64,000 nucleotides of DNA from Clostridia bacterium. GTDB taxonomy: Bacteria; Bacillota; Clostridia; Christensenellales; CAG-917. How positions within the stretch are numbered: the first letter of the stretch is position 1; every line of letters starts with the position of its first letter. The notes under the pieces are model-generated. The model saw only the letters and a list, made by a program, of their open reading frames with translations. It was not told the DNA's origin and made no database searches. The DNA lies in the NCBI GenBank assembly GCA_017618055.1, contig JAFZVB010000014.1:1-64000 (forward strand), in the 5' to 3' direction. Below, one piece after another: positions 1 through 64,000 of this stretch. Position numbers and translations under genes: made by a program.

Positions 1-1
1 A

Positions 2-2533
2 GACAGAGAAATACCACAATCTTCACTTTGCTATGTAATTTATACATCTGGTTCAACAGGAAAACCAAAGGGTGTAATGATTTCACATAGAAACCTTGTA
101 AACTATGTACAAGACGGAAATAACTACGCAACTGGTGAATACAGAATCATAAAGGGAGATGTAGTATCCTGTTCATTCTCATCCTTTGCATTTGATGCAT
201 CACTTCAAGAAGAATGTATCCCACTATCACATGGATATACAGCTGTTATTGCTTCTACAGAAGAAATTGAAAACCCATTGTTACTTGCAAAGACATTAAA
301 GAAGTACGGTGTAAACATTATGTTCTTAACTCCATCTTATGTATCTAACTTGTTAGATATTAAAGAGTTTGTAGATTGTTTAAAGAACTTCCAAGTATTA
401 GATATGGGTGCAGAAGCTGTTTCTCCAGAACTTTGTGAAAGAATTAGAAGTTTAGGTGTAAAGGCAGTTCTTAATAATGGTTATGGACCAACAGAAACAA
501 CTATTACATGTACAATGTCTGTTGTAGAAGACAAGTATATGACAATAGGTAAACCACTTGGAAATGTAAAAGCTTATCTTTTAGATAAGACTGGGCACAA
601 ATTACCAATTGGAGCAATAGGAGATCTAACTCTTGCTGGAGAAGGAGTTGGTATTGGATATCTAGGAATGGAAGAAAAGACAAAGGCAGTCTTTATAGAT
701 CTAGATGGTGAGAGAGCATACAGAAGTGGAGACCTTGCAAGATATAATGCAGAAGGTAACATTGAATTCTTCGGAAGATTAGACAACCAAGTAAAACTTA
801 GAGGATTAAGAGTAGAATTAGACGAAATTGAAAAAGTTCTAAATTCTTATCCAGATATAACAAGAAGCATAATCCTTGTAAAACAAAGTCAAGTAGAAGG
901 TGATTATCTTGCTGCATATTTCACAGCAACTAAGGAAATAGATAAGGAAGACTTAACAAAACATATGGCTAAGTCCTTAACACCTTATATGATTCCAAAG
1001 GTAATGATGCAATTAGATAAGTTCCCACTTACTCCAAATGGAAAGATAGATAAGAAGGTATTACCAGAACCACAAGTTGAAGCAACTAATAGAGAAATTA
1101 AGGAAGCAACAACCGAATTAGAGAAACAACTTGTAGAGCTCTATAAGAAAGCTTTGGGTAAATCCGAAATAGGTATCGAGGATGACTTCTTTGAACTCGG
1201 AGGAACGTCTTTAAGCGCTTCTAAGGTGGCTATGCTTGCACTTAATGCTAATTTACCTATCTCCTATGGAGATGTATTCGAATTTTCAACCATTTCAGCA
1301 CTTGAGAAACACATCAATTCTTTATCTCAACATGAAGAAGTTAAAGAAGAGGAAAAGGTTGCAAGTGAACTTCCATCATTAGATGCAAATATCATAGACA
1401 ATATCAATGATATTAAGGTTGATAAAGATATCAAGTCTGTATTGTTAACTGGTGCAACTGGATTCTTAGGAATTCATATCCTTAAAGAATTACTCAACCA
1501 AAAGATTAATGTTGTTGCACTTATTAGAGGTGGTAAGTTAGATCCAAAACAAAGATTATTAGGTTTATTGGCATATTACTTTGACTCTCCATTAATTGAT
1601 GAAGTAGAGAAATATGTAACGATAGTAGATGGAGATGTAACAGATGAAACACTTTTAGATAAATTAAAGGGTGTTAAGTTTGATACTATCATTAACTGTG
1701 CTGCTATTGTTAAACACTTTGCTAATGACGATATCATCGAAAGAGTTAACGTTGGTGGTGTAACTAACTTAATTAAAGTTGCAAAAGCATTAAATGTAAG
1801 ACTCGTTCAAATCTCAACATTATCTGTTGCAGGTGAGAATATAGACAATAAGTTTCCAGACACATTTAGAATGTTTGAGAATATGTTGTCCTTTGGACAA
1901 GATGTATCTAATAAGTATGTTCATAGCAAGTTTAATGCAGAAAAAGCAGTACTTGAAGCATGTATGGAAGGATTAGATGGAAAGATCATAAGAGTTGGTA
2001 ACTTAATGAGTAGAGAAAGCGATGGTGAATTCCAAGCAAACTCAATTACTAACGGATTTATGAGAGACTTAAAGGGATATGCAACATTACATAAATTCCC
2101 AGTAAACTCTATGGATGTTGAAGTAGACTTCTCACCAATTGATGAAGTTGCAAAGACAATTATTCTACTTTCTAAGACAGATAAACAATTCACAGTATTC
2201 CATTCAGCTAACTCACATAGTGTACAAATGGGTGATATTATCTATGTTCTAAACGAACTTGGATTTGATATCGAAGTTGTAAGTGATGAAGAATTCGTAG
2301 AAAGTATGAAAGAATTCATGAAAGATGAAAGCAAGAGTATGTTAGTTTCATCATTAATTTCATATTCATCCAGTGATTATCATACACATTCATTTATCCA
2401 AACAAACAACGTATTCACAAACAAGGCTTTATATCATTTAGGATATAAGTGGCCTATAACAGACTATAAATACCTAAAGAATGCAATTGAATCCTTGAAC
2501 ACATTAGGATTCTTTGAGAGGAATGACTTATGA
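2..2533 (+). CDS. Nonribosomal peptide synthetase, C-terminal part: adenylation, carrier and thioester reductase domains (5' partial)
   Basis: The reading frame is open to the left edge, so the start lies upstream; the first visible motif is the adenylation A3 loop (YTSGSTGKPKG). Further adenylation motifs follow: GYGPTETT, YRSGDLAR, the RLDNQVKLRG hinge and NGKID with the late lysine. A carrier domain follows with LGGTSL; its phosphopantetheine serine codon is at 1208-1210. From about 1430 there is a reductase domain of the short-chain dehydrogenase type (GATGFLG nucleotide loop, YVHSK for the Tyr/Lys pair). In this family the domain releases the thioester-bound product as an aldehyde or alcohol using NAD(P)H. 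No condensation domain is visible here; it may lie upstream. Its stop overlaps the transporter start by ATGA, so the two are translationally coupled. The product cannot be read from this fragment. Confidence 0.93.
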   Translation, partial: DREIPQSSLCYVIYTSGSTGKPKGVMISHRNLVNYVQDGNNYATGEYRIIKGDVVSCSFSSFAFDASLQEECIPLSHGYTAVIASTEEIENPLLLAKTLKKYGVNIMFLTPSYVSNLLDIKEFVDCLKNFQVLDMGAEAVSPELCERIRSLGVKAVLNNGYGPTETTITCTMSVVEDKYMTIGKPLGNVKAYLLDKTGHKLPIGAIGDLTLAGEGVGIGYLGMEEKTKAVFIDLDGERAYRSGDLARYNAEGNIEFFGRLDNQVKLRGLRVELDEIEKVLNSYPDITRSIILVKQSQVEGDYLAAYFTATKEIDKEDLTKHMAKSLTPYMIPKVMMQLDKFPLTPNGKIDKKVLPEPQVEATNREIKEATTELEKQLVELYKKALGKSEIGIEDDFFELGGTSLSASKVAMLALNANLPISYGDVFEFSTISALEKHINSLSQHEEVKEEEKVASELPSLDANIIDNINDIKVDKDIKSVLLTGATGFLGIHILKELLNQKINVVALIRGGKLDPKQRLLGLLAYYFDSPLIDEVEKYVTIVDGDVTDETLLDKLKGVKFDTIINCAAIVKHFANDDIIERVNVGGVTNLIKVAKALNVRLVQISTLSVAGENIDNKFPDTFRMFENMLSFGQDVSNKYVHSKFNAEKAVLEACMEGLDGKIIRVGNLMSRESDGEFQANSITNGFMRDLKGYATLHKFPVNSMDVEVDFSPIDEVAKTIILLSKTDKQFTVFHSANSHSVQMGDIIYVLNELGFDIEVVSDEEFVESMKEFMKDESKSMLVSSLISYSSSDYHTHSFIQTNNVFTNKALYHLGYKWPITDYKYLKNAIESLNTLGFFERNDL

Positions 2534-4293
2534 GCGAATTAAAAAGAAATGATAAATTAGTTAGCCGTAAGTTTTATCAATACTTACTTCCATCTATAAT
2601 GATGATTTTTGCAATGCAATTTGGTTCATTGCTAGATGGTATTATTGTTGGAAACTTCTTAGGAAATGATGCTCTTAGTGCTACTGCAATTGTTATGCCC
2701 ATTTTATATTTCATTCAATTGCCTGGATTTGCACTTGGTATTGGAGGCTCAATAGTTGTTGCAAACTTATTAGGGAAGAGAGATATTCTAACAGCAAAAA
2801 AGGTTTTCTCTCTTGCTTGTATTATTGGTATGGCAATATCTTTCATATTCACAATAATAAGTTTCTTTGTTTGTAGACCAATTGCTTCTGCATTCTCACA
2901 AGATCCAGTTTTATTAGAATATGGATACCAATATATATTTATATATATGGTGACAGACCCAGTTATCACATTTGTTCTCTTAATGAGTTCATTTATGGCT
3001 GTAGATAATAATCCAAAATTATCTTCATTAACTCTAATTATTGGAAATGTAGTAAAAGTTGCACTTGAAGTTCTATTTATAAAAGTATTCAACATGGGAA
3101 TGTATGGCGCAGCTGCATCTACACCTGTAGGATACTTTATAGGAGCAATGACAGTATTCTTCTATATGAAGAGCAAGAAGAGATTATTATCCTTCACATT
3201 CAAACTAAAAGGTTCTCAATTAAAAGAATTATTAAAAGCATCGGCATCTAATGCATTAAATTTTGCATTGGCAGCTGTAGAAATGTTGGTAATTAATATA
3301 TTTGTTGCAAGAACTATAACACAAGATTTAGATATTATCATATTCGGTCTTGTATCTAATATGGTATTCGTCTTTGACTTATTTGCAGGTGGTATTCAAA
3401 ACATCATACCAACACTTTGTGGAATCTTCTATGGAGAGAAGGATCATTACTCTTTGAAATCTATAACAAGGAAAATCTATATTATTAATATAGCTGTAAC
3501 AGTTTTCTTCACAGTATTTATTCTTGCATTGCCAAATGTATATTCAATAATCTTTGGTTATTCCGGAGGAACAGATACAGAAAGGGTAAACTTCATGTTA
3601 AGAATATTTGTTCTAGCATTCATACCATATGAAATAAACAAGTTCATAACAAATTACTATCCATCTATAGACAAACCAACAGTATCTATTATAAATGTAA
3701 TTTTGAAGGATTTAGTAATTGTATTACCAGTAGCACTTTCATTATTACTTACAAGAGGTTTAGAAGGTTATGTAATATCACAAGTTGTAACTCAAGCAGC
3801 CGCTATGATATTTACATATGTAATTATTCTTGTTTATCAAGTTGTTAAGAAGAAACCACTTAGCATATTTATGTTTGAAAAAACAGAATTTAAGACTTTT
3901 GATGTATCTTTAAATAACGAATTAAATAATGCTTCTGAAATTTCTAAACAACTTACTGATTTTGCTTTGGAGAACAACGTTCCTAATAGAGAAAGTCAAA
4001 TAGTTGGCTTGGCATCTGAAGAAGTTGTTAACAATATTATAACCTATGGTTATAAAAAGAATAACATACAAAAATATATAGATGTAAACCTTAAGATTAA
4101 TGAAGATACTTTAGTTCTAACAATTAGAGATGATGGATTACCATTTGATCCAACACAATATGAGTTTGACGATAACGAAGAATACTCAACAAGTGGAATA
4201 AAACTTATTAAGTCATTAACAGACTCTATGTCTTATATGAGAATATTAAATTTAAACAACACAGTTTTCGAATTAAAAATTAAAGGAGAATAA
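2530..4293 (+). CDS. MATE-type efflux transporter fused to an RsbW-like ATPase domain
   Basis: Residues 1 to about 445 are a polytopic MATE-family transporter: about twelve hydrophobic segments, starting after a short basic N-terminus. Residues about 455-587 are a cytoplasmic GHKL ATPase domain of the anti-sigma-factor kinase (RsbW/SpoIIAB) type. It has an N-box (ASEEVVNNI, about residues 495-503), a nucleotide-binding DDGLPFDP motif (about 534) and a later SGIKLI motif. MATE proteins are usually 440-470 residues, so the extra 140 residues are a true C-terminal fusion in one uninterrupted frame. The next two genes supply a STAS protein and a phosphatase, the natural partners of such a domain. 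I infer that the domain binds or phosphorylates the STAS protein and that this gates the transporter. The substrate may be the product of the upstream synthetase. Fold assignments are strong; the regulatory role is inference. Confidence 0.9.
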   Translation: MSELKRNDKLVSRKFYQYLLPSIMMIFAMQFGSLLDGIIVGNFLGNDALSATAIVMPILYFIQLPGFALGIGGSIVVANLLGKRDILTAKKVFSLACIIGMAISFIFTIISFFVCRPIASAFSQDPVLLEYGYQYIFIYMVTDPVITFVLLMSSFMAVDNNPKLSSLTLIIGNVVKVALEVLFIKVFNMGMYGAAASTPVGYFIGAMTVFFYMKSKKRLLSFTFKLKGSQLKELLKASASNALNFALAAVEMLVINIFVARTITQDLDIIIFGLVSNMVFVFDLFAGGIQNIIPTLCGIFYGEKDHYSLKSITRKIYIINIAVTVFFTVFILALPNVYSIIFGYSGGTDTERVNFMLRIFVLAFIPYEINKFITNYYPSIDKPTVSIINVILKDLVIVLPVALSLLLTRGLEGYVISQVVTQAAAMIFTYVIILVYQVVKKKPLSIFMFEKTEFKTFDVSLNNELNNASEISKQLTDFALENNVPNRESQIVGLASEEVVNNIITYGYKKNNIQKYIDVNLKINEDTLVLTIRDDGLPFDPTQYEFDDNEEYSTSGIKLIKSLTDSMSYMRILNLNNTVFELKIKGE

Positions 4294-4296
4294 ATT

Positions 4297-4593
4297 ATGG
4301 AAATTAAAATCACACATGCAGACAATTTAACAATTGAATTAACTGGAAGATTAGACACAGTTACTTCTACAGAACTTGCAGATGCAGTTGCAAAAGAAAC
4401 AATAACCGAGAAGCTTGTTATCATTGATTTTAAGAATCTTGAATATATTTCTTCAGCAGGTTTACGTGTATTACTCGCATTAAAGAAACAATTCACAGCA
4501 GAAGATAGAGATTTCGAAATTCACAATCTTAATGATGTAGTAAAAGAAGTATTTAATGTAACAGGATTTATTAATATATTGTCAGTAAAATAA
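4297..4593 (+). CDS. STAS-domain anti-anti-sigma-factor-like protein
   Basis: A 98-residue single STAS domain of the SpoIIAA/RsbV type. The typical N-terminal strand and GRLDT turn are present, followed by the IDFKNLEYISSAGLR segment. Ser53 aligns with the serine that RsbW-type kinases phosphorylate and PP2C phosphatases dephosphorylate. It starts 3 nt after the transporter-kinase fusion and ends 1 nt before the phosphatase gene, so it sits between the two proteins expected to modify it. No sigma factor gene is present in the window, so the usual output of a partner switch is missing locally. The family call is secure; the specific partners are inferred from position. Confidence 0.93.
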   Translation: MEIKITHADNLTIELTGRLDTVTSTELADAVAKETITEKLVIIDFKNLEYISSAGLRVLLALKKQFTAEDRDFEIHNLNDVVKEVFNVTGFINILSVK

Positions 4594-4594
4594 G

Positions 4595-6727
4595 ATGAAA
4601 AATACCATCAAACTAAAAATTATCACTCTAGGTCTAATTGTATCCATATTAGCTATGGCTGTATCTTTAGTTGTTTCATATTTTTCATATAAGAATTCAT
4701 TATATGATCAATTTGATGGCACAATAGATAAAACAACCGAAGATGTGGATAAAAGATTTAAAGAAGAGATTTGGTATGGAAGCGATGTTGTCGATGAAAT
4801 AAAAGAAATCAAAGAATATGTCGCCAATAATTATACAGATAATCATGACGATCCAGAGACATTTGATACATATGATGATAAACGCCATCATTATGCTAAT
4901 AAATATCCTAGTATTTATGCTTTATATGGTGAAACTTTTATCTTGTATCCAGCATTAGCAGAATTCTTAACAAAATATAAAGATATTATGTCTATGTTAG
5001 ATACATCTGTTAAGGTATCTGGAGCAAAGAATGCATTTATATGCTATTATGATGAAACAACCTCTTCTTTAGTTCAATTAGTAGAATACAGGGTAGGAAA
5101 TATAGATATTAAAGAGATTTATTATCCTGGTTCTCACATAGCAGTTTCTGAAACACCAAATCAAGAAAGTTCAGTTGTTTCTAAATATTCTGTATATGGA
5201 AAAATGCAAAAAACAATTCCAATTTATGAAAGAGACAAAATTGGAGAGCCAGAGGGTTTAATTGCATATTACTTCATTGAATATGATTATGAAAAAGTTG
5301 AACAAGAGATACAACATACAATTTTAATTCAATTTGCAACATTAGGAGCAACATCAGTTGTATTAATTATTCTTTATGTTTTAGGTGCCCATTTCTTAAT
5401 TATTAGAAACATTAATAAATTAAAGAAAGCATCATCTGATTTTGCAGATAACCTTTCAGCTAATGGTGAAGAGATTAAAACTATTGAACCTGGTGTAAAG
5501 TCAAATGACGAATTAAGAACTCTTTCTAACACTTTTGTTTCTATGGAAAACTCCTTAATTAATTACATTAATGTAATTAAGGAACAGACAATAACTGAAC
5601 AAAAGATGAATGCAGAGTTGAGTGTTGCAAGTAAGATTCAATTAGAAGCTCTACCAAATAAACAATATGATGATAAAGACATTTCTGTTCGTGCCTATAT
5701 CCAATCTGCAAAAGAAGTTGGTGGCGATTTCTATGATTATTTCTATTTAGATGAAACACATCTTGCATTCTGTATTTGTGATGTATCTGGAAAGGGAGTA
5801 CCTGCAAGTTTATTCATGATGAGAGGCAAAGAACTTATCAAATCAAAACTCTTATCCAACAACAGTATAGAAAATGTTTTATATGATGTTAATAATTCAT
5901 TATTAAACAACAATGAAGAAGGTCTATTTATTACTGCATACGTTGGAGTTATAGATTTAGTAAAAGAAGAATTAACATTTGTAAGTGCAGGACATGAGAG
6001 ACCATTTATCATTACAAATGAAGGTATAGAGCAATTAAAGTGTAATTCCAACTTTATATTAAGTGGTATTAAAGACTTTAATTATAAGTCTGAAACTATA
6101 CCATTCAAGAAGGGAACAACTATATTCTTACATACAGATGGACTTAACGAAGCAATTAATGCTCAAAGAGAAGAATTTGGATATGAAAGAATATTATCTA
6201 GTTTAGATGAAACAAAGAATTTATCTCTAGATGAAAAGATTTCAAATCTTAATAACAAACTAAAAGAATTTGTTGGAGACGAAGAACCATTTGATAATGA
6301 AACTTTACTATTCATACAGAATATCAATTTGGAACTAGATGAAAAATATGAAAATCCAGGATTCGAAGTAATTGAAGATTATACCAATAAATTTAACAAT
6401 ATGTTCGGATTTTTAGAACAAAAAGTGAAGTATGAGTTTGGCATTATCTTTGATGAACTTTTGAATAATGTTGTTTCCTATGAAAAAGCTGATGTCTTAA
6501 CATTAGAAGTTAATGCAAAGCTTGAAAAAGATTCTATCATATTAACTGTAAGTAGTAATGGACAAGAATATAACCCATTGCTTAATAAAGATAAATATAT
6601 AGATAAATATTCCGATGATATACAAGTTGGTGGATTTGGAGTAACTATAATTAAAAACCTTGTAGATTCTATTATTTATAATAGAAAAGATGAAAAAAAT
6701 GTACTTACATTAACAAAAAAAATATAA
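4595..6727 (+). CDS. Membrane sensor with SpoIIE/RsbU-type PP2C phosphatase and C-terminal RsbW-like ATPase domain
   Basis: A 710-residue protein. An N-terminal membrane helix (about 7-29) is followed by about 215 extracytoplasmic residues, a second helix (about 246-270) and a HAMP-like linker. Residues about 365-575 form a PP2C phosphatase of the RsbU/SpoIIE class: VGGDFYD with the metal-binding Asp near 378, CDVSGKGVPASL near 395, and HTDGLNEA near 512. Residues about 590-710 resemble an RsbW-type ATPase domain (FDELLNNV N-box near 620, and a GGFGVTII segment). The likely substrate is the phospho-STAS protein encoded immediately upstream. Carrying a phosphatase and a kinase-like domain in one chain would let a single sensor set the phosphorylation state. 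It is not sporulation SpoIIE, which has about ten membrane helices. The signal sensed is unknown. Confidence 0.92.
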   Translation: MKNTIKLKIITLGLIVSILAMAVSLVVSYFSYKNSLYDQFDGTIDKTTEDVDKRFKEEIWYGSDVVDEIKEIKEYVANNYTDNHDDPETFDTYDDKRHHYANKYPSIYALYGETFILYPALAEFLTKYKDIMSMLDTSVKVSGAKNAFICYYDETTSSLVQLVEYRVGNIDIKEIYYPGSHIAVSETPNQESSVVSKYSVYGKMQKTIPIYERDKIGEPEGLIAYYFIEYDYEKVEQEIQHTILIQFATLGATSVVLIILYVLGAHFLIIRNINKLKKASSDFADNLSANGEEIKTIEPGVKSNDELRTLSNTFVSMENSLINYINVIKEQTITEQKMNAELSVASKIQLEALPNKQYDDKDISVRAYIQSAKEVGGDFYDYFYLDETHLAFCICDVSGKGVPASLFMMRGKELIKSKLLSNNSIENVLYDVNNSLLNNNEEGLFITAYVGVIDLVKEELTFVSAGHERPFIITNEGIEQLKCNSNFILSGIKDFNYKSETIPFKKGTTIFLHTDGLNEAINAQREEFGYERILSSLDETKNLSLDEKISNLNNKLKEFVGDEEPFDNETLLFIQNINLELDEKYENPGFEVIEDYTNKFNNMFGFLEQKVKYEFGIIFDELLNNVVSYEKADVLTLEVNAKLEKDSIILTVSSNGQEYNPLLNKDKYIDKYSDDIQVGGFGVTIIKNLVDSIIYNRKDEKNVLTLTKKI

Positions 6728-6742
6728 AAAAAGAAGTGTAAA

Positions 6743-8128
6743 ATGGAAGAAAATAACAAAATAATAAATACTGAAGAAATCGAACCAGTACAAGATGAAT
6801 GTCTTCAAGAAAAGTCTATAGAAGATGAAACTGCCGAAGAACAAGAAGATATTGTTTCCGAGGATAGTTTAAATCCAGAAGAAAACCCTTTAGAAGAAAC
6901 TTCTGAGGATCAAATTCCTGTAGCAGAAGATAATCTTAATGGCAAAAAGAAGAAAAAGAAAAAAAGAAAAAAGATTGATGAATATTCTCTAGAAAACGAT
7001 ATTAGATATCGTGGACCTTTGTCATATAGAGGATTACGTATCCTTTCATGGTTTTTCTTAATTGTTTCTCAAGTAGGTGTTTTATTGGCATTAGGTGCAA
7101 AATTTGATGCTGGTCTTGCAGCCAAAGTGAGAACATTGCCTGATATTTTAAGTGGCGCAAAAGATATCATGATGCCATTATTCTTAGTTGCCACATTTGC
7201 AACTATTCTTAATGGTTCTAGAACGTATAAGTCTATGCTTATGTTCTATGGTGGTGGTGCAGTTTTATTGGTATTGCTTTTTATCTTATTCCACGAAAGA
7301 TATCTCGCCGTACCAATTGCATGGGTATTACAATGTGATAGATCAGAGGCTATTTTATTAATAGATGTTTTACTTGCTTCATCTAGTGGTGGATTTTTCG
7401 CATTCAATATATTCATTGATTTGTTCATGGTAACATTACTCACGTGCTTCTTAGTATATAAACCAAAGAAAATTTTTGTTGGCAAAAAACAGATTATATT
7501 TAGATTTTTCATTATAATTCCAATTGGATACGAAATTGCATCATTTGTTTTAAAAATATTAGCATCCTTTGGAAAAATATTATTATCTCCATACTTTTTC
7601 CCATTCTTAACAACAAAACCACCAATGACTTTCATTTTATTTGTTGGTATTGCAATATTTATTAAAATTAGAGAAAGAATATTTATTAAACGTGGGAAAA
7701 CTCATGAAGAATACCAAGCTTTCTTAAAAACAAATGCAAATTCATGGCATTTCAGCAGATACCTTGCAATATTCATGTTTATTGCAGGTTTAATTGATTT
7801 AATAATTCACATGGCTCTAACCATTGTTGTATTAGCAAACGAAATACCAGCAGAAGGAGCAGATACAGAAACAATCAACTATGCGGTCACTTATATAGCT
7901 CAAATAATGACACATATCGGAATAGGAGATAGTTATCCGTTGCTTCTTGCTTCACCAATAATGGTATTCTTCTCATATACTAGAAGACATAAAAAATCCA
8001 ATATTGATTTACTTATTCCAATATTGGCAATAATAATCATAATATTTGTTTATTTGGAAGGCATGATAATAGGAACAAAGATGGTAGGATCACCAGAAGC
8101 TTTAATTCAAAAAATAATAGGATCGTAG
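6743..8128 (+). CDS. Polytopic membrane protein with acidic N-terminal arm, function unknown
   Basis: 461 residues. The first 70 are strongly acidic (Glu/Asp rich), followed by a run of lysine and arginine around residues 70-82 and then about seven to eight hydrophobic segments from residue 100 to the end. I do not recognise the family. The polybasic stretch directly before the first membrane segment fits a cytoplasmic N-terminus held at the inner leaflet. It starts 15 nt after the sensor-phosphatase gene and ends 4 nt before the channel-like gene, so it is very probably in the same transcript. A transporter, channel accessory or sensor role are all possible. Confidence 0.75.
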   Translation: MEENNKIINTEEIEPVQDECLQEKSIEDETAEEQEDIVSEDSLNPEENPLEETSEDQIPVAEDNLNGKKKKKKKRKKIDEYSLENDIRYRGPLSYRGLRILSWFFLIVSQVGVLLALGAKFDAGLAAKVRTLPDILSGAKDIMMPLFLVATFATILNGSRTYKSMLMFYGGGAVLLVLLFILFHERYLAVPIAWVLQCDRSEAILLIDVLLASSSGGFFAFNIFIDLFMVTLLTCFLVYKPKKIFVGKKQIIFRFFIIIPIGYEIASFVLKILASFGKILLSPYFFPFLTTKPPMTFILFVGIAIFIKIRERIFIKRGKTHEEYQAFLKTNANSWHFSRYLAIFMFIAGLIDLIIHMALTIVVLANEIPAEGADTETINYAVTYIAQIMTHIGIGDSYPLLLASPIMVFFSYTRRHKKSNIDLLIPILAIIIIIFVYLEGMIIGTKMVGSPEALIQKIIGS

Positions 8129-8132
8129 AAAA

Positions 8133-9116
8133 ATGACAAAAATAAGTAAAAGATCAAAAGAATTAATATTTAAAGTTGTATGTGGCGCAATACTTTGTTG
8201 TGCTTTAATGTTACTATTACTAACGAGTGGTAGAACAGTTCAAAATTTAGATAACCCATGGGAAACAAATGCAACAGCATTATTTGGTGGAGCATTAATT
8301 ACTTTTGGAGTTTTTGAATTGCTATTTTTTATAGTAAAGGTTAAAGAAAATAAAGAAAATAAACTAGTTTATGCTCGTATTGTATATTTTACATTATTTT
8401 TCATAGCTGCAATAATAGCGTTTTTAAGCAAGAAATTTAATTATTTATTTGCTTTAAGTGGAGTTATATATTTCTTAGTTCCAATTTCAAAACGTATTGT
8501 TGCTATGATTAAAAATCATAAGCCAAAGAATTTAGCATATAATATTATATTTGGAATTATTTTATTAGTAATGCTAATTATAACTGCTTTTTGTATAGGA
8601 CAAACCAATTACCTTTTCTTTTTAATAGCAGCATTTGTACCAGCTATAAGTTTAACTGTAACAGCATTGTTTTATATTTTCTTTATAACACTTTCTAATT
8701 TCAAGAGTCATATTTTATTGAAAATTGTTAGAAAGACATATGCTGGTGAGATTATCTTAGGACTATTATTATTAATAATTGCATTCTCCATTGTACTTAT
8801 GATGACAGAACCAAACATTACCAATTTTGGAGATGCACTATGGTATTGTTATATGCTTGTTACAACCATAGGATTTGGAGATTTTACATCCGTTTCTATA
8901 ATAGGAAGAATTCTATCTGTAGTCCTAGGTATATATGGAATAATAGTTGTAGCAATTGTCACATCCATTATTGTTAACTTCTATAATGAAGTTAAAGACG
9001 ATGATGAAGATGAGGATGAAAAGAAATTAGAAGAAAACGAGACAAAAGAAATAGAGGAGATAATAGACTCATCTGAAATTAATCCTGTTCAAACAAATAA
9101 TACGGAAGAAGAATAA
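8133..9116 (+). CDS. Two-pore-domain-type K+ channel-like protein
   Basis: 327 residues with about six to seven hydrophobic segments. Near residues 244-250 there is a TTIGFGD potassium selectivity filter, preceded by a pore helix (ALWYCYMLV) and followed by a long hydrophobic inner helix. This is the Ion_trans_2 pattern for one pore loop per subunit, which would need a tetramer. The C-terminal 40 residues are highly acidic (runs of Asp and Glu) and contain no RCK nucleotide-binding domain. The filter makes K+ conduction likely; gating is unknown. It is packed between the unknown membrane protein and the CstA gene, sharing one base with the latter. Potassium flux or membrane potential control in the same operon is plausible. 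Confidence 0.88.
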   Translation: MTKISKRSKELIFKVVCGAILCCALMLLLLTSGRTVQNLDNPWETNATALFGGALITFGVFELLFFIVKVKENKENKLVYARIVYFTLFFIAAIIAFLSKKFNYLFALSGVIYFLVPISKRIVAMIKNHKPKNLAYNIIFGIILLVMLIITAFCIGQTNYLFFLIAAFVPAISLTVTALFYIFFITLSNFKSHILLKIVRKTYAGEIILGLLLLIIAFSIVLMMTEPNITNFGDALWYCYMLVTTIGFGDFTSVSIIGRILSVVLGIYGIIVVAIVTSIIVNFYNEVKDDDEDEDEKKLEENETKEIEEIIDSSEINPVQTNNTEEE

Positions 9117-10603
9117 TGTTTTCATTAATAATTTCTTTATTAGTCTTAATTTTAGGATATACAGTTTATAGTAAAATTACTGAAAAAGTCTTTTCTATAG
9201 ACAATAGGAAAACACCTGCTGTTGCAATAAATGATGGTGTAGACTGTGTTCCAATGAAAACTTGGAAGGCATTTTTAATTCAACTTTTAAATATTGCAGG
9301 TACAGGACCAATATTTGGTGCTTTAATGGGTGCTGTATTTGGTCCAGTTGTTTTTCTTTGGATCGTCTTTGGATCTATACTTGGTGGTGCAGTTCATGAT
9401 TATATGTCTGGTATGATTTCATCAAGACATGGAGGAGCATCACTTGCAGAGTTATCTGGAGATTATCTAGGTTCTATGCCAAAATGGATAATGAGAATAT
9501 TCTCAGTAGTACTTTTAGTACTATGTGGTGTTGTTTTTGTAACATCTCCAGCTGCATTACTTGCCAAATTGACTCCAGGAATGGAAGGTAAATGGTGGGC
9601 AATAATTATCCTTGCATACTATTTACTCGCCACATTATTACCAATAGATAAACTAATCGGAAAATTATATCCAATTTTTGGTGTTTTATTAATGGTAATG
9701 GCATTAGCAGTAATAGGTGGAATATTATTCTCAAATGGCAAATACACAATACCTGAAATCAATCTTCAAAACTTACATCCAGAGGGAACTCCAGTTTGGC
9801 CTTATATGTTTATAACTGTTGCATGTGGTGCTATATCTGGTTTCCATGCCACACAATCTCCGATGATGGCTAAATGTATAATGAATGAAAGGGTAGGAAG
9901 AAAAGTATTTTATGGTGCTATGTTAACAGAATCTGTTATTGCTCTAGTTTGGGCCGCAGCCGGTGTAGCTTTCTATGGTTCAACTCAACTCCTTAATGAA
10001 GCATTAGCCAATGGAGCATCCAACGTTGTTTATGACATTTCTAAGGGCGTTTTAGGCGTATTTGGAGGAATACTTGCAGTTGTTGGTGTAATTATATGTC
10101 CAATTACCTCTGGAGATACTGCATTTAGAAGTGCAAGACTAATTATTGGAGAAACTCTACATTTAAATCAAAAGAAGATCAAAAATAGGTTAATAATAAC
10201 TATTCCATTATTAGCAGTTGGAGGTTTAATTACTTGGTTTTCAATTATTAATGCAGAAGGATTCCAAATAATATGGAGATACTTTAGTTGGAGTAACCAA
10301 ACACTCGCAATGATTGCTCTTTGGGTTGCAACAGCATATTTAATAAAGAAAGGGAAGTATCAATACGGACCACTAATTACAGCGCTTCCTGCAACATTTA
10401 TGAGTGCAGTTACATTAACATATATATTAAGTGCTAATGAAGGATTAAAGTTATCTACAGATATTTCATATCCTATAGGATTCGCATTCGCTGTAGTAGC
10501 ATTTGTTGTATTCTATGTTGTATGGGTTTTACATATGTTAAGACCATATAGAAACATATATAACAAGGTAGTATTTCTCGATAAAGTTACTCAAACTGCA
10601 TAA
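9116..10603 (+). CDS. cstA: CstA-family transporter (carbon starvation protein family)
   Basis: 495 residues and highly hydrophobic throughout. The N-terminal region, including the NDGVDCVP segment and the glycine-rich GTGPIFGALMGAVFGP and GGAVHDYMSGM segments, is typical of the CstA family. CstA proteins take up peptides or pyruvate when preferred carbon sources run out. This is the short form of the family. Its start overlaps the channel gene stop, so it is the last member of the operon that begins with the synthetase. No strong terminator follows; only an AT-only hairpin lies between it and the convergent GNAT gene. The substrate cannot be fixed from sequence. Confidence 0.88.
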   Translation: MFSLIISLLVLILGYTVYSKITEKVFSIDNRKTPAVAINDGVDCVPMKTWKAFLIQLLNIAGTGPIFGALMGAVFGPVVFLWIVFGSILGGAVHDYMSGMISSRHGGASLAELSGDYLGSMPKWIMRIFSVVLLVLCGVVFVTSPAALLAKLTPGMEGKWWAIIILAYYLLATLLPIDKLIGKLYPIFGVLLMVMALAVIGGILFSNGKYTIPEINLQNLHPEGTPVWPYMFITVACGAISGFHATQSPMMAKCIMNERVGRKVFYGAMLTESVIALVWAAAGVAFYGSTQLLNEALANGASNVVYDISKGVLGVFGGILAVVGVIICPITSGDTAFRSARLIIGETLHLNQKKIKNRLIITIPLLAVGGLITWFSIINAEGFQIIWRYFSWSNQTLAMIALWVATAYLIKKGKYQYGPLITALPATFMSAVTLTYILSANEGLKLSTDISYPIGFAFAVVAFVVFYVVWVLHMLRPYRNIYNKVVFLDKVTQTA

Positions 10604-10634
10604 TATTTATATAGAAGAAATAGAAAATAACTAA

Positions 10635-11135
10635 TTATTTTAGGTAATCTTCTCGTGTAATTTCCAAATGGATAATACCATCATCGTTTCCGACTTGTTT
10701 GAATCCATTCTCTAAATGTATTTTATAAGCAGCATCTCGAGTTGTTTCAAAATCATTATGAAGACAAGGTATTTTATCTTTGATAAAAGCTTGTTCTAAT
10801 AATAAAGATAATCCTTGTTTTCCATATCCTTTTCCACGTTCTGGAGCAAATATAACTATTCCCATATCATAATAATTAGTTTCTTCATTAATATGATAAT
10901 TTACATCTCCAACAAAAGTTCCATCTGAAATTCTTTGTAAGAAGGCGTAGAATCTCTTTGGTTGGTTGTTAATCCAGTTCTTGCATATTTCTTCAAACTC
11001 CACATCAGCATTCGGTATACAGCCATCTGGAGGGAACCATTTTGAATTATATGCCATAGTTGCTGGATCAGATAACATCTTAACGTAAAACCATGCATCT
11101 TCTTTATTTGGGATATATAGTCTTAATTCTTGCAT
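10635..11135 (-). CDS. GNAT-family N-acetyltransferase
   Basis: 166 residues with the GNAT fold signature. The acetyl-CoA loop is GKGYGKQG within the segment PERGKGYGKQGLSLLLEQA, and the last strands carry the usual ENGFKQVG motif. It resembles the RimJ/RimL type of acetyltransferase that acts on protein N-termini, amino sugars or small amines; the substrate is unknown. The start has a GGAGC ribosome-binding site and a TATAAT hexamer upstream on the minus strand. It is convergent with cstA and divergent from the tocopherol-cyclase-like gene. Confidence 0.85.
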   Translation of the reverse strand: MQELRLYIPNKEDAWFYVKMLSDPATMAYNSKWFPPDGCIPNADVEFEEICKNWINNQPKRFYAFLQRISDGTFVGDVNYHINEETNYYDMGIVIFAPERGKGYGKQGLSLLLEQAFIKDKIPCLHNDFETTRDAAYKIHLENGFKQVGNDDGIIHLEITREDYLK

Positions 11136-11175
11136 ATTTGCTCCATTTCTAAGTCTTGTTAGTATTATATCATTA

Positions 11176-11204
11176 TTGAAACATAAAACATAGTTTGCTA
11201 AAAT
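11176..11204 (+). promoter_or_regulatory. Promoter of the tocopherol-cyclase-like gene
   Basis: TTGAAA, 17 bp, TAAAAT. An AGGGAG ribosome-binding site follows at 11236-11241, 7 nt before the ATG. The fit to the vegetative sigma consensus is good. Confidence 0.65.
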
Positions 11205-11248
11205 ATAGTTAATAAAATTTAAATTTTAAAATTTTAGGGAGAAAAATT

Positions 11249-12367
11249 ATGTCAATCAAAAACGATATTTCAAGAAATGCATGTCAACTTTTTGGCAAAC
11301 AAGCAAAACAAGGTTATGACTGGTGGTGGCATTCATTCACAGCAAAGAAAGCAAGTACTGGTGAAGAACAACCATTCTATGTTGAATTCTTTGTATGCAA
11401 TCCAGCATTAGGTGGAAAAGAACCAATTTTCGGTCAACATCCAGAAAGCAAAGAGAAAGGTCTTAAACCATCTTACCTTATGGTAAATGTTGGTTGGTGG
11501 GGTGAAAATGCAGGACAACTCCATAGATTCTTTGGATGGGATGAAATAAGTGTTTCATTTGATGTTCCATTTGAAGTAAAAGCTGACGATTGCTTCTGTA
11601 ATGAAACTGAAACATATGGACATATTAAAGTTGAAGATGCTGAAAAACATCCAGAATATATGTGTAACAATGGTGAAATGTCTTGGAATCTCAAAATTGA
11701 CAAACAAATTGCATTCCATGTTGGATATGGTGCAAGTAAACCATTTAGAAAGATGCAACTATTTGAAATGTTCTGGCATGCTGAAGGCATGAAATCTAAA
11801 TTCTCTGGTGAAATTACATTAAATGGAGAGAAATACATTGTTGAACCAGACACAAGTTATGGTTATTCAGATAAGAACTGGGGTAAAGATTTTACTTCTC
11901 CTTGGGTTTGGCTTTCTTCTAATAATCTTACAAGTACAATCACAGGCAAAAAACTTGAAAATAGTGTATTTGATTTAGGTGGTGGACGTCCTAAGATTGG
12001 ACCTATCGTTTTAAATCGTAAACTATTAGGTGCATATTGCTATGAAGGTAAGTGCTATGAGTTCAATTTCTCCAAATTTTGGACAGGATCTCGTACTAAG
12101 TTTGATTGTAAAGAAACAGATACACAAATTGTATGGCACGTAGAACAAAGTACATGGCGTACAAAGATGATTACAGATATTACTTGTGAAAAGAAGGATA
12201 TGCTCTTAATTAACTATGAAGCACCAAATGGAAAGAAACTACATAATAGACTTTGGAATGGTGGAAATGGTAAGGGTACAGTAAAACTTTATCGTGGAAA
12301 GAAGCTAATAGATGAAGTAACATGTGTTAACGTAGGTTGTGAATACGGAGAATACTGCGAACCATAA
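11249..12367 (+). CDS. Tocopherol-cyclase-like protein
   Basis: 372 residues, with no signal peptide or membrane segment. The N-terminal YDWWWHSFTA segment and the central YGYSDKNWG followed by SPWVWLSSNN match the tocopherol cyclase-like family, a lipocalin-related double-barrel fold shared with carotenoid hydratases. Plants and cyanobacteria use the enzyme to close the tocopherol ring; members in anaerobic Firmicutes have no established substrate. No quinone or tocopherol biosynthesis gene is nearby. It has its own promoter and a strong terminator, so it is a single-gene unit. The family call rests on the conserved aromatic motifs; the reaction is unknown. Confidence 0.75.
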   Translation: MSIKNDISRNACQLFGKQAKQGYDWWWHSFTAKKASTGEEQPFYVEFFVCNPALGGKEPIFGQHPESKEKGLKPSYLMVNVGWWGENAGQLHRFFGWDEISVSFDVPFEVKADDCFCNETETYGHIKVEDAEKHPEYMCNNGEMSWNLKIDKQIAFHVGYGASKPFRKMQLFEMFWHAEGMKSKFSGEITLNGEKYIVEPDTSYGYSDKNWGKDFTSPWVWLSSNNLTSTITGKKLENSVFDLGGGRPKIGPIVLNRKLLGAYCYEGKCYEFNFSKFWTGSRTKFDCKETDTQIVWHVEQSTWRTKMITDITCEKKDMLLINYEAPNGKKLHNRLWNGGNGKGTVKLYRGKKLIDEVTCVNVGCEYGEYCEP

Positions 12368-12394
12368 AACTATATTCTTCTGAATATAAAAAAT

Positions 12395-12424
12395 AACGAA
12401 CCTCTAAAATGGGGTTCGTTTTTT
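12395..12424 (+). terminator. Bidirectional intrinsic terminator
   Basis: Stem AACGAACC pairs with GGTTCGTT and is followed by six or more T on the + strand. On the minus strand the same stem is followed by TTATTTTTTA, so it can also stop the convergent flavin-reductase-like gene. Confidence 0.88.
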
Positions 12425-12444
12425 ACATAGGTTAGTATATTAGT

Positions 12445-13365
12445 TTATTTCTTTGCTTTTCTGATTTCTGCGATCTTTAATGCGGCTTCTTTATCTATAA
12501 CAGATATATCGTTTTCTTCAGCAATTTGGGCAATTTGTAATAGAGCTGCTTTCATAAATGGACGAGGAATCTTAACGTACATTTCACATGCTTCTTTAGT
12601 AAATTTTACATTAGTTTCTAATCTTTCTGCACAATACATAACACTTTCTACTGAGTTTGCATTGCTATTAGCAATGGCTTCCGATGTAGGAAGGAATCCT
12701 TTAAACTTTTTGTACCAGAAGTTTTTACTATCATGATAGCCATAATCTACAGGTACAGGAGGGAATGATCCAACCTTTAATCCGTTCTTTAGTTCATCTG
12801 CATATTTTTCTTCCATTAAAATGTCATCTATTGTAAGAATGAAGTGACAACCAAATTTTGATGTAATTCCATTGAAATTATTATATGGTGGTTCAACGCC
12901 TTCGAGCTCACCAATATGTTCTTTAGATTTATAACCATCTTCAAGTTCTTCGTTCCAAGTACATTCAATTACTTGATATGCATCTTTTAAAATGAGAGGT
13001 CTGTCTCCTTCAGCTTGTCCTTTAATAAGTTCAAAATTACAATCCTTCATCTTTTCTGAAGGAGTTTTTCCAGGGAATCCAAGTCGTACAGCTTCTTTGA
13101 AATATTTCCTGTCATCTTTTATGAAGTTAAGTGCGCACTTTCCATTACGTAAGATATTTTGCGCAGTATTAGAGGAGTTGCGGCACTCTAACAACATTGC
13201 ATAATTATCTTTTCCAGCAATGTAATAAGGGAATACTAAAGAATAACTTCCACAAGTGGTCATGCCATCTTCACACAAAGTAGAAATAATAACTGTAGGC
13301 ATAGGATAAAAGAGATTGTTTTGATAAAAATTATCTACTGGCTTCAATTGTCTAAAATTACTCAT
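12445..13365 (-). CDS. Flavin-reductase-like (FMN-binding split-barrel) protein
   Basis: 306 residues. The N-terminal 190 residues resemble the flavin reductase-like split barrel: an NLFYPMPTVIISTLCEDG start, then a serine/threonine-rich SYSLVFPYYIAG strand and NILRNGKCALNFI. Family members bind FMN or reduce flavins, often serving an oxygenase or acting as NADH:flavin oxidoreductases. The last 80 residues are an extra helical region beyond the usual 180-200 residue length. It is a single gene sharing a bidirectional terminator with the converging neighbour. The substrate is unknown. Confidence 0.8.
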   Translation of the reverse strand: MSNFRQLKPVDNFYQNNLFYPMPTVIISTLCEDGMTTCGSYSLVFPYYIAGKDNYAMLLECRNSSNTAQNILRNGKCALNFIKDDRKYFKEAVRLGFPGKTPSEKMKDCNFELIKGQAEGDRPLILKDAYQVIECTWNEELEDGYKSKEHIGELEGVEPPYNNFNGITSKFGCHFILTIDDILMEEKYADELKNGLKVGSFPPVPVDYGYHDSKNFWYKKFKGFLPTSEAIANSNANSVESVMYCAERLETNVKFTKEACEMYVKIPRPFMKAALLQIAQIAEENDISVIDKEAALKIAEIRKAKK

Positions 13366-13476
13366 TTTATAACTCCATTAAAATTGTTATTTAAAGAACC
13401 AAAAACTAGACTATATATTATGATATTTATTCTAATATGTATTGTAAAGATTTTAACTAAAAAATGCTCGTTTTCA

Positions 13477-13502
13477 TAAAAAAAGAACATCTTTAGATGT
13501 CC
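13477..13502 (-). terminator. Terminator of the tRNA-Ser transcript
   Basis: On the minus strand, GGACATC-TAAA-GATGTTC is followed by seven T residues. Confidence 0.88.
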
Positions 13503-13514
13503 TTTAAATCAATT

Positions 13515-13603
13515 TGGCGGAGAGAAAGGGATTCGAACCCTTGATACATTTCTGTATACACGATTTCCAGTCGTGCGTCTTAGACCAACTCGGCCATCTC
13601 TCC
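13515..13603 (-). tRNA. tRNA-Ser (anticodon GGA)
   Basis: 89 nt on the minus strand, including an encoded 3' CCA. The acceptor stem GGAGAGA pairs with TCTCTCC. The anticodon stem-loop CACGA-CTGGAAA-TCGTG shows anticodon GGA, which reads UCC and UCU. There is a long variable arm, as expected for serine, and a normal T loop (GGTTCGAATCC). Confidence 0.97.
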
Positions 13604-13681
13604 ATAAGGGTGTACGAGCAACCATTTCTAAGAACTACATAGATGTTGTCGCCCGTATGCAACTCATCATTGCTACCCAAC
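13604..13681 (-). ncRNA. Structured leader RNA upstream of tRNA-Ser
   Basis: About 78 nt lie between the predicted transcription start and the tRNA 5' end. By eye it can form GUAGCAA/UUGCAUAC and then GGGCGACAAC/GUUGCUCG..CCC helices. An alternative GAUGAGUUG/CAACAUC hairpin and an outer GGGU/ACCC closure are also possible. There is no open reading frame and no SRP RNA signature. It may simply be a processed 5' leader or a small stable RNA cut from the precursor. Confidence 0.45.
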
Positions 13682-13688
13682 GAAAGTT

Positions 13689-13717
13689 ATTATATTAAAA
13701 CTAGGTCGTTTGTGCAA
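13689..13717 (-). promoter_or_regulatory. Promoter of the leader/tRNA-Ser unit
   Basis: Minus strand TTGCAC, 17 bp, TATAAT, with transcription expected to start near 13681. The -10 box is perfect. Confidence 0.78.
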
Positions 13718-13842
13718 GTAATAAATATAACAAATTTTAAAAATTTTTAGAGTAGAGTATTAGACCTTGTAATTTGCCCTCAAATTAAATTTATTTAATT
13801 TATTATGGATTTATCAAAGAAATAGTTAAGAGCATAAATAAA

Positions 13843-13865
13843 ACGGCTAGAGGAGTTCTAACCGT
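13843..13865 (-). terminator. Second minus-strand terminator-like hairpin
   Basis: Read on the minus strand, ACGGTTAGA pairs with TCTAGCCGT across one mismatch and is followed by TTTATTT. It lies about 20 nt beyond the terminator next to the DUF1508 gene, so the two form a tandem pair. The remaining sequence between here and the tRNA promoter (13718-13842) is AT-rich and shows nothing else. Confidence 0.65.
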
Positions 13866-13877
13866 ATTATTGAGTAT

Positions 13878-13908
13878 AATAAAACTGGGAGTGATTTCTC
13901 ACCCCCAG
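13878..13908 (-). terminator. Terminator of the DUF1508 gene
   Basis: On the minus strand CTGGGGGTGA-GAAA-TCACTCCCAG is followed by TTTTATTAT, starting about 11 nt after the stop codon. Confidence 0.88.
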
Positions 13909-13919
13909 CTAAGTGCTTT

Positions 13920-15383
13920 TTAATAAGCGTTTGGATCGTCATTACGTACGATATCACATCCGATACATGCACGTGCAATTGCATCGATACCATTCTTTGC
14001 TGCTGGTTTAGATGTGTAACCATCGTTTGTGGATGCTACTAACTCACCATTGGATGCATATAAACGAAGTCTAAATTCGCCTTTCTTATCTACCCAAATT
14101 TCCCACTTTGGGAACTTGAGTTCAACTATCTTCTTCTTATCTGCTAAAGCAGAGTCTTGGATAGGTGCTTTTGCTGCATTCTTGATAACACTTTGAATTC
14201 CACCTTTTACGCCTGGAAGACCTGTGTATGCTTGTGCGCCAATAGCAACAACTCTCTTGTTAGAGGAGATGAGTTTGAATACGAAGTTATCATTATCTGT
14301 CTTTCTGATAACAAATTTGCCATGTGGTTGTGATGCATCGCCTGCTGTGATAATTTTCTCTGGATCATACTTTGCCATAGTCTTTGCTCCTTCTTTTTCT
14401 GTATTTTTATTTTGTTTTGGTTTTGTTTCTTTCTTAGGTTCTTCTGCAGGTTTTTCTTCCTTTACTGCTTTTGGTGCAGCTGCTTTCTTTGCAGGTGCTT
14501 TCTTAGCTGGAGCCTCTTCTACCTTTTCTTCCTTCTTAGGTTCTGCTTTCTTAGCAGGTGCCTTCTTTGCTGGTTCTTTCTTTGGCTCTTCTTCTTTCTT
14601 AGGTTCTTCCTTCTTTGTGAAGACAACCTTTCCCCAGATTTCTTTATCATCCTTCTTTGCAGGAGCAGCCTTTTTCTTTGGTGCTGGTGCTGGCTTTGGT
14701 TCTTCTTCAACTTTGTAATCTGTACCTAATACATTATCTAAATCATTCTTGAGGTTTTTGTCATGAGCACCATCATTAGGGGAGGCTTCTATAGCAATCT
14801 TTGTTGATGCAACCTTTGGTTGAGGAACAACTTCTTCCTCTTGAACTGGCTCTTCTTCAACAGTTTCTTCTACTACAGGTTCCTCTTGTGCTTCTTCTTG
14901 AACTTCTTCCTCAGCTGGAGTTTCCTCAACAGGTTGTTCTTCTTCAACAACTTCTTCTTGAACAGGTTCTTCCTCAGCAATTGGAGCCTCATCTACGACC
15001 TCTTCTTCAGAGGATTCATCTTGAACTGGCTCTTCAGCTGGTTCTTCCTCAGGAATTTCTTCAGCAACAGGTTCTTCGTCTTGAGGTTCTTCTGCAACTT
15101 CTTCTACTGGTTCTTCTGTGGTCTCTTCAATAGGTGTTTCTTCTACTTCTTCAACTTCCTCAACAGGAGCCTCTTCAGCAACTGGCTCTTCCTCGGCTTT
15201 TTCTTCAACTGGAGTTTCTTCAATTACTTCTTCAGGTGCAGTTGTTTCGTCTTCAGGAAGGGAAACTAGAGTCGCCATTGGAGCTTCTGGATCGTCTTCA
15301 TCAATTTCAGCATCCAAAAGAATTATCTCTTCTTTTGGTTGTTCTTCTGCTTCATTTTTCTTTTTCTTACTAAATAAACCCAT
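13920..15383 (-). CDS. Tandem DUF1508 (YegP-like) protein with long acidic and Lys/Ala/Pro-rich arms
   Basis: 487 residues in three zones. Residues 1-205 begin MGLFSKKKK and then become an extremely acidic series of short Glu-Glu-Pro-Val/Thr-Glu units. Residues about 235-340 are Lys/Ala/Pro-rich (PAKKAPAKKAEPKK and similar), resembling a histone-like or nucleic-acid-binding tail. Residues about 350-480 contain two DUF1508 repeats (GKFVIRKTDNDNFVFKL and KWEIWVDKKGEFRLRLY starts, each ending in a helix after TGLPGVKGGIQ or SKPAAKNGIDAI). DUF1508 is a small alpha/beta domain of unknown function. The opposed charges suggest an intrinsically disordered scaffold, but this is inference. It has its own promoter and terminator and an AGAGG ribosome-binding site. 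Confidence 0.85.
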   Translation of the reverse strand: MGLFSKKKKNEAEEQPKEEIILLDAEIDEDDPEAPMATLVSLPEDETTAPEEVIEETPVEEKAEEEPVAEEAPVEEVEEVEETPIEETTEEPVEEVAEEPQDEEPVAEEIPEEEPAEEPVQDESSEEEVVDEAPIAEEEPVQEEVVEEEQPVEETPAEEEVQEEAQEEPVVEETVEEEPVQEEEVVPQPKVASTKIAIEASPNDGAHDKNLKNDLDNVLGTDYKVEEEPKPAPAPKKKAAPAKKDDKEIWGKVVFTKKEEPKKEEEPKKEPAKKAPAKKAEPKKEEKVEEAPAKKAPAKKAAAPKAVKEEKPAEEPKKETKPKQNKNTEKEGAKTMAKYDPEKIITAGDASQPHGKFVIRKTDNDNFVFKLISSNKRVVAIGAQAYTGLPGVKGGIQSVIKNAAKAPIQDSALADKKKIVELKFPKWEIWVDKKGEFRLRLYASNGELVASTNDGYTSKPAAKNGIDAIARACIGCDIVRNDDPNAY

Positions 15384-15415
15384 AAAAAACCTCTAATTTT
15401 TTCAATTATGCAATA

Positions 15416-15444
15416 ATTTTAGCACAACAATTTGTGCGTTTCAA
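15416..15444 (-). promoter_or_regulatory. Promoter of the DUF1508 gene with a palindrome in the spacer
   Basis: Minus strand TTGAAA, 17 bp, TAAAAT. The spacer contains the perfect inverted repeat GCACAA-N4-TTGTGC (15422-15437), which would be a natural operator position. Confidence 0.68.
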
Positions 15445-15520
15445 TATGGTATAAACAAATAATCTTGTTTTTTATAAACAAAATTACATTTAACTATCCC
15501 AAAAATAGGACATATAAACA

Positions 15521-15549
15521 TTGTATTTTATCGCAATTTGTAGTATAAT
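15521..15549 (+). promoter_or_regulatory. Promoter of pcrA-ligA, placed for a nearly leaderless transcript
   Basis: TTGTAT, 17 bp, TATAAT. The -10 box ends 10 nt before the ATG at 15560, leaving at most about 4 nt of leader. This rules out the upstream TTG at 15521 as the start codon. Confidence 0.75.
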
Positions 15550-15559
15550 TTTTCTTACT

Positions 15560-17863
15560 ATGGATGATGCTTTTTACCAACTTAATGAAGAACAAATAAA
15601 ACCAGTTATGGACATCAACGGAAGAGTACTCGTTGTTGCTGGTGCAGGTAGTGGAAAAACAAGAGTTTTGACTGCCCGTATTGCTTATTTATTACAGATG
15701 GGAGTAGATCCACAGAATATCCTGGCAATTACTTTCACAAACAAAGCAGCTGAAGAAATGAAAGATAGGATTTCTAAGTCTTCTGATTTAGGACAATTCA
15801 TTACTGCTTGTACCTTCCATAGTCTTTGTGCAAGGATACTTAGAGTTTATGGTAATGTACTTGGATATGATAAGAACTTTACTATCTTTGACGAAGAAGA
15901 TAGAGGAAGGGCTGTAAAGAAAGTTTTAGAGTACATGCCGGGTTATGACAAGAAAGATAAAGACTTTTATTTAGAACATATTAGCAAAGCTAAAAATTAC
16001 TGTTTATCTCCAGCACAATATTACGAAGAAACAAAATATGAGGTTACAGAAGCTTTAAGTATTAGAGAAGTTTATGAAACTTACGAAAAAGAATTAAAGT
16101 TTAATAATGCCTTAGATTTTGATGATCTTTTAATAAAATGCTATGAACTTTTATCTCAACATTACGAGGTTTTATCCATTCTTCAAGAGAGATGTCATTA
16201 TATTCATGTAGATGAATTCCAAGATACAAACGAGATTCAATTCAAATTAGTATCCTTATTATCTCAAAAATATGGCAATTTATTCGTTGTTGGAGATGAA
16301 GACCAAAGTATTTACGGATGGAGAGGAAGTAAGATTAGCCATATAGTAGATTTTAAGAAATATTTCTCAGATGCAAAAGTATATAAACTAGAACAAAATT
16401 ACAGAAGTACACCTGAAATTTTAGACCTTGCTAATAATGTAATTAAGCATAATGCATATAGAAATGAGAAAGTTCTTTGGACAAAGAATCCATCTGACAA
16501 AGAATCTGTTAAGTTTAAGAGAAATGAAGGAGACAGAGAGGAGGCAGACTTTGTATCTTCTCAAATAATGAGATTACAAAAAATGGGTGTTCCATTTAGA
16601 CAAATGGCTATACTCATTAGAATAACAGCACTCTCTAGAATATTTGAAGAAAAACTTACACTATATGGTATTCCATATAAAGTATTTGGTGGATATAGGT
16701 TCTACGAAAGAAAAGAAGTTAAAGATGCTCTTGCATATGTCCGTATGACAATTAATCCAAAAGACTCAGATAGTATTGTTAGAATTATTAACTATCCAAG
16801 AAGAGGAATTGGAGAGAAAACCATAGAGCATTTAATTGAACTTGCTTTGGATAATAATTTAACACTTTATGATACAATCATAAATATAGATAAAATTGAA
16901 CCTGCTTTAAAGCCAAAACTTCAATCTTTCATAGATGTTATGTTAGATTTACAATTGGTAGAAAGTAACTCGGATCCAAAAGAGTTTATTGAACATATGA
17001 TAAAAGTATCTGGTCTTGAAAGAACTTTATCTGAATCCAAAGATATAGAAGATGAGGCAAGATTAGAGAATATCAAAGAACTTGTAAATGCTGTAGATGA
17101 ATTCTTAAAAGATAATCCAAATGCAACACTTGCAGATTATATCCAATCTTCAGCATTACTTTCAGCTGCAGATGCCTTTACTGATGACGAATATGTTTCT
17201 ATTGCAACAGTTCATGCTGTAAAAGGACTTGAGTTTGATACAGTATTTATTTGTGGTTGTGAGGACGAATTATTCCCACTTAAGAGAATTATAGATGGTG
17301 GAGATCCTGCAGAAATGGAAGAAGAAAGAAGATTGATGTATGTTGCTATTACTAGAGCAAAACGTCAGTTATTTGTTTCTTATGCTGCAAATAGATTTAG
17401 AAGAACAGCATCTTTTACTGGAGTATATAGAACAAAGATATCTAGATTTGTAGTTGAAATGAATCCAACCTTTGACCAAATGAATGGAGACAGACCAAAA
17501 TCTAACTGGAATGGTTCATTATCTGGCAATGCTTGGAACAATTCTCAAAACACTTATGTACAAAATTCTATTTATAATAGAAAAGGTCATGGATACTCAC
17601 AACAAAGTACCTATGGACAACAATACAATCCAAAACCACAACCAAAGCCAGTTTTGAAGACTGAACCTAAGAAAGACCCTGTAGATGTAAGCAAATTTAA
17701 GAAGAACCAAATTGTAGAACATAAGAAATTCGGTAGAGGAATTATTATGGATATAATTGGAGAAGGAGACAGTATGGTTCTTAAGATTGCTTTCAAAGGA
17801 CTAGGAGTTAAACAATTCTCAGCTGTTATTGCAGCACCATTATTAAAGATTATAGAGGAGTAA
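15560..17863 (+). CDS. pcrA: UvrD/PcrA-type superfamily 1 DNA helicase
   Basis: 767 residues from the ATG at 15560. It has the full helicase set: QLNEEQ Q-motif, AGAGSGKT Walker A (about 28-34), HVDEFQDTN (motif II), GDEDQSIYGWRG (motif III), NYRSTPEIL (motif IV), TVHAVKGLEFD (motif V) and YVAITRAKRQL (motif VI). The C-terminal tail has a Gln/Asn/Tyr-rich linker and a final Tudor-like domain, as in PcrA, which binds RNA polymerase in this family. PcrA unwinds DNA 3' to 5' in repair and in replication-transcription conflicts. It is followed 4 nt later by ligA, the usual pcrA-ligA pair. Confidence 0.96.
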   Translation: MDDAFYQLNEEQIKPVMDINGRVLVVAGAGSGKTRVLTARIAYLLQMGVDPQNILAITFTNKAAEEMKDRISKSSDLGQFITACTFHSLCARILRVYGNVLGYDKNFTIFDEEDRGRAVKKVLEYMPGYDKKDKDFYLEHISKAKNYCLSPAQYYEETKYEVTEALSIREVYETYEKELKFNNALDFDDLLIKCYELLSQHYEVLSILQERCHYIHVDEFQDTNEIQFKLVSLLSQKYGNLFVVGDEDQSIYGWRGSKISHIVDFKKYFSDAKVYKLEQNYRSTPEILDLANNVIKHNAYRNEKVLWTKNPSDKESVKFKRNEGDREEADFVSSQIMRLQKMGVPFRQMAILIRITALSRIFEEKLTLYGIPYKVFGGYRFYERKEVKDALAYVRMTINPKDSDSIVRIINYPRRGIGEKTIEHLIELALDNNLTLYDTIINIDKIEPALKPKLQSFIDVMLDLQLVESNSDPKEFIEHMIKVSGLERTLSESKDIEDEARLENIKELVNAVDEFLKDNPNATLADYIQSSALLSAADAFTDDEYVSIATVHAVKGLEFDTVFICGCEDELFPLKRIIDGGDPAEMEEERRLMYVAITRAKRQLFVSYAANRFRRTASFTGVYRTKISRFVVEMNPTFDQMNGDRPKSNWNGSLSGNAWNNSQNTYVQNSIYNRKGHGYSQQSTYGQQYNPKPQPKPVLKTEPKKDPVDVSKFKKNQIVEHKKFGRGIIMDIIGEGDSMVLKIAFKGLGVKQFSAVIAAPLLKIIEE

Positions 17864-17867
17864 AGAC

Positions 17868-19829
17868 ATGGATATTTTTAGCGAAATGAGAGAAATGGTA
17901 GATAAACTCAATTACTGGGCAAAAATGTACTATGAACAAGATGAACCAGTTGTATCAGACGTTGAGTATGACAAACTATATTACAAACTCAAAGCTATGG
18001 AAGAAGAAAATGGATTCTCATTCCCAGATTCTCCTACACATCGTGTTGGTGGTGCTCCTCAAAAGAAGTTTGAACAATCCAAACATTTACAAAGATTATA
18101 TTCATTAGATAAGGCTCAAAATAGAGACGAATTGAATGATTGGCTTAATAAATTAGTTAAGGCAGAAGGTAGAGTTCCAACCCTTACAGCCGAGTTTAAA
18201 TTTGATGGTCTTACACTAAACATTCTCTATGAGAATGGCCATTTAATTAAGGCTACAACAAGAGGTAATGGAGAGGTTGGAGAAATTATCACAGCACAAG
18301 TTAAAACCATTAAGAAACTACCACAGGTCATCTCATATAAAGGGAAGATAGAGATTCAAGGTGAAGGTATCATGAGAATGAGCGCTTTTAACGAATACAA
18401 TAAAACAGCAAGTGAACCTTTAAAGAATCCTAGAAATGGTGCAGCTGGTGCATTTAGAAATCTAGATCCAGAAGTTACAAGGTCTAGAAACCTTTCATTC
18501 TTTGCATATAATATCGGATATACAGAGAAAAACTTTACTACACAAGAAGAAGTTAGAAAGTTCTTAATAGAAGAAGGATTTGAAACAGAGGGTATATTCA
18601 GACTTGTTTCTACAGAAAAAGAAGCAATGGAATATGCAGATGAAGTAGAGAGTATAAGAGAGAGTTTAGATTATCCAATTGACGGAATAGTATTCAAAGT
18701 AAATGACCTATCCTTAAGAGATGAAATTGGCTTCACAGAAAAGTTTCCTAAGTGGGCTTTAGCATATAAATTTAAGCCAGATGAAATAAGCACAACACTT
18801 TTAAGTGTTGAATGGCAAGTATCTAGATCTGGAAAACTTAATCCAATTGCTATTGTAGAACCTACTGACTTTGGTGGTGTAACAGTTCGTAGAGCCACTT
18901 TAAACAACTTTGATGATATCCAAAAGAAGAAGTTGAAGATAGGAGCAAGAGTGTTCCTAAGACGTTCTAATGACGTTATACCAGAGATTACTGGAGTTGC
19001 AGAAGATAATAAGGACTCTATAGAGATAGAAAAACCAACAAAATGTCCATATTGTGGAAGTGAAGTAGTAGAAAAAGGTGTATTCTTATATTGTTCAAAC
19101 AATATAGATTGTGCACCACAAATTATTAACCAACTTTCACACTTTGCAGAAAAGGATGCAATGGATATAGATGGATTAAGTGAGAAGACATTTGAACAAC
19201 TTTTAACAGAATGTAATGTAAAAACTGTTGCAGATATATATAGACTAACAGCTCAAGACTTACAAGGATTAGATGGTTTCCAAACAAAGAAAATTAACAA
19301 TGTATTGAACTCCATAGAGAAGAGTAAAAATACCACATTAGACAGACTTGTATATGCTCTTGGAATTGGTGGAATTGGAAGGAAAACTGCAAGGGATTTA
19401 TGTAAGAAATTTAAGTCTTTGGATGCACTATATTCATGCACAATTGAAGACTTCTTAACAATACCAGGAATTGGTGATATTTTAGCATCTTCTTTATATG
19501 AATTTTTCCAAAAAGACACGAATAGAATACTGATTTCTGACCTTTTAGCTCTTGGATTGAACATAGAAGAAAAAGAAGAAATTCAAGGTGTATTTACAGG
19601 CATGAGAGTGGTACTTACAGGCTCACTTGTAAACTACAAAAGATCTCAAGCACAAAAGCTAATTGAAGACAATGGCGGAGAGGTTGCAGCATCTGTTTCT
19701 AAGGATGTAAATTTAGTAGTTGTTGGCTCGGATGCTGGTTCAAAATTAGACAAAGCAAAGAAGCTTGGAATTAAGACAATTACAGAAGAAGAATTTATTG
19801 AAATGCTTCCAAAAACAACCTTATTCTAA
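17868..19829 (+). CDS. ligA: NAD+-dependent DNA ligase
   Basis: 653 residues with all LigA domains: Ia, the adenylation domain with the catalytic lysine in FKFDGLTL (Lys111), the OB fold, a four-cysteine zinc finger (CPYCG..CSNNIDC), helix-hairpin-helix repeats (GIGGIGRKTA, IPGIGDIL) and a C-terminal BRCT domain (GMRVVLTGSL). It seals nicks during replication and repair using NAD+. It starts 4 nt after pcrA. Confidence 0.97.
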   Translation: MDIFSEMREMVDKLNYWAKMYYEQDEPVVSDVEYDKLYYKLKAMEEENGFSFPDSPTHRVGGAPQKKFEQSKHLQRLYSLDKAQNRDELNDWLNKLVKAEGRVPTLTAEFKFDGLTLNILYENGHLIKATTRGNGEVGEIITAQVKTIKKLPQVISYKGKIEIQGEGIMRMSAFNEYNKTASEPLKNPRNGAAGAFRNLDPEVTRSRNLSFFAYNIGYTEKNFTTQEEVRKFLIEEGFETEGIFRLVSTEKEAMEYADEVESIRESLDYPIDGIVFKVNDLSLRDEIGFTEKFPKWALAYKFKPDEISTTLLSVEWQVSRSGKLNPIAIVEPTDFGGVTVRRATLNNFDDIQKKKLKIGARVFLRRSNDVIPEITGVAEDNKDSIEIEKPTKCPYCGSEVVEKGVFLYCSNNIDCAPQIINQLSHFAEKDAMDIDGLSEKTFEQLLTECNVKTVADIYRLTAQDLQGLDGFQTKKINNVLNSIEKSKNTTLDRLVYALGIGGIGRKTARDLCKKFKSLDALYSCTIEDFLTIPGIGDILASSLYEFFQKDTNRILISDLLALGLNIEEKEEIQGVFTGMRVVLTGSLVNYKRSQAQKLIEDNGGEVAASVSKDVNLVVVGSDAGSKLDKAKKLGIKTITEEEFIEMLPKTTLF

Positions 19830-19860
19830 AAATTTTTTGAATTTTTATCCAATAATTTTG

Positions 19861-19889
19861 TTGTGAAAATCGCATTATTAGTCTATAAT
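19861..19889 (+). promoter_or_regulatory. Promoter of the yicC-rpe operon
   Basis: TTGTGA, 17 bp, TATAAT, with a leader of about 22 nt carrying an AGGGG ribosome-binding site. Confidence 0.75.
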
Positions 19890-19918
19890 AGTGAGAAAGA
19901 ATTATTTTAGGGGTAGGT

Positions 19919-20803
19919 ATGCGTATGCGCAGTATGACAGGTTACGGAAAAGGGGTTTACGAGTTAGATGGAAACAAACTAACCATAGAACTCAGAGCAG
20001 TAAACCACAAAGCTTTAGATCTTGGTATTAAGTTGCCAAGAATACTTTTATTCCTTGAAGACAGCATCCGTAAACAAATACAACAAGATATATTCAGAGG
20101 TCATATAGACGTTCTTGTTAACTTTGAACAAAGCGAGCAAGAAAAAGGATTATATAAACCTAATTCTGCTTTAGCAGAAAGTTGGATAAATTCTGTTGCA
20201 CTTTTACACAATAAATACCCAAATCTTCAAAATGATGTAACCCTTTCTACACTTGCTAGAGTTCCAGATGTTATTTCAAGAGAAGAAACCGAATCCAATG
20301 ACGAATCTCTCCAAAAACTTTGTAATGTTACTTTAGGCAGAGCAATAGATGCTCTAGTACAAATGAGAGAAAGAGAAGGATTAGCACTCAAGAAAGACTT
20401 AAATGCCAAACTAGATGAAATAGAAAGTTACAGACAAGAAATAGAAAAATATGCTCCAACTGTTGTGGAAAATTATAGAAAGAAACTAACAGAGAGAATA
20501 GAACAAGTTGTTTCTCCTAATGTTGTAGACCAAAACTTACTTGCAACAGAGATTGCACTATATGCAGATCATGTAGCAATAGATGAGGAATTAACAAGGT
20601 TAAAGATTCATGTTGAGAATATGAAGAAAGACTTAGAAGAAACAAAACCTATTGGAAGAGACATAGAATTTTTAGTTCAAGAACTAAATAGAGAAACAAA
20701 TACAATAGGAAGCAAAGCACAATGCATAGAAATTACGAATATTGTTCTTAAAATCAAGAATGTTATAGAAAAGATTAGAGAACAAGCCGCAAATATAGAA
20801 TAA
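19919..20803 (+). CDS. yicC: YicC-family endoribonuclease
   Basis: 294 residues with the family-defining N-terminal SMTGYGKG and the C-terminal DUF1732 region (GRDIEFLVQELNRETNTIGSKA). YicC proteins are endoribonucleases involved in RNA turnover. The family often begins only a few residues before SMTGYG, so the ATG at 19925 is an alternative start. It is the first gene of the long housekeeping operon. In many Firmicutes the next genes are remA and gmk; here rpoZ follows directly. Confidence 0.93.
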   Translation: MRMRSMTGYGKGVYELDGNKLTIELRAVNHKALDLGIKLPRILLFLEDSIRKQIQQDIFRGHIDVLVNFEQSEQEKGLYKPNSALAESWINSVALLHNKYPNLQNDVTLSTLARVPDVISREETESNDESLQKLCNVTLGRAIDALVQMREREGLALKKDLNAKLDEIESYRQEIEKYAPTVVENYRKKLTERIEQVVSPNVVDQNLLATEIALYADHVAIDEELTRLKIHVENMKKDLEETKPIGRDIEFLVQELNRETNTIGSKAQCIEITNIVLKIKNVIEKIREQAANIE

Positions 20804-20822
20804 AAATGGAGGAATTTGACTT

Positions 20823-21026
20823 ATGATGGTAGATCCACCTATTGACCAATTAATTAAAAAGGTTGAGGAACCACGTTATGCTCTTACAGTTGCAGTTGCA
20901 AAGAGAACAAGAGAATTAATCTCTTCAGATGCAGAAAAAGAGTATTTAGCAAAATCAGGATTAAAGCCAATATCTCTTGCTTGCAAAGAGTTATATGAAG
21001 GCAAGACAAAAATTGTTGAGGATTAA
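20823..21026 (+). CDS. rpoZ: RNA polymerase omega subunit
   Basis: 67 residues with the omega signature: PPIDQLIKKVEEPRYALTVA, then KRTRELI and a C-terminal KPISLACKELYEGKTKI. It binds the beta' subunit and aids polymerase assembly. A GGAGG ribosome-binding site lies 10 nt upstream. It sits next to coaBC, as in most Firmicutes. Confidence 0.94.
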   Translation: MMVDPPIDQLIKKVEEPRYALTVAVAKRTRELISSDAEKEYLAKSGLKPISLACKELYEGKTKIVED

Positions 21027-21030
21027 TTAA

Positions 21031-22215
21031 ATGTTAAAAGGTAAAACTATAGTTTTAGGTATCACAGGATGTATCGCAGCATATAAGTCTTGCGAGATTG
21101 TTTCTAGATTAAAGAAAGAGGGTGCTAATGTAAAAGTTATCATGACACAACATGCCATGGAATTTGTACAACCATTATCTTTTGAAACATTATCTGGAAA
21201 CAGAGTTATTACAGATTTATTTGATAGAGACTTTGAATTTGATGTAAAGCATGTATCTCTTGCAAAAGAAGCAGACTTATTTGTTATTGCACCAGCAACA
21301 GCAAATGTTATAGGAAAAATTGCAAATGGACTTGCAGATGATATGCTTACAACAACATACTTAGCTTGTAAAGCACCTAAGATTGTTTGTCCTGCAATGA
21401 ATACTAATATGTACGAAAATGAACAACTTGAAGAAAATCTTCAAAAGTTAAAGAAAAAAGGTGTACATATTATTGAACCTATAGAAGGAAGACTTGCTTG
21501 TGGTGATGTAGGAAAAGGCAAGATGGCAGAACCTGTTGATATTTTAGAAGAGATAGTAGACCTTTTAATGCCAAAGACAGATTTTGAAAGAAAGAAAGTA
21601 TTAGTTACTGCTGGTTCTACAGAAGAAAATGTAGATGGTGTTAGATTTATATCTAACCATTCTAGTGGTAAGATGGGAATTGCACTTGCTTCTGCAGCTG
21701 CAGACAGAGGTGCAGATGTTTCTCTTATTTACGGAAGAATTAAAGTATCTATTCCAGACAACATTGTTAGTGAAACTAAAGTTAAGACAACTGAGGACAT
21801 GTATGATGCTGTTATGGAACAATATAAAGATGCAGACATTATTATAATGGCAGCTGCTCCAGCAGACTATAGAATGAAGAGAACCTTTGCTAATAAGGTA
21901 AAGAGTAAAGAATTAGTCCTAGAACTAGAAAAAACACCAGATATAGCAAAAGCTTTAGGTGAAGTTAAAGGTGACAAAAAGTTAATTATATTCTCAGCTG
22001 AAACTGAAAATTTAATAGAAAATGCTTCTGGAAAACTCAAAAAGAAGAATGCAGACTTAGTTGTTGCTAATGATGTAACCAAAGAAGGTGCTGGATTTGG
22101 TGTAGACACCAACATTGCTACTATTATGGCTAAAGATGGTAGACGTTGGGATTACGAACTAATGCTAAAGAGAGAATTAGCAGACAAGATTTTAGATATC
22201 GTTTTAACTCTATGA
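21031..22215 (+). CDS. coaBC: Bifunctional phosphopantothenoylcysteine decarboxylase/phosphopantothenate-cysteine ligase
   Basis: 394 residues. The N-terminal flavoprotein CoaC half has GITGCIAAYK, the catalytic histidine in KHVSLA and the PAMNTNMY substrate loop. From about residue 190 the CoaB half begins with VLVTAGSTEE and contains RFISNHSSGKMG and AAAPADYR. Together they convert 4'-phosphopantothenate to 4'-phosphopantetheine for coenzyme A, which also supplies the carrier-protein prosthetic group. The stop overlaps the priA start by ATGA. Confidence 0.96.
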   Translation: MLKGKTIVLGITGCIAAYKSCEIVSRLKKEGANVKVIMTQHAMEFVQPLSFETLSGNRVITDLFDRDFEFDVKHVSLAKEADLFVIAPATANVIGKIANGLADDMLTTTYLACKAPKIVCPAMNTNMYENEQLEENLQKLKKKGVHIIEPIEGRLACGDVGKGKMAEPVDILEEIVDLLMPKTDFERKKVLVTAGSTEENVDGVRFISNHSSGKMGIALASAAADRGADVSLIYGRIKVSIPDNIVSETKVKTTEDMYDAVMEQYKDADIIIMAAAPADYRMKRTFANKVKSKELVLELEKTPDIAKALGEVKGDKKLIIFSAETENLIENASGKLKKKNADLVVANDVTKEGAGFGVDTNIATIMAKDGRRWDYELMLKRELADKILDIVLTL

Positions 22216-24389
22216 TACTGAAGGTAATAGTCGACTTATCTACAAATGCCGTTGACCGAGCCTTTGATTATTTGGGAGAGGATGTTCCTATAGGTAGTAG
22301 GGTTTCAGTTCCGTTTGGAAAGAATCAATTAATTGGTTTTGTCGTAGATAAAAGTGAAACAACCACTTATGACATTACTAAAGTAAAACAAGCCAAATAT
22401 TTAGACTCACCAATAGACAACGACCAACTCTCATTAGTTAGGTTCATGACTGAGCGTTATAACTTAAGAACTATAGATGTTCTTAGACTTTTAATACCTT
22501 CAAAACTTAGAAAAGAAAAAGCCCCACAATCCACAAGAATATTCTTAAAACCAATAACTTCTTCTTTAGATGAAGCACTCTCCGTTATTGGTACTAGATC
22601 TCAAAAACAAATAGATGCAATTAAGTATATTTGGGATAGAAATGGGGAATTTAAAACAACAATTGGAGAGTTATTTGGAAGTGCAACACCAGATGCATTA
22701 GTTAAGAAAGGTGTTGTAGAAAAAGACAATGTTCATGAAAGAGCAATCCCACTTAAGAGTTTATCCGTAAAAGATAAGACTGTTACTTTAACAGATGCAC
22801 AAAAAGATGCTATAAATACCATTTTAACTCAAGATGGTCCATTCTTAATTCATGGTGTAACAGGAAGTGGGAAGACGGAAGTTTATATGAATTGCATTGA
22901 CAAGATGTTAAGTGAGAACAAGGGAACAATAATGCTTGTACCAGAAATAAGCTTAACACCTCAAATGCTTGGTTTATTTAGAGCCAGATTTGGAGACCAA
23001 GTATCTATTCTACATTCCGGACTTAATGAATCCGAAAGATATGACGAATGGGAAAGACTTAGAAAAGGTGAGTCTAAGATAGCACTAGGTCCAAGATCTG
23101 CAATATTTGCACCAATATCCAATCTCGGATTAATTATTATAGACGAAGAACATGACGGCTCATACATTAGTGAGTCCAATCCTAGATATGACACTAAAGA
23201 AGTTGCAACAGAAAGAGCAAAACTTAGCAAAGCTAAGTTAGTTTTAGGTTCTGCAACTCCAAATATAGATACATACCAAAAAGCAAAAGACGGAACATAT
23301 ACATTAATTACTATGCCAGACAGAGTTTCAAAATACAAACTCCAAGAAATTGAGATAGTAGATATGCTGTATGAATTTAGAGGAGGAAATAGAACACCTT
23401 TCTCTGGTAGATTGCTTGAAGAAATTAGAAAGACTTTAGACAAGAATGAACAAGTTATGATCTTCTTAAACAGACGTGGCTTTGCATCTTATATAAGATG
23501 TCCAAGTTGTGGTTGGATTGCAAAATGTAGTGATTGTGATGTCTCACTTTCATATCATAAAGAAGACAAAGTATTAAAATGTCATTACTGTGGCAAACAA
23601 TACAAAGTCCCAGATAAATGTCCAAAATGTGGAAATATATACATTAAAAACGGAAGAGTAGGAACGGAACAAGTTGTAGAATTATTAGAAAAGAACTTCC
23701 CAGATGCAAAAATCTTAAGACTAGATATGGATACAAAGACGAGTAAAGACTCATATTTTAAGATTTTAGAAGATTTTAAGAATGAGAAAGCAAACATTCT
23801 AGTTGGAACACAGATGATTGCAAAGGGACATGATTTTCCAAATGTTACATTAGTTGGAATATTAGAAGGTGACGCAGCATTATTCTTCTCGGAATACAAT
23901 GCAAGTGAAACAACATTCCAATTAATAACACAAGTAGCTGGTAGAGCAGGAAGAGCAGAAAAGCAAGGAAAAGTTATAATGCAAACATATCTTCCAACTC
24001 ATTATGTAATGAAATTTGCTAAAAACTATGACTACGAACACTTCTTTGACCACGAAATTAATGTAAGACACGAGTCTATGTTCCCACCTTTCACAAAGCT
24101 AATAAGAATATTAGTTTCTTCTTATGAAGAAAAAGATGGAACAAGTACCGTAAAAAATATATATAAAAAGATAAAAGCATTGGAAAGTACAACTGGTCCA
24201 TATGTTTATGTAGGAATGAACAGATCTCCATACAAGAGATTACAAAGCCAGTATAGATTCCAGGTAATTATTAGACTTCTTCCAGAGAAATTTGAGGAAG
24301 TAAGAGACGAAATATACAAAATAGTAAACGAATACAAAACAAATAAAGTATCAGTCTTTGTTGAGTTAAATCCAACAGACTTGAGGTGA
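22212..24389 (+). CDS. priA: Primosomal replication restart helicase
   Basis: 725 residues from the ATG at 22212 (MILKVIVDL); a longer frame extends back into coaBC, but this start gives the typical ATGA coupling and the normal PriA N-terminus. Motifs are GVTGSGKTEVY (Walker A), IIDEEHDGSY (DEAH type), LGSATPN, and the helicase C-terminal GTQMIAKGHDFP and QVAGRAGRA. Eight cysteines in CPSCG, CSDCD, CHYCG and CPKCG pairs form the zinc-binding insert. It restarts stalled forks by loading the primosome. Confidence 0.96.
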   Translation: MILKVIVDLSTNAVDRAFDYLGEDVPIGSRVSVPFGKNQLIGFVVDKSETTTYDITKVKQAKYLDSPIDNDQLSLVRFMTERYNLRTIDVLRLLIPSKLRKEKAPQSTRIFLKPITSSLDEALSVIGTRSQKQIDAIKYIWDRNGEFKTTIGELFGSATPDALVKKGVVEKDNVHERAIPLKSLSVKDKTVTLTDAQKDAINTILTQDGPFLIHGVTGSGKTEVYMNCIDKMLSENKGTIMLVPEISLTPQMLGLFRARFGDQVSILHSGLNESERYDEWERLRKGESKIALGPRSAIFAPISNLGLIIIDEEHDGSYISESNPRYDTKEVATERAKLSKAKLVLGSATPNIDTYQKAKDGTYTLITMPDRVSKYKLQEIEIVDMLYEFRGGNRTPFSGRLLEEIRKTLDKNEQVMIFLNRRGFASYIRCPSCGWIAKCSDCDVSLSYHKEDKVLKCHYCGKQYKVPDKCPKCGNIYIKNGRVGTEQVVELLEKNFPDAKILRLDMDTKTSKDSYFKILEDFKNEKANILVGTQMIAKGHDFPNVTLVGILEGDAALFFSEYNASETTFQLITQVAGRAGRAEKQGKVIMQTYLPTHYVMKFAKNYDYEHFFDHEINVRHESMFPPFTKLIRILVSSYEEKDGTSTVKNIYKKIKALESTTGPYVYVGMNRSPYKRLQSQYRFQVIIRLLPEKFEEVRDEIYKIVNEYKTNKVSVFVELNPTDLR

Positions 24390-24392
24390 GTT

Positions 24393-24848
24393 ATGGCAAA
24401 GAGAATAATAATACAATATCCAAATCCAATTTTATCTAAGCAATGTAGAGAAGTTACAACCTTTGATAGAAACTTAGAAATCCTTTTAGAAGACATGAAG
24501 GAAACACTAGATGATGCAAATGGTGCAGGTCTAGCAGCCCCACAAGTCTCAGTTTTAAAGAGAGTTTGTATCGTAGATACAGATGATGGTTTCTTTGAAT
24601 TAATCAATCCAGAGATTATAGAAGCAACTGGAACACAAACTGGAGATGAAGGATGTCTCTCTGTTAAAGGGAAATATGGTACTGTAACAAGAGCTGAAAC
24701 AGTTAAAGTTAAAGCACAAGATAGAACTGGAGCTCCAAGAATATATACAGTTTCTGGATTCACAGCAAGAGCATTTCAACATGAGATAGATCATCTTAAC
24801 GGAATTGTATATGTATCAAAAGTACAAGGAGAATTACATAAGGGATGA
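24393..24848 (+). CDS. def: Peptide deformylase
   Basis: 151 residues with the three family motifs: GAGLAAPQ, EGCLS and QHEIDHLNG, supplying the metal-binding Cys and two His plus the catalytic Glu. It removes the formyl group from nascent proteins. The stop overlaps the fmt start by 4 nt, pairing the enzymes that add and remove formyl groups. Confidence 0.97.
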   Translation: MAKRIIIQYPNPILSKQCREVTTFDRNLEILLEDMKETLDDANGAGLAAPQVSVLKRVCIVDTDDGFFELINPEIIEATGTQTGDEGCLSVKGKYGTVTRAETVKVKAQDRTGAPRIYTVSGFTARAFQHEIDHLNGIVYVSKVQGELHKG

Positions 24849-25774
24849 GAATAATATTTCTAGGTGCATCTGATTTTTCTTCTATAGTGTTCAACAAACT
24901 TGTTGAGCAATATGAAGTTGTTGCAGTAATTACACCTCCAGACAAAGAATTTGGTAGAGGAAAAGGAACAAAACCTTGTTTTCTCAAAGTTGCAGCACAA
25001 GAAAAAGGTGTAAAGGTATTGCAATACAACAAAGTTTCTAAAGAAGGAATAGAGGATATTAAAGCACTAAATGTGGACTTAGCCATAACAGCTGCATTTG
25101 GACAAATACTTTCAGATGAATTCTTAGCAATTCCTAAGTATGGAGTATTCAATGTTCATGCCTCATTATTACCAAAATATAGAGGAGCATCTCCGATACA
25201 AGCAAGTATTATACACGGAGATAGTAAGACTGGTATATCAATAATGAAGACAGTTAAAGAACTAGATGCTGGAGATATTATCTCTCAAAGAGAGATAGAA
25301 ATAGAAAAAACAGACACAGCTGGTTCACTTTTTAATAAACTCGCTGTAATAGGTGGAGAATTATTAGTAGACACAATTAAATCTCTTGAAAACGGAACTA
25401 TAACATATACAAAGCAAGAAGGTTGGGATGGATCATATTGCAAGATGTTCAAGAAAGAAGATGGACATTTATCTTTTGATAAAACCTTTGACCAAATAGA
25501 TTGTTTTGTAAGAGGTATGTCTCCATGGCCAAGTGCACAAGTATATTTTGCAAATGGTATGTGTAAGATATATCAAGTCAGCAAGGTTTCAGACGAGATT
25601 AAAGGACAAGTTGGCGAGATCCTTTTTGCAGATGATAAAAAAGGAATTTTAGTCCAATGTAAAGACTCTGTTATATCATTAGATATAATTCAACGAGAAA
25701 ATAGTAAGAGAATGGCATCTCAAGACTTTGTAAGGGGCTTTAGAGAGAAGTTGATGGGAGAGATTATAAAGTAA
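24845..25774 (+). CDS. fmt: Methionyl-tRNA formyltransferase
   Basis: 309 residues. The N-terminal formyltransferase domain has the catalytic NVHASLLPKYRGASPI motif, and the C-terminal OB domain recognises the tRNA. It formylates Met-tRNA(fMet). It shares overlapping codons with def upstream and rsmB downstream. Confidence 0.97.
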   Translation: MRIIFLGASDFSSIVFNKLVEQYEVVAVITPPDKEFGRGKGTKPCFLKVAAQEKGVKVLQYNKVSKEGIEDIKALNVDLAITAAFGQILSDEFLAIPKYGVFNVHASLLPKYRGASPIQASIIHGDSKTGISIMKTVKELDAGDIISQREIEIEKTDTAGSLFNKLAVIGGELLVDTIKSLENGTITYTKQEGWDGSYCKMFKKEDGHLSFDKTFDQIDCFVRGMSPWPSAQVYFANGMCKIYQVSKVSDEIKGQVGEILFADDKKGILVQCKDSVISLDIIQRENSKRMASQDFVRGFREKLMGEIIK

Positions 25775-27090
25775 TGGAGAAGATGATAGATCACATTCGC
25801 TTGGCATATAACGCCTTAGAAAAAGTCTTTGTTAAAAAGATTTACTCAGACAATGCCATTACAGAAGATGATTCCAATCTTTCTGCAAGAATTACTCTTG
25901 GAGTATTAGAGAAGAATGTGTATCTAGAATATATCCTTTCCCAAATCTGGAAGCAAGAACCAAATGAAAGAGTTAAGATAATTCTAAAGATTGGTGCATA
26001 TATGCTTTTGTTTATAGACAAAATTCCAGATTTTGCTGTTGTAAACGAAACAGTTAACTTTGTTAAAAATAAATATAAGGACTCATTAAAGAGCAATAAT
26101 ACTCAAGAAAAGAAGTCCTTTAACCAATCTACATATAAATTCACAAACTTTATTCTAAATTCAATTTGCAGAAAAGAATATAAACTTCCAAAAGAGGAAG
26201 ATTCTAACTATTTATCCATAACATATTCCAAACCACAATGGTTCATAGACAGGATGATAAAAGAATTTGGAGAGGGAAATACTCTAAAAGTTCTTAAAGA
26301 TAATGTCTCCGTTTATGATTATGAACACATAAGAATTAACTCTAGAAAAGATAAGGATGAAATTGTTCATAAACTAGAAGAAAGTAAGTCCATAATTAGA
26401 AAAACTTTAGTTGGAGGATATGTTGTAAAGAAAAATGACGAGATAAAAAAACTCTTTAATAAAGGGGATATAACATATCAATCTCCGTCTTCCATGATTG
26501 CAGTTCAAGGATTTAATCCAGATTCTGGATTACAAATTCTAGATTTATGTTCAGCACCAGGTGGAAAGAGTGTATATCTTGGTGAGCTTTGTCCAGACAG
26601 TAAGATCCTTGCTTGTGATATCTCAGAAGATAGATTAAGAAAGGTTGAGCAATATGCAAAACGTATGAATGTATCCAATATTGAGACAAAAGTAATGGAT
26701 GCAACACAATTTAATGACAAACTAGTTAATAAATATGATTACATTCTTGTAGATGCTCCATGCACATGCTTTGGTACGTTTGTAAAGCAGCCAGATGTGT
26801 TTATACAGCACGATGAGTCTGACATTGATAAATTATCCGAAACACAGACAAAAATCCTTCTAAACGCCTTTAAATACCTCAAAGCAAATGGAACAATTAT
26901 TTATTCAACTTGTACATTATTCAAAAAAGAGAATGATGATGTAATTAAGACAGCTTTGAAGTCAAATTCTAACTTTATGTTAGAAAAAATAGATGTAGAT
27001 ATAAACAACAAAGGAATAATAAGACTTCTTCCTAATAAAGAATGGGAAGGATTCTTTGTAGCAAAGATTGTTAAAAAAGGAGAGAATTAA
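25774..27090 (+). CDS. rsmB: 16S rRNA (cytosine-967-C5)-methyltransferase
   Basis: 438 residues. An N-terminal NusB-like RNA-binding domain (about 1-135) precedes a Rossmann methyltransferase domain with DLCSAPGGKS for S-adenosylmethionine, DAPCTCFGT with one catalytic cysteine, and YSTCTL with the second. This is the RsmB/Fmu layout. It lies between fmt and rlmN with overlapping stops and starts. Confidence 0.95.
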   Translation: MEKMIDHIRLAYNALEKVFVKKIYSDNAITEDDSNLSARITLGVLEKNVYLEYILSQIWKQEPNERVKIILKIGAYMLLFIDKIPDFAVVNETVNFVKNKYKDSLKSNNTQEKKSFNQSTYKFTNFILNSICRKEYKLPKEEDSNYLSITYSKPQWFIDRMIKEFGEGNTLKVLKDNVSVYDYEHIRINSRKDKDEIVHKLEESKSIIRKTLVGGYVVKKNDEIKKLFNKGDITYQSPSSMIAVQGFNPDSGLQILDLCSAPGGKSVYLGELCPDSKILACDISEDRLRKVEQYAKRMNVSNIETKVMDATQFNDKLVNKYDYILVDAPCTCFGTFVKQPDVFIQHDESDIDKLSETQTKILLNAFKYLKANGTIIYSTCTLFKKENDDVIKTALKSNSNFMLEKIDVDINNKGIIRLLPNKEWEGFFVAKIVKKGEN

Positions 27091-28127
27091 TGATAGATTT
27101 TGCATCATTAAACGAAGAAGAAATCTTAAAGTTATTACCAGAAGGAACACCAAAATATATGGCTTCCAATATTTTCTCCTTTATACACAACGGAGCATCC
27201 TTTAATGATATGACTTCCATTAAGAAAGATTTGAGAGCATATTTAGAAGAGAATTACATTGCAAATCCTATAAAAATCAAAGAAACATATGTATCTAAAG
27301 ATGGTTCAAAGAAATTCTTATATGAGCTTCCAGATGGAAATCTAATTGAAGGTGTATTTATGCCACATAATTATGGAGATACACTTTGTGTAAGTACTCA
27401 AGTTGGTTGTCCTATGGGATGTGCTTTCTGTGCTTCTGGACTTAATGGATTAGTTAGAAATCTAACACCAGGAGAAATACTTGGACAGGTTATTGCCATT
27501 AACAAATTAGAAGGTGGGAATACAAAGGAAAGAAAGATAACAAATGTTGTATTAATGGGCAGTGGAGAACCTATGGTAAACTATGACAATGTTATCAAAT
27601 TCTTTGAGTTAGTTTCATCTCCAAAGGGATTAAATATTTCTTTAAGAAATATATCTCTTTCTACTTGTGGTCTTGCAGATAAGATTATAGATCTTGCAGA
27701 TTCTCCATATCATCCAACTTTATCTATATCTTTGCATGCTCCAATAGATGAATTAAGACAGACAATTATGCCAGTTGCAAAGAGTGTAGATCTTAAGACA
27801 TTAATAAATGCAACAAAGTATTATTTCAACAAGACTGGAAGAAGAGTTATCTTTGAATATTCCATGATAGATGGTGTAAATGATACTAACGAAATAGCAA
27901 AGAAATTGGCACTTCTTGTATCTGGATTCCCTACACACATTAATTTAATTAAATTAAATGATGTAAAAGAGAAAGGATTCAAAGGATCTAGGATGGAAAG
28001 AATAAAAGAATTTATGTCCATCTTGGAAAAGAATGGTGCATCTGTAACATTAAGACGTAGTTTTGGTAATGATATAGAAGGTGCTTGCGGACAACTTAGA
28101 GCAAACTATATAAAAGGACAGGAATAA
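27090..28127 (+). CDS. rlmN: Dual-specificity 23S rRNA/tRNA adenine-C2 methyltransferase (radical SAM)
   Basis: 345 residues with the radical SAM cluster motif CPMGCAFC near residues 107-114, VLMGSGEPM, and SISLHAPIDELR. The RlmN family methylates A2503 of 23S rRNA and A37 of some tRNAs. In many Firmicutes prpC and prkC follow; here rsgA follows directly. Confidence 0.96.
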   Translation: MIDFASLNEEEILKLLPEGTPKYMASNIFSFIHNGASFNDMTSIKKDLRAYLEENYIANPIKIKETYVSKDGSKKFLYELPDGNLIEGVFMPHNYGDTLCVSTQVGCPMGCAFCASGLNGLVRNLTPGEILGQVIAINKLEGGNTKERKITNVVLMGSGEPMVNYDNVIKFFELVSSPKGLNISLRNISLSTCGLADKIIDLADSPYHPTLSISLHAPIDELRQTIMPVAKSVDLKTLINATKYYFNKTGRRVIFEYSMIDGVNDTNEIAKKLALLVSGFPTHINLIKLNDVKEKGFKGSRMERIKEFMSILEKNGASVTLRRSFGNDIEGACGQLRANYIKGQE

Positions 28128-29026
28128 TGGGAAAGGAGTACAAGAAAACTAAAACTCAAACAGGAAAAGTAATCAAGCATGTTGCTGCTAGATTTGTAGT
28201 CTTATCCGAAGGCAAAAGAGTTAATTGTATTGCCAGAAAAAAGATAAGAGGAAAGGACTATTACAGTGATGCTGTAGATGAAATTTTAGTTGGAGATATA
28301 GTTGAGTTCCAAAGGGATAGAGATGTATTCATTATAGAAAAAGTCTTGCCTAGAAAGAATCAACTTTTAAGACCTTATGTATCTAATATAGATACATGTT
28401 TAATAGTTATTTCTCCAATTCCTGAACCAGATTTCTTACTTGTAGATAAAGTAATTGTTAACTGCTTACACCAAGGAATTGAACCAATTTTGGTTATAAA
28501 TAAAGTGGATATAGAGAAGATAGATGTTTCAGATTATGAGAAGATTTGTCCTATATATTACACATCTGCAAACACCAATGAAGGTCTGGATTTATTACTT
28601 CAAAAAATAGATGGAAAAACTACTTGTTTAGCAGGTCAAAGTGCTGTTGGAAAGAGCTCTTTAATCAATGCAATTTTGAACAATAATAGACAATCTATAG
28701 GTGAGTTATCTAGACAAACACAAAGAGGTACTAACACCACAAGAATAACAGAAATTATCAACATTAAAGATAACACTTATATTGTAGATACTTGTGGATT
28801 TTCTATGCTTGAAACAATAGATATAGAACCAGAAGATTTAAGATTTTACTATGAAGAATTTGAGGAATTTAGAAATGATTGCAAGTTCAATTCTTGTACT
28901 CATATAAATGAACCGGATTGTGAAGTATTAAAGCACGTTGGGAAAGAAATATCTCTAAAGAGATATGAAAGATATAAAACAATATATAACGAACTAATTG
29001 AAAGGAGAAATAAGAGGTATGAGTAA
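28127..29026 (+). CDS. rsgA: Ribosome small-subunit-dependent GTPase A
   Basis: 299 residues: an N-terminal OB fold, a circularly permuted GTPase with NKVD (G4) ahead of GQSAVGKSSL (G1), and a zinc-binding tail with CKFNSCTH then PDC. It acts late in 30S subunit maturation. The rpe start lies inside its last codons. Confidence 0.96.
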   Translation: MGKEYKKTKTQTGKVIKHVAARFVVLSEGKRVNCIARKKIRGKDYYSDAVDEILVGDIVEFQRDRDVFIIEKVLPRKNQLLRPYVSNIDTCLIVISPIPEPDFLLVDKVIVNCLHQGIEPILVINKVDIEKIDVSDYEKICPIYYTSANTNEGLDLLLQKIDGKTTCLAGQSAVGKSSLINAILNNNRQSIGELSRQTQRGTNTTRITEIINIKDNTYIVDTCGFSMLETIDIEPEDLRFYYEEFEEFRNDCKFNSCTHINEPDCEVLKHVGKEISLKRYERYKTIYNELIERRNKRYE

Positions 29027-29669
29027 CATTAAAATCGCACCATCCATATTATCTGGAGACTTTGCAAATATGGGTAAAACTGTTGAGTTAGTTAAAGAAT
29101 GGGGAGCAGACTGGGTACATGTAGACGTAATGGACGGAGTATATGTTCCAAATATCACATTTGGTATGCCAATGGTTAAGGCATTAAGAAAGCACACAGA
29201 TTTAGTAATGGACGTTCATCTTATGATCACATTACCAGAAAAATATGTTGGAGAATTCTGTGATAGTGGTGCAGATATGGTTACATTCCATCCAGATGCA
29301 TCTAAAGATGTACAAGGAGCAATTAACATTGTTAAAAGCAAAGGAAAGAAGGTCGGTTTAGTAGTAAATGCAGACCAACCATTCTCAATTGCTGAGCCAT
29401 ATCTAGATCAAATTGATATGTTGCTTATCATGACAGTTCAAGCTGGATTTGGTGGACAATCTTTTATTGAAGCATGTGTAGATAAAATTAGACTCGGTGC
29501 AGAAGCAAAGAAAAAATATGGCTACAAATATGATATAGAGGTAGATGGTGGAGTATCTCCAAAGAATTCATCTCTTGTTATTGAAGCTGGTGCAAATGTT
29601 TTAGTTGCAGGTAGTGCAGTATTCAAAGCAGAATCACCATCTCAAGCAGTAATCGATTTAAGAAAGTAA
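29019..29669 (+). CDS. rpe: Ribulose-phosphate 3-epimerase
   Basis: 216 residues from the ATG at 29019, which gives the typical N-terminus MSNIKIAPSILSGDF; a longer frame starts at 28998 inside rsgA. Metal and catalytic motifs are HVDVMDGVYVPN, DVHLM, VQAGFGGQSF and EVDGGV. It interconverts ribulose 5-phosphate and xylulose 5-phosphate. In many relatives a thiamine pyrophosphokinase gene follows; here it is replaced by the zinc-ribbon gene. Confidence 0.96.
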   Translation: MSNIKIAPSILSGDFANMGKTVELVKEWGADWVHVDVMDGVYVPNITFGMPMVKALRKHTDLVMDVHLMITLPEKYVGEFCDSGADMVTFHPDASKDVQGAINIVKSKGKKVGLVVNADQPFSIAEPYLDQIDMLLIMTVQAGFGGQSFIEACVDKIRLGAEAKKKYGYKYDIEVDGGVSPKNSSLVIEAGANVLVAGSAVFKAESPSQAVIDLRK

Positions 29670-29673
29670 TTTT

Positions 29674-31218
29674 ATGTCAAGAGATGTTGTAAATAGCGAT
29701 AAAATATTAATGTCAGAATGGGATTGGGCTAGGAACAACGCTCTTGGGTTTGATCCAAATTTAATAACACTTGGCAGCGATACAAAAGTTTGGTGGATAT
29801 GCACAAAATGTGGGTATGAATGGATGGCCTCTATTGGTCATAGAGATAGAGGTAGAGGATGTCCTAAATGTGCATTCAAATTAAGAATGCAAACAAGAGT
29901 TTCACATTATGGTAGTTTATTAGATAAAAACCCAAAATTATGCGAAGAATGGGACTATAAACGCAATAAAAATATAAAGCCAAATGAGGTTTTGCCTGGC
30001 TCTGGATTAAGAGTGTGGTGGAAATGTAAAAATTGCGGATTTGAATGGCAGGCTAGTATTTCAAATAGAAACTCTAAAAGTAATAAAACAAAATGTCCAA
30101 ATTGTTCCTTAGTTTATCAATCTTCAATTGCAGAAAAAATAGTTTTGTTTTATTTATCTAAATTATTTCCAGATATACAAGAAAACGTTAGGATGGACTA
30201 TCTAAATAATAGAGAATTAGATATGTTTTTGCCCAAATATAATATTGCAATTGAATATGATGGTGGAGCATGGCATGATAAGGTCTCAATAGATGAAGAA
30301 AAAGATTATTTATGTGCTCTTAACAACATACAATTAATTAGAATTAGAGAAAAATCATGTCCAACATTTAATAATTTATCCTATATTATTTGGACTGAAA
30401 AACCAAAAAATACTTATGCAAAATTAAATGAACCAATACGAGAATGTTTGGAATATATTTCCAAAAAAACAAATATTCAAAACAATATCATAGTTGATAT
30501 TGAAAAAGACTATGATAAAATCATAGGAATTATTAACCAAAAAGCAATAAACAATTCAATTGTAAATACAAATCTAATAAATGAATGGGACTACAGTTTG
30601 AATACTATTGATCCTCATTTTGTTTCTACATGTTCTAATAAAATATTGTGGTGGAGATGTAATAAATGTGGTTTTTCTTGGCGTTCGACAGTTAATAATA
30701 GAACAAATGGTCAAGGTTGTCCTTATTGCTCACATAAAGTAATAAAAACCGGATATAACGATTTAGCAACTACACATCCAGATTTATTAAGCGAATGGGA
30801 TTATTCCAAAAACACTATAAATCCAAAAGAAATTTTCGCAGGTTCTAATAAAAAAGTATGGTGGATATGCAAAGCATATGGTCATTCTTGGGAAGCTGTT
30901 ATCAATTCGAGAAGTTATGGGAAGTCTAATTGTCCTTATTGTACAAATAAGAAAGTACTTATAGGTTTTAATGATTTAGCAACTACACATCCAGAATTAT
31001 TATGTGAATGGAATTATGATAAAAATACGATTAAACCTACCGAAATTACAGCAGGATGTAATAAAAAAGTATGGTGGATTTGTAAAAAATGTCATAGTGA
31101 ATGGGAAACTGCTCCAAATCATAGAACATCTAACAACAAAACAAATTGTCCTAGATGTGCAGAAAAATACATCGGACAAATTAATAGTATAAAGAGAAGA
31201 AAAGATTATAAAAAATAG
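29674..31218 (+). CDS. Zinc-ribbon repeat protein with an internal Vsr/DUF559-like nuclease domain
   Basis: 514 residues. Five copies of a zinc-ribbon repeat of the DUF4379 type share the pattern EWD-x-x-x-N, then GS-x-x-x-V/L-WW-x-C-x-x-C-G-x-x-W and C-P-x-C. Two precede and three follow a central domain (about 150-240). The central domain has SSIAEKIV, ELDMFLPKYNIAIEYDG and WH, the arrangement of acidic residues seen in very-short-patch-repair and DUF559 endonucleases of the PD-(D/E)xK class. In the fourth ribbon the second cysteine is a tyrosine (CKAYGHSW), so that site is probably degenerate. The gene is visibly more AT-rich than its neighbours. It starts 4 nt after rpe. A DNA-targeting role, perhaps in defence or mobile-element biology, is inferred. 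Confidence 0.8.
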   Translation: MSRDVVNSDKILMSEWDWARNNALGFDPNLITLGSDTKVWWICTKCGYEWMASIGHRDRGRGCPKCAFKLRMQTRVSHYGSLLDKNPKLCEEWDYKRNKNIKPNEVLPGSGLRVWWKCKNCGFEWQASISNRNSKSNKTKCPNCSLVYQSSIAEKIVLFYLSKLFPDIQENVRMDYLNNRELDMFLPKYNIAIEYDGGAWHDKVSIDEEKDYLCALNNIQLIRIREKSCPTFNNLSYIIWTEKPKNTYAKLNEPIRECLEYISKKTNIQNNIIVDIEKDYDKIIGIINQKAINNSIVNTNLINEWDYSLNTIDPHFVSTCSNKILWWRCNKCGFSWRSTVNNRTNGQGCPYCSHKVIKTGYNDLATTHPDLLSEWDYSKNTINPKEIFAGSNKKVWWICKAYGHSWEAVINSRSYGKSNCPYCTNKKVLIGFNDLATTHPELLCEWNYDKNTIKPTEITAGCNKKVWWICKKCHSEWETAPNHRTSNNKTNCPRCAEKYIGQINSIKRRKDYKK

Positions 31219-31256
31219 GAAGAAACATTGATTCCTTCCTATTTATACCTTTTTAT
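31214..31256 (+). terminator. Terminator of the yicC-rpe operon
   Basis: AATAGGAAG pairs with CTTCCTATT; the stem includes the stop codon of the zinc-ribbon gene and is followed by a T-rich tract (TTTTTATTT). Confidence 0.8.
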
Positions 31257-31302
31257 TTAAGTGCCACTTTTGGGGTTCACTTCATAAATTCCTCCATTTT
31301 TT

Positions 31303-31330
31303 ATATAGAAAAAGTGTGATTTCTCACACT
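31303..31330 (-). terminator. Terminator of rpmB
   Basis: On the minus strand AGTGTGA-GAAA-TCACACT is followed by TTTTTCTAT. A second AT-rich inverted repeat (TTTACTA-TAAA-TAGTAAA) lies closer to the rpmB stop. Confidence 0.82.
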
Positions 31331-31391
31331 CAAACTACTATCTTTTTTCCATCTTTTACTATAAATAGTAAAGAGGAGAGTCTTATCAAGA

Positions 31392-31583
31392 TTATACTCT
31401 TTCTACTTTGCCACTTCTTAAGCAACGTGTGCAAACATATTCATATTTGAATCCACCATTAGCTGTCTTAACTTTAACCTTTTGTACATTAGCACTCCAG
31501 CTACGGCATGTTTTTCTATGTGAGTGAGAAATTTGGTTACCACTCATTTGTCCTTTTCCACATACACTACATACTCTTGACAT
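31392..31583 (-). CDS. rpmB: Ribosomal protein bL28
   Basis: 63 residues from the ATG at 31583, chosen because a GGAGG lies just upstream and the normal N-terminus is MSRVCSVCGKG. The N-terminal CxxC and the later CTRC pair make it the zinc-binding form. KRSHRKT-like residues (HSHRKTCRSW) and CLRSGKV are typical. It is transcribed opposite to its neighbours, from its own promoter, as is common for rpmB beside the asp23-fakA genes. Confidence 0.96.
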   Translation of the reverse strand: MSRVCSVCGKGQMSGNQISHSHRKTCRSWSANVQKVKVKTANGGFKYEYVCTRCLRSGKVERV

Positions 31584-31618
31584 GATTCCTACCTCCATTA
31601 AGGTTTATAAGCGTACCT

Positions 31619-31647
31619 ATTTTAACGTATTTTACTTTTCTTGGCAA
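31619..31647 (-). promoter_or_regulatory. Promoter of rpmB
   Basis: Minus strand TTGCCA, 17 bp, TAAAAT. Confidence 0.68.
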
Positions 31648-31670
31648 CTATTTATTACAATAATTTTTAT

Positions 31671-31699
31671 TTGCTTTACTTATTATTATATTTTATAAT
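31671..31699 (+). promoter_or_regulatory. Promoter of asp23-fakA-recG
   Basis: TTGCTT, 17 bp, TATAAT, with a leader of about 32 nt. Confidence 0.72.
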
Positions 31700-31737
31700 A
31701 TCTACGATTAACTTAAGGGTTATATAACGAAGTAAAT

Positions 31738-32088
31738 ATGTCACTAACAACATATAACAAATATGGAAAATTATCAATATCTGAGGATGTAGTTGCAGTA
31801 ATCGCTAATGTTACTGCTTCTGAATGTTATGGCGTGGTAGATTTAGTATCACGTAGGTTCTCAGAAAATTTCTCCCATATGTTTAACCATGACCAATACA
31901 ATAAAGGTGTAAAAGTTACCACAGATGACAACTACATTTATGTAGATGTTTATCCAATTCTTAAAGTTGGTGTTAATGTAGAAGCTGTTAAAAAATCTTT
32001 AGCAGATACTATTTCTTTTAACCTTGAAAAACTAACTGGTATGAGAGTTAAACACGTACAAGTTAATGTTGTTGGAATTCGAATATGA
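31738..32088 (+). CDS. Asp23/Gls24-family protein
   Basis: 116 residues of the Asp23/Gls24 (YloU-type) family, with the GKLSISEDVVAVIANVTASECYGV start and the hydrophobic/charged C-terminal VKHVQVNVVGI strand. Family members are abundant envelope-stress-related cytoplasmic proteins. It always lies next to the DAK-domain gene that follows here 38 nt downstream. Confidence 0.92.
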   Translation: MSLTTYNKYGKLSISEDVVAVIANVTASECYGVVDLVSRRFSENFSHMFNHDQYNKGVKVTTDDNYIYVDVYPILKVGVNVEAVKKSLADTISFNLEKLTGMRVKHVQVNVVGIRI

Positions 32089-32126
32089 GAAGGATTGAAT
32101 TACTTGTAATTCATAAATATAGATAA

Positions 32127-33794
32127 ATGGATACAATAAACGGTGTACAACTTAAAAAAATGTTTGAAGGTGGTCTAAACGCATTAGGCGTTAACCGTCA
32201 AGCAATAGATGAATTAAATGTTTTCCCAGTACCAGATGGAGATACTGGAACAAATATGTATTTAACTTATTCATCTGCAATCAAACTCGTAAACGAGGCA
32301 AATTCAGATGATATGTCAGATATATCTTTAGCATTCTCTAAAGGCGCATTCAACGGAGCAAGAGGCAACTCGGGTGTTATTACATCTCAGATCTTAAAAG
32401 GATTTGCTACTGCTTTGAATGCAAAAACAGAAATGTCTGCAAAAGATTTAGCAAATGCAATGAAGTCTGGAACAGAAATTGCATATTCAGCTGTTAAGAA
32501 ACCACAAGAAGGAACAATTTTAACTGTTATAAGAGTTATGTCCGAAACTGCTCAAAAGGCTGCTAGAACTCGTAACGTAACAGTTGTCTCATTACTTGAG
32601 AAAGTAATAGAGTCTGGTAAAGAGATCCTTGCTAAGACTCCAGAAATGCTTCCTGTTCTTGCAAAGGCTGGTGTTGTAGATGCTGGTGGTACTGGTATTC
32701 TTATAGTATTTGAAGGTTTCCTTGCTGCATTAACAGATACAGAAGTAAGAGTCATTGAAACTAAGTCTCAAAAAGATTCAGATGGTTCTGCATTACCACA
32801 AAATCAAGGTAAAGCAGCAAATATGTCTTTAGACAATGACTATGAAAATATTACATTCTATTACTGCACAGAATTCTTTGTAGCACATTTAAATAGAACA
32901 ACAACTTCAATAGAAGTTGATAAATTCAGAGATTACCTTTGCACAATAGGAGATTGCGTTTTAGTTATCGCAGATACAGATAGAATTAAAGTTCATGTTC
33001 ATACAAATCAACCAAACCTTGCATTAGGTAGAGCTTTACAATTAGGTGAACTTGTAAATCTCAAGATTGAGAACATGATGGAACAACATAGACAAATCTA
33101 TGGCGAACAACCAGAACCAGAAGAAGAATTAGATGAACCATCAGAATTTGCAATGGTTGCAATTGCAGCTGGAGATGGAATTACACAAATCTTCAAGGAT
33201 TTACTTGTAAAAGAAATTGTTGAAGGTGGACAAACAATGAATCCAAGTGTTTATGACATCCTTAATGCAATTAACAAGTCTAACTCAGATCATGTCTTCG
33301 TTCTTCCAAATAACTCAAATATTATCCTTGCTGCAAACCAAGCAAAAGATTTAACAGATAAAGATGTAAGAGTTATACCAACCACAAACATCCCAGAAGG
33401 TATTTCAGCTGCTTTGGTAATGAATCCTGAACTTTCTGCCGAGGAAAACGAACTAAATATGCTAAAAGCTGCTAAAAACGTAAAATCTGCAGAAGTTACA
33501 CATGCTGTAAGAAATACAAGAATAAACGGGTTCAATGTTAAGGAAGGAGATATTATAGGAATTGCTAATAAGAAGATAATTGCAAAATCTGCATCAATTA
33601 ACGAGGCTACAGTTCAAACTGTTGGCAAAATCATAGGTAGATGCGAAATGTTGACTCTTTATTACGGAGAAGGCGTTACAGAAGACGAAGCAATGAATCT
33701 TGTAGAAAGAATCTCTCAAAAGTATCCAGATATTGAAGTTGCTGCTTATTACGGTGGACAACAACATTATTACTACGTTATTTCAGCTGAATAA
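32127..33794 (+). CDS. fakA: DAK-domain fatty acid kinase subunit (FakA/YloV)
   Basis: 555 residues. The N-terminal DhaL ATP-binding domain has LNVFPVPDGDTGTNM with the Mg-binding aspartates and ARGNSGVI. The middle and C-terminal parts contain the DegV-like and DAK1-like regions of FakA (HVHTNQP, YYGGQQHYYY). FakA phosphorylates fatty acids bound to a FakB partner, feeding exogenous fatty acids into phospholipids. No FakB gene is in the window. Confidence 0.92.
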   Translation: MDTINGVQLKKMFEGGLNALGVNRQAIDELNVFPVPDGDTGTNMYLTYSSAIKLVNEANSDDMSDISLAFSKGAFNGARGNSGVITSQILKGFATALNAKTEMSAKDLANAMKSGTEIAYSAVKKPQEGTILTVIRVMSETAQKAARTRNVTVVSLLEKVIESGKEILAKTPEMLPVLAKAGVVDAGGTGILIVFEGFLAALTDTEVRVIETKSQKDSDGSALPQNQGKAANMSLDNDYENITFYYCTEFFVAHLNRTTTSIEVDKFRDYLCTIGDCVLVIADTDRIKVHVHTNQPNLALGRALQLGELVNLKIENMMEQHRQIYGEQPEPEEELDEPSEFAMVAIAAGDGITQIFKDLLVKEIVEGGQTMNPSVYDILNAINKSNSDHVFVLPNNSNIILAANQAKDLTDKDVRVIPTTNIPEGISAALVMNPELSAEENELNMLKAAKNVKSAEVTHAVRNTRINGFNVKEGDIIGIANKKIIAKSASINEATVQTVGKIIGRCEMLTLYYGEGVTEDEAMNLVERISQKYPDIEVAAYYGGQQHYYYVISAE

Positions 33795-33799
33795 AATTA

Positions 33800-35851
33800 A
33801 TGAAATTAGTCGATATCAAAGGAATTGGTCCAAATTTAGCCACTAAACTAAATGAATTAGGTATCTATTCTCCTCTAGATATCGTTAATTTTTTACCTTC
33901 TCAATATATAAATCTTCAAAAACCAACAGGTGTAGATGACATTGAAAACACGTCATTTGCTTTAATTAAGGCAAAAATTACGAAAATTACTCCATCTACA
34001 AACAAAAGAAAACAATATTTTAAGTTGGATGCAGAAGATTGTAATTCTAAATGGACTAGAAAAATTTATATTTCTTACTTTAACCAAAATTATTATCTCC
34101 AAAAATTTGAAGTGGGGAAAGAATATCGTTTTTTAGGAAAAATTACTAAAAATTATAATTTTTATGAAATGGTAAATCCTTTGGTTGAAGAAGAGGATAA
34201 GATCAAAAATTTAAAAGATGGCATTTATACCATTTATCCTTTGAAGGGAGTAGTAGGACAAAATGTTTTCAAAAACCTTGTAAAAAGCACAACAGACTTT
34301 TTCGAGGAAAAGGGTGAAGATACTTATACAGCTTTCAATAGTGGAGTCTCAGCATCTTTAAATAAGCCTTCTTTATTAGAGGCTATTGAAGATATTCATT
34401 TCCCAAAAACAGATGAAGATATTAAAAAAGGCATGGAAAGATTGGCCATTGAAGATACTGCTAATTCAATAGGTATTTACCGCTTAATTAACTTCAAATT
34501 CGCTGAAAAAGATAGAAAAGTATTCTACAAAATCGCAAATTCTATAATTGTTGACTATAAAAATGCCTTATCTGTCGTTCCAACAGAGTCTCAAGACAAT
34601 GCTTTTAAAGATATAGTAAAAGACCTTACTTCTAGCAAGGCAATGAGACGCATAATCAACGGGGACGTAGGTAGTGGAAAGACATTTGTAGCGTTTTTTG
34701 CTCTATATTGTGCAGTATGTTCCGGACACCAAGCAGCAATGATGGCTCCAACAGAGATTCTTGCAAATCAGCATGCAAACAATTTTAAAGAGATTGCGAT
34801 GATTTTGAATATTAAATATGATGTCCTAACTTCTTCAACTCCATCAAAAAAGAGAAAAGAAATACTTCAAAAAGTCTATAAAAAGGAATTGGATGTCTTA
34901 TTTGGAACGCAATCTTTATTAGATGAAGAGATTATTTTTGATGATCTTTCATTAATTGTCATAGATGAACAACACAAATTTGGTGTATCAGAAAGAAAAG
35001 CACTAGAAGACAAATGTAGAGATGCAGATGTTATTTCTATGTCTGCAACTCCAATACCAAGAACTTTGTTCTTAACTATGTATAAAGGAATCTCTATATC
35101 TCATATTGAAAGAAGATCTTTAACATCCAATATAAAGACATATATCGTTCCAGATGAAAAGTTGAATGAAATGTTGGATTACATTGCAAAGCAATGTTTA
35201 GACAAGAAACAAGCCTTTATAGTCTGTCCAAGTATTGAAGATAGTGAAGGTTTTGAACTTTATTCAGCAAAGACATTATATGAACAAAGTGTAGATACAG
35301 TATTTAAAGGATTAAGAGTCGGATTACTATATGGTCCAATGAAATCTGAAGAAAAAAATGAGGTTATGAATGCATTCTCATCTGGAAATTTAGATATTTT
35401 AATATCTACAACTGTAATTGAAGTTGGAATAGATACAAATGCAAGCATATTAACAATAATGAATTCAGAACGTTTTGGATTAGCTCAATTACATCAATTA
35501 AGAGGAAGAATTGGAAGAAGAGGACAATCATCATACTGTTTCTTACACACAACAAGACCAAGCAATGAAAGATTACACGCTATGGTTACTACATCAGATG
35601 GGCTAACTCTTGCAGAAAAAGACTTTGAAATGAGAGGTGCTGGAGACTTCATCGGATTATCTCAAAGCGGACATAGACAAACAGGGAAATATTCATATCC
35701 AATTACTATTTCTGTCATTAAAAATGCATCTCAGATGGTAGATCTAGCAATAGCTCAAGACAAGCAAAAAACAATAGATATCCTTAAGACAAAGAAGGAA
35801 GAATACAAAGACTATATGGATATCATGTTTAATACAACGTTATCTAGTTAA
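33800..35851 (+). CDS. recG: ATP-dependent DNA helicase RecG
   Basis: 683 residues. The N-terminal wedge domain (OB fold) precedes a superfamily 2 helicase core: GDVGSGKT (Walker A), DEQHKFGV (DEQH), SATPIPRT, and the C-terminal TTVIEVGID and QLRGRIGRRG. RecG remodels stalled forks and Holliday junctions. Downstream there is an AT-only inverted repeat (AAAAAATATT-GA-ATATTTTTT at about 35852-35874) that may be a weak terminator. Confidence 0.96.
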   Translation: MKLVDIKGIGPNLATKLNELGIYSPLDIVNFLPSQYINLQKPTGVDDIENTSFALIKAKITKITPSTNKRKQYFKLDAEDCNSKWTRKIYISYFNQNYYLQKFEVGKEYRFLGKITKNYNFYEMVNPLVEEEDKIKNLKDGIYTIYPLKGVVGQNVFKNLVKSTTDFFEEKGEDTYTAFNSGVSASLNKPSLLEAIEDIHFPKTDEDIKKGMERLAIEDTANSIGIYRLINFKFAEKDRKVFYKIANSIIVDYKNALSVVPTESQDNAFKDIVKDLTSSKAMRRIINGDVGSGKTFVAFFALYCAVCSGHQAAMMAPTEILANQHANNFKEIAMILNIKYDVLTSSTPSKKRKEILQKVYKKELDVLFGTQSLLDEEIIFDDLSLIVIDEQHKFGVSERKALEDKCRDADVISMSATPIPRTLFLTMYKGISISHIERRSLTSNIKTYIVPDEKLNEMLDYIAKQCLDKKQAFIVCPSIEDSEGFELYSAKTLYEQSVDTVFKGLRVGLLYGPMKSEEKNEVMNAFSSGNLDILISTTVIEVGIDTNASILTIMNSERFGLAQLHQLRGRIGRRGQSSYCFLHTTRPSNERLHAMVTTSDGLTLAEKDFEMRGAGDFIGLSQSGHRQTGKYSYPITISVIKNASQMVDLAIAQDKQKTIDILKTKKEEYKDYMDIMFNTTLSS

Positions 35852-35908
35852 AAAATATTGAATATTTTTTATTTTTTCAAAAATTCACTTAATTTATATG
35901 AATCTCGC

Positions 35909-35938
35909 TTGACAATATAACTATATATATTATATATT
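35909..35938 (+). promoter_or_regulatory. Promoter of the OLE RNA
   Basis: A perfect TTGACA at 35909-35914, about 18 bp of AT-rich spacer and TATATT at 35933-35938. The exact -10 is ambiguous within an alternating AT tract. Confidence 0.65.
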
Positions 35939-35944
35939 TATAGT

Positions 35945-36540
35945 CCAAATGGTGGTGCAGTATTCTAGTCAGAACCTGCCGACCCGAAGACGGGGGTAAA
36001 ATATCGTCACAGGGCACAACGGTGAAACCTTTTGTAATTGCTTGAGTTGCCCAAACTTGGGTGGTTGCTGAAGGGAATGGATTTTGGGCTTGTTATAACG
36101 GCATATAAACCTAGACCCAACTTCCGGGAGACCCATATCTGTAGTCGAACCTAGATTTGATTATGGACTGGGATACAAACCTGCTATGCGGTACTTCGTG
36201 TGCTGTGTACAGAGTAGCCTGCTTTGAGTGAAATATTAGGGATCTATGGAACAACGTATTTGATATTTGGCCAAACATCATTTACGATCGCCTAGTGAAA
36301 TAACTTTTGCAAAACAAGATAAGGGCGGAAAGTTTCTGTCAAGGAAAACTTCTAGACTGTTCCTAAGGAAACATTTAGGGGATTATAGTGTGTACTAAGT
36401 GGCAATTCGGTAATGTTTGAGGTAACTCGCAGATTACAAGAGGCAAGTGGAAACAGCATGTACGGTGACGACATGTTCTTGTGAAGAGAAATTCAACCGA
36501 ACCTAAAGACGCAAGGTTTACCCTAATTGTTGCCACCATT
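35945..36540 (+). ncRNA. ole: OLE RNA (ornate large extremophilic RNA)
   Basis: About 590 nt of non-coding sequence with markedly higher G+C than the surrounding genes and no sustained reading frame. The ends can pair: GGTGGTGC at about 35951 with GTTGCCACC at about 36526. Length, position and company match OLE RNA: the class is about 600 nt and is encoded just upstream of its membrane partner gene oapA, in a neighbourhood shared with tlyA, nadK, argR and recN, which is exactly the order here. In Halalkalibacterium halodurans OLE forms a membrane ribonucleoprotein linked to stress tolerance. The call rests on length, context and structure rather than a covariance model. A group II intron was considered but no reverse transcriptase or intron ends are visible. 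Confidence 0.85.
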
Positions 36541-36553
36541 GATATTAAAAATT

Positions 36554-37285
36554 ATGGAAAATGATATAGATAAAGTTGATGACAATTTAGAAACCAAGGA
36601 AGAGTCTTTACAAGATAGTAATGATTCTTCTATTTCTACTCAGGAAAAATTCGAAAAAAAGCACAAAACTAAAGAAGAAATTAAAAAGAGAAGAGTTATT
36701 CTTTATAGTATTCGTATTACTATATTAGCTCTTGTTCTTGGTGCTGTTTTTGCCTTAATTAGTGAGATAATTGCAGATACTGGTTCTATTATCGCTTCCG
36801 CCATTTTATTAGTTTTACTAATTTTAATTAGTATTTTCTTTGATGCCGTTGGAATTGCGGCAACATCTTGTGATATAAAACCTTTAACAGCAATGGCATC
36901 TAGACATGTATATGGTGCTAAAACTGCTTTAAGATTAGTTCAAAATAACTCTAGAGTAAGCACAATTTGTTCAGACTTAATTGGAGATACATTTGGAATC
37001 GTTTCTGGTGCTTGTGCAACAATCATCGCATTAGCTTTAATAATTGAATATACAAATGGAGGACAAAGTGCAGAACTTGGTATAACAATTGCTATAACAG
37101 CTGGTGTTACAGCTTTAACAATTGGTGGCAAATCTTTTGTTAAGAATATTGCAATAGATAAGTCCAAAGAGTTCATGATGTTCATCGGAAAAGTACTAGG
37201 AATATTCTCCAAGAGTGAAAGAGCTATTCTTAAAAAGAATAGAGAAGAAAAGAAAAATCAAAAATCAGAAGATCAAGTTGAATAA
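36554..37285 (+). CDS. oapA: OLE-associated membrane protein OapA
   Basis: 243 residues from the ATG at 36554. A charged, Lys/Glu-rich N-terminal tail (about 1-50) is followed by about four hydrophobic segments: two N-terminal, then the FFDAVGIAATSCDIKPLTAMA segment and two more (SGACATIIALALIIEY, ITIAITAGVTALTIGG). The C-terminus is basic. This DUF21-like transmembrane layout is that of OapA, which binds OLE RNA as a dimer at the membrane. A TTG-started extension to 36527 would overlap the RNA's closing stem and is unlikely. There is no clear ribosome-binding site before 36554. Its stop overlaps the tlyA start by one base. Confidence 0.82.
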   Translation: MENDIDKVDDNLETKEESLQDSNDSSISTQEKFEKKHKTKEEIKKRRVILYSIRITILALVLGAVFALISEIIADTGSIIASAILLVLLILISIFFDAVGIAATSCDIKPLTAMASRHVYGAKTALRLVQNNSRVSTICSDLIGDTFGIVSGACATIIALALIIEYTNGGQSAELGITIAITAGVTALTIGGKSFVKNIAIDKSKEFMMFIGKVLGIFSKSERAILKKNREEKKNQKSEDQVE

Positions 37286-37998
37286 TGAGATTAGATTTAT
37301 TCCTACATACCACATACAATTTAAAGTCTAGAACATATGCCCAAGAACTCGTCAAGAAGGGCAAAGTTAAGGTTAATGGGGATGTAGTTTCAAAAGTTTC
37401 TTTAGAAGTTTCAGAAAAAGATAATATAGAGGTCAATTTAGAAGAATCCTTTGCATCTCAAGGTGCTTTTAAACTTAAAAAGGCTATAGAAGAATTCAAT
37501 ATTTCTGTAGATGGAAAGATTTGCGCAGATTTTGGATGCTCAAATGGTGGTTTTACAGACATTCTTTTAAGAAATAATGCCAAGTTAGTATACGCATATG
37601 ATGTAGGAGATTGTGCATTAGAAAAATCCTTACTTGAATCTGGCAAAGTTATCTTTATAAAACAAAATTTAAGAGAGCTTCCAGATGATGTAAAAAAAGT
37701 GGATTTTGTTTGCTGTGACGTATCTTTTATTAGTATAAAACTAATAATACCTTCAATTTATAAAGTATTAAAAGATAGAGGAGAAGGCGTTATTTTAATC
37801 AAACCTCAATTTGAAGCTGGAAAACAATATCTTAACAAAAGTGGTATTGTAAAAGACAAAAAGATCCATGAAAAAATTAAGGAAGATATATGTGCTTGTC
37901 TAGAAGCAACAGGACTTAAAGTAAAAAGTATAACAACATCTCCAATCTTTTATGAGAATAAGAACGTAGAATATTTAGTTTTCTTTCAAAAAGGGTAA
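37285..37998 (+). CDS. tlyA: TlyA-family rRNA methyltransferase (S4/FtsJ domains)
   Basis: 237 residues. An N-terminal S4 RNA-binding domain (MRLDLFLHT, SRTYAQELVKKGKVKVNG) is followed by an FtsJ-type Rossmann methyltransferase with CADFGCSNGGFTDILL and DVSFISIKLI. Family members 2'-O-methylate rRNA. The length is at the short end (typical 260-280). It ends one base before the stop codon of a small minus-strand gene. Confidence 0.93.
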   Translation: MRLDLFLHTTYNLKSRTYAQELVKKGKVKVNGDVVSKVSLEVSEKDNIEVNLEESFASQGAFKLKKAIEEFNISVDGKICADFGCSNGGFTDILLRNNAKLVYAYDVGDCALEKSLLESGKVIFIKQNLRELPDDVKKVDFVCCDVSFISIKLIIPSIYKVLKDRGEGVILIKPQFEAGKQYLNKSGIVKDKKIHEKIKEDICACLEATGLKVKSITTSPIFYENKNVEYLVFFQKG

Positions 37999-38124
37999 TT
38001 AACTTTTCTTTTTAACAATAATCAAAACAAGAACAACTATACAAACAACAACGACACATAAGCCGCCTACTAATTTTCCTATAAACTCTGGTGAGTTAGA
38101 TGCACTTGTTATTAAATTTATCAT
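37999..38124 (-). CDS. 41-residue single-span membrane peptide, leaderless
   Basis: A small reading frame on the minus strand. The peptide has a polar N-terminus (MINLITSASNSPEF), one hydrophobic helix of about 21 residues rich in Val and Ile (GGLCVVVVCIVVLVLIIV) and a KKKS tail, so it would span the membrane once. A consensus promoter (TTGACA, 17 bp, TATAAT) predicts transcription starting at the A of the ATG at 38124, with no leader. Its stop codon abuts the tlyA stop. The promoter fit and the clean helix make a real gene likely, though no homologue is known to me. It could be a regulatory or toxin-like membrane peptide. Confidence 0.6.
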   Translation of the reverse strand: MINLITSASNSPEFIGKLVGGLCVVVVCIVVLVLIIVKKKS

Positions 38125-38130
38125 GGCTAG

Positions 38131-38159
38131 ATTATAATGTTTCTATTTTTCTATGTCAA
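38131..38159 (-). promoter_or_regulatory. Consensus promoter of the small membrane peptide gene
   Basis: Minus strand TTGACA, exactly 17 bp, TATAAT: a perfect match to the vegetative consensus, with +1 expected at 38124. Confidence 0.82.
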
Positions 38160-38267
38160 TTAAGATAAACACTTGTGGTACGAAATTTTGCATACAACTA
38201 TATATTGTGGTAATTGTGCATATAATTTACTAAATAAATTATTTTATACGTTTTTTGTCTAAATGTA

Positions 38268-38296
38268 TTGTATAAAATGCATAACAATTGTATAAT
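38268..38296 (+). promoter_or_regulatory. Promoter of nadK-argR-recN
   Basis: TTGTAT, 17 bp, TATAAT, with a leader of about 25 nt. ATTGTATAA occurs twice here, and three TGCATA motifs lie within 100 bp, which could be regulatory; no ARG box is clear. Confidence 0.7.
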
Positions 38297-38327
38297 ATAC
38301 AAAAAATTGAGATAGAGAGATTAGTAT

Positions 38328-39146
38328 ATGATTATTGCATTTTACGCAAAAGACAAAGAGTTAAGCAAAGATATTATGGACAGTATTAAAGCAGTCTTGG
38401 AAAACGATGGACATACTGTTATTTATCTAGATGCTTTGGATTCTGTTGAGAAAATAGATAGAGTAGTTGCTTTTGGTGGAGATGGAACTATGCTCAAGAC
38501 CGCTGTATATGCCGTCAAGAGAAGTATTCCTGTAATTGGAGTAAACCTTGGCAATACAGGTTTTCTTGCTTACATGAACGTTACAGACGACCCAACAACT
38601 ATAGCTGAAGCTATTCTTTCTTCTCATTATGAAACTCGTACATTAATTTGTGTAGAATATAAGGGCATTACACATATGGCTCTTAATGATGTATTCATTG
38701 GCAAAACTAGTTCATCACCAATATATACTACATTATATGTAGATGGAGATGCAGTAGACAGATATCATTCAGATGGTATTATTGTTGCAACACCAACAGG
38801 ATCTACAGCATATTCCTTATCTGCAGGTGGTCCAGTACTTGCTCCAGATGTAGATGCAATCATTATTAATCCAGTTTGCCCACATTCACTTCATTCTAGA
38901 CCAATTATAGTATCTCCAAAGAGTGAAATTTGTCTTAAAGACAAAGAGTTCAATGTTTCTATAATGGTTGACGGTGAAACAATAGGTGAAACAACAGACG
39001 AAATTATTATTAAGAAATATCCAAAAGATGTATGTTTTATTAAACCACAAAATGCATCTTTCTATAACAGATTATTAAACAAAATGAATAAATGGGGTAT
39101 TACCCCAACCGAGGAGGTTGTATGGCAAGAGCAACGAGACAACTAA
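38328..39146 (+). CDS. nadK: NAD+ kinase
   Basis: 272 residues with the GGDGTML motif, GVNLGNTGFLA and the YSLSAGGPVL region with the conserved HSDGIIVATPTGSTAYS. It phosphorylates NAD+ to NADP+. The C-terminal 8 codons overlap argR. Confidence 0.96.
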   Translation: MIIAFYAKDKELSKDIMDSIKAVLENDGHTVIYLDALDSVEKIDRVVAFGGDGTMLKTAVYAVKRSIPVIGVNLGNTGFLAYMNVTDDPTTIAEAILSSHYETRTLICVEYKGITHMALNDVFIGKTSSSPIYTTLYVDGDAVDRYHSDGIIVATPTGSTAYSLSAGGPVLAPDVDAIIINPVCPHSLHSRPIIVSPKSEICLKDKEFNVSIMVDGETIGETTDEIIIKKYPKDVCFIKPQNASFYNRLLNKMNKWGITPTEEVVWQEQRDN

Positions 39147-39577
39147 AGATTTTAGAAATCATAGCTAAGTATGATATAGACACCCAAGAAGATCTTGTAG
39201 CAAAGTTACGCCAAGAAGGTTTTAATGTAACACAAGCAACAGTTTCTAGAGATGTTAAAGATATGAACATCATCAAAGTTCTTTCACCAGATGGAAGACA
39301 CTATAAATATGTCGCACAACAAGTACAAGACAATTCAGCAACAGACAAGTTCCATAACATGTTTAAGGGTGTAGTACTTAACGTTTCTTATGGAGAAAAC
39401 ATCATTGTTATTAAAACTGAGTCAGGTTCAGCCGCAATGGCAGCTGCATTATTAGACAAATTAAACTTTGATGGCATCTTAGGAGTTATTGCAGGTGATG
39501 ATACTATTTTTGTAGCAGTAGACACAAAAGAAAACACTCCAAATGTTGCATCTAAAATTAACCAATTACTCTTGTAA
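39122..39577 (+). CDS. argR: Arginine repressor ArgR
   Basis: 151 residues from the ATG at 39122, which has a GAGGAGG 6 nt upstream; an earlier in-frame start lies inside nadK. The N-terminal winged helix carries TQATVSRDVKDMNI, and the C-terminal arginine-binding domain carries GVIAGDDTIFVA. It overlaps nadK by 25 bp. ArgR hexamers sense arginine and repress biosynthesis genes, none of which is in this window. Confidence 0.95.
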   Translation: MARATRQLKILEIIAKYDIDTQEDLVAKLRQEGFNVTQATVSRDVKDMNIIKVLSPDGRHYKYVAQQVQDNSATDKFHNMFKGVVLNVSYGENIIVIKTESGSAAMAAALLDKLNFDGILGVIAGDDTIFVAVDTKENTPNVASKINQLLL

Positions 39578-39588
39578 GAGTAAACTCT

Positions 39589-41286
39589 ATGTTAAAATCC
39601 TTATCTATTAAGAATATCGCTTTAATATCACAGTTGAGTCTGGAATTACAAAACGGACTCAACATTTTAAGTGGTGAAACTGGTGCTGGTAAATCCATCA
39701 TCATAGATTCACTTAATTTTGTATTAGGAGAAAGAGCAGATAAATCCTTAATTAGATATGGAACAGATGAAGCTAGTGTAGAGGCTGTCTTTGAAGACTA
39801 TAGTACAAAAGACATTTCATTATATTTAGAAGATATAGGAGTTGAAGAAGAGGATATTCTTATACTCCAAAGAAAAATGAGAGAGAACAAGAATGAATGC
39901 AGAATTAACGGCAAGCAAGTAACTCTTTCAATGCTCAAAGGACTAACTTCATTATTGGTAGACATTCATGGACAACATGAACACCAAGCACTTTTAAATG
40001 TCCAATCCCATCTTAAATTAATAGATTCTATTGGATCTAAAGAATTACCAAAAATCAAGGCAGATGTAGAAGAAAAGTATACAGAGTATACTTCCATTAA
40101 GAACGAACTTAGTAAATATGGTAATGAAGATGAGAGAATAAGGAGACTAGACATTCTCAAATATCAAATTGAAGAAATAGAAAAAGCAGACATACAACCA
40201 AATGAAGAGGATGTTCTAGTTGAGAAAAGACATAAGATAAGAAACGCTGAAAAGATTATAAATTCACTTAAAGGTTCTTATGATGTATTAGACGGATATG
40301 ACGGACAAAACGCCATACAACAAATTAAGCAAGCCATATCATTCTTAAACAATATTTCCACCTTTGGTGAAGACATTTCAACATCACTGGACCGCTTAGA
40401 ATCCGTAAAACTTGAATTAAAGGATATTTCAGACACATTAAATGGAATGATTTCAGAATTCGATTTAAGTGAAGCTGAAGTAGATAAATTAGAAGAAAGA
40501 TTAGCACTCGTTAGATCCATAAAGAGAAAATATGGTTCAACAGAGGAAGATGTTATTAAATATTTAGACAAGGCTAATGAAGAATATGAAATGCTTTCAA
40601 ATGCAAGTGATACAGTTATTAAACTTGAACAAGACAAAAAGAAAGCAGGTTCCGAATTAGTTTTAGCATGCGACAAACTCACCAAAGAGAGAAAGAAAAT
40701 ATCCGCTCAATTTGAAAAAGACTTACTTTTAAATCTTAAAGATTTAGGTATGGGAGGAACAACATTTAGTGTAGAGTTCAAAGAAGTTGATTCTACAAAT
40801 CCAGATATTCTTACAAATGAAGGTGGAGATGATATTGAATTCCTTATTTCTCCAAACGTTGGTGAACCACTTAAACCACTTGCAAAGATTATATCTGGCG
40901 GTGAAATGTCTAGATTTATGTTAGCTCTTAAGAACATCATTGCAGACAAAGATTCCATAGGAACAATGGTATTTGATGAAATAGACACAGGTATTTCAGG
41001 TAATATCATGACAGCTGTTGCAATGAAAATGAGCAGAATTAGTCGAAATCACCAAGTTATAGCAGTTACACACATGCCATCTTTAGCAGCAATGGCAGAT
41101 GTACATTTCTTAATAGAAAAACAAGTAGAAGGTGAGAAGACAATTACTCACGTATATCCATTAAATAAAGAAGACGATATTAAAGAGATCGGAAGGCTAA
41201 TTGGTGGATTAAATTATTCAGATTTTGCTTTGCCACATGCCCAAGAAATGAAAAAATGGGCAGACGATTATAAAAAATCACTTTAA
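39589..41286 (+). CDS. recN: DNA repair protein RecN
   Basis: 565 residues of the SMC-like class: GETGAGKS Walker A near the N-terminus, the GQHEHQ motif, a long coiled-coil region in the middle and the SGGEMSRFMLALK signature with DEIDTGISG Walker B near the C-terminus. RecN acts in double-strand break repair. No clear terminator follows immediately. Confidence 0.96.
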   Translation: MLKSLSIKNIALISQLSLELQNGLNILSGETGAGKSIIIDSLNFVLGERADKSLIRYGTDEASVEAVFEDYSTKDISLYLEDIGVEEEDILILQRKMRENKNECRINGKQVTLSMLKGLTSLLVDIHGQHEHQALLNVQSHLKLIDSIGSKELPKIKADVEEKYTEYTSIKNELSKYGNEDERIRRLDILKYQIEEIEKADIQPNEEDVLVEKRHKIRNAEKIINSLKGSYDVLDGYDGQNAIQQIKQAISFLNNISTFGEDISTSLDRLESVKLELKDISDTLNGMISEFDLSEAEVDKLEERLALVRSIKRKYGSTEEDVIKYLDKANEEYEMLSNASDTVIKLEQDKKKAGSELVLACDKLTKERKKISAQFEKDLLLNLKDLGMGGTTFSVEFKEVDSTNPDILTNEGGDDIEFLISPNVGEPLKPLAKIISGGEMSRFMLALKNIIADKDSIGTMVFDEIDTGISGNIMTAVAMKMSRISRNHQVIAVTHMPSLAAMADVHFLIEKQVEGEKTITHVYPLNKEDDIKEIGRLIGGLNYSDFALPHAQEMKKWADDYKKSL

Positions 41287-41324
41287 TATAATTAATTATA
41301 TTATTTTGTTAATCCACAAAAAAT

Positions 41325-41474
41325 ACTTTTAAAAATGTGTAATATTCTATCAGTTATTACTTGTCCAAAAGTGTAACAAATAAATAATTTCTACTTGTCC
41401 AAAAGTGCGAATATTATACTTGAACTACTTGTCCAAAAGTGTATTAAGTAGATATAATTACTTTTAGAAAAGTG
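41325..41474. repeat. Array of five 15-bp repeats with a 34-bp period
   Basis: Units begin at 41325, 41359, 41393, 41427 and 41460. The three central copies are identical (ACTTGTCCAAAAGTG), and the two outer copies are degenerate (ACTTTTAAAAATGTG and ACTTTTAGAAAAGTG). Spacers are 18-19 bp, AT-rich and unrelated to each other. Each unit is an imperfect palindrome. It lies between recN and rnpB with no gene. It could be a binding-site array or the remnant of an insertion-sequence end. Confidence 0.75.
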
Positions 41475-41537
41475 CTATTTTACTATTAGATTTATCATTT
41501 TTTAATAAATCCAGTATTTAGTTGGATTTTATTAATT

Positions 41538-41561
41538 TTATCGGGACATTTATCGGGACAT
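41538..41561. repeat. Tandem 12-bp direct repeat
   Basis: TTATCGGGACAT occurs twice head to tail, just before the palindrome CCTATAGG and the 3' end of rnpB. An imperfect hairpin (TAATAAATCC/GGATTTTATTA) lies 5' of it and may be a weak terminator. No function is visible. Confidence 0.6.
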
Positions 41562-41623
41562 AATAAGTGCCTATAGGTGCCATATTTATAAAAAAAGCTC
41601 TTAAGACTTTCATCCTAAAAGCT

Positions 41624-41946
41624 CTCAAGATAGTCTGTAAGCCGAGTTCTGTATTAGATGGTCATCTATCTAGACTTACTGTTTCCAATAAGTTCAAGCG
41701 TTCTAGGGGAACGAGCGGACAACTCATAGCTCCCACAACTTGCACTGGGTGGGGTTTACACCGCATATTTGTCTCCAAATAGCTCGTGAGCTCTTGCCTC
41801 ACGTTTTCACCCTTACCATATTGGCGGTTTTTTTCTGTTGCACTTTCCTTGATGTCACCATCACCAGCAGTTAACTGGCACCCTTGTCCTATAGTGCTCG
41901 GACTTTCCTCATGTCTTTCGACCTGCGACCATCTGGCTATCTTGTT
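41624..41946 (-). ncRNA. rnpB: RNase P RNA component
   Basis: About 320 nt on the minus strand with recognisable class-A sequence blocks. The 5' part has GAGGAAAGTCCGAGC and then the ACAGAAA region. The middle has AAGGGTGAAAACGTGAGGCA and GTAAACCCCACC. The 3' part has ACAGAACTCGGCTTACAG. The terminal helix AAGATAG/CTATCTT closes the molecule. A T-rich stretch follows the 3' end. It processes tRNA 5' ends. Confidence 0.95.
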
Positions 41947-41951
41947 TGCAC

Positions 41952-41980
41952 ATTATATACCATAATTTTCATATAGACAA
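41952..41980 (-). promoter_or_regulatory. Promoter of rnpB
   Basis: Minus strand TTGTCT, 17 bp, TATAAT, with transcription expected near 41945. Confidence 0.75.
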
Positions 41981-42082
41981 ATGGTTTTTTATAAGAATTT
42001 TAGGGCAAACATTTCTAAAAAAGTGAAATTTTTAAAATAGTTGAGCTTTTCTTGGCATATAGTTTTTATGCTTTAATTTGTG

Positions 42083-42111
42083 TTGATTTCAAAGAAGGAA
42101 TAGTATATACT
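42083..42111 (+). promoter_or_regulatory. Promoter of rarA, placed for a leaderless transcript
   Basis: TTGATT, 17 bp, TATACT. The predicted +1 falls on or one base before the A of the ATG at 42119. The purine-rich AAAGAAGGAA lies inside the promoter spacer and would not be transcribed. Confidence 0.72.
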
Positions 42112-42118
42112 ATTATGT

Positions 42119-43426
42119 ATGGATTTATTTGATTACAGAAACGATTTAGACTCTATGAAACCTCTTGCGGAGCGTATGAGACCAAGAACTTTGGACGAAT
42201 TTATCGGTCAAGAGAAAATTATTGGTAAAAATACACTCTTAAGAAGAGCTGTAACTGCCAACAAACTTGGTAGTTGTATTTTCTATGGTCCTCCAGGATG
42301 CGGTAAAACAACTCTTGCAAATATCATAGCAAATATTAATGATGGTCATTTCGTTAAACTTAATGCTGTAACAAGTGGTGTAGCAGAAGCTAAAAAAGTC
42401 ATAGAAGATGCTCATAATGCTAAAAAGATGTATGGAACTCAATTCTATCTCCTTTTAGATGAGTGTCATAGATGGAATAAGGCTCAATCAGACTCTGTAT
42501 TACAGGGAATTGAAAGCGGAGACATTATTTTTATCGGTTCTACAACAGAAAATCCATATACTTCCATGACAAAGGCTATTGTTTCAAGATGTAGAATTTT
42601 TGAATTCAGTAGATTAAAAGAGGAAGATATCATAAAAGGTCTTAAACAAGCAGCAACAGATAAAGAAAGAGGAATGGGAAGATTTAATCTTCAAATAGAC
42701 GAAGATGCATATACTCTTTGGGGTTGGGCTTCTAACGGAGATCTAAGAACTGCTTTAAACGCTCTAGAACTCGCTGTATTAACAACAAATCCAGATAGTA
42801 ATGGTCTTATTCATATTACAAAGAACGATGCTCAACAGTCTATACAACGCAAAGCGTTGAGTTATGACGAATCTATGTATTATGATATGATTTCAGCTTT
42901 CATTAAATCAATGAGAGGAAGCGATTCAAATGCTGCTCTATATTGGTCTGAAAGATTAATTCAAGGTGGTTGTGATCCTTTATTAATTTGTAGACGTGTT
43001 ATGATACATGCAGCCGAAGACGTAGGTATGGCAGATCCAAATGCATTAGTAGTTGCAACTTCAGCCATGACAGCCTTTGAAAAACTTGGATTACCGGAGG
43101 GAAGAATTCCACTTGCAGAAGCCATCATTTACGTTTCTGAAGCACCTAAGTCTAATACTGTAGTTTGTGCATTAGATAGTGCAAAAGATGCTGTAGAGAA
43201 TTCTAAACACGAATCAGTACCACTTTATTTAAGAGATCCAAATTACAAGACAGAAAAGGTTTCTGGATATAAATATCCACATGATTACGGTGGCTGGGTA
43301 GAACAACAATATTTGCCAGATGATGTTAAGGATGATGTATATTACAAACCAACAGATCATGGCTTTGAAAAAACTATCCAAGAAAGACAAAAAGCAAGAA
43401 AGAAAAAAGACGAGGATAACAAATGA
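42119..43426 (+). CDS. rarA: RarA/MgsA AAA+ ATPase
   Basis: 435 residues with GPPGCGKTTLA (Walker A), LDECHRW (Walker B), STTENPY sensor 1 and the C-terminal tetramerisation domain of the MgsA/WRNIP1 family (GYKYPHDYGGW). It acts at blocked replication forks. The stop overlaps the ruvX start. Confidence 0.94.
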   Translation: MDLFDYRNDLDSMKPLAERMRPRTLDEFIGQEKIIGKNTLLRRAVTANKLGSCIFYGPPGCGKTTLANIIANINDGHFVKLNAVTSGVAEAKKVIEDAHNAKKMYGTQFYLLLDECHRWNKAQSDSVLQGIESGDIIFIGSTTENPYTSMTKAIVSRCRIFEFSRLKEEDIIKGLKQAATDKERGMGRFNLQIDEDAYTLWGWASNGDLRTALNALELAVLTTNPDSNGLIHITKNDAQQSIQRKALSYDESMYYDMISAFIKSMRGSDSNAALYWSERLIQGGCDPLLICRRVMIHAAEDVGMADPNALVVATSAMTAFEKLGLPEGRIPLAEAIIYVSEAPKSNTVVCALDSAKDAVENSKHESVPLYLRDPNYKTEKVSGYKYPHDYGGWVEQQYLPDDVKDDVYYKPTDHGFEKTIQERQKARKKKDEDNK

Positions 43427-43860
43427 GAAAAGTTGCATTAGATATAGGAGATGTAAGAATTGGTATTGCTGTTTCAGACTTTATGAATATCATTGCAAAC
43501 CCTAGAGAAACTTATGTTAGAAAGAGTGAAGAACAAGACTTGGATTTTTTCATTAAAGTTGCAAAAGAAAACGAAGCAGATACATTTGTTATTGGCTTGC
43601 CAATAAATATGGACGGAACAGAAGGTCCAAGAGTAGAAATTTGTAGAGCATTCGGAGAAAAATTAAGAGAAAAATCCGGACTCAACGTTGAATATCAAGA
43701 TGAAAGATTAACAACTGTTTCGGCAGAAAGAATGCTAATCGAGGCAGATGTAAGAAGAGATAAGAGAAAACAAGTTATAGATAAACTTGCAGCAACAATT
43801 ATCCTTCAATCTTATCTAGATAGGATGGCATTTAAGAATAAACAATCAGGAGAACAATAA
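43423..43860 (+). CDS. ruvX: RuvX/YqgF-family RNase H-fold nuclease
   Basis: 145 residues with the Holliday-junction-resolvase-like fold: ALDIGDVRIGIAVSD, FVIGLPINMDG and the YQDERLTTVSAE acidic motif. YqgF has been linked to 16S rRNA maturation and recombination. It is 1 nt from the DUF1292 gene, a pairing usual in Firmicutes. Confidence 0.94.
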   Translation: MRKVALDIGDVRIGIAVSDFMNIIANPRETYVRKSEEQDLDFFIKVAKENEADTFVIGLPINMDGTEGPRVEICRAFGEKLREKSGLNVEYQDERLTTVSAERMLIEADVRRDKRKQVIDKLAATIILQSYLDRMAFKNKQSGEQ

Positions 43861-43861
43861 A

Positions 43862-44191
43862 ATGGCAGATGAAAACAAGAAAGATTTCTTTGAAGAAACA
43901 AACGAAGTAGACGAAAACGATGTGGATATCATCACATTGCATAATATTGAAAAAGATGTAGATGAAGATTTCTATCATTTAGCTACTTTTGACTGTGAAG
44001 GAAAATGGTATGTTGGTTTATTACCAACAAAGCCGGAAAAAGGCGAAGAAGATGCAGTTTATATCTTCAGAATCGAAGAAGGAAAGAACGAAAATATGAT
44101 AGTTTCCATAGATGATGAAGCAGAAATGGAAAAGGCTTTTGCTGAATTCACTAAGTTTATGGAAGAGAATACTCCAGATGAAGATAAGTAA
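43862..44191 (+). CDS. DUF1292-family protein
   Basis: 109 residues with the DUF1292 core (YHLATFDCEGKWYVGLLP, then DAVYIFRIEE and a DDEAEMEKAFAEF tail). The surroundings are very acidic. The family is small, conserved next to ruvX, and of unknown function. Confidence 0.87.
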   Translation: MADENKKDFFEETNEVDENDVDIITLHNIEKDVDEDFYHLATFDCEGKWYVGLLPTKPEKGEEDAVYIFRIEEGKNENMIVSIDDEAEMEKAFAEFTKFMEENTPDEDK

Positions 44192-44220
44192 AAAATCTTC
44201 AAAAAACTGCTATAAAGTAT

Positions 44221-44249
44221 TTGCAATATTATTTTAGATAATATATAAT
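44221..44249 (+). promoter_or_regulatory. Promoter of rpsB-tsf
   Basis: TTGCAA, 17 bp, TATAAT, with a transcribed leader of about 100 nt. Confidence 0.78.
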
Positions 44250-44255
44250 CACTCG

Positions 44256-44356
44256 TAATCGCACACTCTAGTTGAGTATAAAGGGTTCCCAATCTGGGCC
44301 TTTCTATGATGAGACTAGGGGAGGTGAAAAAAAACAAAATACAGGAGGACCAAGAA
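44256..44356 (+). promoter_or_regulatory. rpsB 5' leader with hairpins
   Basis: The leader contains ACTC/GAGT and then a two-part hairpin: AAAGG/CCTTT outside and CCCA/TGGG inside, separated by an internal loop. An AGGAGG ribosome-binding site lies at 44343-44348. Such leaders can bind the S2 protein for feedback; that is inference. Confidence 0.4.
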
Positions 44357-45202
44357 ATGGCCGTAACAACAATGAAAGCCTTATTAGAGGCAGGCGTACA
44401 CTTCGGACATCAAAAGAGCAGATGGAATCCTAAGATGGCCAAGTACATTTATTCAACAAGAAACGATATTCACATTATCGACCTCGCAATCTCAGTTCAA
44501 AAAGTCGAAGAAGCATATGAATTCGTTAAGTCAGTAGTTTCCCAAGGTAAATCAGTATTATTCGTTGGAACAAAGAAACAAGCTCAAGATGCAGTTAAAG
44601 CAGAAGCAGAAAGATGTGATATGTTCTATATCAATCAAAGATGGCTTGGTGGTACTTTAACTAACTTCAAGACAATCAGAACAAGAGTACAACGTTTAAC
44701 AAAGATTAACGAAATGGAAAAGATTGGAGAATTCAATATTCTTACAAAGAAAGAAGTTGCTTCCTTATTAAAGGAAAAAGAAGCTCTCGAAAAGAACCTC
44801 GGTGGAATTAAGAACATGACATCTTTACCAGGATGCTTATTCGTAATCGACCTTAAGAGAGAAGAAAACGCAATTAAAGAAGCACATAAACTTAATATAC
44901 CAATCGTTGCAGTTGTAGATACAAACTGTGATCCAGATTTAGTAGATTATGTTATCCCAGGAAACGATGACGCAATCCGTGCTGTACAACTCTTTGCATC
45001 AATTATCGCAGATGCAGTTATCGAAGCACGTCAAGGCGAAGCTGGCTTAGCAGCATCCAAGGCTGCACAAGAAGCACCAGCAGAAGATATCAAGATGGAA
45101 GATGTTGTTGCAGAAACAGCAGAACCAGTTGTTGAAGAAAAGAAAGAAGAAAAAGTTGATGCACTTGCAAAGGCATTAGCAGAAGCAGAAAGCAATAAAT
45201 AA
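44357..45202 (+). CDS. rpsB: Ribosomal protein uS2
   Basis: 281 residues from the ATG at 44357, after AGGAGG; the N-terminus [19 protein letters not shown] is typical, and the in-frame codons back to 44306 belong to the leader. It has [18 protein letters not shown] and VVDTNCDP. The C-terminal 45 residues form an acidic Ala/Glu-rich extension not found in shorter homologues. It is followed by tsf, the usual order. Confidence 0.97.
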
Positions 45203-45220
45203 TTAAAGGAGAATAGGAAT

Positions 45221-46090
45221 ATGGCATTCACAAGTAAAGATGTAATGGATCTCCGTCAAAAAACAGGCGTTGGAATGATGGATTGCAAAAAAGCATTAGT
45301 AGCAACAGATGGCGATATGGACAAAGCTATAGAATATCTCCGTGAAAAAGGTTTAGCATCATCTGCAAAGAAAGAAAGCAGAATCGCAGCTGAAGGTATC
45401 GTATTAGATGCAACAAAGGGAAATAAATCTGTATTAGTAGAAGTTAACTGCGAAACAGACTTCGTTGCAAAATCAGATGCATTCGTAGCATTCACAAAAG
45501 ATGTAGCAAACTACGTATTAGACAACCCAGGGATCTCTGTAGAAGATTTAATCGCAGCTAAAGAACAAGCTAAAGCAGAAGTTGTTCTTAAAGTTGGAGA
45601 AAAGATCTCAATTAGAAGATACACATTATTCGAAGCAGAGGGTGAAGATGTTATAGATACATATATCCACCTTGGTGGAAAGATGGGTGTTATGGTAGAA
45701 ATGTCTGCTGGAACACCAAAGCAAGTTGCACACGATGTAGCATTACAAATCGCAGCAATGAACGCACAATATGTAGACAGAACACAAGTTCCACAAGAAG
45801 TTGTAGATAAAGAAATGGAAATCTTAAGAATCCAAGCTCAAAACGAAGACAGTTCTAAACCAGCAGCAATCATCGAAAAGATGTTAATGGGAAGAATCAA
45901 CAAGTTCTACAAAGAAACATGTTTAGTAGACCAAGAATTCGTTAAGGATCCTTCAATGAATATCGGTGCTTACCTCAAACAAAACGGTGGCGCAAAGATA
46001 ATCCGCTTCACACGTTACAACATGGGCGAAGGAATTGAAAAGAGACAAGACAATCTTGCAGAAGAAATTGCAAAGATGACACAAAATTAA
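45221..46090 (+). CDS. tsf: Elongation factor Ts
   Basis: 289 residues with the N-terminal UBA-like region (LRQKTGVGMMDCKKAL), VNCETDFVAKS and HIAMQIAA-type residues (HDVALQIAAMNAQYVDR). It reloads EF-Tu with GTP. A terminator follows, so pyrH is expressed from read-through or its own promoter. Confidence 0.97.
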   Translation: MAFTSKDVMDLRQKTGVGMMDCKKALVATDGDMDKAIEYLREKGLASSAKKESRIAAEGIVLDATKGNKSVLVEVNCETDFVAKSDAFVAFTKDVANYVLDNPGISVEDLIAAKEQAKAEVVLKVGEKISIRRYTLFEAEGEDVIDTYIHLGGKMGVMVEMSAGTPKQVAHDVALQIAAMNAQYVDRTQVPQEVVDKEMEILRIQAQNEDSSKPAAIIEKMLMGRINKFYKETCLVDQEFVKDPSMNIGAYLKQNGGAKIIRFTRYNMGEGIEKRQDNLAEEIAKMTQN

Positions 46091-46098
46091 AACAAATA

Positions 46099-46126
46099 GG
46101 GAGCGTTGTTAAGCGTTCCCTTTTTT
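46099..46126 (+). terminator. Terminator after tsf
   Basis: GGGAGCG and CGTTCCC pair around a TTGTTAAG loop and are followed by TTTTTT. Confidence 0.85.
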
Positions 46127-46144
46127 ATAAAAAGGAGAGAAAGA

Positions 46145-46858
46145 ATGGGAAACCTTAAATACAAACGTGTAATACTTAAGATTTCTGGTGAGGCACTTGC
46201 TAAAGATACAGGATTTGGTATCGATGAAAAGAAATTATCTAAAGTCTGTGACCAAATAATTGCTGCTTCTAAATTAGGAGCTGAAGTTGGTATCGTAGTT
46301 GGTGGTGGAAACTTCTGGAGAGGAAGACAAGCAAACCCAGAGATGGTAAGAGCAACCGCAGACCATATTGGAATGCTCGCAACAATTATGAATGCTTTAG
46401 CACTTCAAGATGAACTTGAAAGAAAAGGCAGTGAAGTTAGGGTACAAACAGCATTAACAGTAACAAAAGTTGCAGAACCATATATTCTTAGAAAAGCATT
46501 AAGACACCTTGAAAAAGGCAGAATCGTAATATTTGCTTGTGGTACAGGCAATCCATATTTCTCAACAGATTCTGGTGCATCCTTAAGAGCATGTGAAATC
46601 TGTGCAGATGCATTATTACTCGCAAAGAATGTAGATGGAGTATATGATTCAGATCCAAAGACAAATCCAAATGCTAAGAAGTATGACAAAATCACATATA
46701 TGGATGTAATTAGCCAAGGATTAAAAGCTATGGATACAACAGCAATCACAATGTGTATGGAAAATAATATCCCAATCATAGCATTCTCATTAGCAGAACA
46801 AGACGGAATTATTAAGGCATTAAAGGGCGAAGCTATTGGAACCTATATTGGAAAATAA
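46145..46858 (+). CDS. pyrH: Uridylate kinase
   Basis: 237 residues from the ATG at 46145, after AAAGGAG; a longer frame would start inside the upstream terminator. It has the amino acid kinase fold: RVILKISGEALA, VGGGNFWRG and the DGVYDSDPKTN loop. It makes UDP from UMP. Confidence 0.96.
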   Translation: MGNLKYKRVILKISGEALAKDTGFGIDEKKLSKVCDQIIAASKLGAEVGIVVGGGNFWRGRQANPEMVRATADHIGMLATIMNALALQDELERKGSEVRVQTALTVTKVAEPYILRKALRHLEKGRIVIFACGTGNPYFSTDSGASLRACEICADALLLAKNVDGVYDSDPKTNPNAKKYDKITYMDVISQGLKAMDTTAITMCMENNIPIIAFSLAEQDGIIKALKGEAIGTYIGK

Positions 46859-46873
46859 TAGGAGATAAATAAA

Positions 46874-47419
46874 ATGGCAGAGAAAAAATCACAATCCGAA
46901 AACAAATATGGCAAACTTATTATAGCCGTTGTTTGTATTGTAGTCGGTATTTTATTCTGTTGCTCACTAGTCGCTGAGGCTGTACAAGTATTAAGTTATA
47001 TAATCGGTGCAGTATTAATAGTAATTGGATTAGTAGCAATAATTTCAATAGCAATAAAAAAGCAAAGTTTGTTATCAGTAACAGGTTTACTAGGAGCAAT
47101 ATTCCTTGGATTAGGTATTGCTACAATGGTATTAAATGCAGTTGGATTCGTTCTTGCATGTATTCCATTCTTACTTATTTCATTAGGTGCACTTGCAATT
47201 ACAGATGCATTCTTATTGAAATTCCAAAGAAAAGAAAAGAACACACTTGCATTTGTTATTGAATTAGTTATTGGAGTTGTATTCTTAGTATTCGGTATCT
47301 TACTCTTAACAGTAGATGTATTTGACGGATATGCTGGATTAATCTTCGGTCTTGCACTTATCGTTTATGGACTCTTCACACTTATTGTTGAGTGCATAAA
47401 ATTAGGCAAAAAGAAATAA
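46874..47419 (+). CDS. Small polytopic membrane protein, HdeD/DUF308-like
   Basis: 181 residues. After a hydrophilic Lys/Ser-rich start there are six hydrophobic segments arranged as pairs, with small residues such as Gly and Ala in each. This resembles DUF308/HdeD-type membrane proteins, but the match is by topology only. It is placed between pyrH and frr, 16 nt after pyrH, and a terminator follows, so it is probably co-transcribed with pyrH. Function unknown. Confidence 0.7.
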   Translation: MAEKKSQSENKYGKLIIAVVCIVVGILFCCSLVAEAVQVLSYIIGAVLIVIGLVAIISIAIKKQSLLSVTGLLGAIFLGLGIATMVLNAVGFVLACIPFLLISLGALAITDAFLLKFQRKEKNTLAFVIELVIGVVFLVFGILLLTVDVFDGYAGLIFGLALIVYGLFTLIVECIKLGKKK

Positions 47420-47449
47420 AAAATAACTAAAAAAATTAGCAAAATAATT

Positions 47450-47480
47450 ATAGGTTCAGAAATGGACCTATTTTTATTTT
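47450..47480 (+). terminator. Terminator after the membrane protein gene
   Basis: ATAGGT and ACCTAT pair around a 10-nt loop and are followed by TTTTTATTTTTT. Confidence 0.72.
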
Positions 47481-47583
47481 TTACTTGGTTAGAATATTGA
47501 AAACTTGCAATTTTTAATCTTTTTATACCATCTTTAAATCCTTTCAAAATTTAATTTGCAAACAAATTAAGATATCTCACTTC

Positions 47584-47612
47584 TTGCAAATAACATATTA
47601 TTTTGCTAAAAT
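47584..47612 (+). promoter_or_regulatory. Promoter of frr and downstream genes
   Basis: TTGCAA, 17 bp, TAAAAT, about 40 nt before the frr start. Confidence 0.7.
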
Positions 47613-47652
47613 ATATGTTAACTTTATAACAACAAATATGGAGGATTTTTAT

Positions 47653-48228
47653 ATGTCATACGGAATCGATACAGTTGATTTAATCTTCGATGATATGGAA
47701 GAAAAGTGTGATAAAGCCATTAACAATTTTGATGGAGAATTAAAGACCATTAGAGCAGGAAGAGCAAATGCTCATATTTTAGACAAAGTTCTTGTTAACT
47801 ACTATGGTATGGCAACTCCTTTAAACCAAATGTCTAACATCACAATTCCAGAAGCAAGATTATTGGTTATCAAACCATACGACAAAAATGCTTTAAAAGA
47901 CATTGAAAAAGCAATACTTGCTGCAAATATTGGTATTACACCAAATAATGACGGCACATTAATCAGACTTGCTTTCCCACAATTAACAGAGGAAAGAAGA
48001 AGAGACCTTTGCAAAGACATTAAGAGACTTGCAGAAGAAACAAGAGTTGTTTTAAGAAATGCAAGAAGATCTGCAAATGATGACCTCAAGGCATTAGAAA
48101 AAGATAGCGAAATCACAGAAGATGACCTCAAAGACTTCTTAGCAGATGTAGATAAAGTCTTAGACAAGAAGATGACAAGAGTAGATGAGCTTGAAAAAGC
48201 AAAGTCTACCGAAGTAATGGAAGTATAA
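47653..48228 (+). CDS. frr: Ribosome recycling factor
   Basis: 191 residues from the ATG at 47653 ([10 protein letters not shown]), which has a GGAGGA upstream; longer frames begin within the promoter. The family motifs are [40 protein letters not shown] and [12 protein letters not shown]. It splits ribosomes after termination with EF-G. Confidence 0.96.
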
Positions 48229-48229
48229 A

Positions 48230-48895
48230 TTGACTTATCCAAAGCACATAGCATTTATCATGGACGGAAACAGACGTTGGGGAAAACTCAATGGCTTTTC
48301 CAATTTAGAGTCCTATGAAAAAGGAAGAGATGTACTAGAGTCCTTAATCTATTCTTTAGAAAAGAAAGGTGTAGAGTGTGTAAGTTGTTATACATTTAGC
48401 ACCGAGAACTTTTCAAGAAGCAAGGAAGATATAGATAGTGTAATGAATGTTGTTTCATCCTATTTTACAAATCTTCTAAATAAAGGAACAAATTGGAGAA
48501 TAATCTTTTCTGGAAATAAAGCATTGTTGCCTATTAAACTTCAAGAACTATTTTCTAATATAGAAAATAAGACTAAGGAAAATAAAGGTATAATTGTTAA
48601 TATTCTAATAGGATATGGATCTCAAGACGAGATAATAAATGCAGCACAGGAAGCACAAAAAGAAGGAAAGATTACTAAAGAATCTTTTGAAAAATACCTA
48701 TATAGTTCAGACCTTCCTACATTAGATATGGTTGTTAGAACTGGTGGAGATAAGAGACTAAGTAATTTTATGCTATATCAAGTAGCATATGCCGAATTAT
48801 TCTTTGTTGATAAGCTTTGGTGTGACTTTAACGAAAAGGACTTAGATTCTTTGTTAGATGAATATTCATCTAGACAGAGGAACTACGGTAAATAG
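48230..48895 (+). CDS. uppS: Isoprenyl (undecaprenyl) diphosphate synthase
   Basis: 221 residues, starting with TTG 1 nt after frr. It has the catalytic HIAFIMDGNRRW, the FSTENFSRS motif and the RTGGDKRLSNFMLYQ and AELFF motifs. It builds the C55 lipid carrier used for cell wall synthesis. It is slightly short for the family (typical 240-250). The usual MDGNGRW reads NRRW here. Confidence 0.93.
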   Translation: MTYPKHIAFIMDGNRRWGKLNGFSNLESYEKGRDVLESLIYSLEKKGVECVSCYTFSTENFSRSKEDIDSVMNVVSSYFTNLLNKGTNWRIIFSGNKALLPIKLQELFSNIENKTKENKGIIVNILIGYGSQDEIINAAQEAQKEGKITKESFEKYLYSSDLPTLDMVVRTGGDKRLSNFMLYQVAYAELFFVDKLWCDFNEKDLDSLLDEYSSRQRNYGK

Positions 48896-48896
48896 T

Positions 48897-49859
48897 ATGA
48901 AAAGATTTTTAACAGCAATTGCATTAATTTCAGTTCTATTTGGAATAATGATTCTGGATTATTATTTCGTATATGGTTCTATGTCCATATATGCAGCAAA
49001 CCAACCTCATATTCCAATTTTTAGTGAGATTTTCCTATGGATATTATTAGCAATTTCAATATTTGAATTATTCTCATGCTATTCAAAGAGTGGATATAAC
49101 TTATTCAAAGCACCTTTGGCATTATTAGCAATTTGTATATATCCAATTTTCTTTGTAATGGAATTCTTCACAGGACATGGAATATATGGAATTTTAATAG
49201 TATTTGCAGCATCTGCAATATTAGAATTAATATTGTTTACCTTTGCAGACAAAGAAAAATATACCTCTAAAGACTTGTTTGCAGAGTTTTCAATCATTAT
49301 ATATCCAACATTACTAGTATCTTTCGCATTCATACTTGGCGCAAGATTTAGTGGCATTTATGTAATAATGTTTGCTACATTCCTTGCGGTTGCAGGAGAT
49401 ACATTCGCATACTGGTTTGGAAAATCATTACATAATAAATTCCCAAAGAAGATGTGTCCTACAATTTCTCCTAAGAAAACAGTAGTTGGTGCAATTGGTG
49501 GTGTAGTAGGAAGTATTTTCGCTGCAATGGTATTCTGGGCATTCTTTGAAGTTGGTGGTATTTCCACAACAGCAAATATGAATCAAGTTGTAGCAGGCTG
49601 TAATTACACATTATTCTTCCCAGCAACACAACTAAGTGATTTATGGAGAAGTGGTTTAGTATATGCAGCAATGGGAATTATTGGTGCAGCACTCTCTGAA
49701 GTTGGAGATTTAGCAGCATCTAGAATAAAGAGATCAATAGGAATTAAGGATTTTGGAACTATTTTCCCAGGACATGGTGGCGTAATAGATAGATTAGACA
49801 GTATTATGTTTGCCTTGGCATTATTGGCAGTAGTTCTTCCAATCGTATATTTAAGTTAA
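48897..49859 (+). CDS. cdsA: Phosphatidate cytidylyltransferase
   Basis: 320 residues from the ATG at 48897, just after the uppS stop. About eight membrane segments end in the CdsA signature: SRIKRSIGIKDFGTIFPGHGGVIDRLDS. It makes CDP-diacylglycerol. Position between uppS and dxr is standard. Confidence 0.95.
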   Translation: MKRFLTAIALISVLFGIMILDYYFVYGSMSIYAANQPHIPIFSEIFLWILLAISIFELFSCYSKSGYNLFKAPLALLAICIYPIFFVMEFFTGHGIYGILIVFAASAILELILFTFADKEKYTSKDLFAEFSIIIYPTLLVSFAFILGARFSGIYVIMFATFLAVAGDTFAYWFGKSLHNKFPKKMCPTISPKKTVVGAIGGVVGSIFAAMVFWAFFEVGGISTTANMNQVVAGCNYTLFFPATQLSDLWRSGLVYAAMGIIGAALSEVGDLAASRIKRSIGIKDFGTIFPGHGGVIDRLDSIMFALALLAVVLPIVYLS

Positions 49860-49860
49860 T

Positions 49861-51018
49861 ATGAAAAGCAAGAAAACCGTAACAATTCTAGGAAGTACTG
49901 GTTCAGTTGGTAAACAAGCCCTAGATGTAATAAGAAAATTCCCAGATAGATTCAAAGTTGTTGGATTATCTGCTTTTAACAATACAGATTTACTAAGAGA
50001 ACAAATAGACGAGTTTAAGCCAGATTACTATTTCTGCAAAGAAGGAACTATTGAAGTTCAAAGATCCATATTCGATTTCATGATAGATGAAGAACCACAA
50101 GACAAAAAGAGTATGGGTTCACTTGAAGAACTAGCTTCTGTAGATAGTGATATCGTTCTACTATGTGTAAGTGGTATTGCAGGACTATTACCAGCTATGA
50201 CAACCCTTAAACGAGGTGCCACATTAGCTATAGCTAATAAGGAAGCAATTGTTGCAGGTGGTAGACATCTTAAAGCAGCCGAGGCTAAGTTCGGTGGAAA
50301 GATTATTCCAGTAGATTCAGAGCATAATGCAATCTTTAACTGTATTGGAAATGAAATAGCAGATGTAAAGAGTATAGTTTTAACTTGTTCTGGTGGTGCA
50401 TTTAGAGATTATAGTGCAGCAAGACTTGCAAAAATTACACCGGAAGAAGCACTTTCTCATCCAAATTGGAAAATGGGTAAGAAAATTACGGTAGATTGCG
50501 CAACTTTATTTAATAAAGGATTAGAAATTATTGAAGCTATGCACTTATTCCAAGTAACAGCTGGGAAAGTGAAGGTAGTACAACATAAAGAAAGTATTGT
50601 TCATTCATTAGTTGAATTCAATGACAACTCTATGAAAGCAGTACTTGGTGTTCCAGATATGAGAATGGCAATAGAAAATGCATTATTCTATCCAGAAGTT
50701 GGTGGAGAAGTTATAGAACCACTAGATCTTATTAAGATTGGACAACTCAATTTCTCAGAACCAAATTACGAATTATTCCCATGTCTAGAAATAGGAAGAA
50801 AAGCTGGTATTATGGGAGATGGTGCTTCCATTGCTGTATCAGCTGCAGACGAAATAATAGTAGATTCTTTCCTAAAAGGAAAGATTAAGTTCACGGATAT
50901 TCCAAATAAGTTAGAAAAAGTTCTATATAAGTTTGAAAATATCCAAAAGATTTCTTTTGATGACATTCTTGCTTTAGATGGAGAAGCAAGAAAGTTCACA
51001 TATTCATTAGGAGTATAA
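49861..51018 (+). CDS. dxr: 1-deoxy-D-xylulose 5-phosphate reductoisomerase
   Basis: 385 residues with ILGSTGSVGKQALDV for NADPH, NKEAIV, and PVDSEHNAIF with the metal ligands. It makes methylerythritol phosphate, the second step of the non-mevalonate isoprenoid pathway; ispG in the same cluster serves a later step. Confidence 0.97.
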   Translation: MKSKKTVTILGSTGSVGKQALDVIRKFPDRFKVVGLSAFNNTDLLREQIDEFKPDYYFCKEGTIEVQRSIFDFMIDEEPQDKKSMGSLEELASVDSDIVLLCVSGIAGLLPAMTTLKRGATLAIANKEAIVAGGRHLKAAEAKFGGKIIPVDSEHNAIFNCIGNEIADVKSIVLTCSGGAFRDYSAARLAKITPEEALSHPNWKMGKKITVDCATLFNKGLEIIEAMHLFQVTAGKVKVVQHKESIVHSLVEFNDNSMKAVLGVPDMRMAIENALFYPEVGGEVIEPLDLIKIGQLNFSEPNYELFPCLEIGRKAGIMGDGASIAVSAADEIIVDSFLKGKIKFTDIPNKLEKVLYKFENIQKISFDDILALDGEARKFTYSLGV

Positions 51019-52338
51019 ATGCTAAGTTTACTTTCTGTAACTGCTAAAGATGTTTTTTCTTACATTGGTTATATAATCATTGCACTTTTGGCATTGATGC
51101 TTATGATAGTAGTTCATGAAAGTGGACATTATCTTGCTGGTAAACTTTTTAAGTTTAATATTGATGAATTCAGTATTGGTTTCGGACCAGCAATATTCAA
51201 AAAGAGAAACAAGAAAAATGGCGAACTCTTTGCTATAAGATGCATCCCACTTGGTGGATACTGTGCATTCCATGGTGAAGACGAAGAAGATGAAGATAAA
51301 AAGTACGAAACCGAGAACTTTTCACTTTATAGTGAAGTAGACCAAATGAACAATCCTAAAAAGAAGGGTTTCAATGACCAAGCACCTTGGAAGAGATTAA
51401 TAGTTCAATTTGCTGGTGCAGGCTTTAACTTCTTATTCGCCATTATAGTTATTGCAATATATTTTGCATCATATGGACAATTCCTTCCACAAGTATCTAA
51501 TGTACATGATTTAGAAGGCACTCCAGCTGTTTTCCAAGACGGTGACGTTATCCTAAGGATAAACAACAAGCAAGTAAATATTCTTCTTGCAGACGATGTA
51601 GACAACGCATTTAAGAAAGTTGGAGATACTGGAACATTCAAAGTATTAAGAGATGGAAAGGATGTAACCATTACTGCATCTAAAGGTTATTACCAACCAT
51701 TTGCAGCTGATGCAACCGTTTTACAATTAGACGAAACTATTCTAGAAGAAGCAGATCAGTTCACCTTTGGTGAATTGGCAGCACATATTACAGATGATGA
51801 ACAACATTTAGTCGTATGTATGGAAGGTGAAATTAGTGTTGCTGCATATGTAACTAGAATATATGCAGATACTGGAAAAGTAAGTACAGATGGTTTCTAT
51901 TCTTATGGTTTTGGTATTACAAGAACAATCACAGCACAAAAATTAAACTTTGGAAAGGCACTTGGAAGAGCATTTGGATTCTCATTCTTTGTAGTATTCA
52001 AGATTTTAGCAACTCTCGGTGCATTAATTACAGGAAAACTTGGTGCTACTGCAGTTGGTGGAACAATTACAACAATTAAGATTATGGCAGAGGGAACACA
52101 ACTTGGTGGTTTCAGCTATTTGCTTTATATAATCTCAATTATTTCTGCAAACCTAGCAGTATTCAACTTATTACCAATCCCAGCATTAGATGGATCTAGA
52201 ATGGTATTTACAACAATCGAATGGATATTTAGAAAACCAGTACCAAGGAAAATCGAAGCAATTATACACACAGTAGGTCTAGTTATACTGTTTGCTTTAG
52301 CAATTTTCTTTGATATCTTCCATCTGGTATCTGGTTAG
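51019..52338 (+). CDS. rseP: Site-2 intramembrane protease RseP/RasP
   Basis: 439 residues. The first membrane helix carries the HESGH zinc motif (VVHESGHYL); a PDZ domain follows with GDVILRINNKQV, and a later helix carries NLLPIPALDGSRM with the third metal ligand. These proteases cut anti-sigma factors and remnant signal peptides in the membrane. The cytoplasmic loop DEEDEDKKYETE is unusually acidic. Confidence 0.94.
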   Translation: MLSLLSVTAKDVFSYIGYIIIALLALMLMIVVHESGHYLAGKLFKFNIDEFSIGFGPAIFKKRNKKNGELFAIRCIPLGGYCAFHGEDEEDEDKKYETENFSLYSEVDQMNNPKKKGFNDQAPWKRLIVQFAGAGFNFLFAIIVIAIYFASYGQFLPQVSNVHDLEGTPAVFQDGDVILRINNKQVNILLADDVDNAFKKVGDTGTFKVLRDGKDVTITASKGYYQPFAADATVLQLDETILEEADQFTFGELAAHITDDEQHLVVCMEGEISVAAYVTRIYADTGKVSTDGFYSYGFGITRTITAQKLNFGKALGRAFGFSFFVVFKILATLGALITGKLGATAVGGTITTIKIMAEGTQLGGFSYLLYIISIISANLAVFNLLPIPALDGSRMVFTTIEWIFRKPVPRKIEAIIHTVGLVILFALAIFFDIFHLVSG

Positions 52339-52346
52339 GGGTTAAT

Positions 52347-53399
52347 ATGGATAGAAGAATTACACGTAGTTTTAAGATTGGAAATATTGGTATAGGTTCA
52401 AATTATCCTATATCCATTCAATCTATGCTCAAAGTCCAAAACACAGATGTAGAGGGTTGCTTAAATCAAATTAAGGAACTCGAAAAAGTACATTGTGATT
52501 TAATTAGAGTATCCGTTCCAGATGAACAAAGTCTAAAGACTTTTGAGATCTTACAAAAAAATACGTATATACCTCTCATTGCAGATATTCATTATTCATA
52601 TGATCTTGCATACAAAGTATTAGAACTTGGTGCAAAAAAAATCAGAATGAATCCTGGCAATATGCCAAACTTTGCTAACATAGAAAAACTTGTATCAGAA
52701 CTCAAAAACAACCATGCTTGTATTAGAATTGGAGTTAATTCTGGATCTATAAATAAGTCTTACGAAAACCTTAATGAAGTAGATAAAATATTACAATCTA
52801 CATTAGACTGTTTGTCTGTCTTTGAAAACTTTGGTTTTCATGACATAGTTTTAGGACTCAAATCATCCAGTATAGAAACGACAATAGAAGCTAATGAAAA
52901 AATAGCAAAATTAACAGATTATCCTATGCATGTTGGTCTAACTGAATCCGGTCCATTAAGAGAAGGACTAGTTAAGTCTACAATTGCTATTTCTAGACTC
53001 CTTGAAAAAGGCATAGGAGACACAGTACGTGTTTCTTTGTCTAGTTCTCCAATCGAAGAAGTAAATGCAGCTAAGACCATTTTAAAGAGTCTAGGACTTA
53101 AAAAAGATGTTCCAGAGTTAGTATCATGCCCAACTTGTGCAAGAACTAAGATAGATGTACAGCTTTTATCTGAAAAAATAGAGAAAAGGTTAATGGAAAT
53201 AGACAAAAATGTCAAGATAGCAGTCATGGGATGTCCGTTAAATGGGATAGATGAAGGAAAAGACGCAGATTTGGGTATCGCTGGTGGTGAAAAAGAGTCT
53301 ATAATATTTGTAAAAGGCAAACAAGTCGCCAGAATTAGTAATGAAAATATGGTAGAGGAGTTTATGAATTTTGTTCATAAATACCTAGAGGATAAATAA
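52347..53399 (+). CDS. ispG: 4-hydroxy-3-methylbut-2-enyl diphosphate synthase (flavodoxin)
   Basis: 350 residues. The TIM-barrel half begins NYPISIQSMLKVQNTD, and the C-terminal half carries the cysteines for the iron-sulfur cluster: CPTCARTKID and MGCPLNG. Most homologues read GCPVNGPGEA at the latter site; here it is GCPLNGIDEGKDADLGIAGG, with the Gly-Pro pair changed to Ile-Asp. Its stop overlaps the next gene. Confidence 0.95.
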   Translation: MDRRITRSFKIGNIGIGSNYPISIQSMLKVQNTDVEGCLNQIKELEKVHCDLIRVSVPDEQSLKTFEILQKNTYIPLIADIHYSYDLAYKVLELGAKKIRMNPGNMPNFANIEKLVSELKNNHACIRIGVNSGSINKSYENLNEVDKILQSTLDCLSVFENFGFHDIVLGLKSSSIETTIEANEKIAKLTDYPMHVGLTESGPLREGLVKSTIAISRLLEKGIGDTVRVSLSSSPIEEVNAAKTILKSLGLKKDVPELVSCPTCARTKIDVQLLSEKIEKRLMEIDKNVKIAVMGCPLNGIDEGKDADLGIAGGEKESIIFVKGKQVARISNENMVEEFMNFVHKYLEDK

Positions 53400-55006
53400 T
53401 GGCAGTAAAATTTGTAGAAGAATTTGAAAGACTAACAGACGGTCAATTTCCAATGTTGAAACTACATTCAGCAGATTACAAGTTTGATCAAAACAGTAAT
53501 ACTTCCACCTTAGAAGTAAAATTTATCATTTCTGCATATGAATTAAAACTATTCACAGAAGACCAAAAGCAAAAGGTTGAATCTGTAGTACAAAAGATGT
53601 TCAATGGTGTAGAAACCAAGGTATCTTTTATAAGAACTTTTGCAGATGAAATGGTAGTAAAAAACAAGGTGCTTGAATTTTTAAATTCAAGAAATGCATT
53701 TATTCTTAATAGTATTACAGCTGAAAACTTAAAAATTGATGTGGATGAAAACACAATAAAAATAGAGTTTATTTTTGATACTCCTATCTATTTAATGCTT
53801 AGCAATAATCAGTTCTTGGAACCATTCAAAGATTTCTTAAATATGAACTTCAACCAAGAGATTGAAATTATTCTTACAGAGAAGAAAGATATGCAAGTAT
53901 CAGAGTATACTCCAAGACTTATTCAAACAAGTGACGATATAGGATTAATCAAGATTTCAGGTCTTTCTATGGTATATGGAAGAAGAGGAATTAAGACCAT
54001 TTCGGAGATGCCATCATACATTGCAAACATTAAAGATCCAAGTCAAAATTGTACAGTTTGTGGAAAAGTTTCAGAATTCATAATTAAAGAGTATAAGAAC
54101 AAAAAGTATGATTCTAACGACCCCAAATCAGGTCCAGAGATGAAAAAACTTGTATCATTTAACATCTCAGACACAACAGGAAGAATAGGTTGTGTAGCAT
54201 TCCCAGATGAGAAAGATGTTGTATGTTTCCAACTAATTAAAGATGGAGATGAAGTTATCGTAAAAGGTAAGACACAACAAGATTGGAAGAACCCTGAAAT
54301 CCTATCTGTTTCTATAGATGCAGTAGCAAGATGCAAAATAGATTACTCATCCATTAAGTACAAGACATTTAAGGATTTGCCTTTAGAGTATTCTTGTGTA
54401 TCTCCAGAGCCATATGAAGATGGACCATTCTCAGTTGCTACAACACTCCTAGAACCACAATCTATGGAAGTCCCAACTTTATTAAAAGATAAAACCTATG
54501 TTGTATTTGACCTCGAAACAACTGGTGTTGATGCTGCTAAAGATGAGATTATTGAAATAGCTGCATGCAAGATGGTAAATGGTTTAGTTACAGAAACATT
54601 CCAAACACTTGTAAGACCAACAGAAAAGAGAATTCCAAGAGAAGTAGAAGAACTAACTCATATTACAAATGAAATGGTTCAATACTGTCAACCAATATCA
54701 AAGATATTGCCAGACTTCTTATTGTTCTGTGGAGACAATATTTTAGTAGGCCATAATATTGCAGGTTTTGATTATCTATTTATCGAAAGATATGCAAGAG
54801 CATTAAAGTACAAATTCAATAACGAAACAATAGATACTCTCATAAAAGCAAAAGAACTTCTTCCAAATAGAAAGGTTTATAAGCTTACAGATATTTCTGC
54901 AGATTATGGCATTTCACACAAGGATGCACATAGAGCTTTATCAGATGTTTTAGCCACAGCTGAACTCTTAAAAATCCTTGCAGTTGAGATGGATAAAAGA
55001 AAATAA
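53399..55006 (+). CDS. PolC-like protein with N-terminal, OB and DEDDh exonuclease regions but no polymerase
   Basis: 535 residues, at the standard polC locus between ispG and rimP. Residues about 1-165 resemble the PolC N-terminal domain, and about 210-330 an OB fold (LVSFNISDTTGRIGCVAFP, DGDEVIVKGKTQ) with an insertion holding CTVCGK. Residues about 365-530 form a proofreading exonuclease with FDLETTG (DxE), HNIAGFDYLF and HKDAHRALSDV, so the DEDDh set appears complete. The PHP region that normally surrounds the exonuclease in PolC, and the palm, fingers and duplex-binding domains, are missing; full PolC is about 1430 residues. The frame ends cleanly with KRK then TAA, followed by about 130 nt and rimP, with no polymerase remnant. 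It could serve as a stand-alone proofreader; that is inference. Confidence 0.85.
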   Translation: MAVKFVEEFERLTDGQFPMLKLHSADYKFDQNSNTSTLEVKFIISAYELKLFTEDQKQKVESVVQKMFNGVETKVSFIRTFADEMVVKNKVLEFLNSRNAFILNSITAENLKIDVDENTIKIEFIFDTPIYLMLSNNQFLEPFKDFLNMNFNQEIEIILTEKKDMQVSEYTPRLIQTSDDIGLIKISGLSMVYGRRGIKTISEMPSYIANIKDPSQNCTVCGKVSEFIIKEYKNKKYDSNDPKSGPEMKKLVSFNISDTTGRIGCVAFPDEKDVVCFQLIKDGDEVIVKGKTQQDWKNPEILSVSIDAVARCKIDYSSIKYKTFKDLPLEYSCVSPEPYEDGPFSVATTLLEPQSMEVPTLLKDKTYVVFDLETTGVDAAKDEIIEIAACKMVNGLVTETFQTLVRPTEKRIPREVEELTHITNEMVQYCQPISKILPDFLLFCGDNILVGHNIAGFDYLFIERYARALKYKFNNETIDTLIKAKELLPNRKVYKLTDISADYGISHKDAHRALSDVLATAELLKILAVEMDKRK

Positions 55007-55030
55007 TTATTAAATATTATATAATTTTAG

Positions 55031-55059
55031 TTGCTTATTTATAAAATAACCATTAAAAT
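55031..55059 (+). promoter_or_regulatory. Promoter of the rimP-nusA-infB operon
   Basis: TTGCTT, 17 bp, TAAAAT, about 75 nt before the rimP start. Confidence 0.65.
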
Positions 55060-55085
55060 ACACACATCATGAATATGTTATTCAC

Positions 55086-55109
55086 GAGTGAGCCGGAAAC
55101 GACTCACTC
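55086..55109 (+). promoter_or_regulatory. Conserved-type hairpin in the rimP leader
   Basis: GAGTGAG pairs with CTCACTC around CCGGAAACGA, within the leader just before rimP. Hairpins with a GAGTG/CACTC stem are common in front of rimP-nusA in Firmicutes. It is followed by TTATTATG rather than a clean T-run, so an attenuator role is uncertain. Confidence 0.55.
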
Positions 55110-55136
55110 TTATTATGTAAAGGAACGTACAAACAA

Positions 55137-55616
55137 ATGAAAGAAACATATAATGCACAATTTCCAATAAGAGAAGACGTAAGAGTGGCCGTTAATGAGG
55201 TTATTTGCAGAATAGCACAAACTAACGGATATGAAGTTGTTGAAATAAAATATTTCAAAGAATACAAAAAATGCTCTTTAACAGTCTATGTTTGGAAGAA
55301 AGGTGGAATTCAAATAGATGATCTAGAAATTGTACACCAAGCAATTAGTGATGAGCTAGATTTATATGAGAGTGATTTCCCAGCAGAATATCAACTAAAT
55401 ATCTCATCTCCAGGTTTGGATAGAGCAATCGAAGATGAAGACGATTTTAGAAGAAACCTTGGTGAAGTCATCGAAATTACATATGATAACAATGGTAAAA
55501 AAGCAAAAATACACGGAGAATTGGCTGCATATACAGATGAAGATGTAACAATTTTATGTGGAAAAGAAAAAAAAGAAACAAAAATAAATAAGGTACTTCC
55601 GTACATTGAGTTTTAG
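55137..55616 (+). CDS. rimP: Ribosome maturation factor RimP
   Basis: 159 residues of the RimP fold, with GYEVVEIKYF, ISDELDLYESDFPAEYQLNISSPGLDR (conserved SSPG) and a C-terminal SH3-like tail. It aids 30S subunit assembly and precedes nusA as usual. Confidence 0.94.
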   Translation: MKETYNAQFPIREDVRVAVNEVICRIAQTNGYEVVEIKYFKEYKKCSLTVYVWKKGGIQIDDLEIVHQAISDELDLYESDFPAEYQLNISSPGLDRAIEDEDDFRRNLGEVIEITYDNNGKKAKIHGELAAYTDEDVTILCGKEKKETKINKVLPYIEF

Positions 55617-55628
55617 AGGAGGAAAACA

Positions 55629-56774
55629 ATGGCAAGAAAAAAGAAAGTAGAAGAAAAGAAGGAACCAATACTTGACGTTCAAGCATTATTCCAAGCAGCA
55701 AATGAAATCGAAACTGAATACAGAATCGATAAAGACACATTAAAAGATATTCTTGCATCAAGCTTTCAAGCTGCATACAAGAAGGACCATGATGGTGAAT
55801 CTTTACGTATCGCTATCGTTATGAACGAGGATAAACAAACATTATCCGTATATTCATATCGTGACGTAGTAGAAAACATCGAAGATGAAGAAAAGCAAAT
55901 TTGCTTAGATGAAGCAAATGAACTCGGTGCAAAGATGAATCCACCAAAGGTTTACAACGTTGGTGATGTATTACTTCAAGAAATTCATCCAGAGAAGTTC
56001 TCAAGAAGTGCATCTGCAGTTGCAATTCAACTCATTCGTTCTAAGATCCAAGAAACAAGAACAAACTATATCATTAACGAGATGAGCACAAAGAAAGGAA
56101 CAATCATGAACTCTGTTATCAGAAGAAAAGAAGGTCCAGTAGTTTATGTAGACTTCCCAGAACAACAACTCGAAGGTGTTTTATTACCAGCAGACCAAAT
56201 CAAGAACGAAAGATATAATGTTGGTGATGTTCTCAAAGTTTATATTAAAAATATAAAAGAAGCTACAGGCAAGAACTCTGGTGCTCAAATCATCGTATCA
56301 AGATCAGCAGCAGGCTATGTCAGAGCATTAATGATGAACGAAATCCCAGAAATCAGAGTAGGACTTGTTAAAATTCACAATATAGTTCGTGAAGGAGGCG
56401 GTAGAACAAAGATCGCTGTTTACTCAGAAGATCCTAATATCGATCCAATTTCAGCATGTATCGGACCAAAGGGTGTTCGTATTAATGAAATCGTATCAGA
56501 TATCGGTGGTGAAAAAGTTGACATCATCGAATATACAGATGATCCAAACGAATTCATCTTCAGAGCATTATCTCCAGCACAACCATTAGTTGTTTCTGTA
56601 GATCAAGATGAAAAGACAGCAAAAGTTATCGTAGCAGATGAAAAACTTTCTCTCGCTATTGGTAGAAATGGTCAAAATGCAAGACTCGCTGCAAAATTAA
56701 CAGGATACAAGATTGATGTTAAACCATATTCATCAACACTCGAAAATAAAGCAGACGAATCAAAGGGAGAATAA
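55629..56774 (+). CDS. nusA: Transcription termination/antitermination factor NusA
   Basis: 381 residues: an N-terminal polymerase-binding domain (about 1-130), an S1 domain and two KH domains with CIGPKGVRINEIVSDIGGEKVDI and AIGRNGQNARLAAKLTG. It modulates pausing and termination. It has no C-terminal acidic repeats, as usual in Firmicutes. Confidence 0.96.
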   Translation: MARKKKVEEKKEPILDVQALFQAANEIETEYRIDKDTLKDILASSFQAAYKKDHDGESLRIAIVMNEDKQTLSVYSYRDVVENIEDEEKQICLDEANELGAKMNPPKVYNVGDVLLQEIHPEKFSRSASAVAIQLIRSKIQETRTNYIINEMSTKKGTIMNSVIRRKEGPVVYVDFPEQQLEGVLLPADQIKNERYNVGDVLKVYIKNIKEATGKNSGAQIIVSRSAAGYVRALMMNEIPEIRVGLVKIHNIVREGGGRTKIAVYSEDPNIDPISACIGPKGVRINEIVSDIGGEKVDIIEYTDDPNEFIFRALSPAQPLVVSVDQDEKTAKVIVADEKLSLAIGRNGQNARLAAKLTGYKIDVKPYSSTLENKADESKGE

Positions 56775-56784
56775 TTATTAATTA

Positions 56785-57045
56785 ATGAGAAACAAAGCCT
56801 TTACTAGACAATGTTGTGCATGTAGATGCCACAAAGAAAAGAAAGAATTAATACGTCTTGTTGCAAAAAACGGTGAGGTTGTAATAGATGTAGATTCTAA
56901 TATTCAAGGTAGAGGCGTATATATTTGCAAAGATGCAAATTGTATCAAGATTGCAAAAAAGAAGAACATTATTAATAAATCTCTCAAAACAGTAAACAAT
57001 ATGGACATTTATGACAAAGTCATAACATTAATAGAAAATGAATAG
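56785..57045 (+). CDS. ylxR: YlxR-family RNA-binding protein (RnpM)
   Basis: 86 residues with the family's RQCCACRCHKEKKELIRLV start and GRGVYIC segment. YlxR/RnpM binds RNase P RNA in Bacillus and modulates its activity. It overlaps the start of ylxQ. Confidence 0.92.
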   Translation: MRNKAFTRQCCACRCHKEKKELIRLVAKNGEVVIDVDSNIQGRGVYICKDANCIKIAKKKNIINKSLKTVNNMDIYDKVITLIENE

Positions 57046-57319
57046 ACAAAAGATTACAACATTAATAGGATTTGCCATAAAGTCTAGAAAAATTATTTTT
57101 GGTGAAGACCAAATAAAGACATTAACTAAACCAGCATTAGTAATAATAGATAGTGCTTCATCAGAAAAATACAAAGAAAGAGTAAAAAGGTCCGCAGGAT
57201 CAAACGAAGTAATAATAGTGGATGACTTATCCTCATTAACACACAGAGATAATGTTCATTCAATAGCAATTCTAGATATAAATCTAGCAAATGGAATCAA
57301 AGAAAGCTTAGATAATTAA
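57038..57319 (+). CDS. ylxQ: L7Ae-family RNA-binding protein (YlxQ)
   Basis: 93 residues of the L7Ae/L30e fold: KITTLIGFAIKSRKIIFGEDQI, LVIIDSASSE. YlxQ binds kink-turn RNA motifs. It is encoded between ylxR and infB as in Bacillus. Confidence 0.9.
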   Translation: MNRQKITTLIGFAIKSRKIIFGEDQIKTLTKPALVIIDSASSEKYKERVKRSAGSNEVIIVDDLSSLTHRDNVHSIAILDINLANGIKESLDN

Positions 57320-57331
57320 TAGGAGAATTAA

Positions 57332-60034
57332 ATGGCTGAGAACAATATTCTAACAGATATAGTAAATTCAATTAAAACATTGGATGACCTAAAAATTAAA
57401 ATTTCTGAAGAAAAAACTAGACTTACAACTATCATTGAAAAACACAATGAAAAATTGGCAGAATTAAAGAACAAGGAAGAAATTCAAAGAGCAGTTGCAG
57501 AAGCAATGGCTAAAGAACAAGAGGAAGCCGAGAGAAAGAAAGCCGAAGAGGAAGCAGAAGCTGCAAGAAAAGCTGAAGAAGAAAAAGCAAAGGCCGAAGA
57601 AGAAGCTAAAGCTAAAGAAGCTAAAACTGCCCAAGAAGAAGCTAAGACCGAGGAAGTTCAAGAGGAACAACCTGTGGTTGAGGAACCTGTTCAAGAAGAA
57701 ATAAAGACTGAAGAACCAGTCCAAGAAGAGACTAAGCCAGAAGAACCTACAGAAGTTAAACCTGAACCTGAAAAGGGAAAAGACAAGGACAAGAAAAAGC
57801 AAGGGCAAAAAGCACCAGAATATGAGATCATCTCTGTAGAAGGTGTTGTAGCAACAGTCCGTTTTGCAAATGGTGATGAAAAGAAAATCTTTATTGGCCC
57901 TAAAAATGAAAAGCCAGAAAAAGCACCTAAAGGTGAAAAGAATACTATCACCAGAACATTTGGACCAAATGATGGCAAACGTACTCAAAAGCAAGGCTCT
58001 CAAGGTGGAGATAACTCTAAACCAGGTCAAGGTTCAACAGTTCCTGTAAATTATCCTCCAAAGATAGAGGAAGGTAAGAAAGGAAAGAAAAATAAGTTTA
58101 GTGGTGAAGAAAAAACTATTAAAAACGAAAAGGAAAAACTCAGAAAGGGTTATGTTGTAGATACTAAACACCGTGGAAACTATGACTATGAAGATGAGGA
58201 TGAAAACGGATATGTAAGACAAAGAAAGGTTAAACATCAATCCGAAGCAGTAGAAAAGAAAGCAGATAACACTCCTCAAAGCTGCGTAATTACTACTGAA
58301 ATCGTCCCAATTAAGACATTAAGTTCCAAGACAGGTATCGCTGCAGCTGAAATCATTAAGAAGTTATTCATGCTCGGCATGATGAAGACAATTAATGACA
58401 ATATCGATATCGAAACTGCACAACTTATTGCAACAGAATTCAATATTAATATTGAATATAAACCAGAAATCACAACTGAGTCTATTCTTTCAACACAACA
58501 AGAAAACGATGATATCGAAGAATTAGACAAGCTTCAACCAAGACCACCAATCATTACAGTTATGGGTCACGTAGACCATGGTAAGACTTCATTATTAGAC
58601 TACATTAGAAAAGCTAATGTTGCTAGCAAGGAAGCAGGTGGTATTACACAAGCAATTGGTGCTTATACAGTTAAAGTAGATAACAATATCGTAACATTTA
58701 TCGATACTCCAGGACACGAAGCATTCACAGCTATGAGAGCAAGAGGTAGCCAAGTAACAGATATAGCAATTCTTGTAGTTGCTGCAGATGACGGTATAAT
58801 GCCTCAAACAATAGAATCTATTAATCATGCAAAGAACGCAGGCGTAAGAATGATCGTTGCTCTTAATAAGATGGATAGACCTGGTGCAAACCCAGACAGA
58901 GTATTACAACAACTTTCTGCAAATGATGTACAACCAGCAGAATGGGGCGGACAAGTTCCAGTTGTTAGAGTTTCTGCAAAGACAGGTTTAGGTATTGATG
59001 AATTACTTGAAACAATTACACTCGTTGCAGATGATATGAACCTTGAAGCAAACCCAGATAGACGTGCAACTGGTACAGTTATTGAATCTAGATTGGATAA
59101 AGGTAAAGGTCCTATCGCAACTATCTTAGTACAAAAAGGTACTCTAAAAGTTGGAGACTACGTAGTAGCAGGAACAGTTTATGGTAAGATTAGATCCATG
59201 ACAGATGATAAGAACAAGGCTGTTAAGAGTGCAGGACCAAGTATTCCAGTATCCGTTGCAGGATTCATGGAAGTTCCAGCAGCTGGTGATCCAATTATCG
59301 TTGTTGAAAACGAAAGATTTGCTAAAGAACTCGTTGAAGAAAGAAGAAATAAGCTTAATAAACAAGCAGAATCTTCTGGCGCAACATCTCTTGCAGACGT
59401 ATTCGCAAAGATTAAAGCAGGTGAGTTAAAGAGCTTGAAACTTATCGTTAAGGCAGACGTACAAGGTTCTGTAGAAGCAGTTTGTTCTTCATTACAAACA
59501 CTTGGAAACGATGAAGTTAAAGTTGAAATTATCCACAAAGCAGTTGGTGCTATTACAGATAATGATATCAACCTCGCTGTAACAGCAAAGGCTATTATTA
59601 TTGGATTCAATCTTAATATCACAGATGCTCAAATTAATAATGCAGCAAAGATTGGTGCAGAAATTAAGAGATATGACGTTATCTATGATGCAATCAATGA
59701 TATCCAACTCGCAGTTAAGGGTATGCTTGCTCCTAAGATTAAAGAAATTGTTAACGGACAAGCTGAAGTTAGACAATTATTCAATATTACAGGTGCAGGT
59801 GTTATTGCTGGTTCACACGTTATTAATGGTCTCATCGCAAGAGGAAGCAAAGCAAGAGTCATTAGAAATAATGAAACTATTGTTCACTCAAAGATTGCAT
59901 CCTTAAAGCACAACAAAGATGATGTTAAGGAAATTAAGGAAGGTTGGGACTGTGGTATCCAATTAATGAACTTCCAAGACATTCAAATTGGAGATATTAT
60001 CGAGTCATACACAGAAGAGGAAGTAAGAGACTAA
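57332..60034 (+). CDS. infB: Translation initiation factor IF-2
   Basis: 900 residues. The N-terminal 150 residues are an Ala/Glu/Lys-rich coiled-coil-like stretch plus Glu/Pro repeats similar to those of the DUF1508 protein, and the next 170 residues are basic. The GTPase begins at GHVDHGKT (about 412-418), with [19 protein letters not shown] and SAKTGLGID. The two C-terminal domains that bind fMet-tRNA follow. It delivers initiator tRNA to the 30S subunit. Confidence 0.97.
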
Positions 60035-60035
60035 T

Positions 60036-60419
60036 ATGAACGTAAAAGTAGATAGAATCAATTCTGAATTACAAAGACAAATTTCTATAATAATATCTGA
60101 AGATATTAAAGATCCTAGAATTGGAGATGCAATCATCACAGTTACTAAGGTTAAAACAACTCCAGATTTGAAGTTTGCCAAAGTATACGTTAGCGTTTAT
60201 ACCAAGGACAATAACAAAGAACAACAAAAGGAATCTTATGATACCGTAGTCCGTTCTGCATTGTTCATTCGTAACGAGCTTAAAGGCAGAGTAAAGATGA
60301 GAAATATCCCAGAATTACACTTTGTATTAGACACTGTCGAAGAAGAAGGATCTAAGATCGATGAAATTCTTAAGACCTTAGTTATTCCTCCAGCACCACA
60401 AGAAGACGAGGACAAATAA
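60036..60419 (+). CDS. rbfA: Ribosome-binding factor A
   Basis: 127 residues with the KH-like fold: RINSELQRQISIIISEDIKDPRIG, PDLKFAKVYVSVY and MRNIPELHFVLD. It acts in 16S rRNA 5' end maturation and cold adaptation. Confidence 0.95.
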   Translation: MNVKVDRINSELQRQISIIISEDIKDPRIGDAIITVTKVKTTPDLKFAKVYVSVYTKDNNKEQQKESYDTVVRSALFIRNELKGRVKMRNIPELHFVLDTVEEEGSKIDEILKTLVIPPAPQEDEDK

Positions 60420-61420
60420 TGGAAAACAAAAAGAATATATTCAAAACAGCAGAAAACTATGAAAAAGAGAGATTCTATGTCATAAAAAAAGAGATAGAAA
60501 GAGCTCAAACCATTTCAGTTTTTGTCCATATTAATCCAGATGGAGACTGTGTAGGAAGTGGACTTGCACTTTGTAGACAACTCAATAAGATGGGAAAGAC
60601 TTCCTTTGTCTATTGTGATGACGAACTTCCAGAAAAATTAGAATATCTTCCATTTAAGGAATACTGGAAAAACACAAGTGAACATCCAGACAAAGTAGAT
60701 TTATCTATTTCTGTAGATATCGCTGCTTTAGATAGAATGGGTATGGGAATATCTCCATATATGGCTGCAAAGAAACAAATTATGATAGACCATCATATTT
60801 CTCGTGGAAAATTTGCAGATATAGCATATATAGATTCTCATTCAGCAGCATGTGGAGAAATCATTTATAGATTCATTCATTATTTAAGAGGAATGGATGA
60901 TGATATCGCTACAATGTTATTCACAGCAATAGTTACAGATACAGGATGTTTCCAATTTTCTAATACAACAAACCAAACTCTAGCTATAATCCAAGAACTA
61001 AGAAAGTTCAAGATTAACCCACAAGAGATTATATATAAAGCATTTTCAAGCATAAGCTTGAAGGTATTCAATCTCAAGCAAATAATTCTAAATAAGATTA
61101 AGTTCTATGATGACAACACCATTGGAATTATCACATTTAGAAATGAAGACTTTGAAGCAACTGGAACTAATGCAAACAATACAGAAGGTATTATCTCAGA
61201 TGTTAGAAACATTAGAGGAATTAAGGTTGCTATCTCTATTTGCGAAATGGGAAATCTTTCTTGGAAGATTAGCTTTAGAGCAGTAGAAGGAATAGATTGC
61301 TCTGGAATCGCTGCAGTATTCGGTGGCGGTGGACACAAGGGAGCATCTGGATGCAGAATCTCTGGATACTATGAAGATGTAGTAGATAGACTTCTAAAAG
61401 CAACAAGAGATTACATGTAA
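60419..61420 (+). CDS. nrnA: NrnA-type DHH/DHHA1 phosphoesterase
   Basis: 333 residues with DHH family motifs: HINPDGDCVGSG, VDIAALDRMG, MIDHHIS and TDTGCFQ, and the DHHA1 motif GGGHKGASGC at the C-terminus. It degrades short RNA oligonucleotides and 3'-phosphoadenosine 5'-phosphate. It lies between rbfA and truB, as in Firmicutes. Confidence 0.95.
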   Translation: MENKKNIFKTAENYEKERFYVIKKEIERAQTISVFVHINPDGDCVGSGLALCRQLNKMGKTSFVYCDDELPEKLEYLPFKEYWKNTSEHPDKVDLSISVDIAALDRMGMGISPYMAAKKQIMIDHHISRGKFADIAYIDSHSAACGEIIYRFIHYLRGMDDDIATMLFTAIVTDTGCFQFSNTTNQTLAIIQELRKFKINPQEIIYKAFSSISLKVFNLKQIILNKIKFYDDNTIGIITFRNEDFEATGTNANNTEGIISDVRNIRGIKVAISICEMGNLSWKISFRAVEGIDCSGIAAVFGGGGHKGASGCRISGYYEDVVDRLLKATRDYM

Positions 61421-62304
61421 TGGAATTAAACGGGTTCGTAAATGTATATAAGCCAAAGGGGATGACCTCAAATAATGCCGTTGTAAAGGTTAGAGGTATC
61501 TATAAAAGATATACTGGAAACAAGAATATCAAGGTTGGTCATGTAGGAACCCTAGATCCAAATGTAGATGGAGTATTACTAATTGCAATAGGAAAAGCAG
61601 CTAGATTATTTCAAATACTTGGAGCAAAAACAAAGATATATATTGCATCTTTCACCTTTGGTGAAACGACAGAAACGTTGGATACAGAAGGTGAGATAAT
61701 AGAAAGAGGTGGGAAGATACCGACTAAGGAAGAAATACTAAATACTATTCCTCAGTTTGAAGGTGAAATAGACCAAGTACCACCAGGACTTTCTGCAATA
61801 AACATAAATGGTGTAAAAGCATACAAGCTTGTAAGACACGGACAAACACCAGAAATACCAAGTAGAAAAGTTTATATAGAATATATAAAACTACTTGAAC
61901 AAATAAACGAAAACACATATTCATTTGAAATCAAGTGTGCAGGAGGAACATATATTCGTTCACTTGCAAGAGATTTCGCCAAAGCATTAGGCACAGTTGG
62001 ATATATGTCTAACTTAAAGAGAACAAAGGTTGGAGAATTCGATATTAGTGAAACTGTAACTTTTGATGAACTCAATGCCGAACCTGAAAAATATGTAATA
62101 AGTGTTGACGATGCAATGAAAAGATTTGATATTCCAGAAGTTGAATTGCCAGAAGAGATTGCAACTCATTGCTTAAATGGAATACCAGAAAAGTGTGACA
62201 ACTTACCAGATGGATTGTTTTTGGTTCGTTATCAAGGATACCTTATATCTTTAGGATATAAGAGTGAAGATGGAAAATTAGTATTAAAGGAAAGAGTAAG
62301 ATGA
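61420..62304 (+). CDS. truB: tRNA pseudouridine-55 synthase
   Basis: 294 residues with GFVNVYKPKGMTS, the catalytic aspartate in VGTLDPNVDGVLL, and CAGGTYIRSLARD. It makes the universal pseudouridine in the T loop of tRNAs. It overlaps ribF by 4 nt. Confidence 0.96.
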   Translation: MELNGFVNVYKPKGMTSNNAVVKVRGIYKRYTGNKNIKVGHVGTLDPNVDGVLLIAIGKAARLFQILGAKTKIYIASFTFGETTETLDTEGEIIERGGKIPTKEEILNTIPQFEGEIDQVPPGLSAININGVKAYKLVRHGQTPEIPSRKVYIEYIKLLEQINENTYSFEIKCAGGTYIRSLARDFAKALGTVGYMSNLKRTKVGEFDISETVTFDELNAEPEKYVISVDDAMKRFDIPEVELPEEIATHCLNGIPEKCDNLPDGLFLVRYQGYLISLGYKSEDGKLVLKERVR

Positions 62305-63209
62305 ACATTCTTAAATTTGAAACTAAATATGATAAACCAATAGTGCTTGCACTAGGATTTTTCGATTGTCTTCACATAGGACACAAATCCTTATTAGATG
62401 AAACAAAGGCCATAGCCAAAGAAAAGGGCTATGAGAGTGCTATTTTAACCTTCGAAAACGATATAAACATCACATTTGGAACAAAAGAAAGACAAATATA
62501 CACAATCAAAGAGAGAATCGAAGCTGCACAAAACTACGGAATGGATAACATGATAGTAGCAACTATGGATCCTTTATTTGCATCACTTCCTGGAAATATC
62601 TTCCTCGATAGACTTGCAAGAACATTTAATGTTAAGACAATTATTGTTGGAAAAGACTACAGATGTGGAAGAAATGCAGAGTTTGGTGTAGATGAAATGA
62701 GAAAAGTTCTACAAGAAAAGCATATTTCATTTAAGGTTATGCCATTTGTAACAAAGAACGGTAGTAAGGTTGCATCTACAAAAATCAAGACATTCGTAAA
62801 GAAGGGTGAAATAGAACTTGTTAATAATTTATTAACAGAGAACTATTTTATAGTTGGAAAAGTAGACCATGACGAAGGAAGAGGCAAGTTCTTAGGATTC
62901 CCAACAGCAAATATTCCATTTGAAGAAGATAGACTTAAATTAAGTGAAGGTGTATATCTTACATCTGTAATTATCAATAAAAACAGATATTATTCCATAA
63001 CCAACGTTGGAAAGAAGCCAACATTTGGAAACAACAATTACACAATTGAAACAAATTTATTGAATTTTAGTGGAGATTTATACGGGAAAGACATCAAACT
63101 AGTCTTCTATAAGAAGATTAGAAACATAATTAAGTTCAAAAATGTCCCAGATCTCCAAAAACAAATCGAAAAAGATAGACAAGAAGCTATTACTTATTTC
63201 AATTTATAA
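62301..63209 (+). CDS. ribF: Bifunctional riboflavin kinase/FAD synthetase
   Basis: 302 residues. The N-terminal adenylyltransferase has GFFDCLHIGHKSLL (HIGH motif), and the C-terminal kinase has the GFPTANI loop, VYLTSV and KKPTFG. It makes FMN and FAD from riboflavin. In many Firmicutes rpsO follows; here an AP endonuclease gene follows 9 nt later. Confidence 0.96.
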   Translation: MNILKFETKYDKPIVLALGFFDCLHIGHKSLLDETKAIAKEKGYESAILTFENDINITFGTKERQIYTIKERIEAAQNYGMDNMIVATMDPLFASLPGNIFLDRLARTFNVKTIIVGKDYRCGRNAEFGVDEMRKVLQEKHISFKVMPFVTKNGSKVASTKIKTFVKKGEIELVNNLLTENYFIVGKVDHDEGRGKFLGFPTANIPFEEDRLKLSEGVYLTSVIINKNRYYSITNVGKKPTFGNNNYTIETNLLNFSGDLYGKDIKLVFYKKIRNIIKFKNVPDLQKQIEKDRQEAITYFNL

Positions 63210-63218
63210 GAGGTGAAC

Positions 63219-64000
63219 ATGATAAAGTTTGGTCCATCTGGAAATTCAGAGTCATTTTTTAATGAAGGATACAAAAGTACACTAGAAATGCCTGAGTGGC
63301 TTTCTAAGCGCAATTTAGAAATATTCGAGTATTCATTCGGAAGAGGAGTCAACGTAACTTCTGAAACGGCTACAAAGCTTGGAAACGTAGCAAAACAATA
63401 TAATATTGAAATCACAGCGCATGCACCATACTTTATTAACTTTTCAGCACTTGAAGAAGAAAAAATCGAGAATTCTTATAAATATTTATCAGCTTCTTGC
63501 AAAATTGAAAGATGTTTCGGTGGAAATAGAGTAGTTTTCCATTCCGGAGCACAAATGAAACAATCTCGTGACATAGCATTTAACAAAGTTAAAGAAGGAG
63601 TAGAAAAAACTATTTATAGACTTATCGATGAAGGATATGGTGATATGTATATTTGCCCAGAAACAATGGGGAAACAAGGACAAATAGGAACAGTTGAAGA
63701 AATCATAGAGTTATGTAAATTACATAAAAACATCATTCCTTGCGTAGATTTCGGTCACGTAAATGCATTGCTGCAAGGTGCTTTAAAGACAACTGACGAC
63801 TATAAGAGAGTAGTTTTAGATCCAATGTTAAATGAACTTGGCTATGAAAAAGTCAAAAAAATGCACGTACATTTTTCAAAAATCCAATACGGAGCAAAAG
63901 GTGAGATTAAACACTTAACATTTGAAGATACAGAGTTTGGTCCAGAATTTGAACCATTGGCTGTTGCTTTAAAAGAGTATAAACTTGAGCCTTATATCTT
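63219..64000 (+). CDS. nfo: AP endonuclease family 2 (endonuclease IV-like), 3' partial
   Basis: The frame starts at ATG 63219 after an AGAGGTGAAC ribosome-binding site and stays open to the window end, so about 260 residues are seen. The TIM-barrel motifs include AHAPYFINF, VVFHSGAQ, CPETMGKQGQIGT and CVDFGHVNA, which supply the zinc and catalytic residues of endonuclease IV. It would cut at abasic sites. The start matches the family (MIKFGPSG). Confidence 0.9.
   Translation, partial: MIKFGPSGNSESFFNEGYKSTLEMPEWLSKRNLEIFEYSFGRGVNVTSETATKLGNVAKQYNIEITAHAPYFINFSALEEEKIENSYKYLSASCKIERCFGGNRVVFHSGAQMKQSRDIAFNKVKEGVEKTIYRLIDEGYGDMYICPETMGKQGQIGTVEEIIELCKLHKNIIPCVDFGHVNALLQGALKTTDDYKRVVLDPMLNELGYEKVKKMHVHFSKIQYGAKGEIKHLTFEDTEFGPEFEPLAVALKEYKLEPYI

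Follow-up and report, generated by a model that had tools for sequence, protein, structure and literature searches.

A domain-reduced PolC without polymerase or PHP domains at the polC locus of Clostridia, a putative proofreader for a single DnaE

How PolC and DnaE1 share the work of replication in Clostridia was left as an open question by a survey of about 2000 genomes, the accessible part of which records some Clostridia that have no polymerase but DnaE1 and some PolCs that lack the exonuclease, and describes no polymerase-less PolC (PMC3919608). A 2026 survey of about 3000 species distinguishes three polymerase combinations, none of the kind reported here (PMC12926913). In B. subtilis, the exonuclease of PolC removes the errors of DnaE in trans, within a stable template-DnaE-PolC complex, and synthesis by DnaE is stimulated by a polymerase-dead PolC (PMC5627055). 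As for contacts with the clamp, QxxLF is the binding consensus and QLSLF the motif of PolC (PMC12309361). We found no description of a polymerase-less PolC in the open-licence papers covered, in agreement with an initial sequence-only reading of this DNA, which knew of none.

The window, by which we mean the whole stretch of 64,000 nucleotides that was analysed, belongs to a genome of 1,576,270 bases in 28 contigs that is 95.3% complete (G000). Between ispG and rimP it carries a short gene, here called sPolC, which is a domain-reduced PolC and the positional ortholog of polC. The parts of the gene and its neighbours are the following:

52347..53399 (+): ispG, the upstream neighbour, whose stop overlaps the sPolC start; it adjoins short and full polC alike
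53399..55006 (+): sPolC gene, 535 aa, an intact ORF with the layout NTD I - NTD II - OB - linker - DEDDh exonuclease
53399..53893 (+): PolC N-terminal region, aa 1-165, two small alpha/beta (KH-like) domains (AlphaFold2 and hhalign)
53942..54352 (+): OB domain region, about aa 182-318 (Pfam tRNA_anti-codon and structural alignment)
54389..54478 (+): disordered linker, aa 331-360, in place of the first PHP half (low pLDDT and spacer length)
54437..54451 (+): degenerate clamp-binding-motif position ATTLL, aa 347-351, where relatives have QxSLF/QLDLF-type motifs
54479..55003 (+): DEDDh 3'-5' exonuclease domain, aa 361-535 (RNase_T match, structural alignment and catalytic residues)
55137..55616 (+): rimP, the downstream neighbour, followed by nusA and infB, conserved beside short and full polC

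The ATG of sPolC overlaps the ispG stop (TAATG), and 130 bp separate the gene from rimP. The order cdsA-dxr-rseP-ispG-X-rimP-nusA-infB is common to short and full forms, and the assignment to the polC locus made by the sequence-only reading is borne out by related genomes, some of which have the short gene in this neighbourhood and others a full polC in the same place. An intergenic promoter that had been proposed after the stop was not recovered, as a simple promoter scan gave no + strand promoter in the 130-bp gap. The gap does contain, ahead of rimP, a perfect 7-bp hairpin (GAGTGAG...CTCACTC, 55086-55109, +), for which there was no Rfam match and which is possibly a rimP leader element; several relatives have a similar hairpin ahead of rimP (L107, L111, L113, L085 and L075). 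In three members of family f28 with genomes of about 0.8-1.3 Mb (L152, L153 and L154), ispG and dxr were not found at the locus, while the short polC still lies between rseP and rimP, with nusA also in order; a loss of the MEP isoprenoid pathway is possible in this lineage. The window of this small-genome Clostridia MAG also holds an OLE RNA (Ornate Large Extremophilic RNA) at 35936-36552 (+), a full-length Rfam match of 378.5 bits.

Several lines of evidence identify the short gene as a PolC. Pfam finds RNase_T at aa 368-524 (8.7e-37) and tRNA_anti-codon, an OB domain, at aa 248-297, and detects neither a PHP nor a polymerase domain in the ORF. The top NCBIfam model is PolC PRK00448, which aligns aa 360-533 with positions 418-590 of 1445 and scores 164 bits against a cut-off of 873; in a whole-genome search, its positions 75-315 and 418-591 map to the sPolC ORF. 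Neither DnaQ model gives an equivalog-level match (TIGR01406, 69.5 bits against a cut-off of 222.7; PRK05711, 66.7 bits against 196). An hhalign comparison with full PolCs from the same order shows aa 20-160 to be homologous to their N-termini (probability 97.4, E 1.2e-11, 131 columns), and the catalytic DEDDh set is D371, E373, D458, H511 and D516. The intact frame, the PolC-like N-terminal and OB regions, the complete-looking exonuclease and the missing PHP and polymerase domains had all been noticed from the letters alone, and each of these observations holds.

The predicted structure agrees with this identification. AlphaFold2 modelled the entire protein with a mean pLDDT of 87 and the N-terminal region alone with a mean of 91 (about 96 for its two alpha/beta domains), and linker residues 343-354, with pLDDT under 50, are predicted to be disordered. 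The best Foldseek match of the model is PolC 9qpc, aa 190-535 pairing with its residues 218-594 (VIA-align) at an rmsd of 22.5, so that the domains match one by one and not as a single rigid body. The exonuclease superimposes on the PolC exonuclease of 9qrn with Z 23.7 and an rmsd of 1.4 over 171 residues. A fold search with the NTD returned weak matches to BON/KH-like alpha/beta folds; tau domain V was not among them, and the published relationship to tau was therefore not reproduced.

Other parts of PolC are missing. Across the clade sPolC measures 500-580 aa, compared with 1317-1517 aa for full PolC. The spacer between OB domain and exonuclease takes up 46-53 aa in the short form and 89-101 aa in full PolCs of the same order, in which it contains the PHP motif HxHTxMSxMD that the short-form spacer lacks. 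Everything that PolC has 3' of the exonuclease is missing too, including the C-terminal clamp motif: sPolC ends in MDKRK, without such a motif, whereas the full PolCs of the order end QLSLF-like. No polymerase remnant was found downstream, just as had been stated of the sequence after the stop. Since both PHP halves flanking the inserted exonuclease have been removed, plain truncation cannot explain the short form. One segment of the linker, LEYSCVSPEPYEDG, was considered as a remnant of the first PHP strand, as it resembles VELHLHTxMSxMDG, but it lacks the metal-binding His, homology was unsupported by any test, and the candidate was rejected. Taken as a whole, orthology to PolC with loss of the polymerase is in our view close to certain.

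The rest of the genome shows which polymerase is left. A single PF07733 match, a DnaE of 1206 aa, makes up the C-family polymerases of the window's genome, and the polymerase positions of PRK00448 (613-914 and 1268-1434) match this DnaE alone. Searches with full-PolC and polymerase-domain models found no second PolC and no PolC-type polymerase there, which disposes both of a polymerase half encoded elsewhere and of a full-length polC to which this gene would be a redundant paralogue, two possibilities that the sequence-only reading had raised. Its other suggestion, that a different Pol III alpha subunit replicates and this protein is a separate, putative proofreader, is supported by the single DnaE, a pattern seen in all 45 short-gene genomes surveyed, and by sPolC being the sole PF00929 protein in this 95.3%-complete genome; an unlike DEDD-type ORF of 383 aa matches the PolC model weakly (28.6 bits). 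The DnaE has all nine PHP metal ligands (H12, H14, D23, H56, E81, H101, C151, D219 and H221), a set (HHDHEHCDH) kept in the 17 short-form genomes checked, as well as a QISLF motif. In a search for insertions that set the DnaE of the short-form clade apart, just one turned up, near residue 490, and it is short and poorly conserved. A single DnaE-type polymerase must thus copy the entire chromosome in short-form bacteria. Two short-PolC genomes have extra C-family polymerase ORFs with weak matches, of 807 and 1071 aa (G028:C7:35441 and G033:C1:18876), which are possibly DnaE2-like or of phage origin.

The short form is widespread within the order. Among 60 surveyed genomes, 45 have the short gene and 13 a PolC of full or near-full ORF length, always together with DnaE; none has both forms, and the two with neither are incomplete MAGs. 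This lack of co-occurrence rules out a paralogue beside full PolC in the surveyed genomes. A 563-aa exonuclease ORF in one full-PolC genome (G057, L102) was likewise dismissed as a second short PolC, as its C-terminal exonuclease alone matches. In a broader sample of 248 genomes from the order, the short gene is present in at least 142, spread over 15 families (f1, f5, f7, f8, f9, f13, f14, f16, f18, f19, f20, f24, f28, f29 and f32). The polymerase search usually returned a single match in these families and three pieces, one DnaE and two PolC, in full-PolC families. Across 196 genomes of the class, and among the matches listed, those spanning the N-terminus all fell inside this order, and those outside it were nearly all exonuclease domains within full PolCs.

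In a FastTree phylogeny of seven locus-neighbour genes, all 41 short-form genomes included fall into one clade (SH-like support 0.765), which attains a support of 1.0 when enlarged by the full-PolC family f11. The placement of f11 is not firm in detail, and the tree is most simply read as one ancestral loss: the ancestor of about 15 families lost both PHP halves and the polymerase and kept NTD I - NTD II - OB - exonuclease. It follows from a single event that the anticorrelation between short form and PolC must not be counted as many independent observations. In comparisons with two congeners, sPolC has a dN/dS of 0.10 and 0.22; in the closest comparison, constraint is strongest on its N-terminal region (0.055), and the exonuclease domain is also under purifying selection in the window's genus. 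The pattern fits a gene that, once reduced, was kept for a long time by purifying selection. In a tree of exonuclease domains, the active short forms group with a support of 0.85. That tree alone is no proof of PolC origin, given that another DEDDh protein (L105) is placed among the PolC exonucleases; it is the locus and the N-terminal homology that prove it.

The linker now found in place of the first PHP half often carries a clamp-type motif. Q..[LIMF][FLIM] occurs within a 25-residue linker in 39 of 65 distinct sPolC homologs (for instance as QLDLF, QFSLF, QSSLF or QENLF), compared with a mean of 1.7 and a maximum of 7 of 65 in 2000 trials with composition-shuffled linkers, a test that overstates independence because the homologs share ancestry. 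That the motif persists in almost every family, although the segment is disordered, speaks for a function. In the window's genus the Gln has been lost, leaving ATTLL or a similar Q-less version, and clamp binding by the window's copy is therefore doubtful.

Likewise, the exonuclease has not been kept everywhere. All five DEDDh residues are present in 58 of the 65 homologs; the catalytic set is missing in the other seven, namely all three of family f16 (L083, L147 and L148), three of four in f19 (L084, L150 and L151) and one in f32 (L160). These exonuclease-dead proteins keep the ORF, the locus, the N-terminal and OB domains and sometimes the linker motif. Proofreading thus cannot be the sole function everywhere, and the retention of the protein after loss of the exonuclease in at least three families indicates a non-catalytic role there at least; a second, structural role of short PolC is likely. 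One f16 genome with an exonuclease-dead sPolC also encodes a 450-aa protein with an N-terminal DEDDh exonuclease (L103 1-8001, ORF 3085-4437, -) and, judged by eye, an apparent BRCT domain.

We consider it rather probable that sPolC proofreads in trans, in association with the clamp and DnaE. The short protein would be an epsilon-like subunit of the DnaE replicase, its N-terminal and OB domains holding it at the fork on the clamp loader, DnaE or DNA, and its DEDDh domain removing DnaE misincorporations in trans. In most lineages, the QxxLF-type motif in the new disordered linker would tether it to the beta clamp. In the exonuclease-dead minority, the protein would have a structural role and the DnaE PHP domain would probably be the remaining proofreader. 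The precedent from B. subtilis is inexact, since its DnaE is DnaE3 and the clostridial DnaE is DnaE1; furthermore, with a PHP site that is apparently active, DnaE could in principle do without a second proofreader.

This last point also favours a different role, in which sPolC has left the replicase and become a repair or maturation exonuclease, for example in recombination 3'-end trimming, mismatch repair or Okazaki-fragment processing. An intact DnaE PHP active site may cover replicative proofreading, the sole PF00929 exonuclease of a 95%-complete genome may fill several exonuclease jobs, and the window's genus lacks the clamp motif. We nevertheless hold this to be unlikely, given that the region peculiar to PolC, the N-terminus, is kept and is the most constrained (dN/dS 0.055), that the clamp-type motif is conserved in most families, and that trans proofreading of DnaE by PolC is known. 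Somewhat less likely still is a mainly structural replisome part, a connector of clamp and clamp loader whose OB domain binds ssDNA and whose exonuclease activity is secondary. Such a part would account for the persistence of the remaining protein in f16 and parts of f19 and f32, and a contact of the PolC NTD with the clamp loader is proposed in the accessible part of the survey cited above (PMC3919608). It agrees poorly with catalytic residues that are intact in 58 of 65 homologs and with purifying selection on the exonuclease in the window's genus, and in one exonuclease-dead genome (G050) another DEDDh protein may have taken over.

Two further explanations deny that the gene is a functional unit. 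Its shortness relative to PolC and the decay of exonuclease motifs in a few lineages could be taken to mark a dying polC remnant or an assembly artefact. This is very improbable, as the ORF is intact and at the same locus in at least 142 genomes from 15 families and has a dN/dS of 0.10-0.22; moreover, the PHP half before the exonuclease has gone without remnant, an outcome that simple 3' truncation cannot give. The same architecture recurs in more than 140 other genomes, which excludes an assembly deletion at position 55006, a possibility that the sequence-only reading had mentioned. The least probable of all is a split gene with its polymerase half encoded elsewhere, because full-PolC and polymerase-domain models match DnaE alone in the window's genome, the 45 surveyed short-gene genomes have no PolC-type polymerase, and the missing gene would need to lie in the absent 5% of every genome.

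If sPolC is a trans-acting proofreader, it looks, by analogy with B. subtilis, like an evolutionary end point of the division of labour between PolC and DnaE. Whether this amounts to a third type of bacterial Pol III core, with DnaE1 and a PolC-derived epsilon having arisen from an ancestral PolC and DnaE1 in at least 15 families, with a new clamp-binding linker and, in some lineages, a later dead scaffold, is to our minds evenly balanced. The clade provides a natural separation of PolC proofreading from the polymerase; it suggests that DnaE1 by itself suffices for replication there and that what could not be spared of PolC was its fork-associated exonuclease module, and closely paired full- and short-PolC lineages make this testable by comparison. 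By inference, ibezapolstat and other PolC inhibitors should have no effect on these gut commensals, which have no PolC polymerase. sPolC will escape any survey in which the polymerase domain serves to define PolC.

Compared with the PolC of Bacillota (PRK00448/TIGR01405), the short form shares the locus, the NTD pair, the OB domain and the inserted DEDDh exonuclease, in the same order; it differs in having neither PHP half, no palm, thumb and fingers, no HhH and no C-terminal QLSLF, and in its internal clamp-type linker motif. With DnaQ/epsilon of E. coli Pol III it has in common a separate DEDDh exonuclease beside a DnaE replicase and, in most sPolC lineages though not in the window's copy, a clamp-type motif in a flexible segment. 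Unlike epsilon, it is derived from PolC, carries large N-terminal KH-like and OB domains, and has its exonuclease at the C-terminus. The exo-less PolCs reported from Clostridia and Negativicutes, as far as the accessible part of that survey describes them, exemplify PolC domain loss in related bacteria, but the loss is the opposite one, as they retain the polymerase and drop the exonuclease (PMC3919608). The mechanism proposed for sPolC resembles that of B. subtilis, with its ternary complex in which the exonuclease of PolC acts on the errors of DnaE (PMC5627055); there, PolC is also the main replicase, whereas here just its proofreading part survives.
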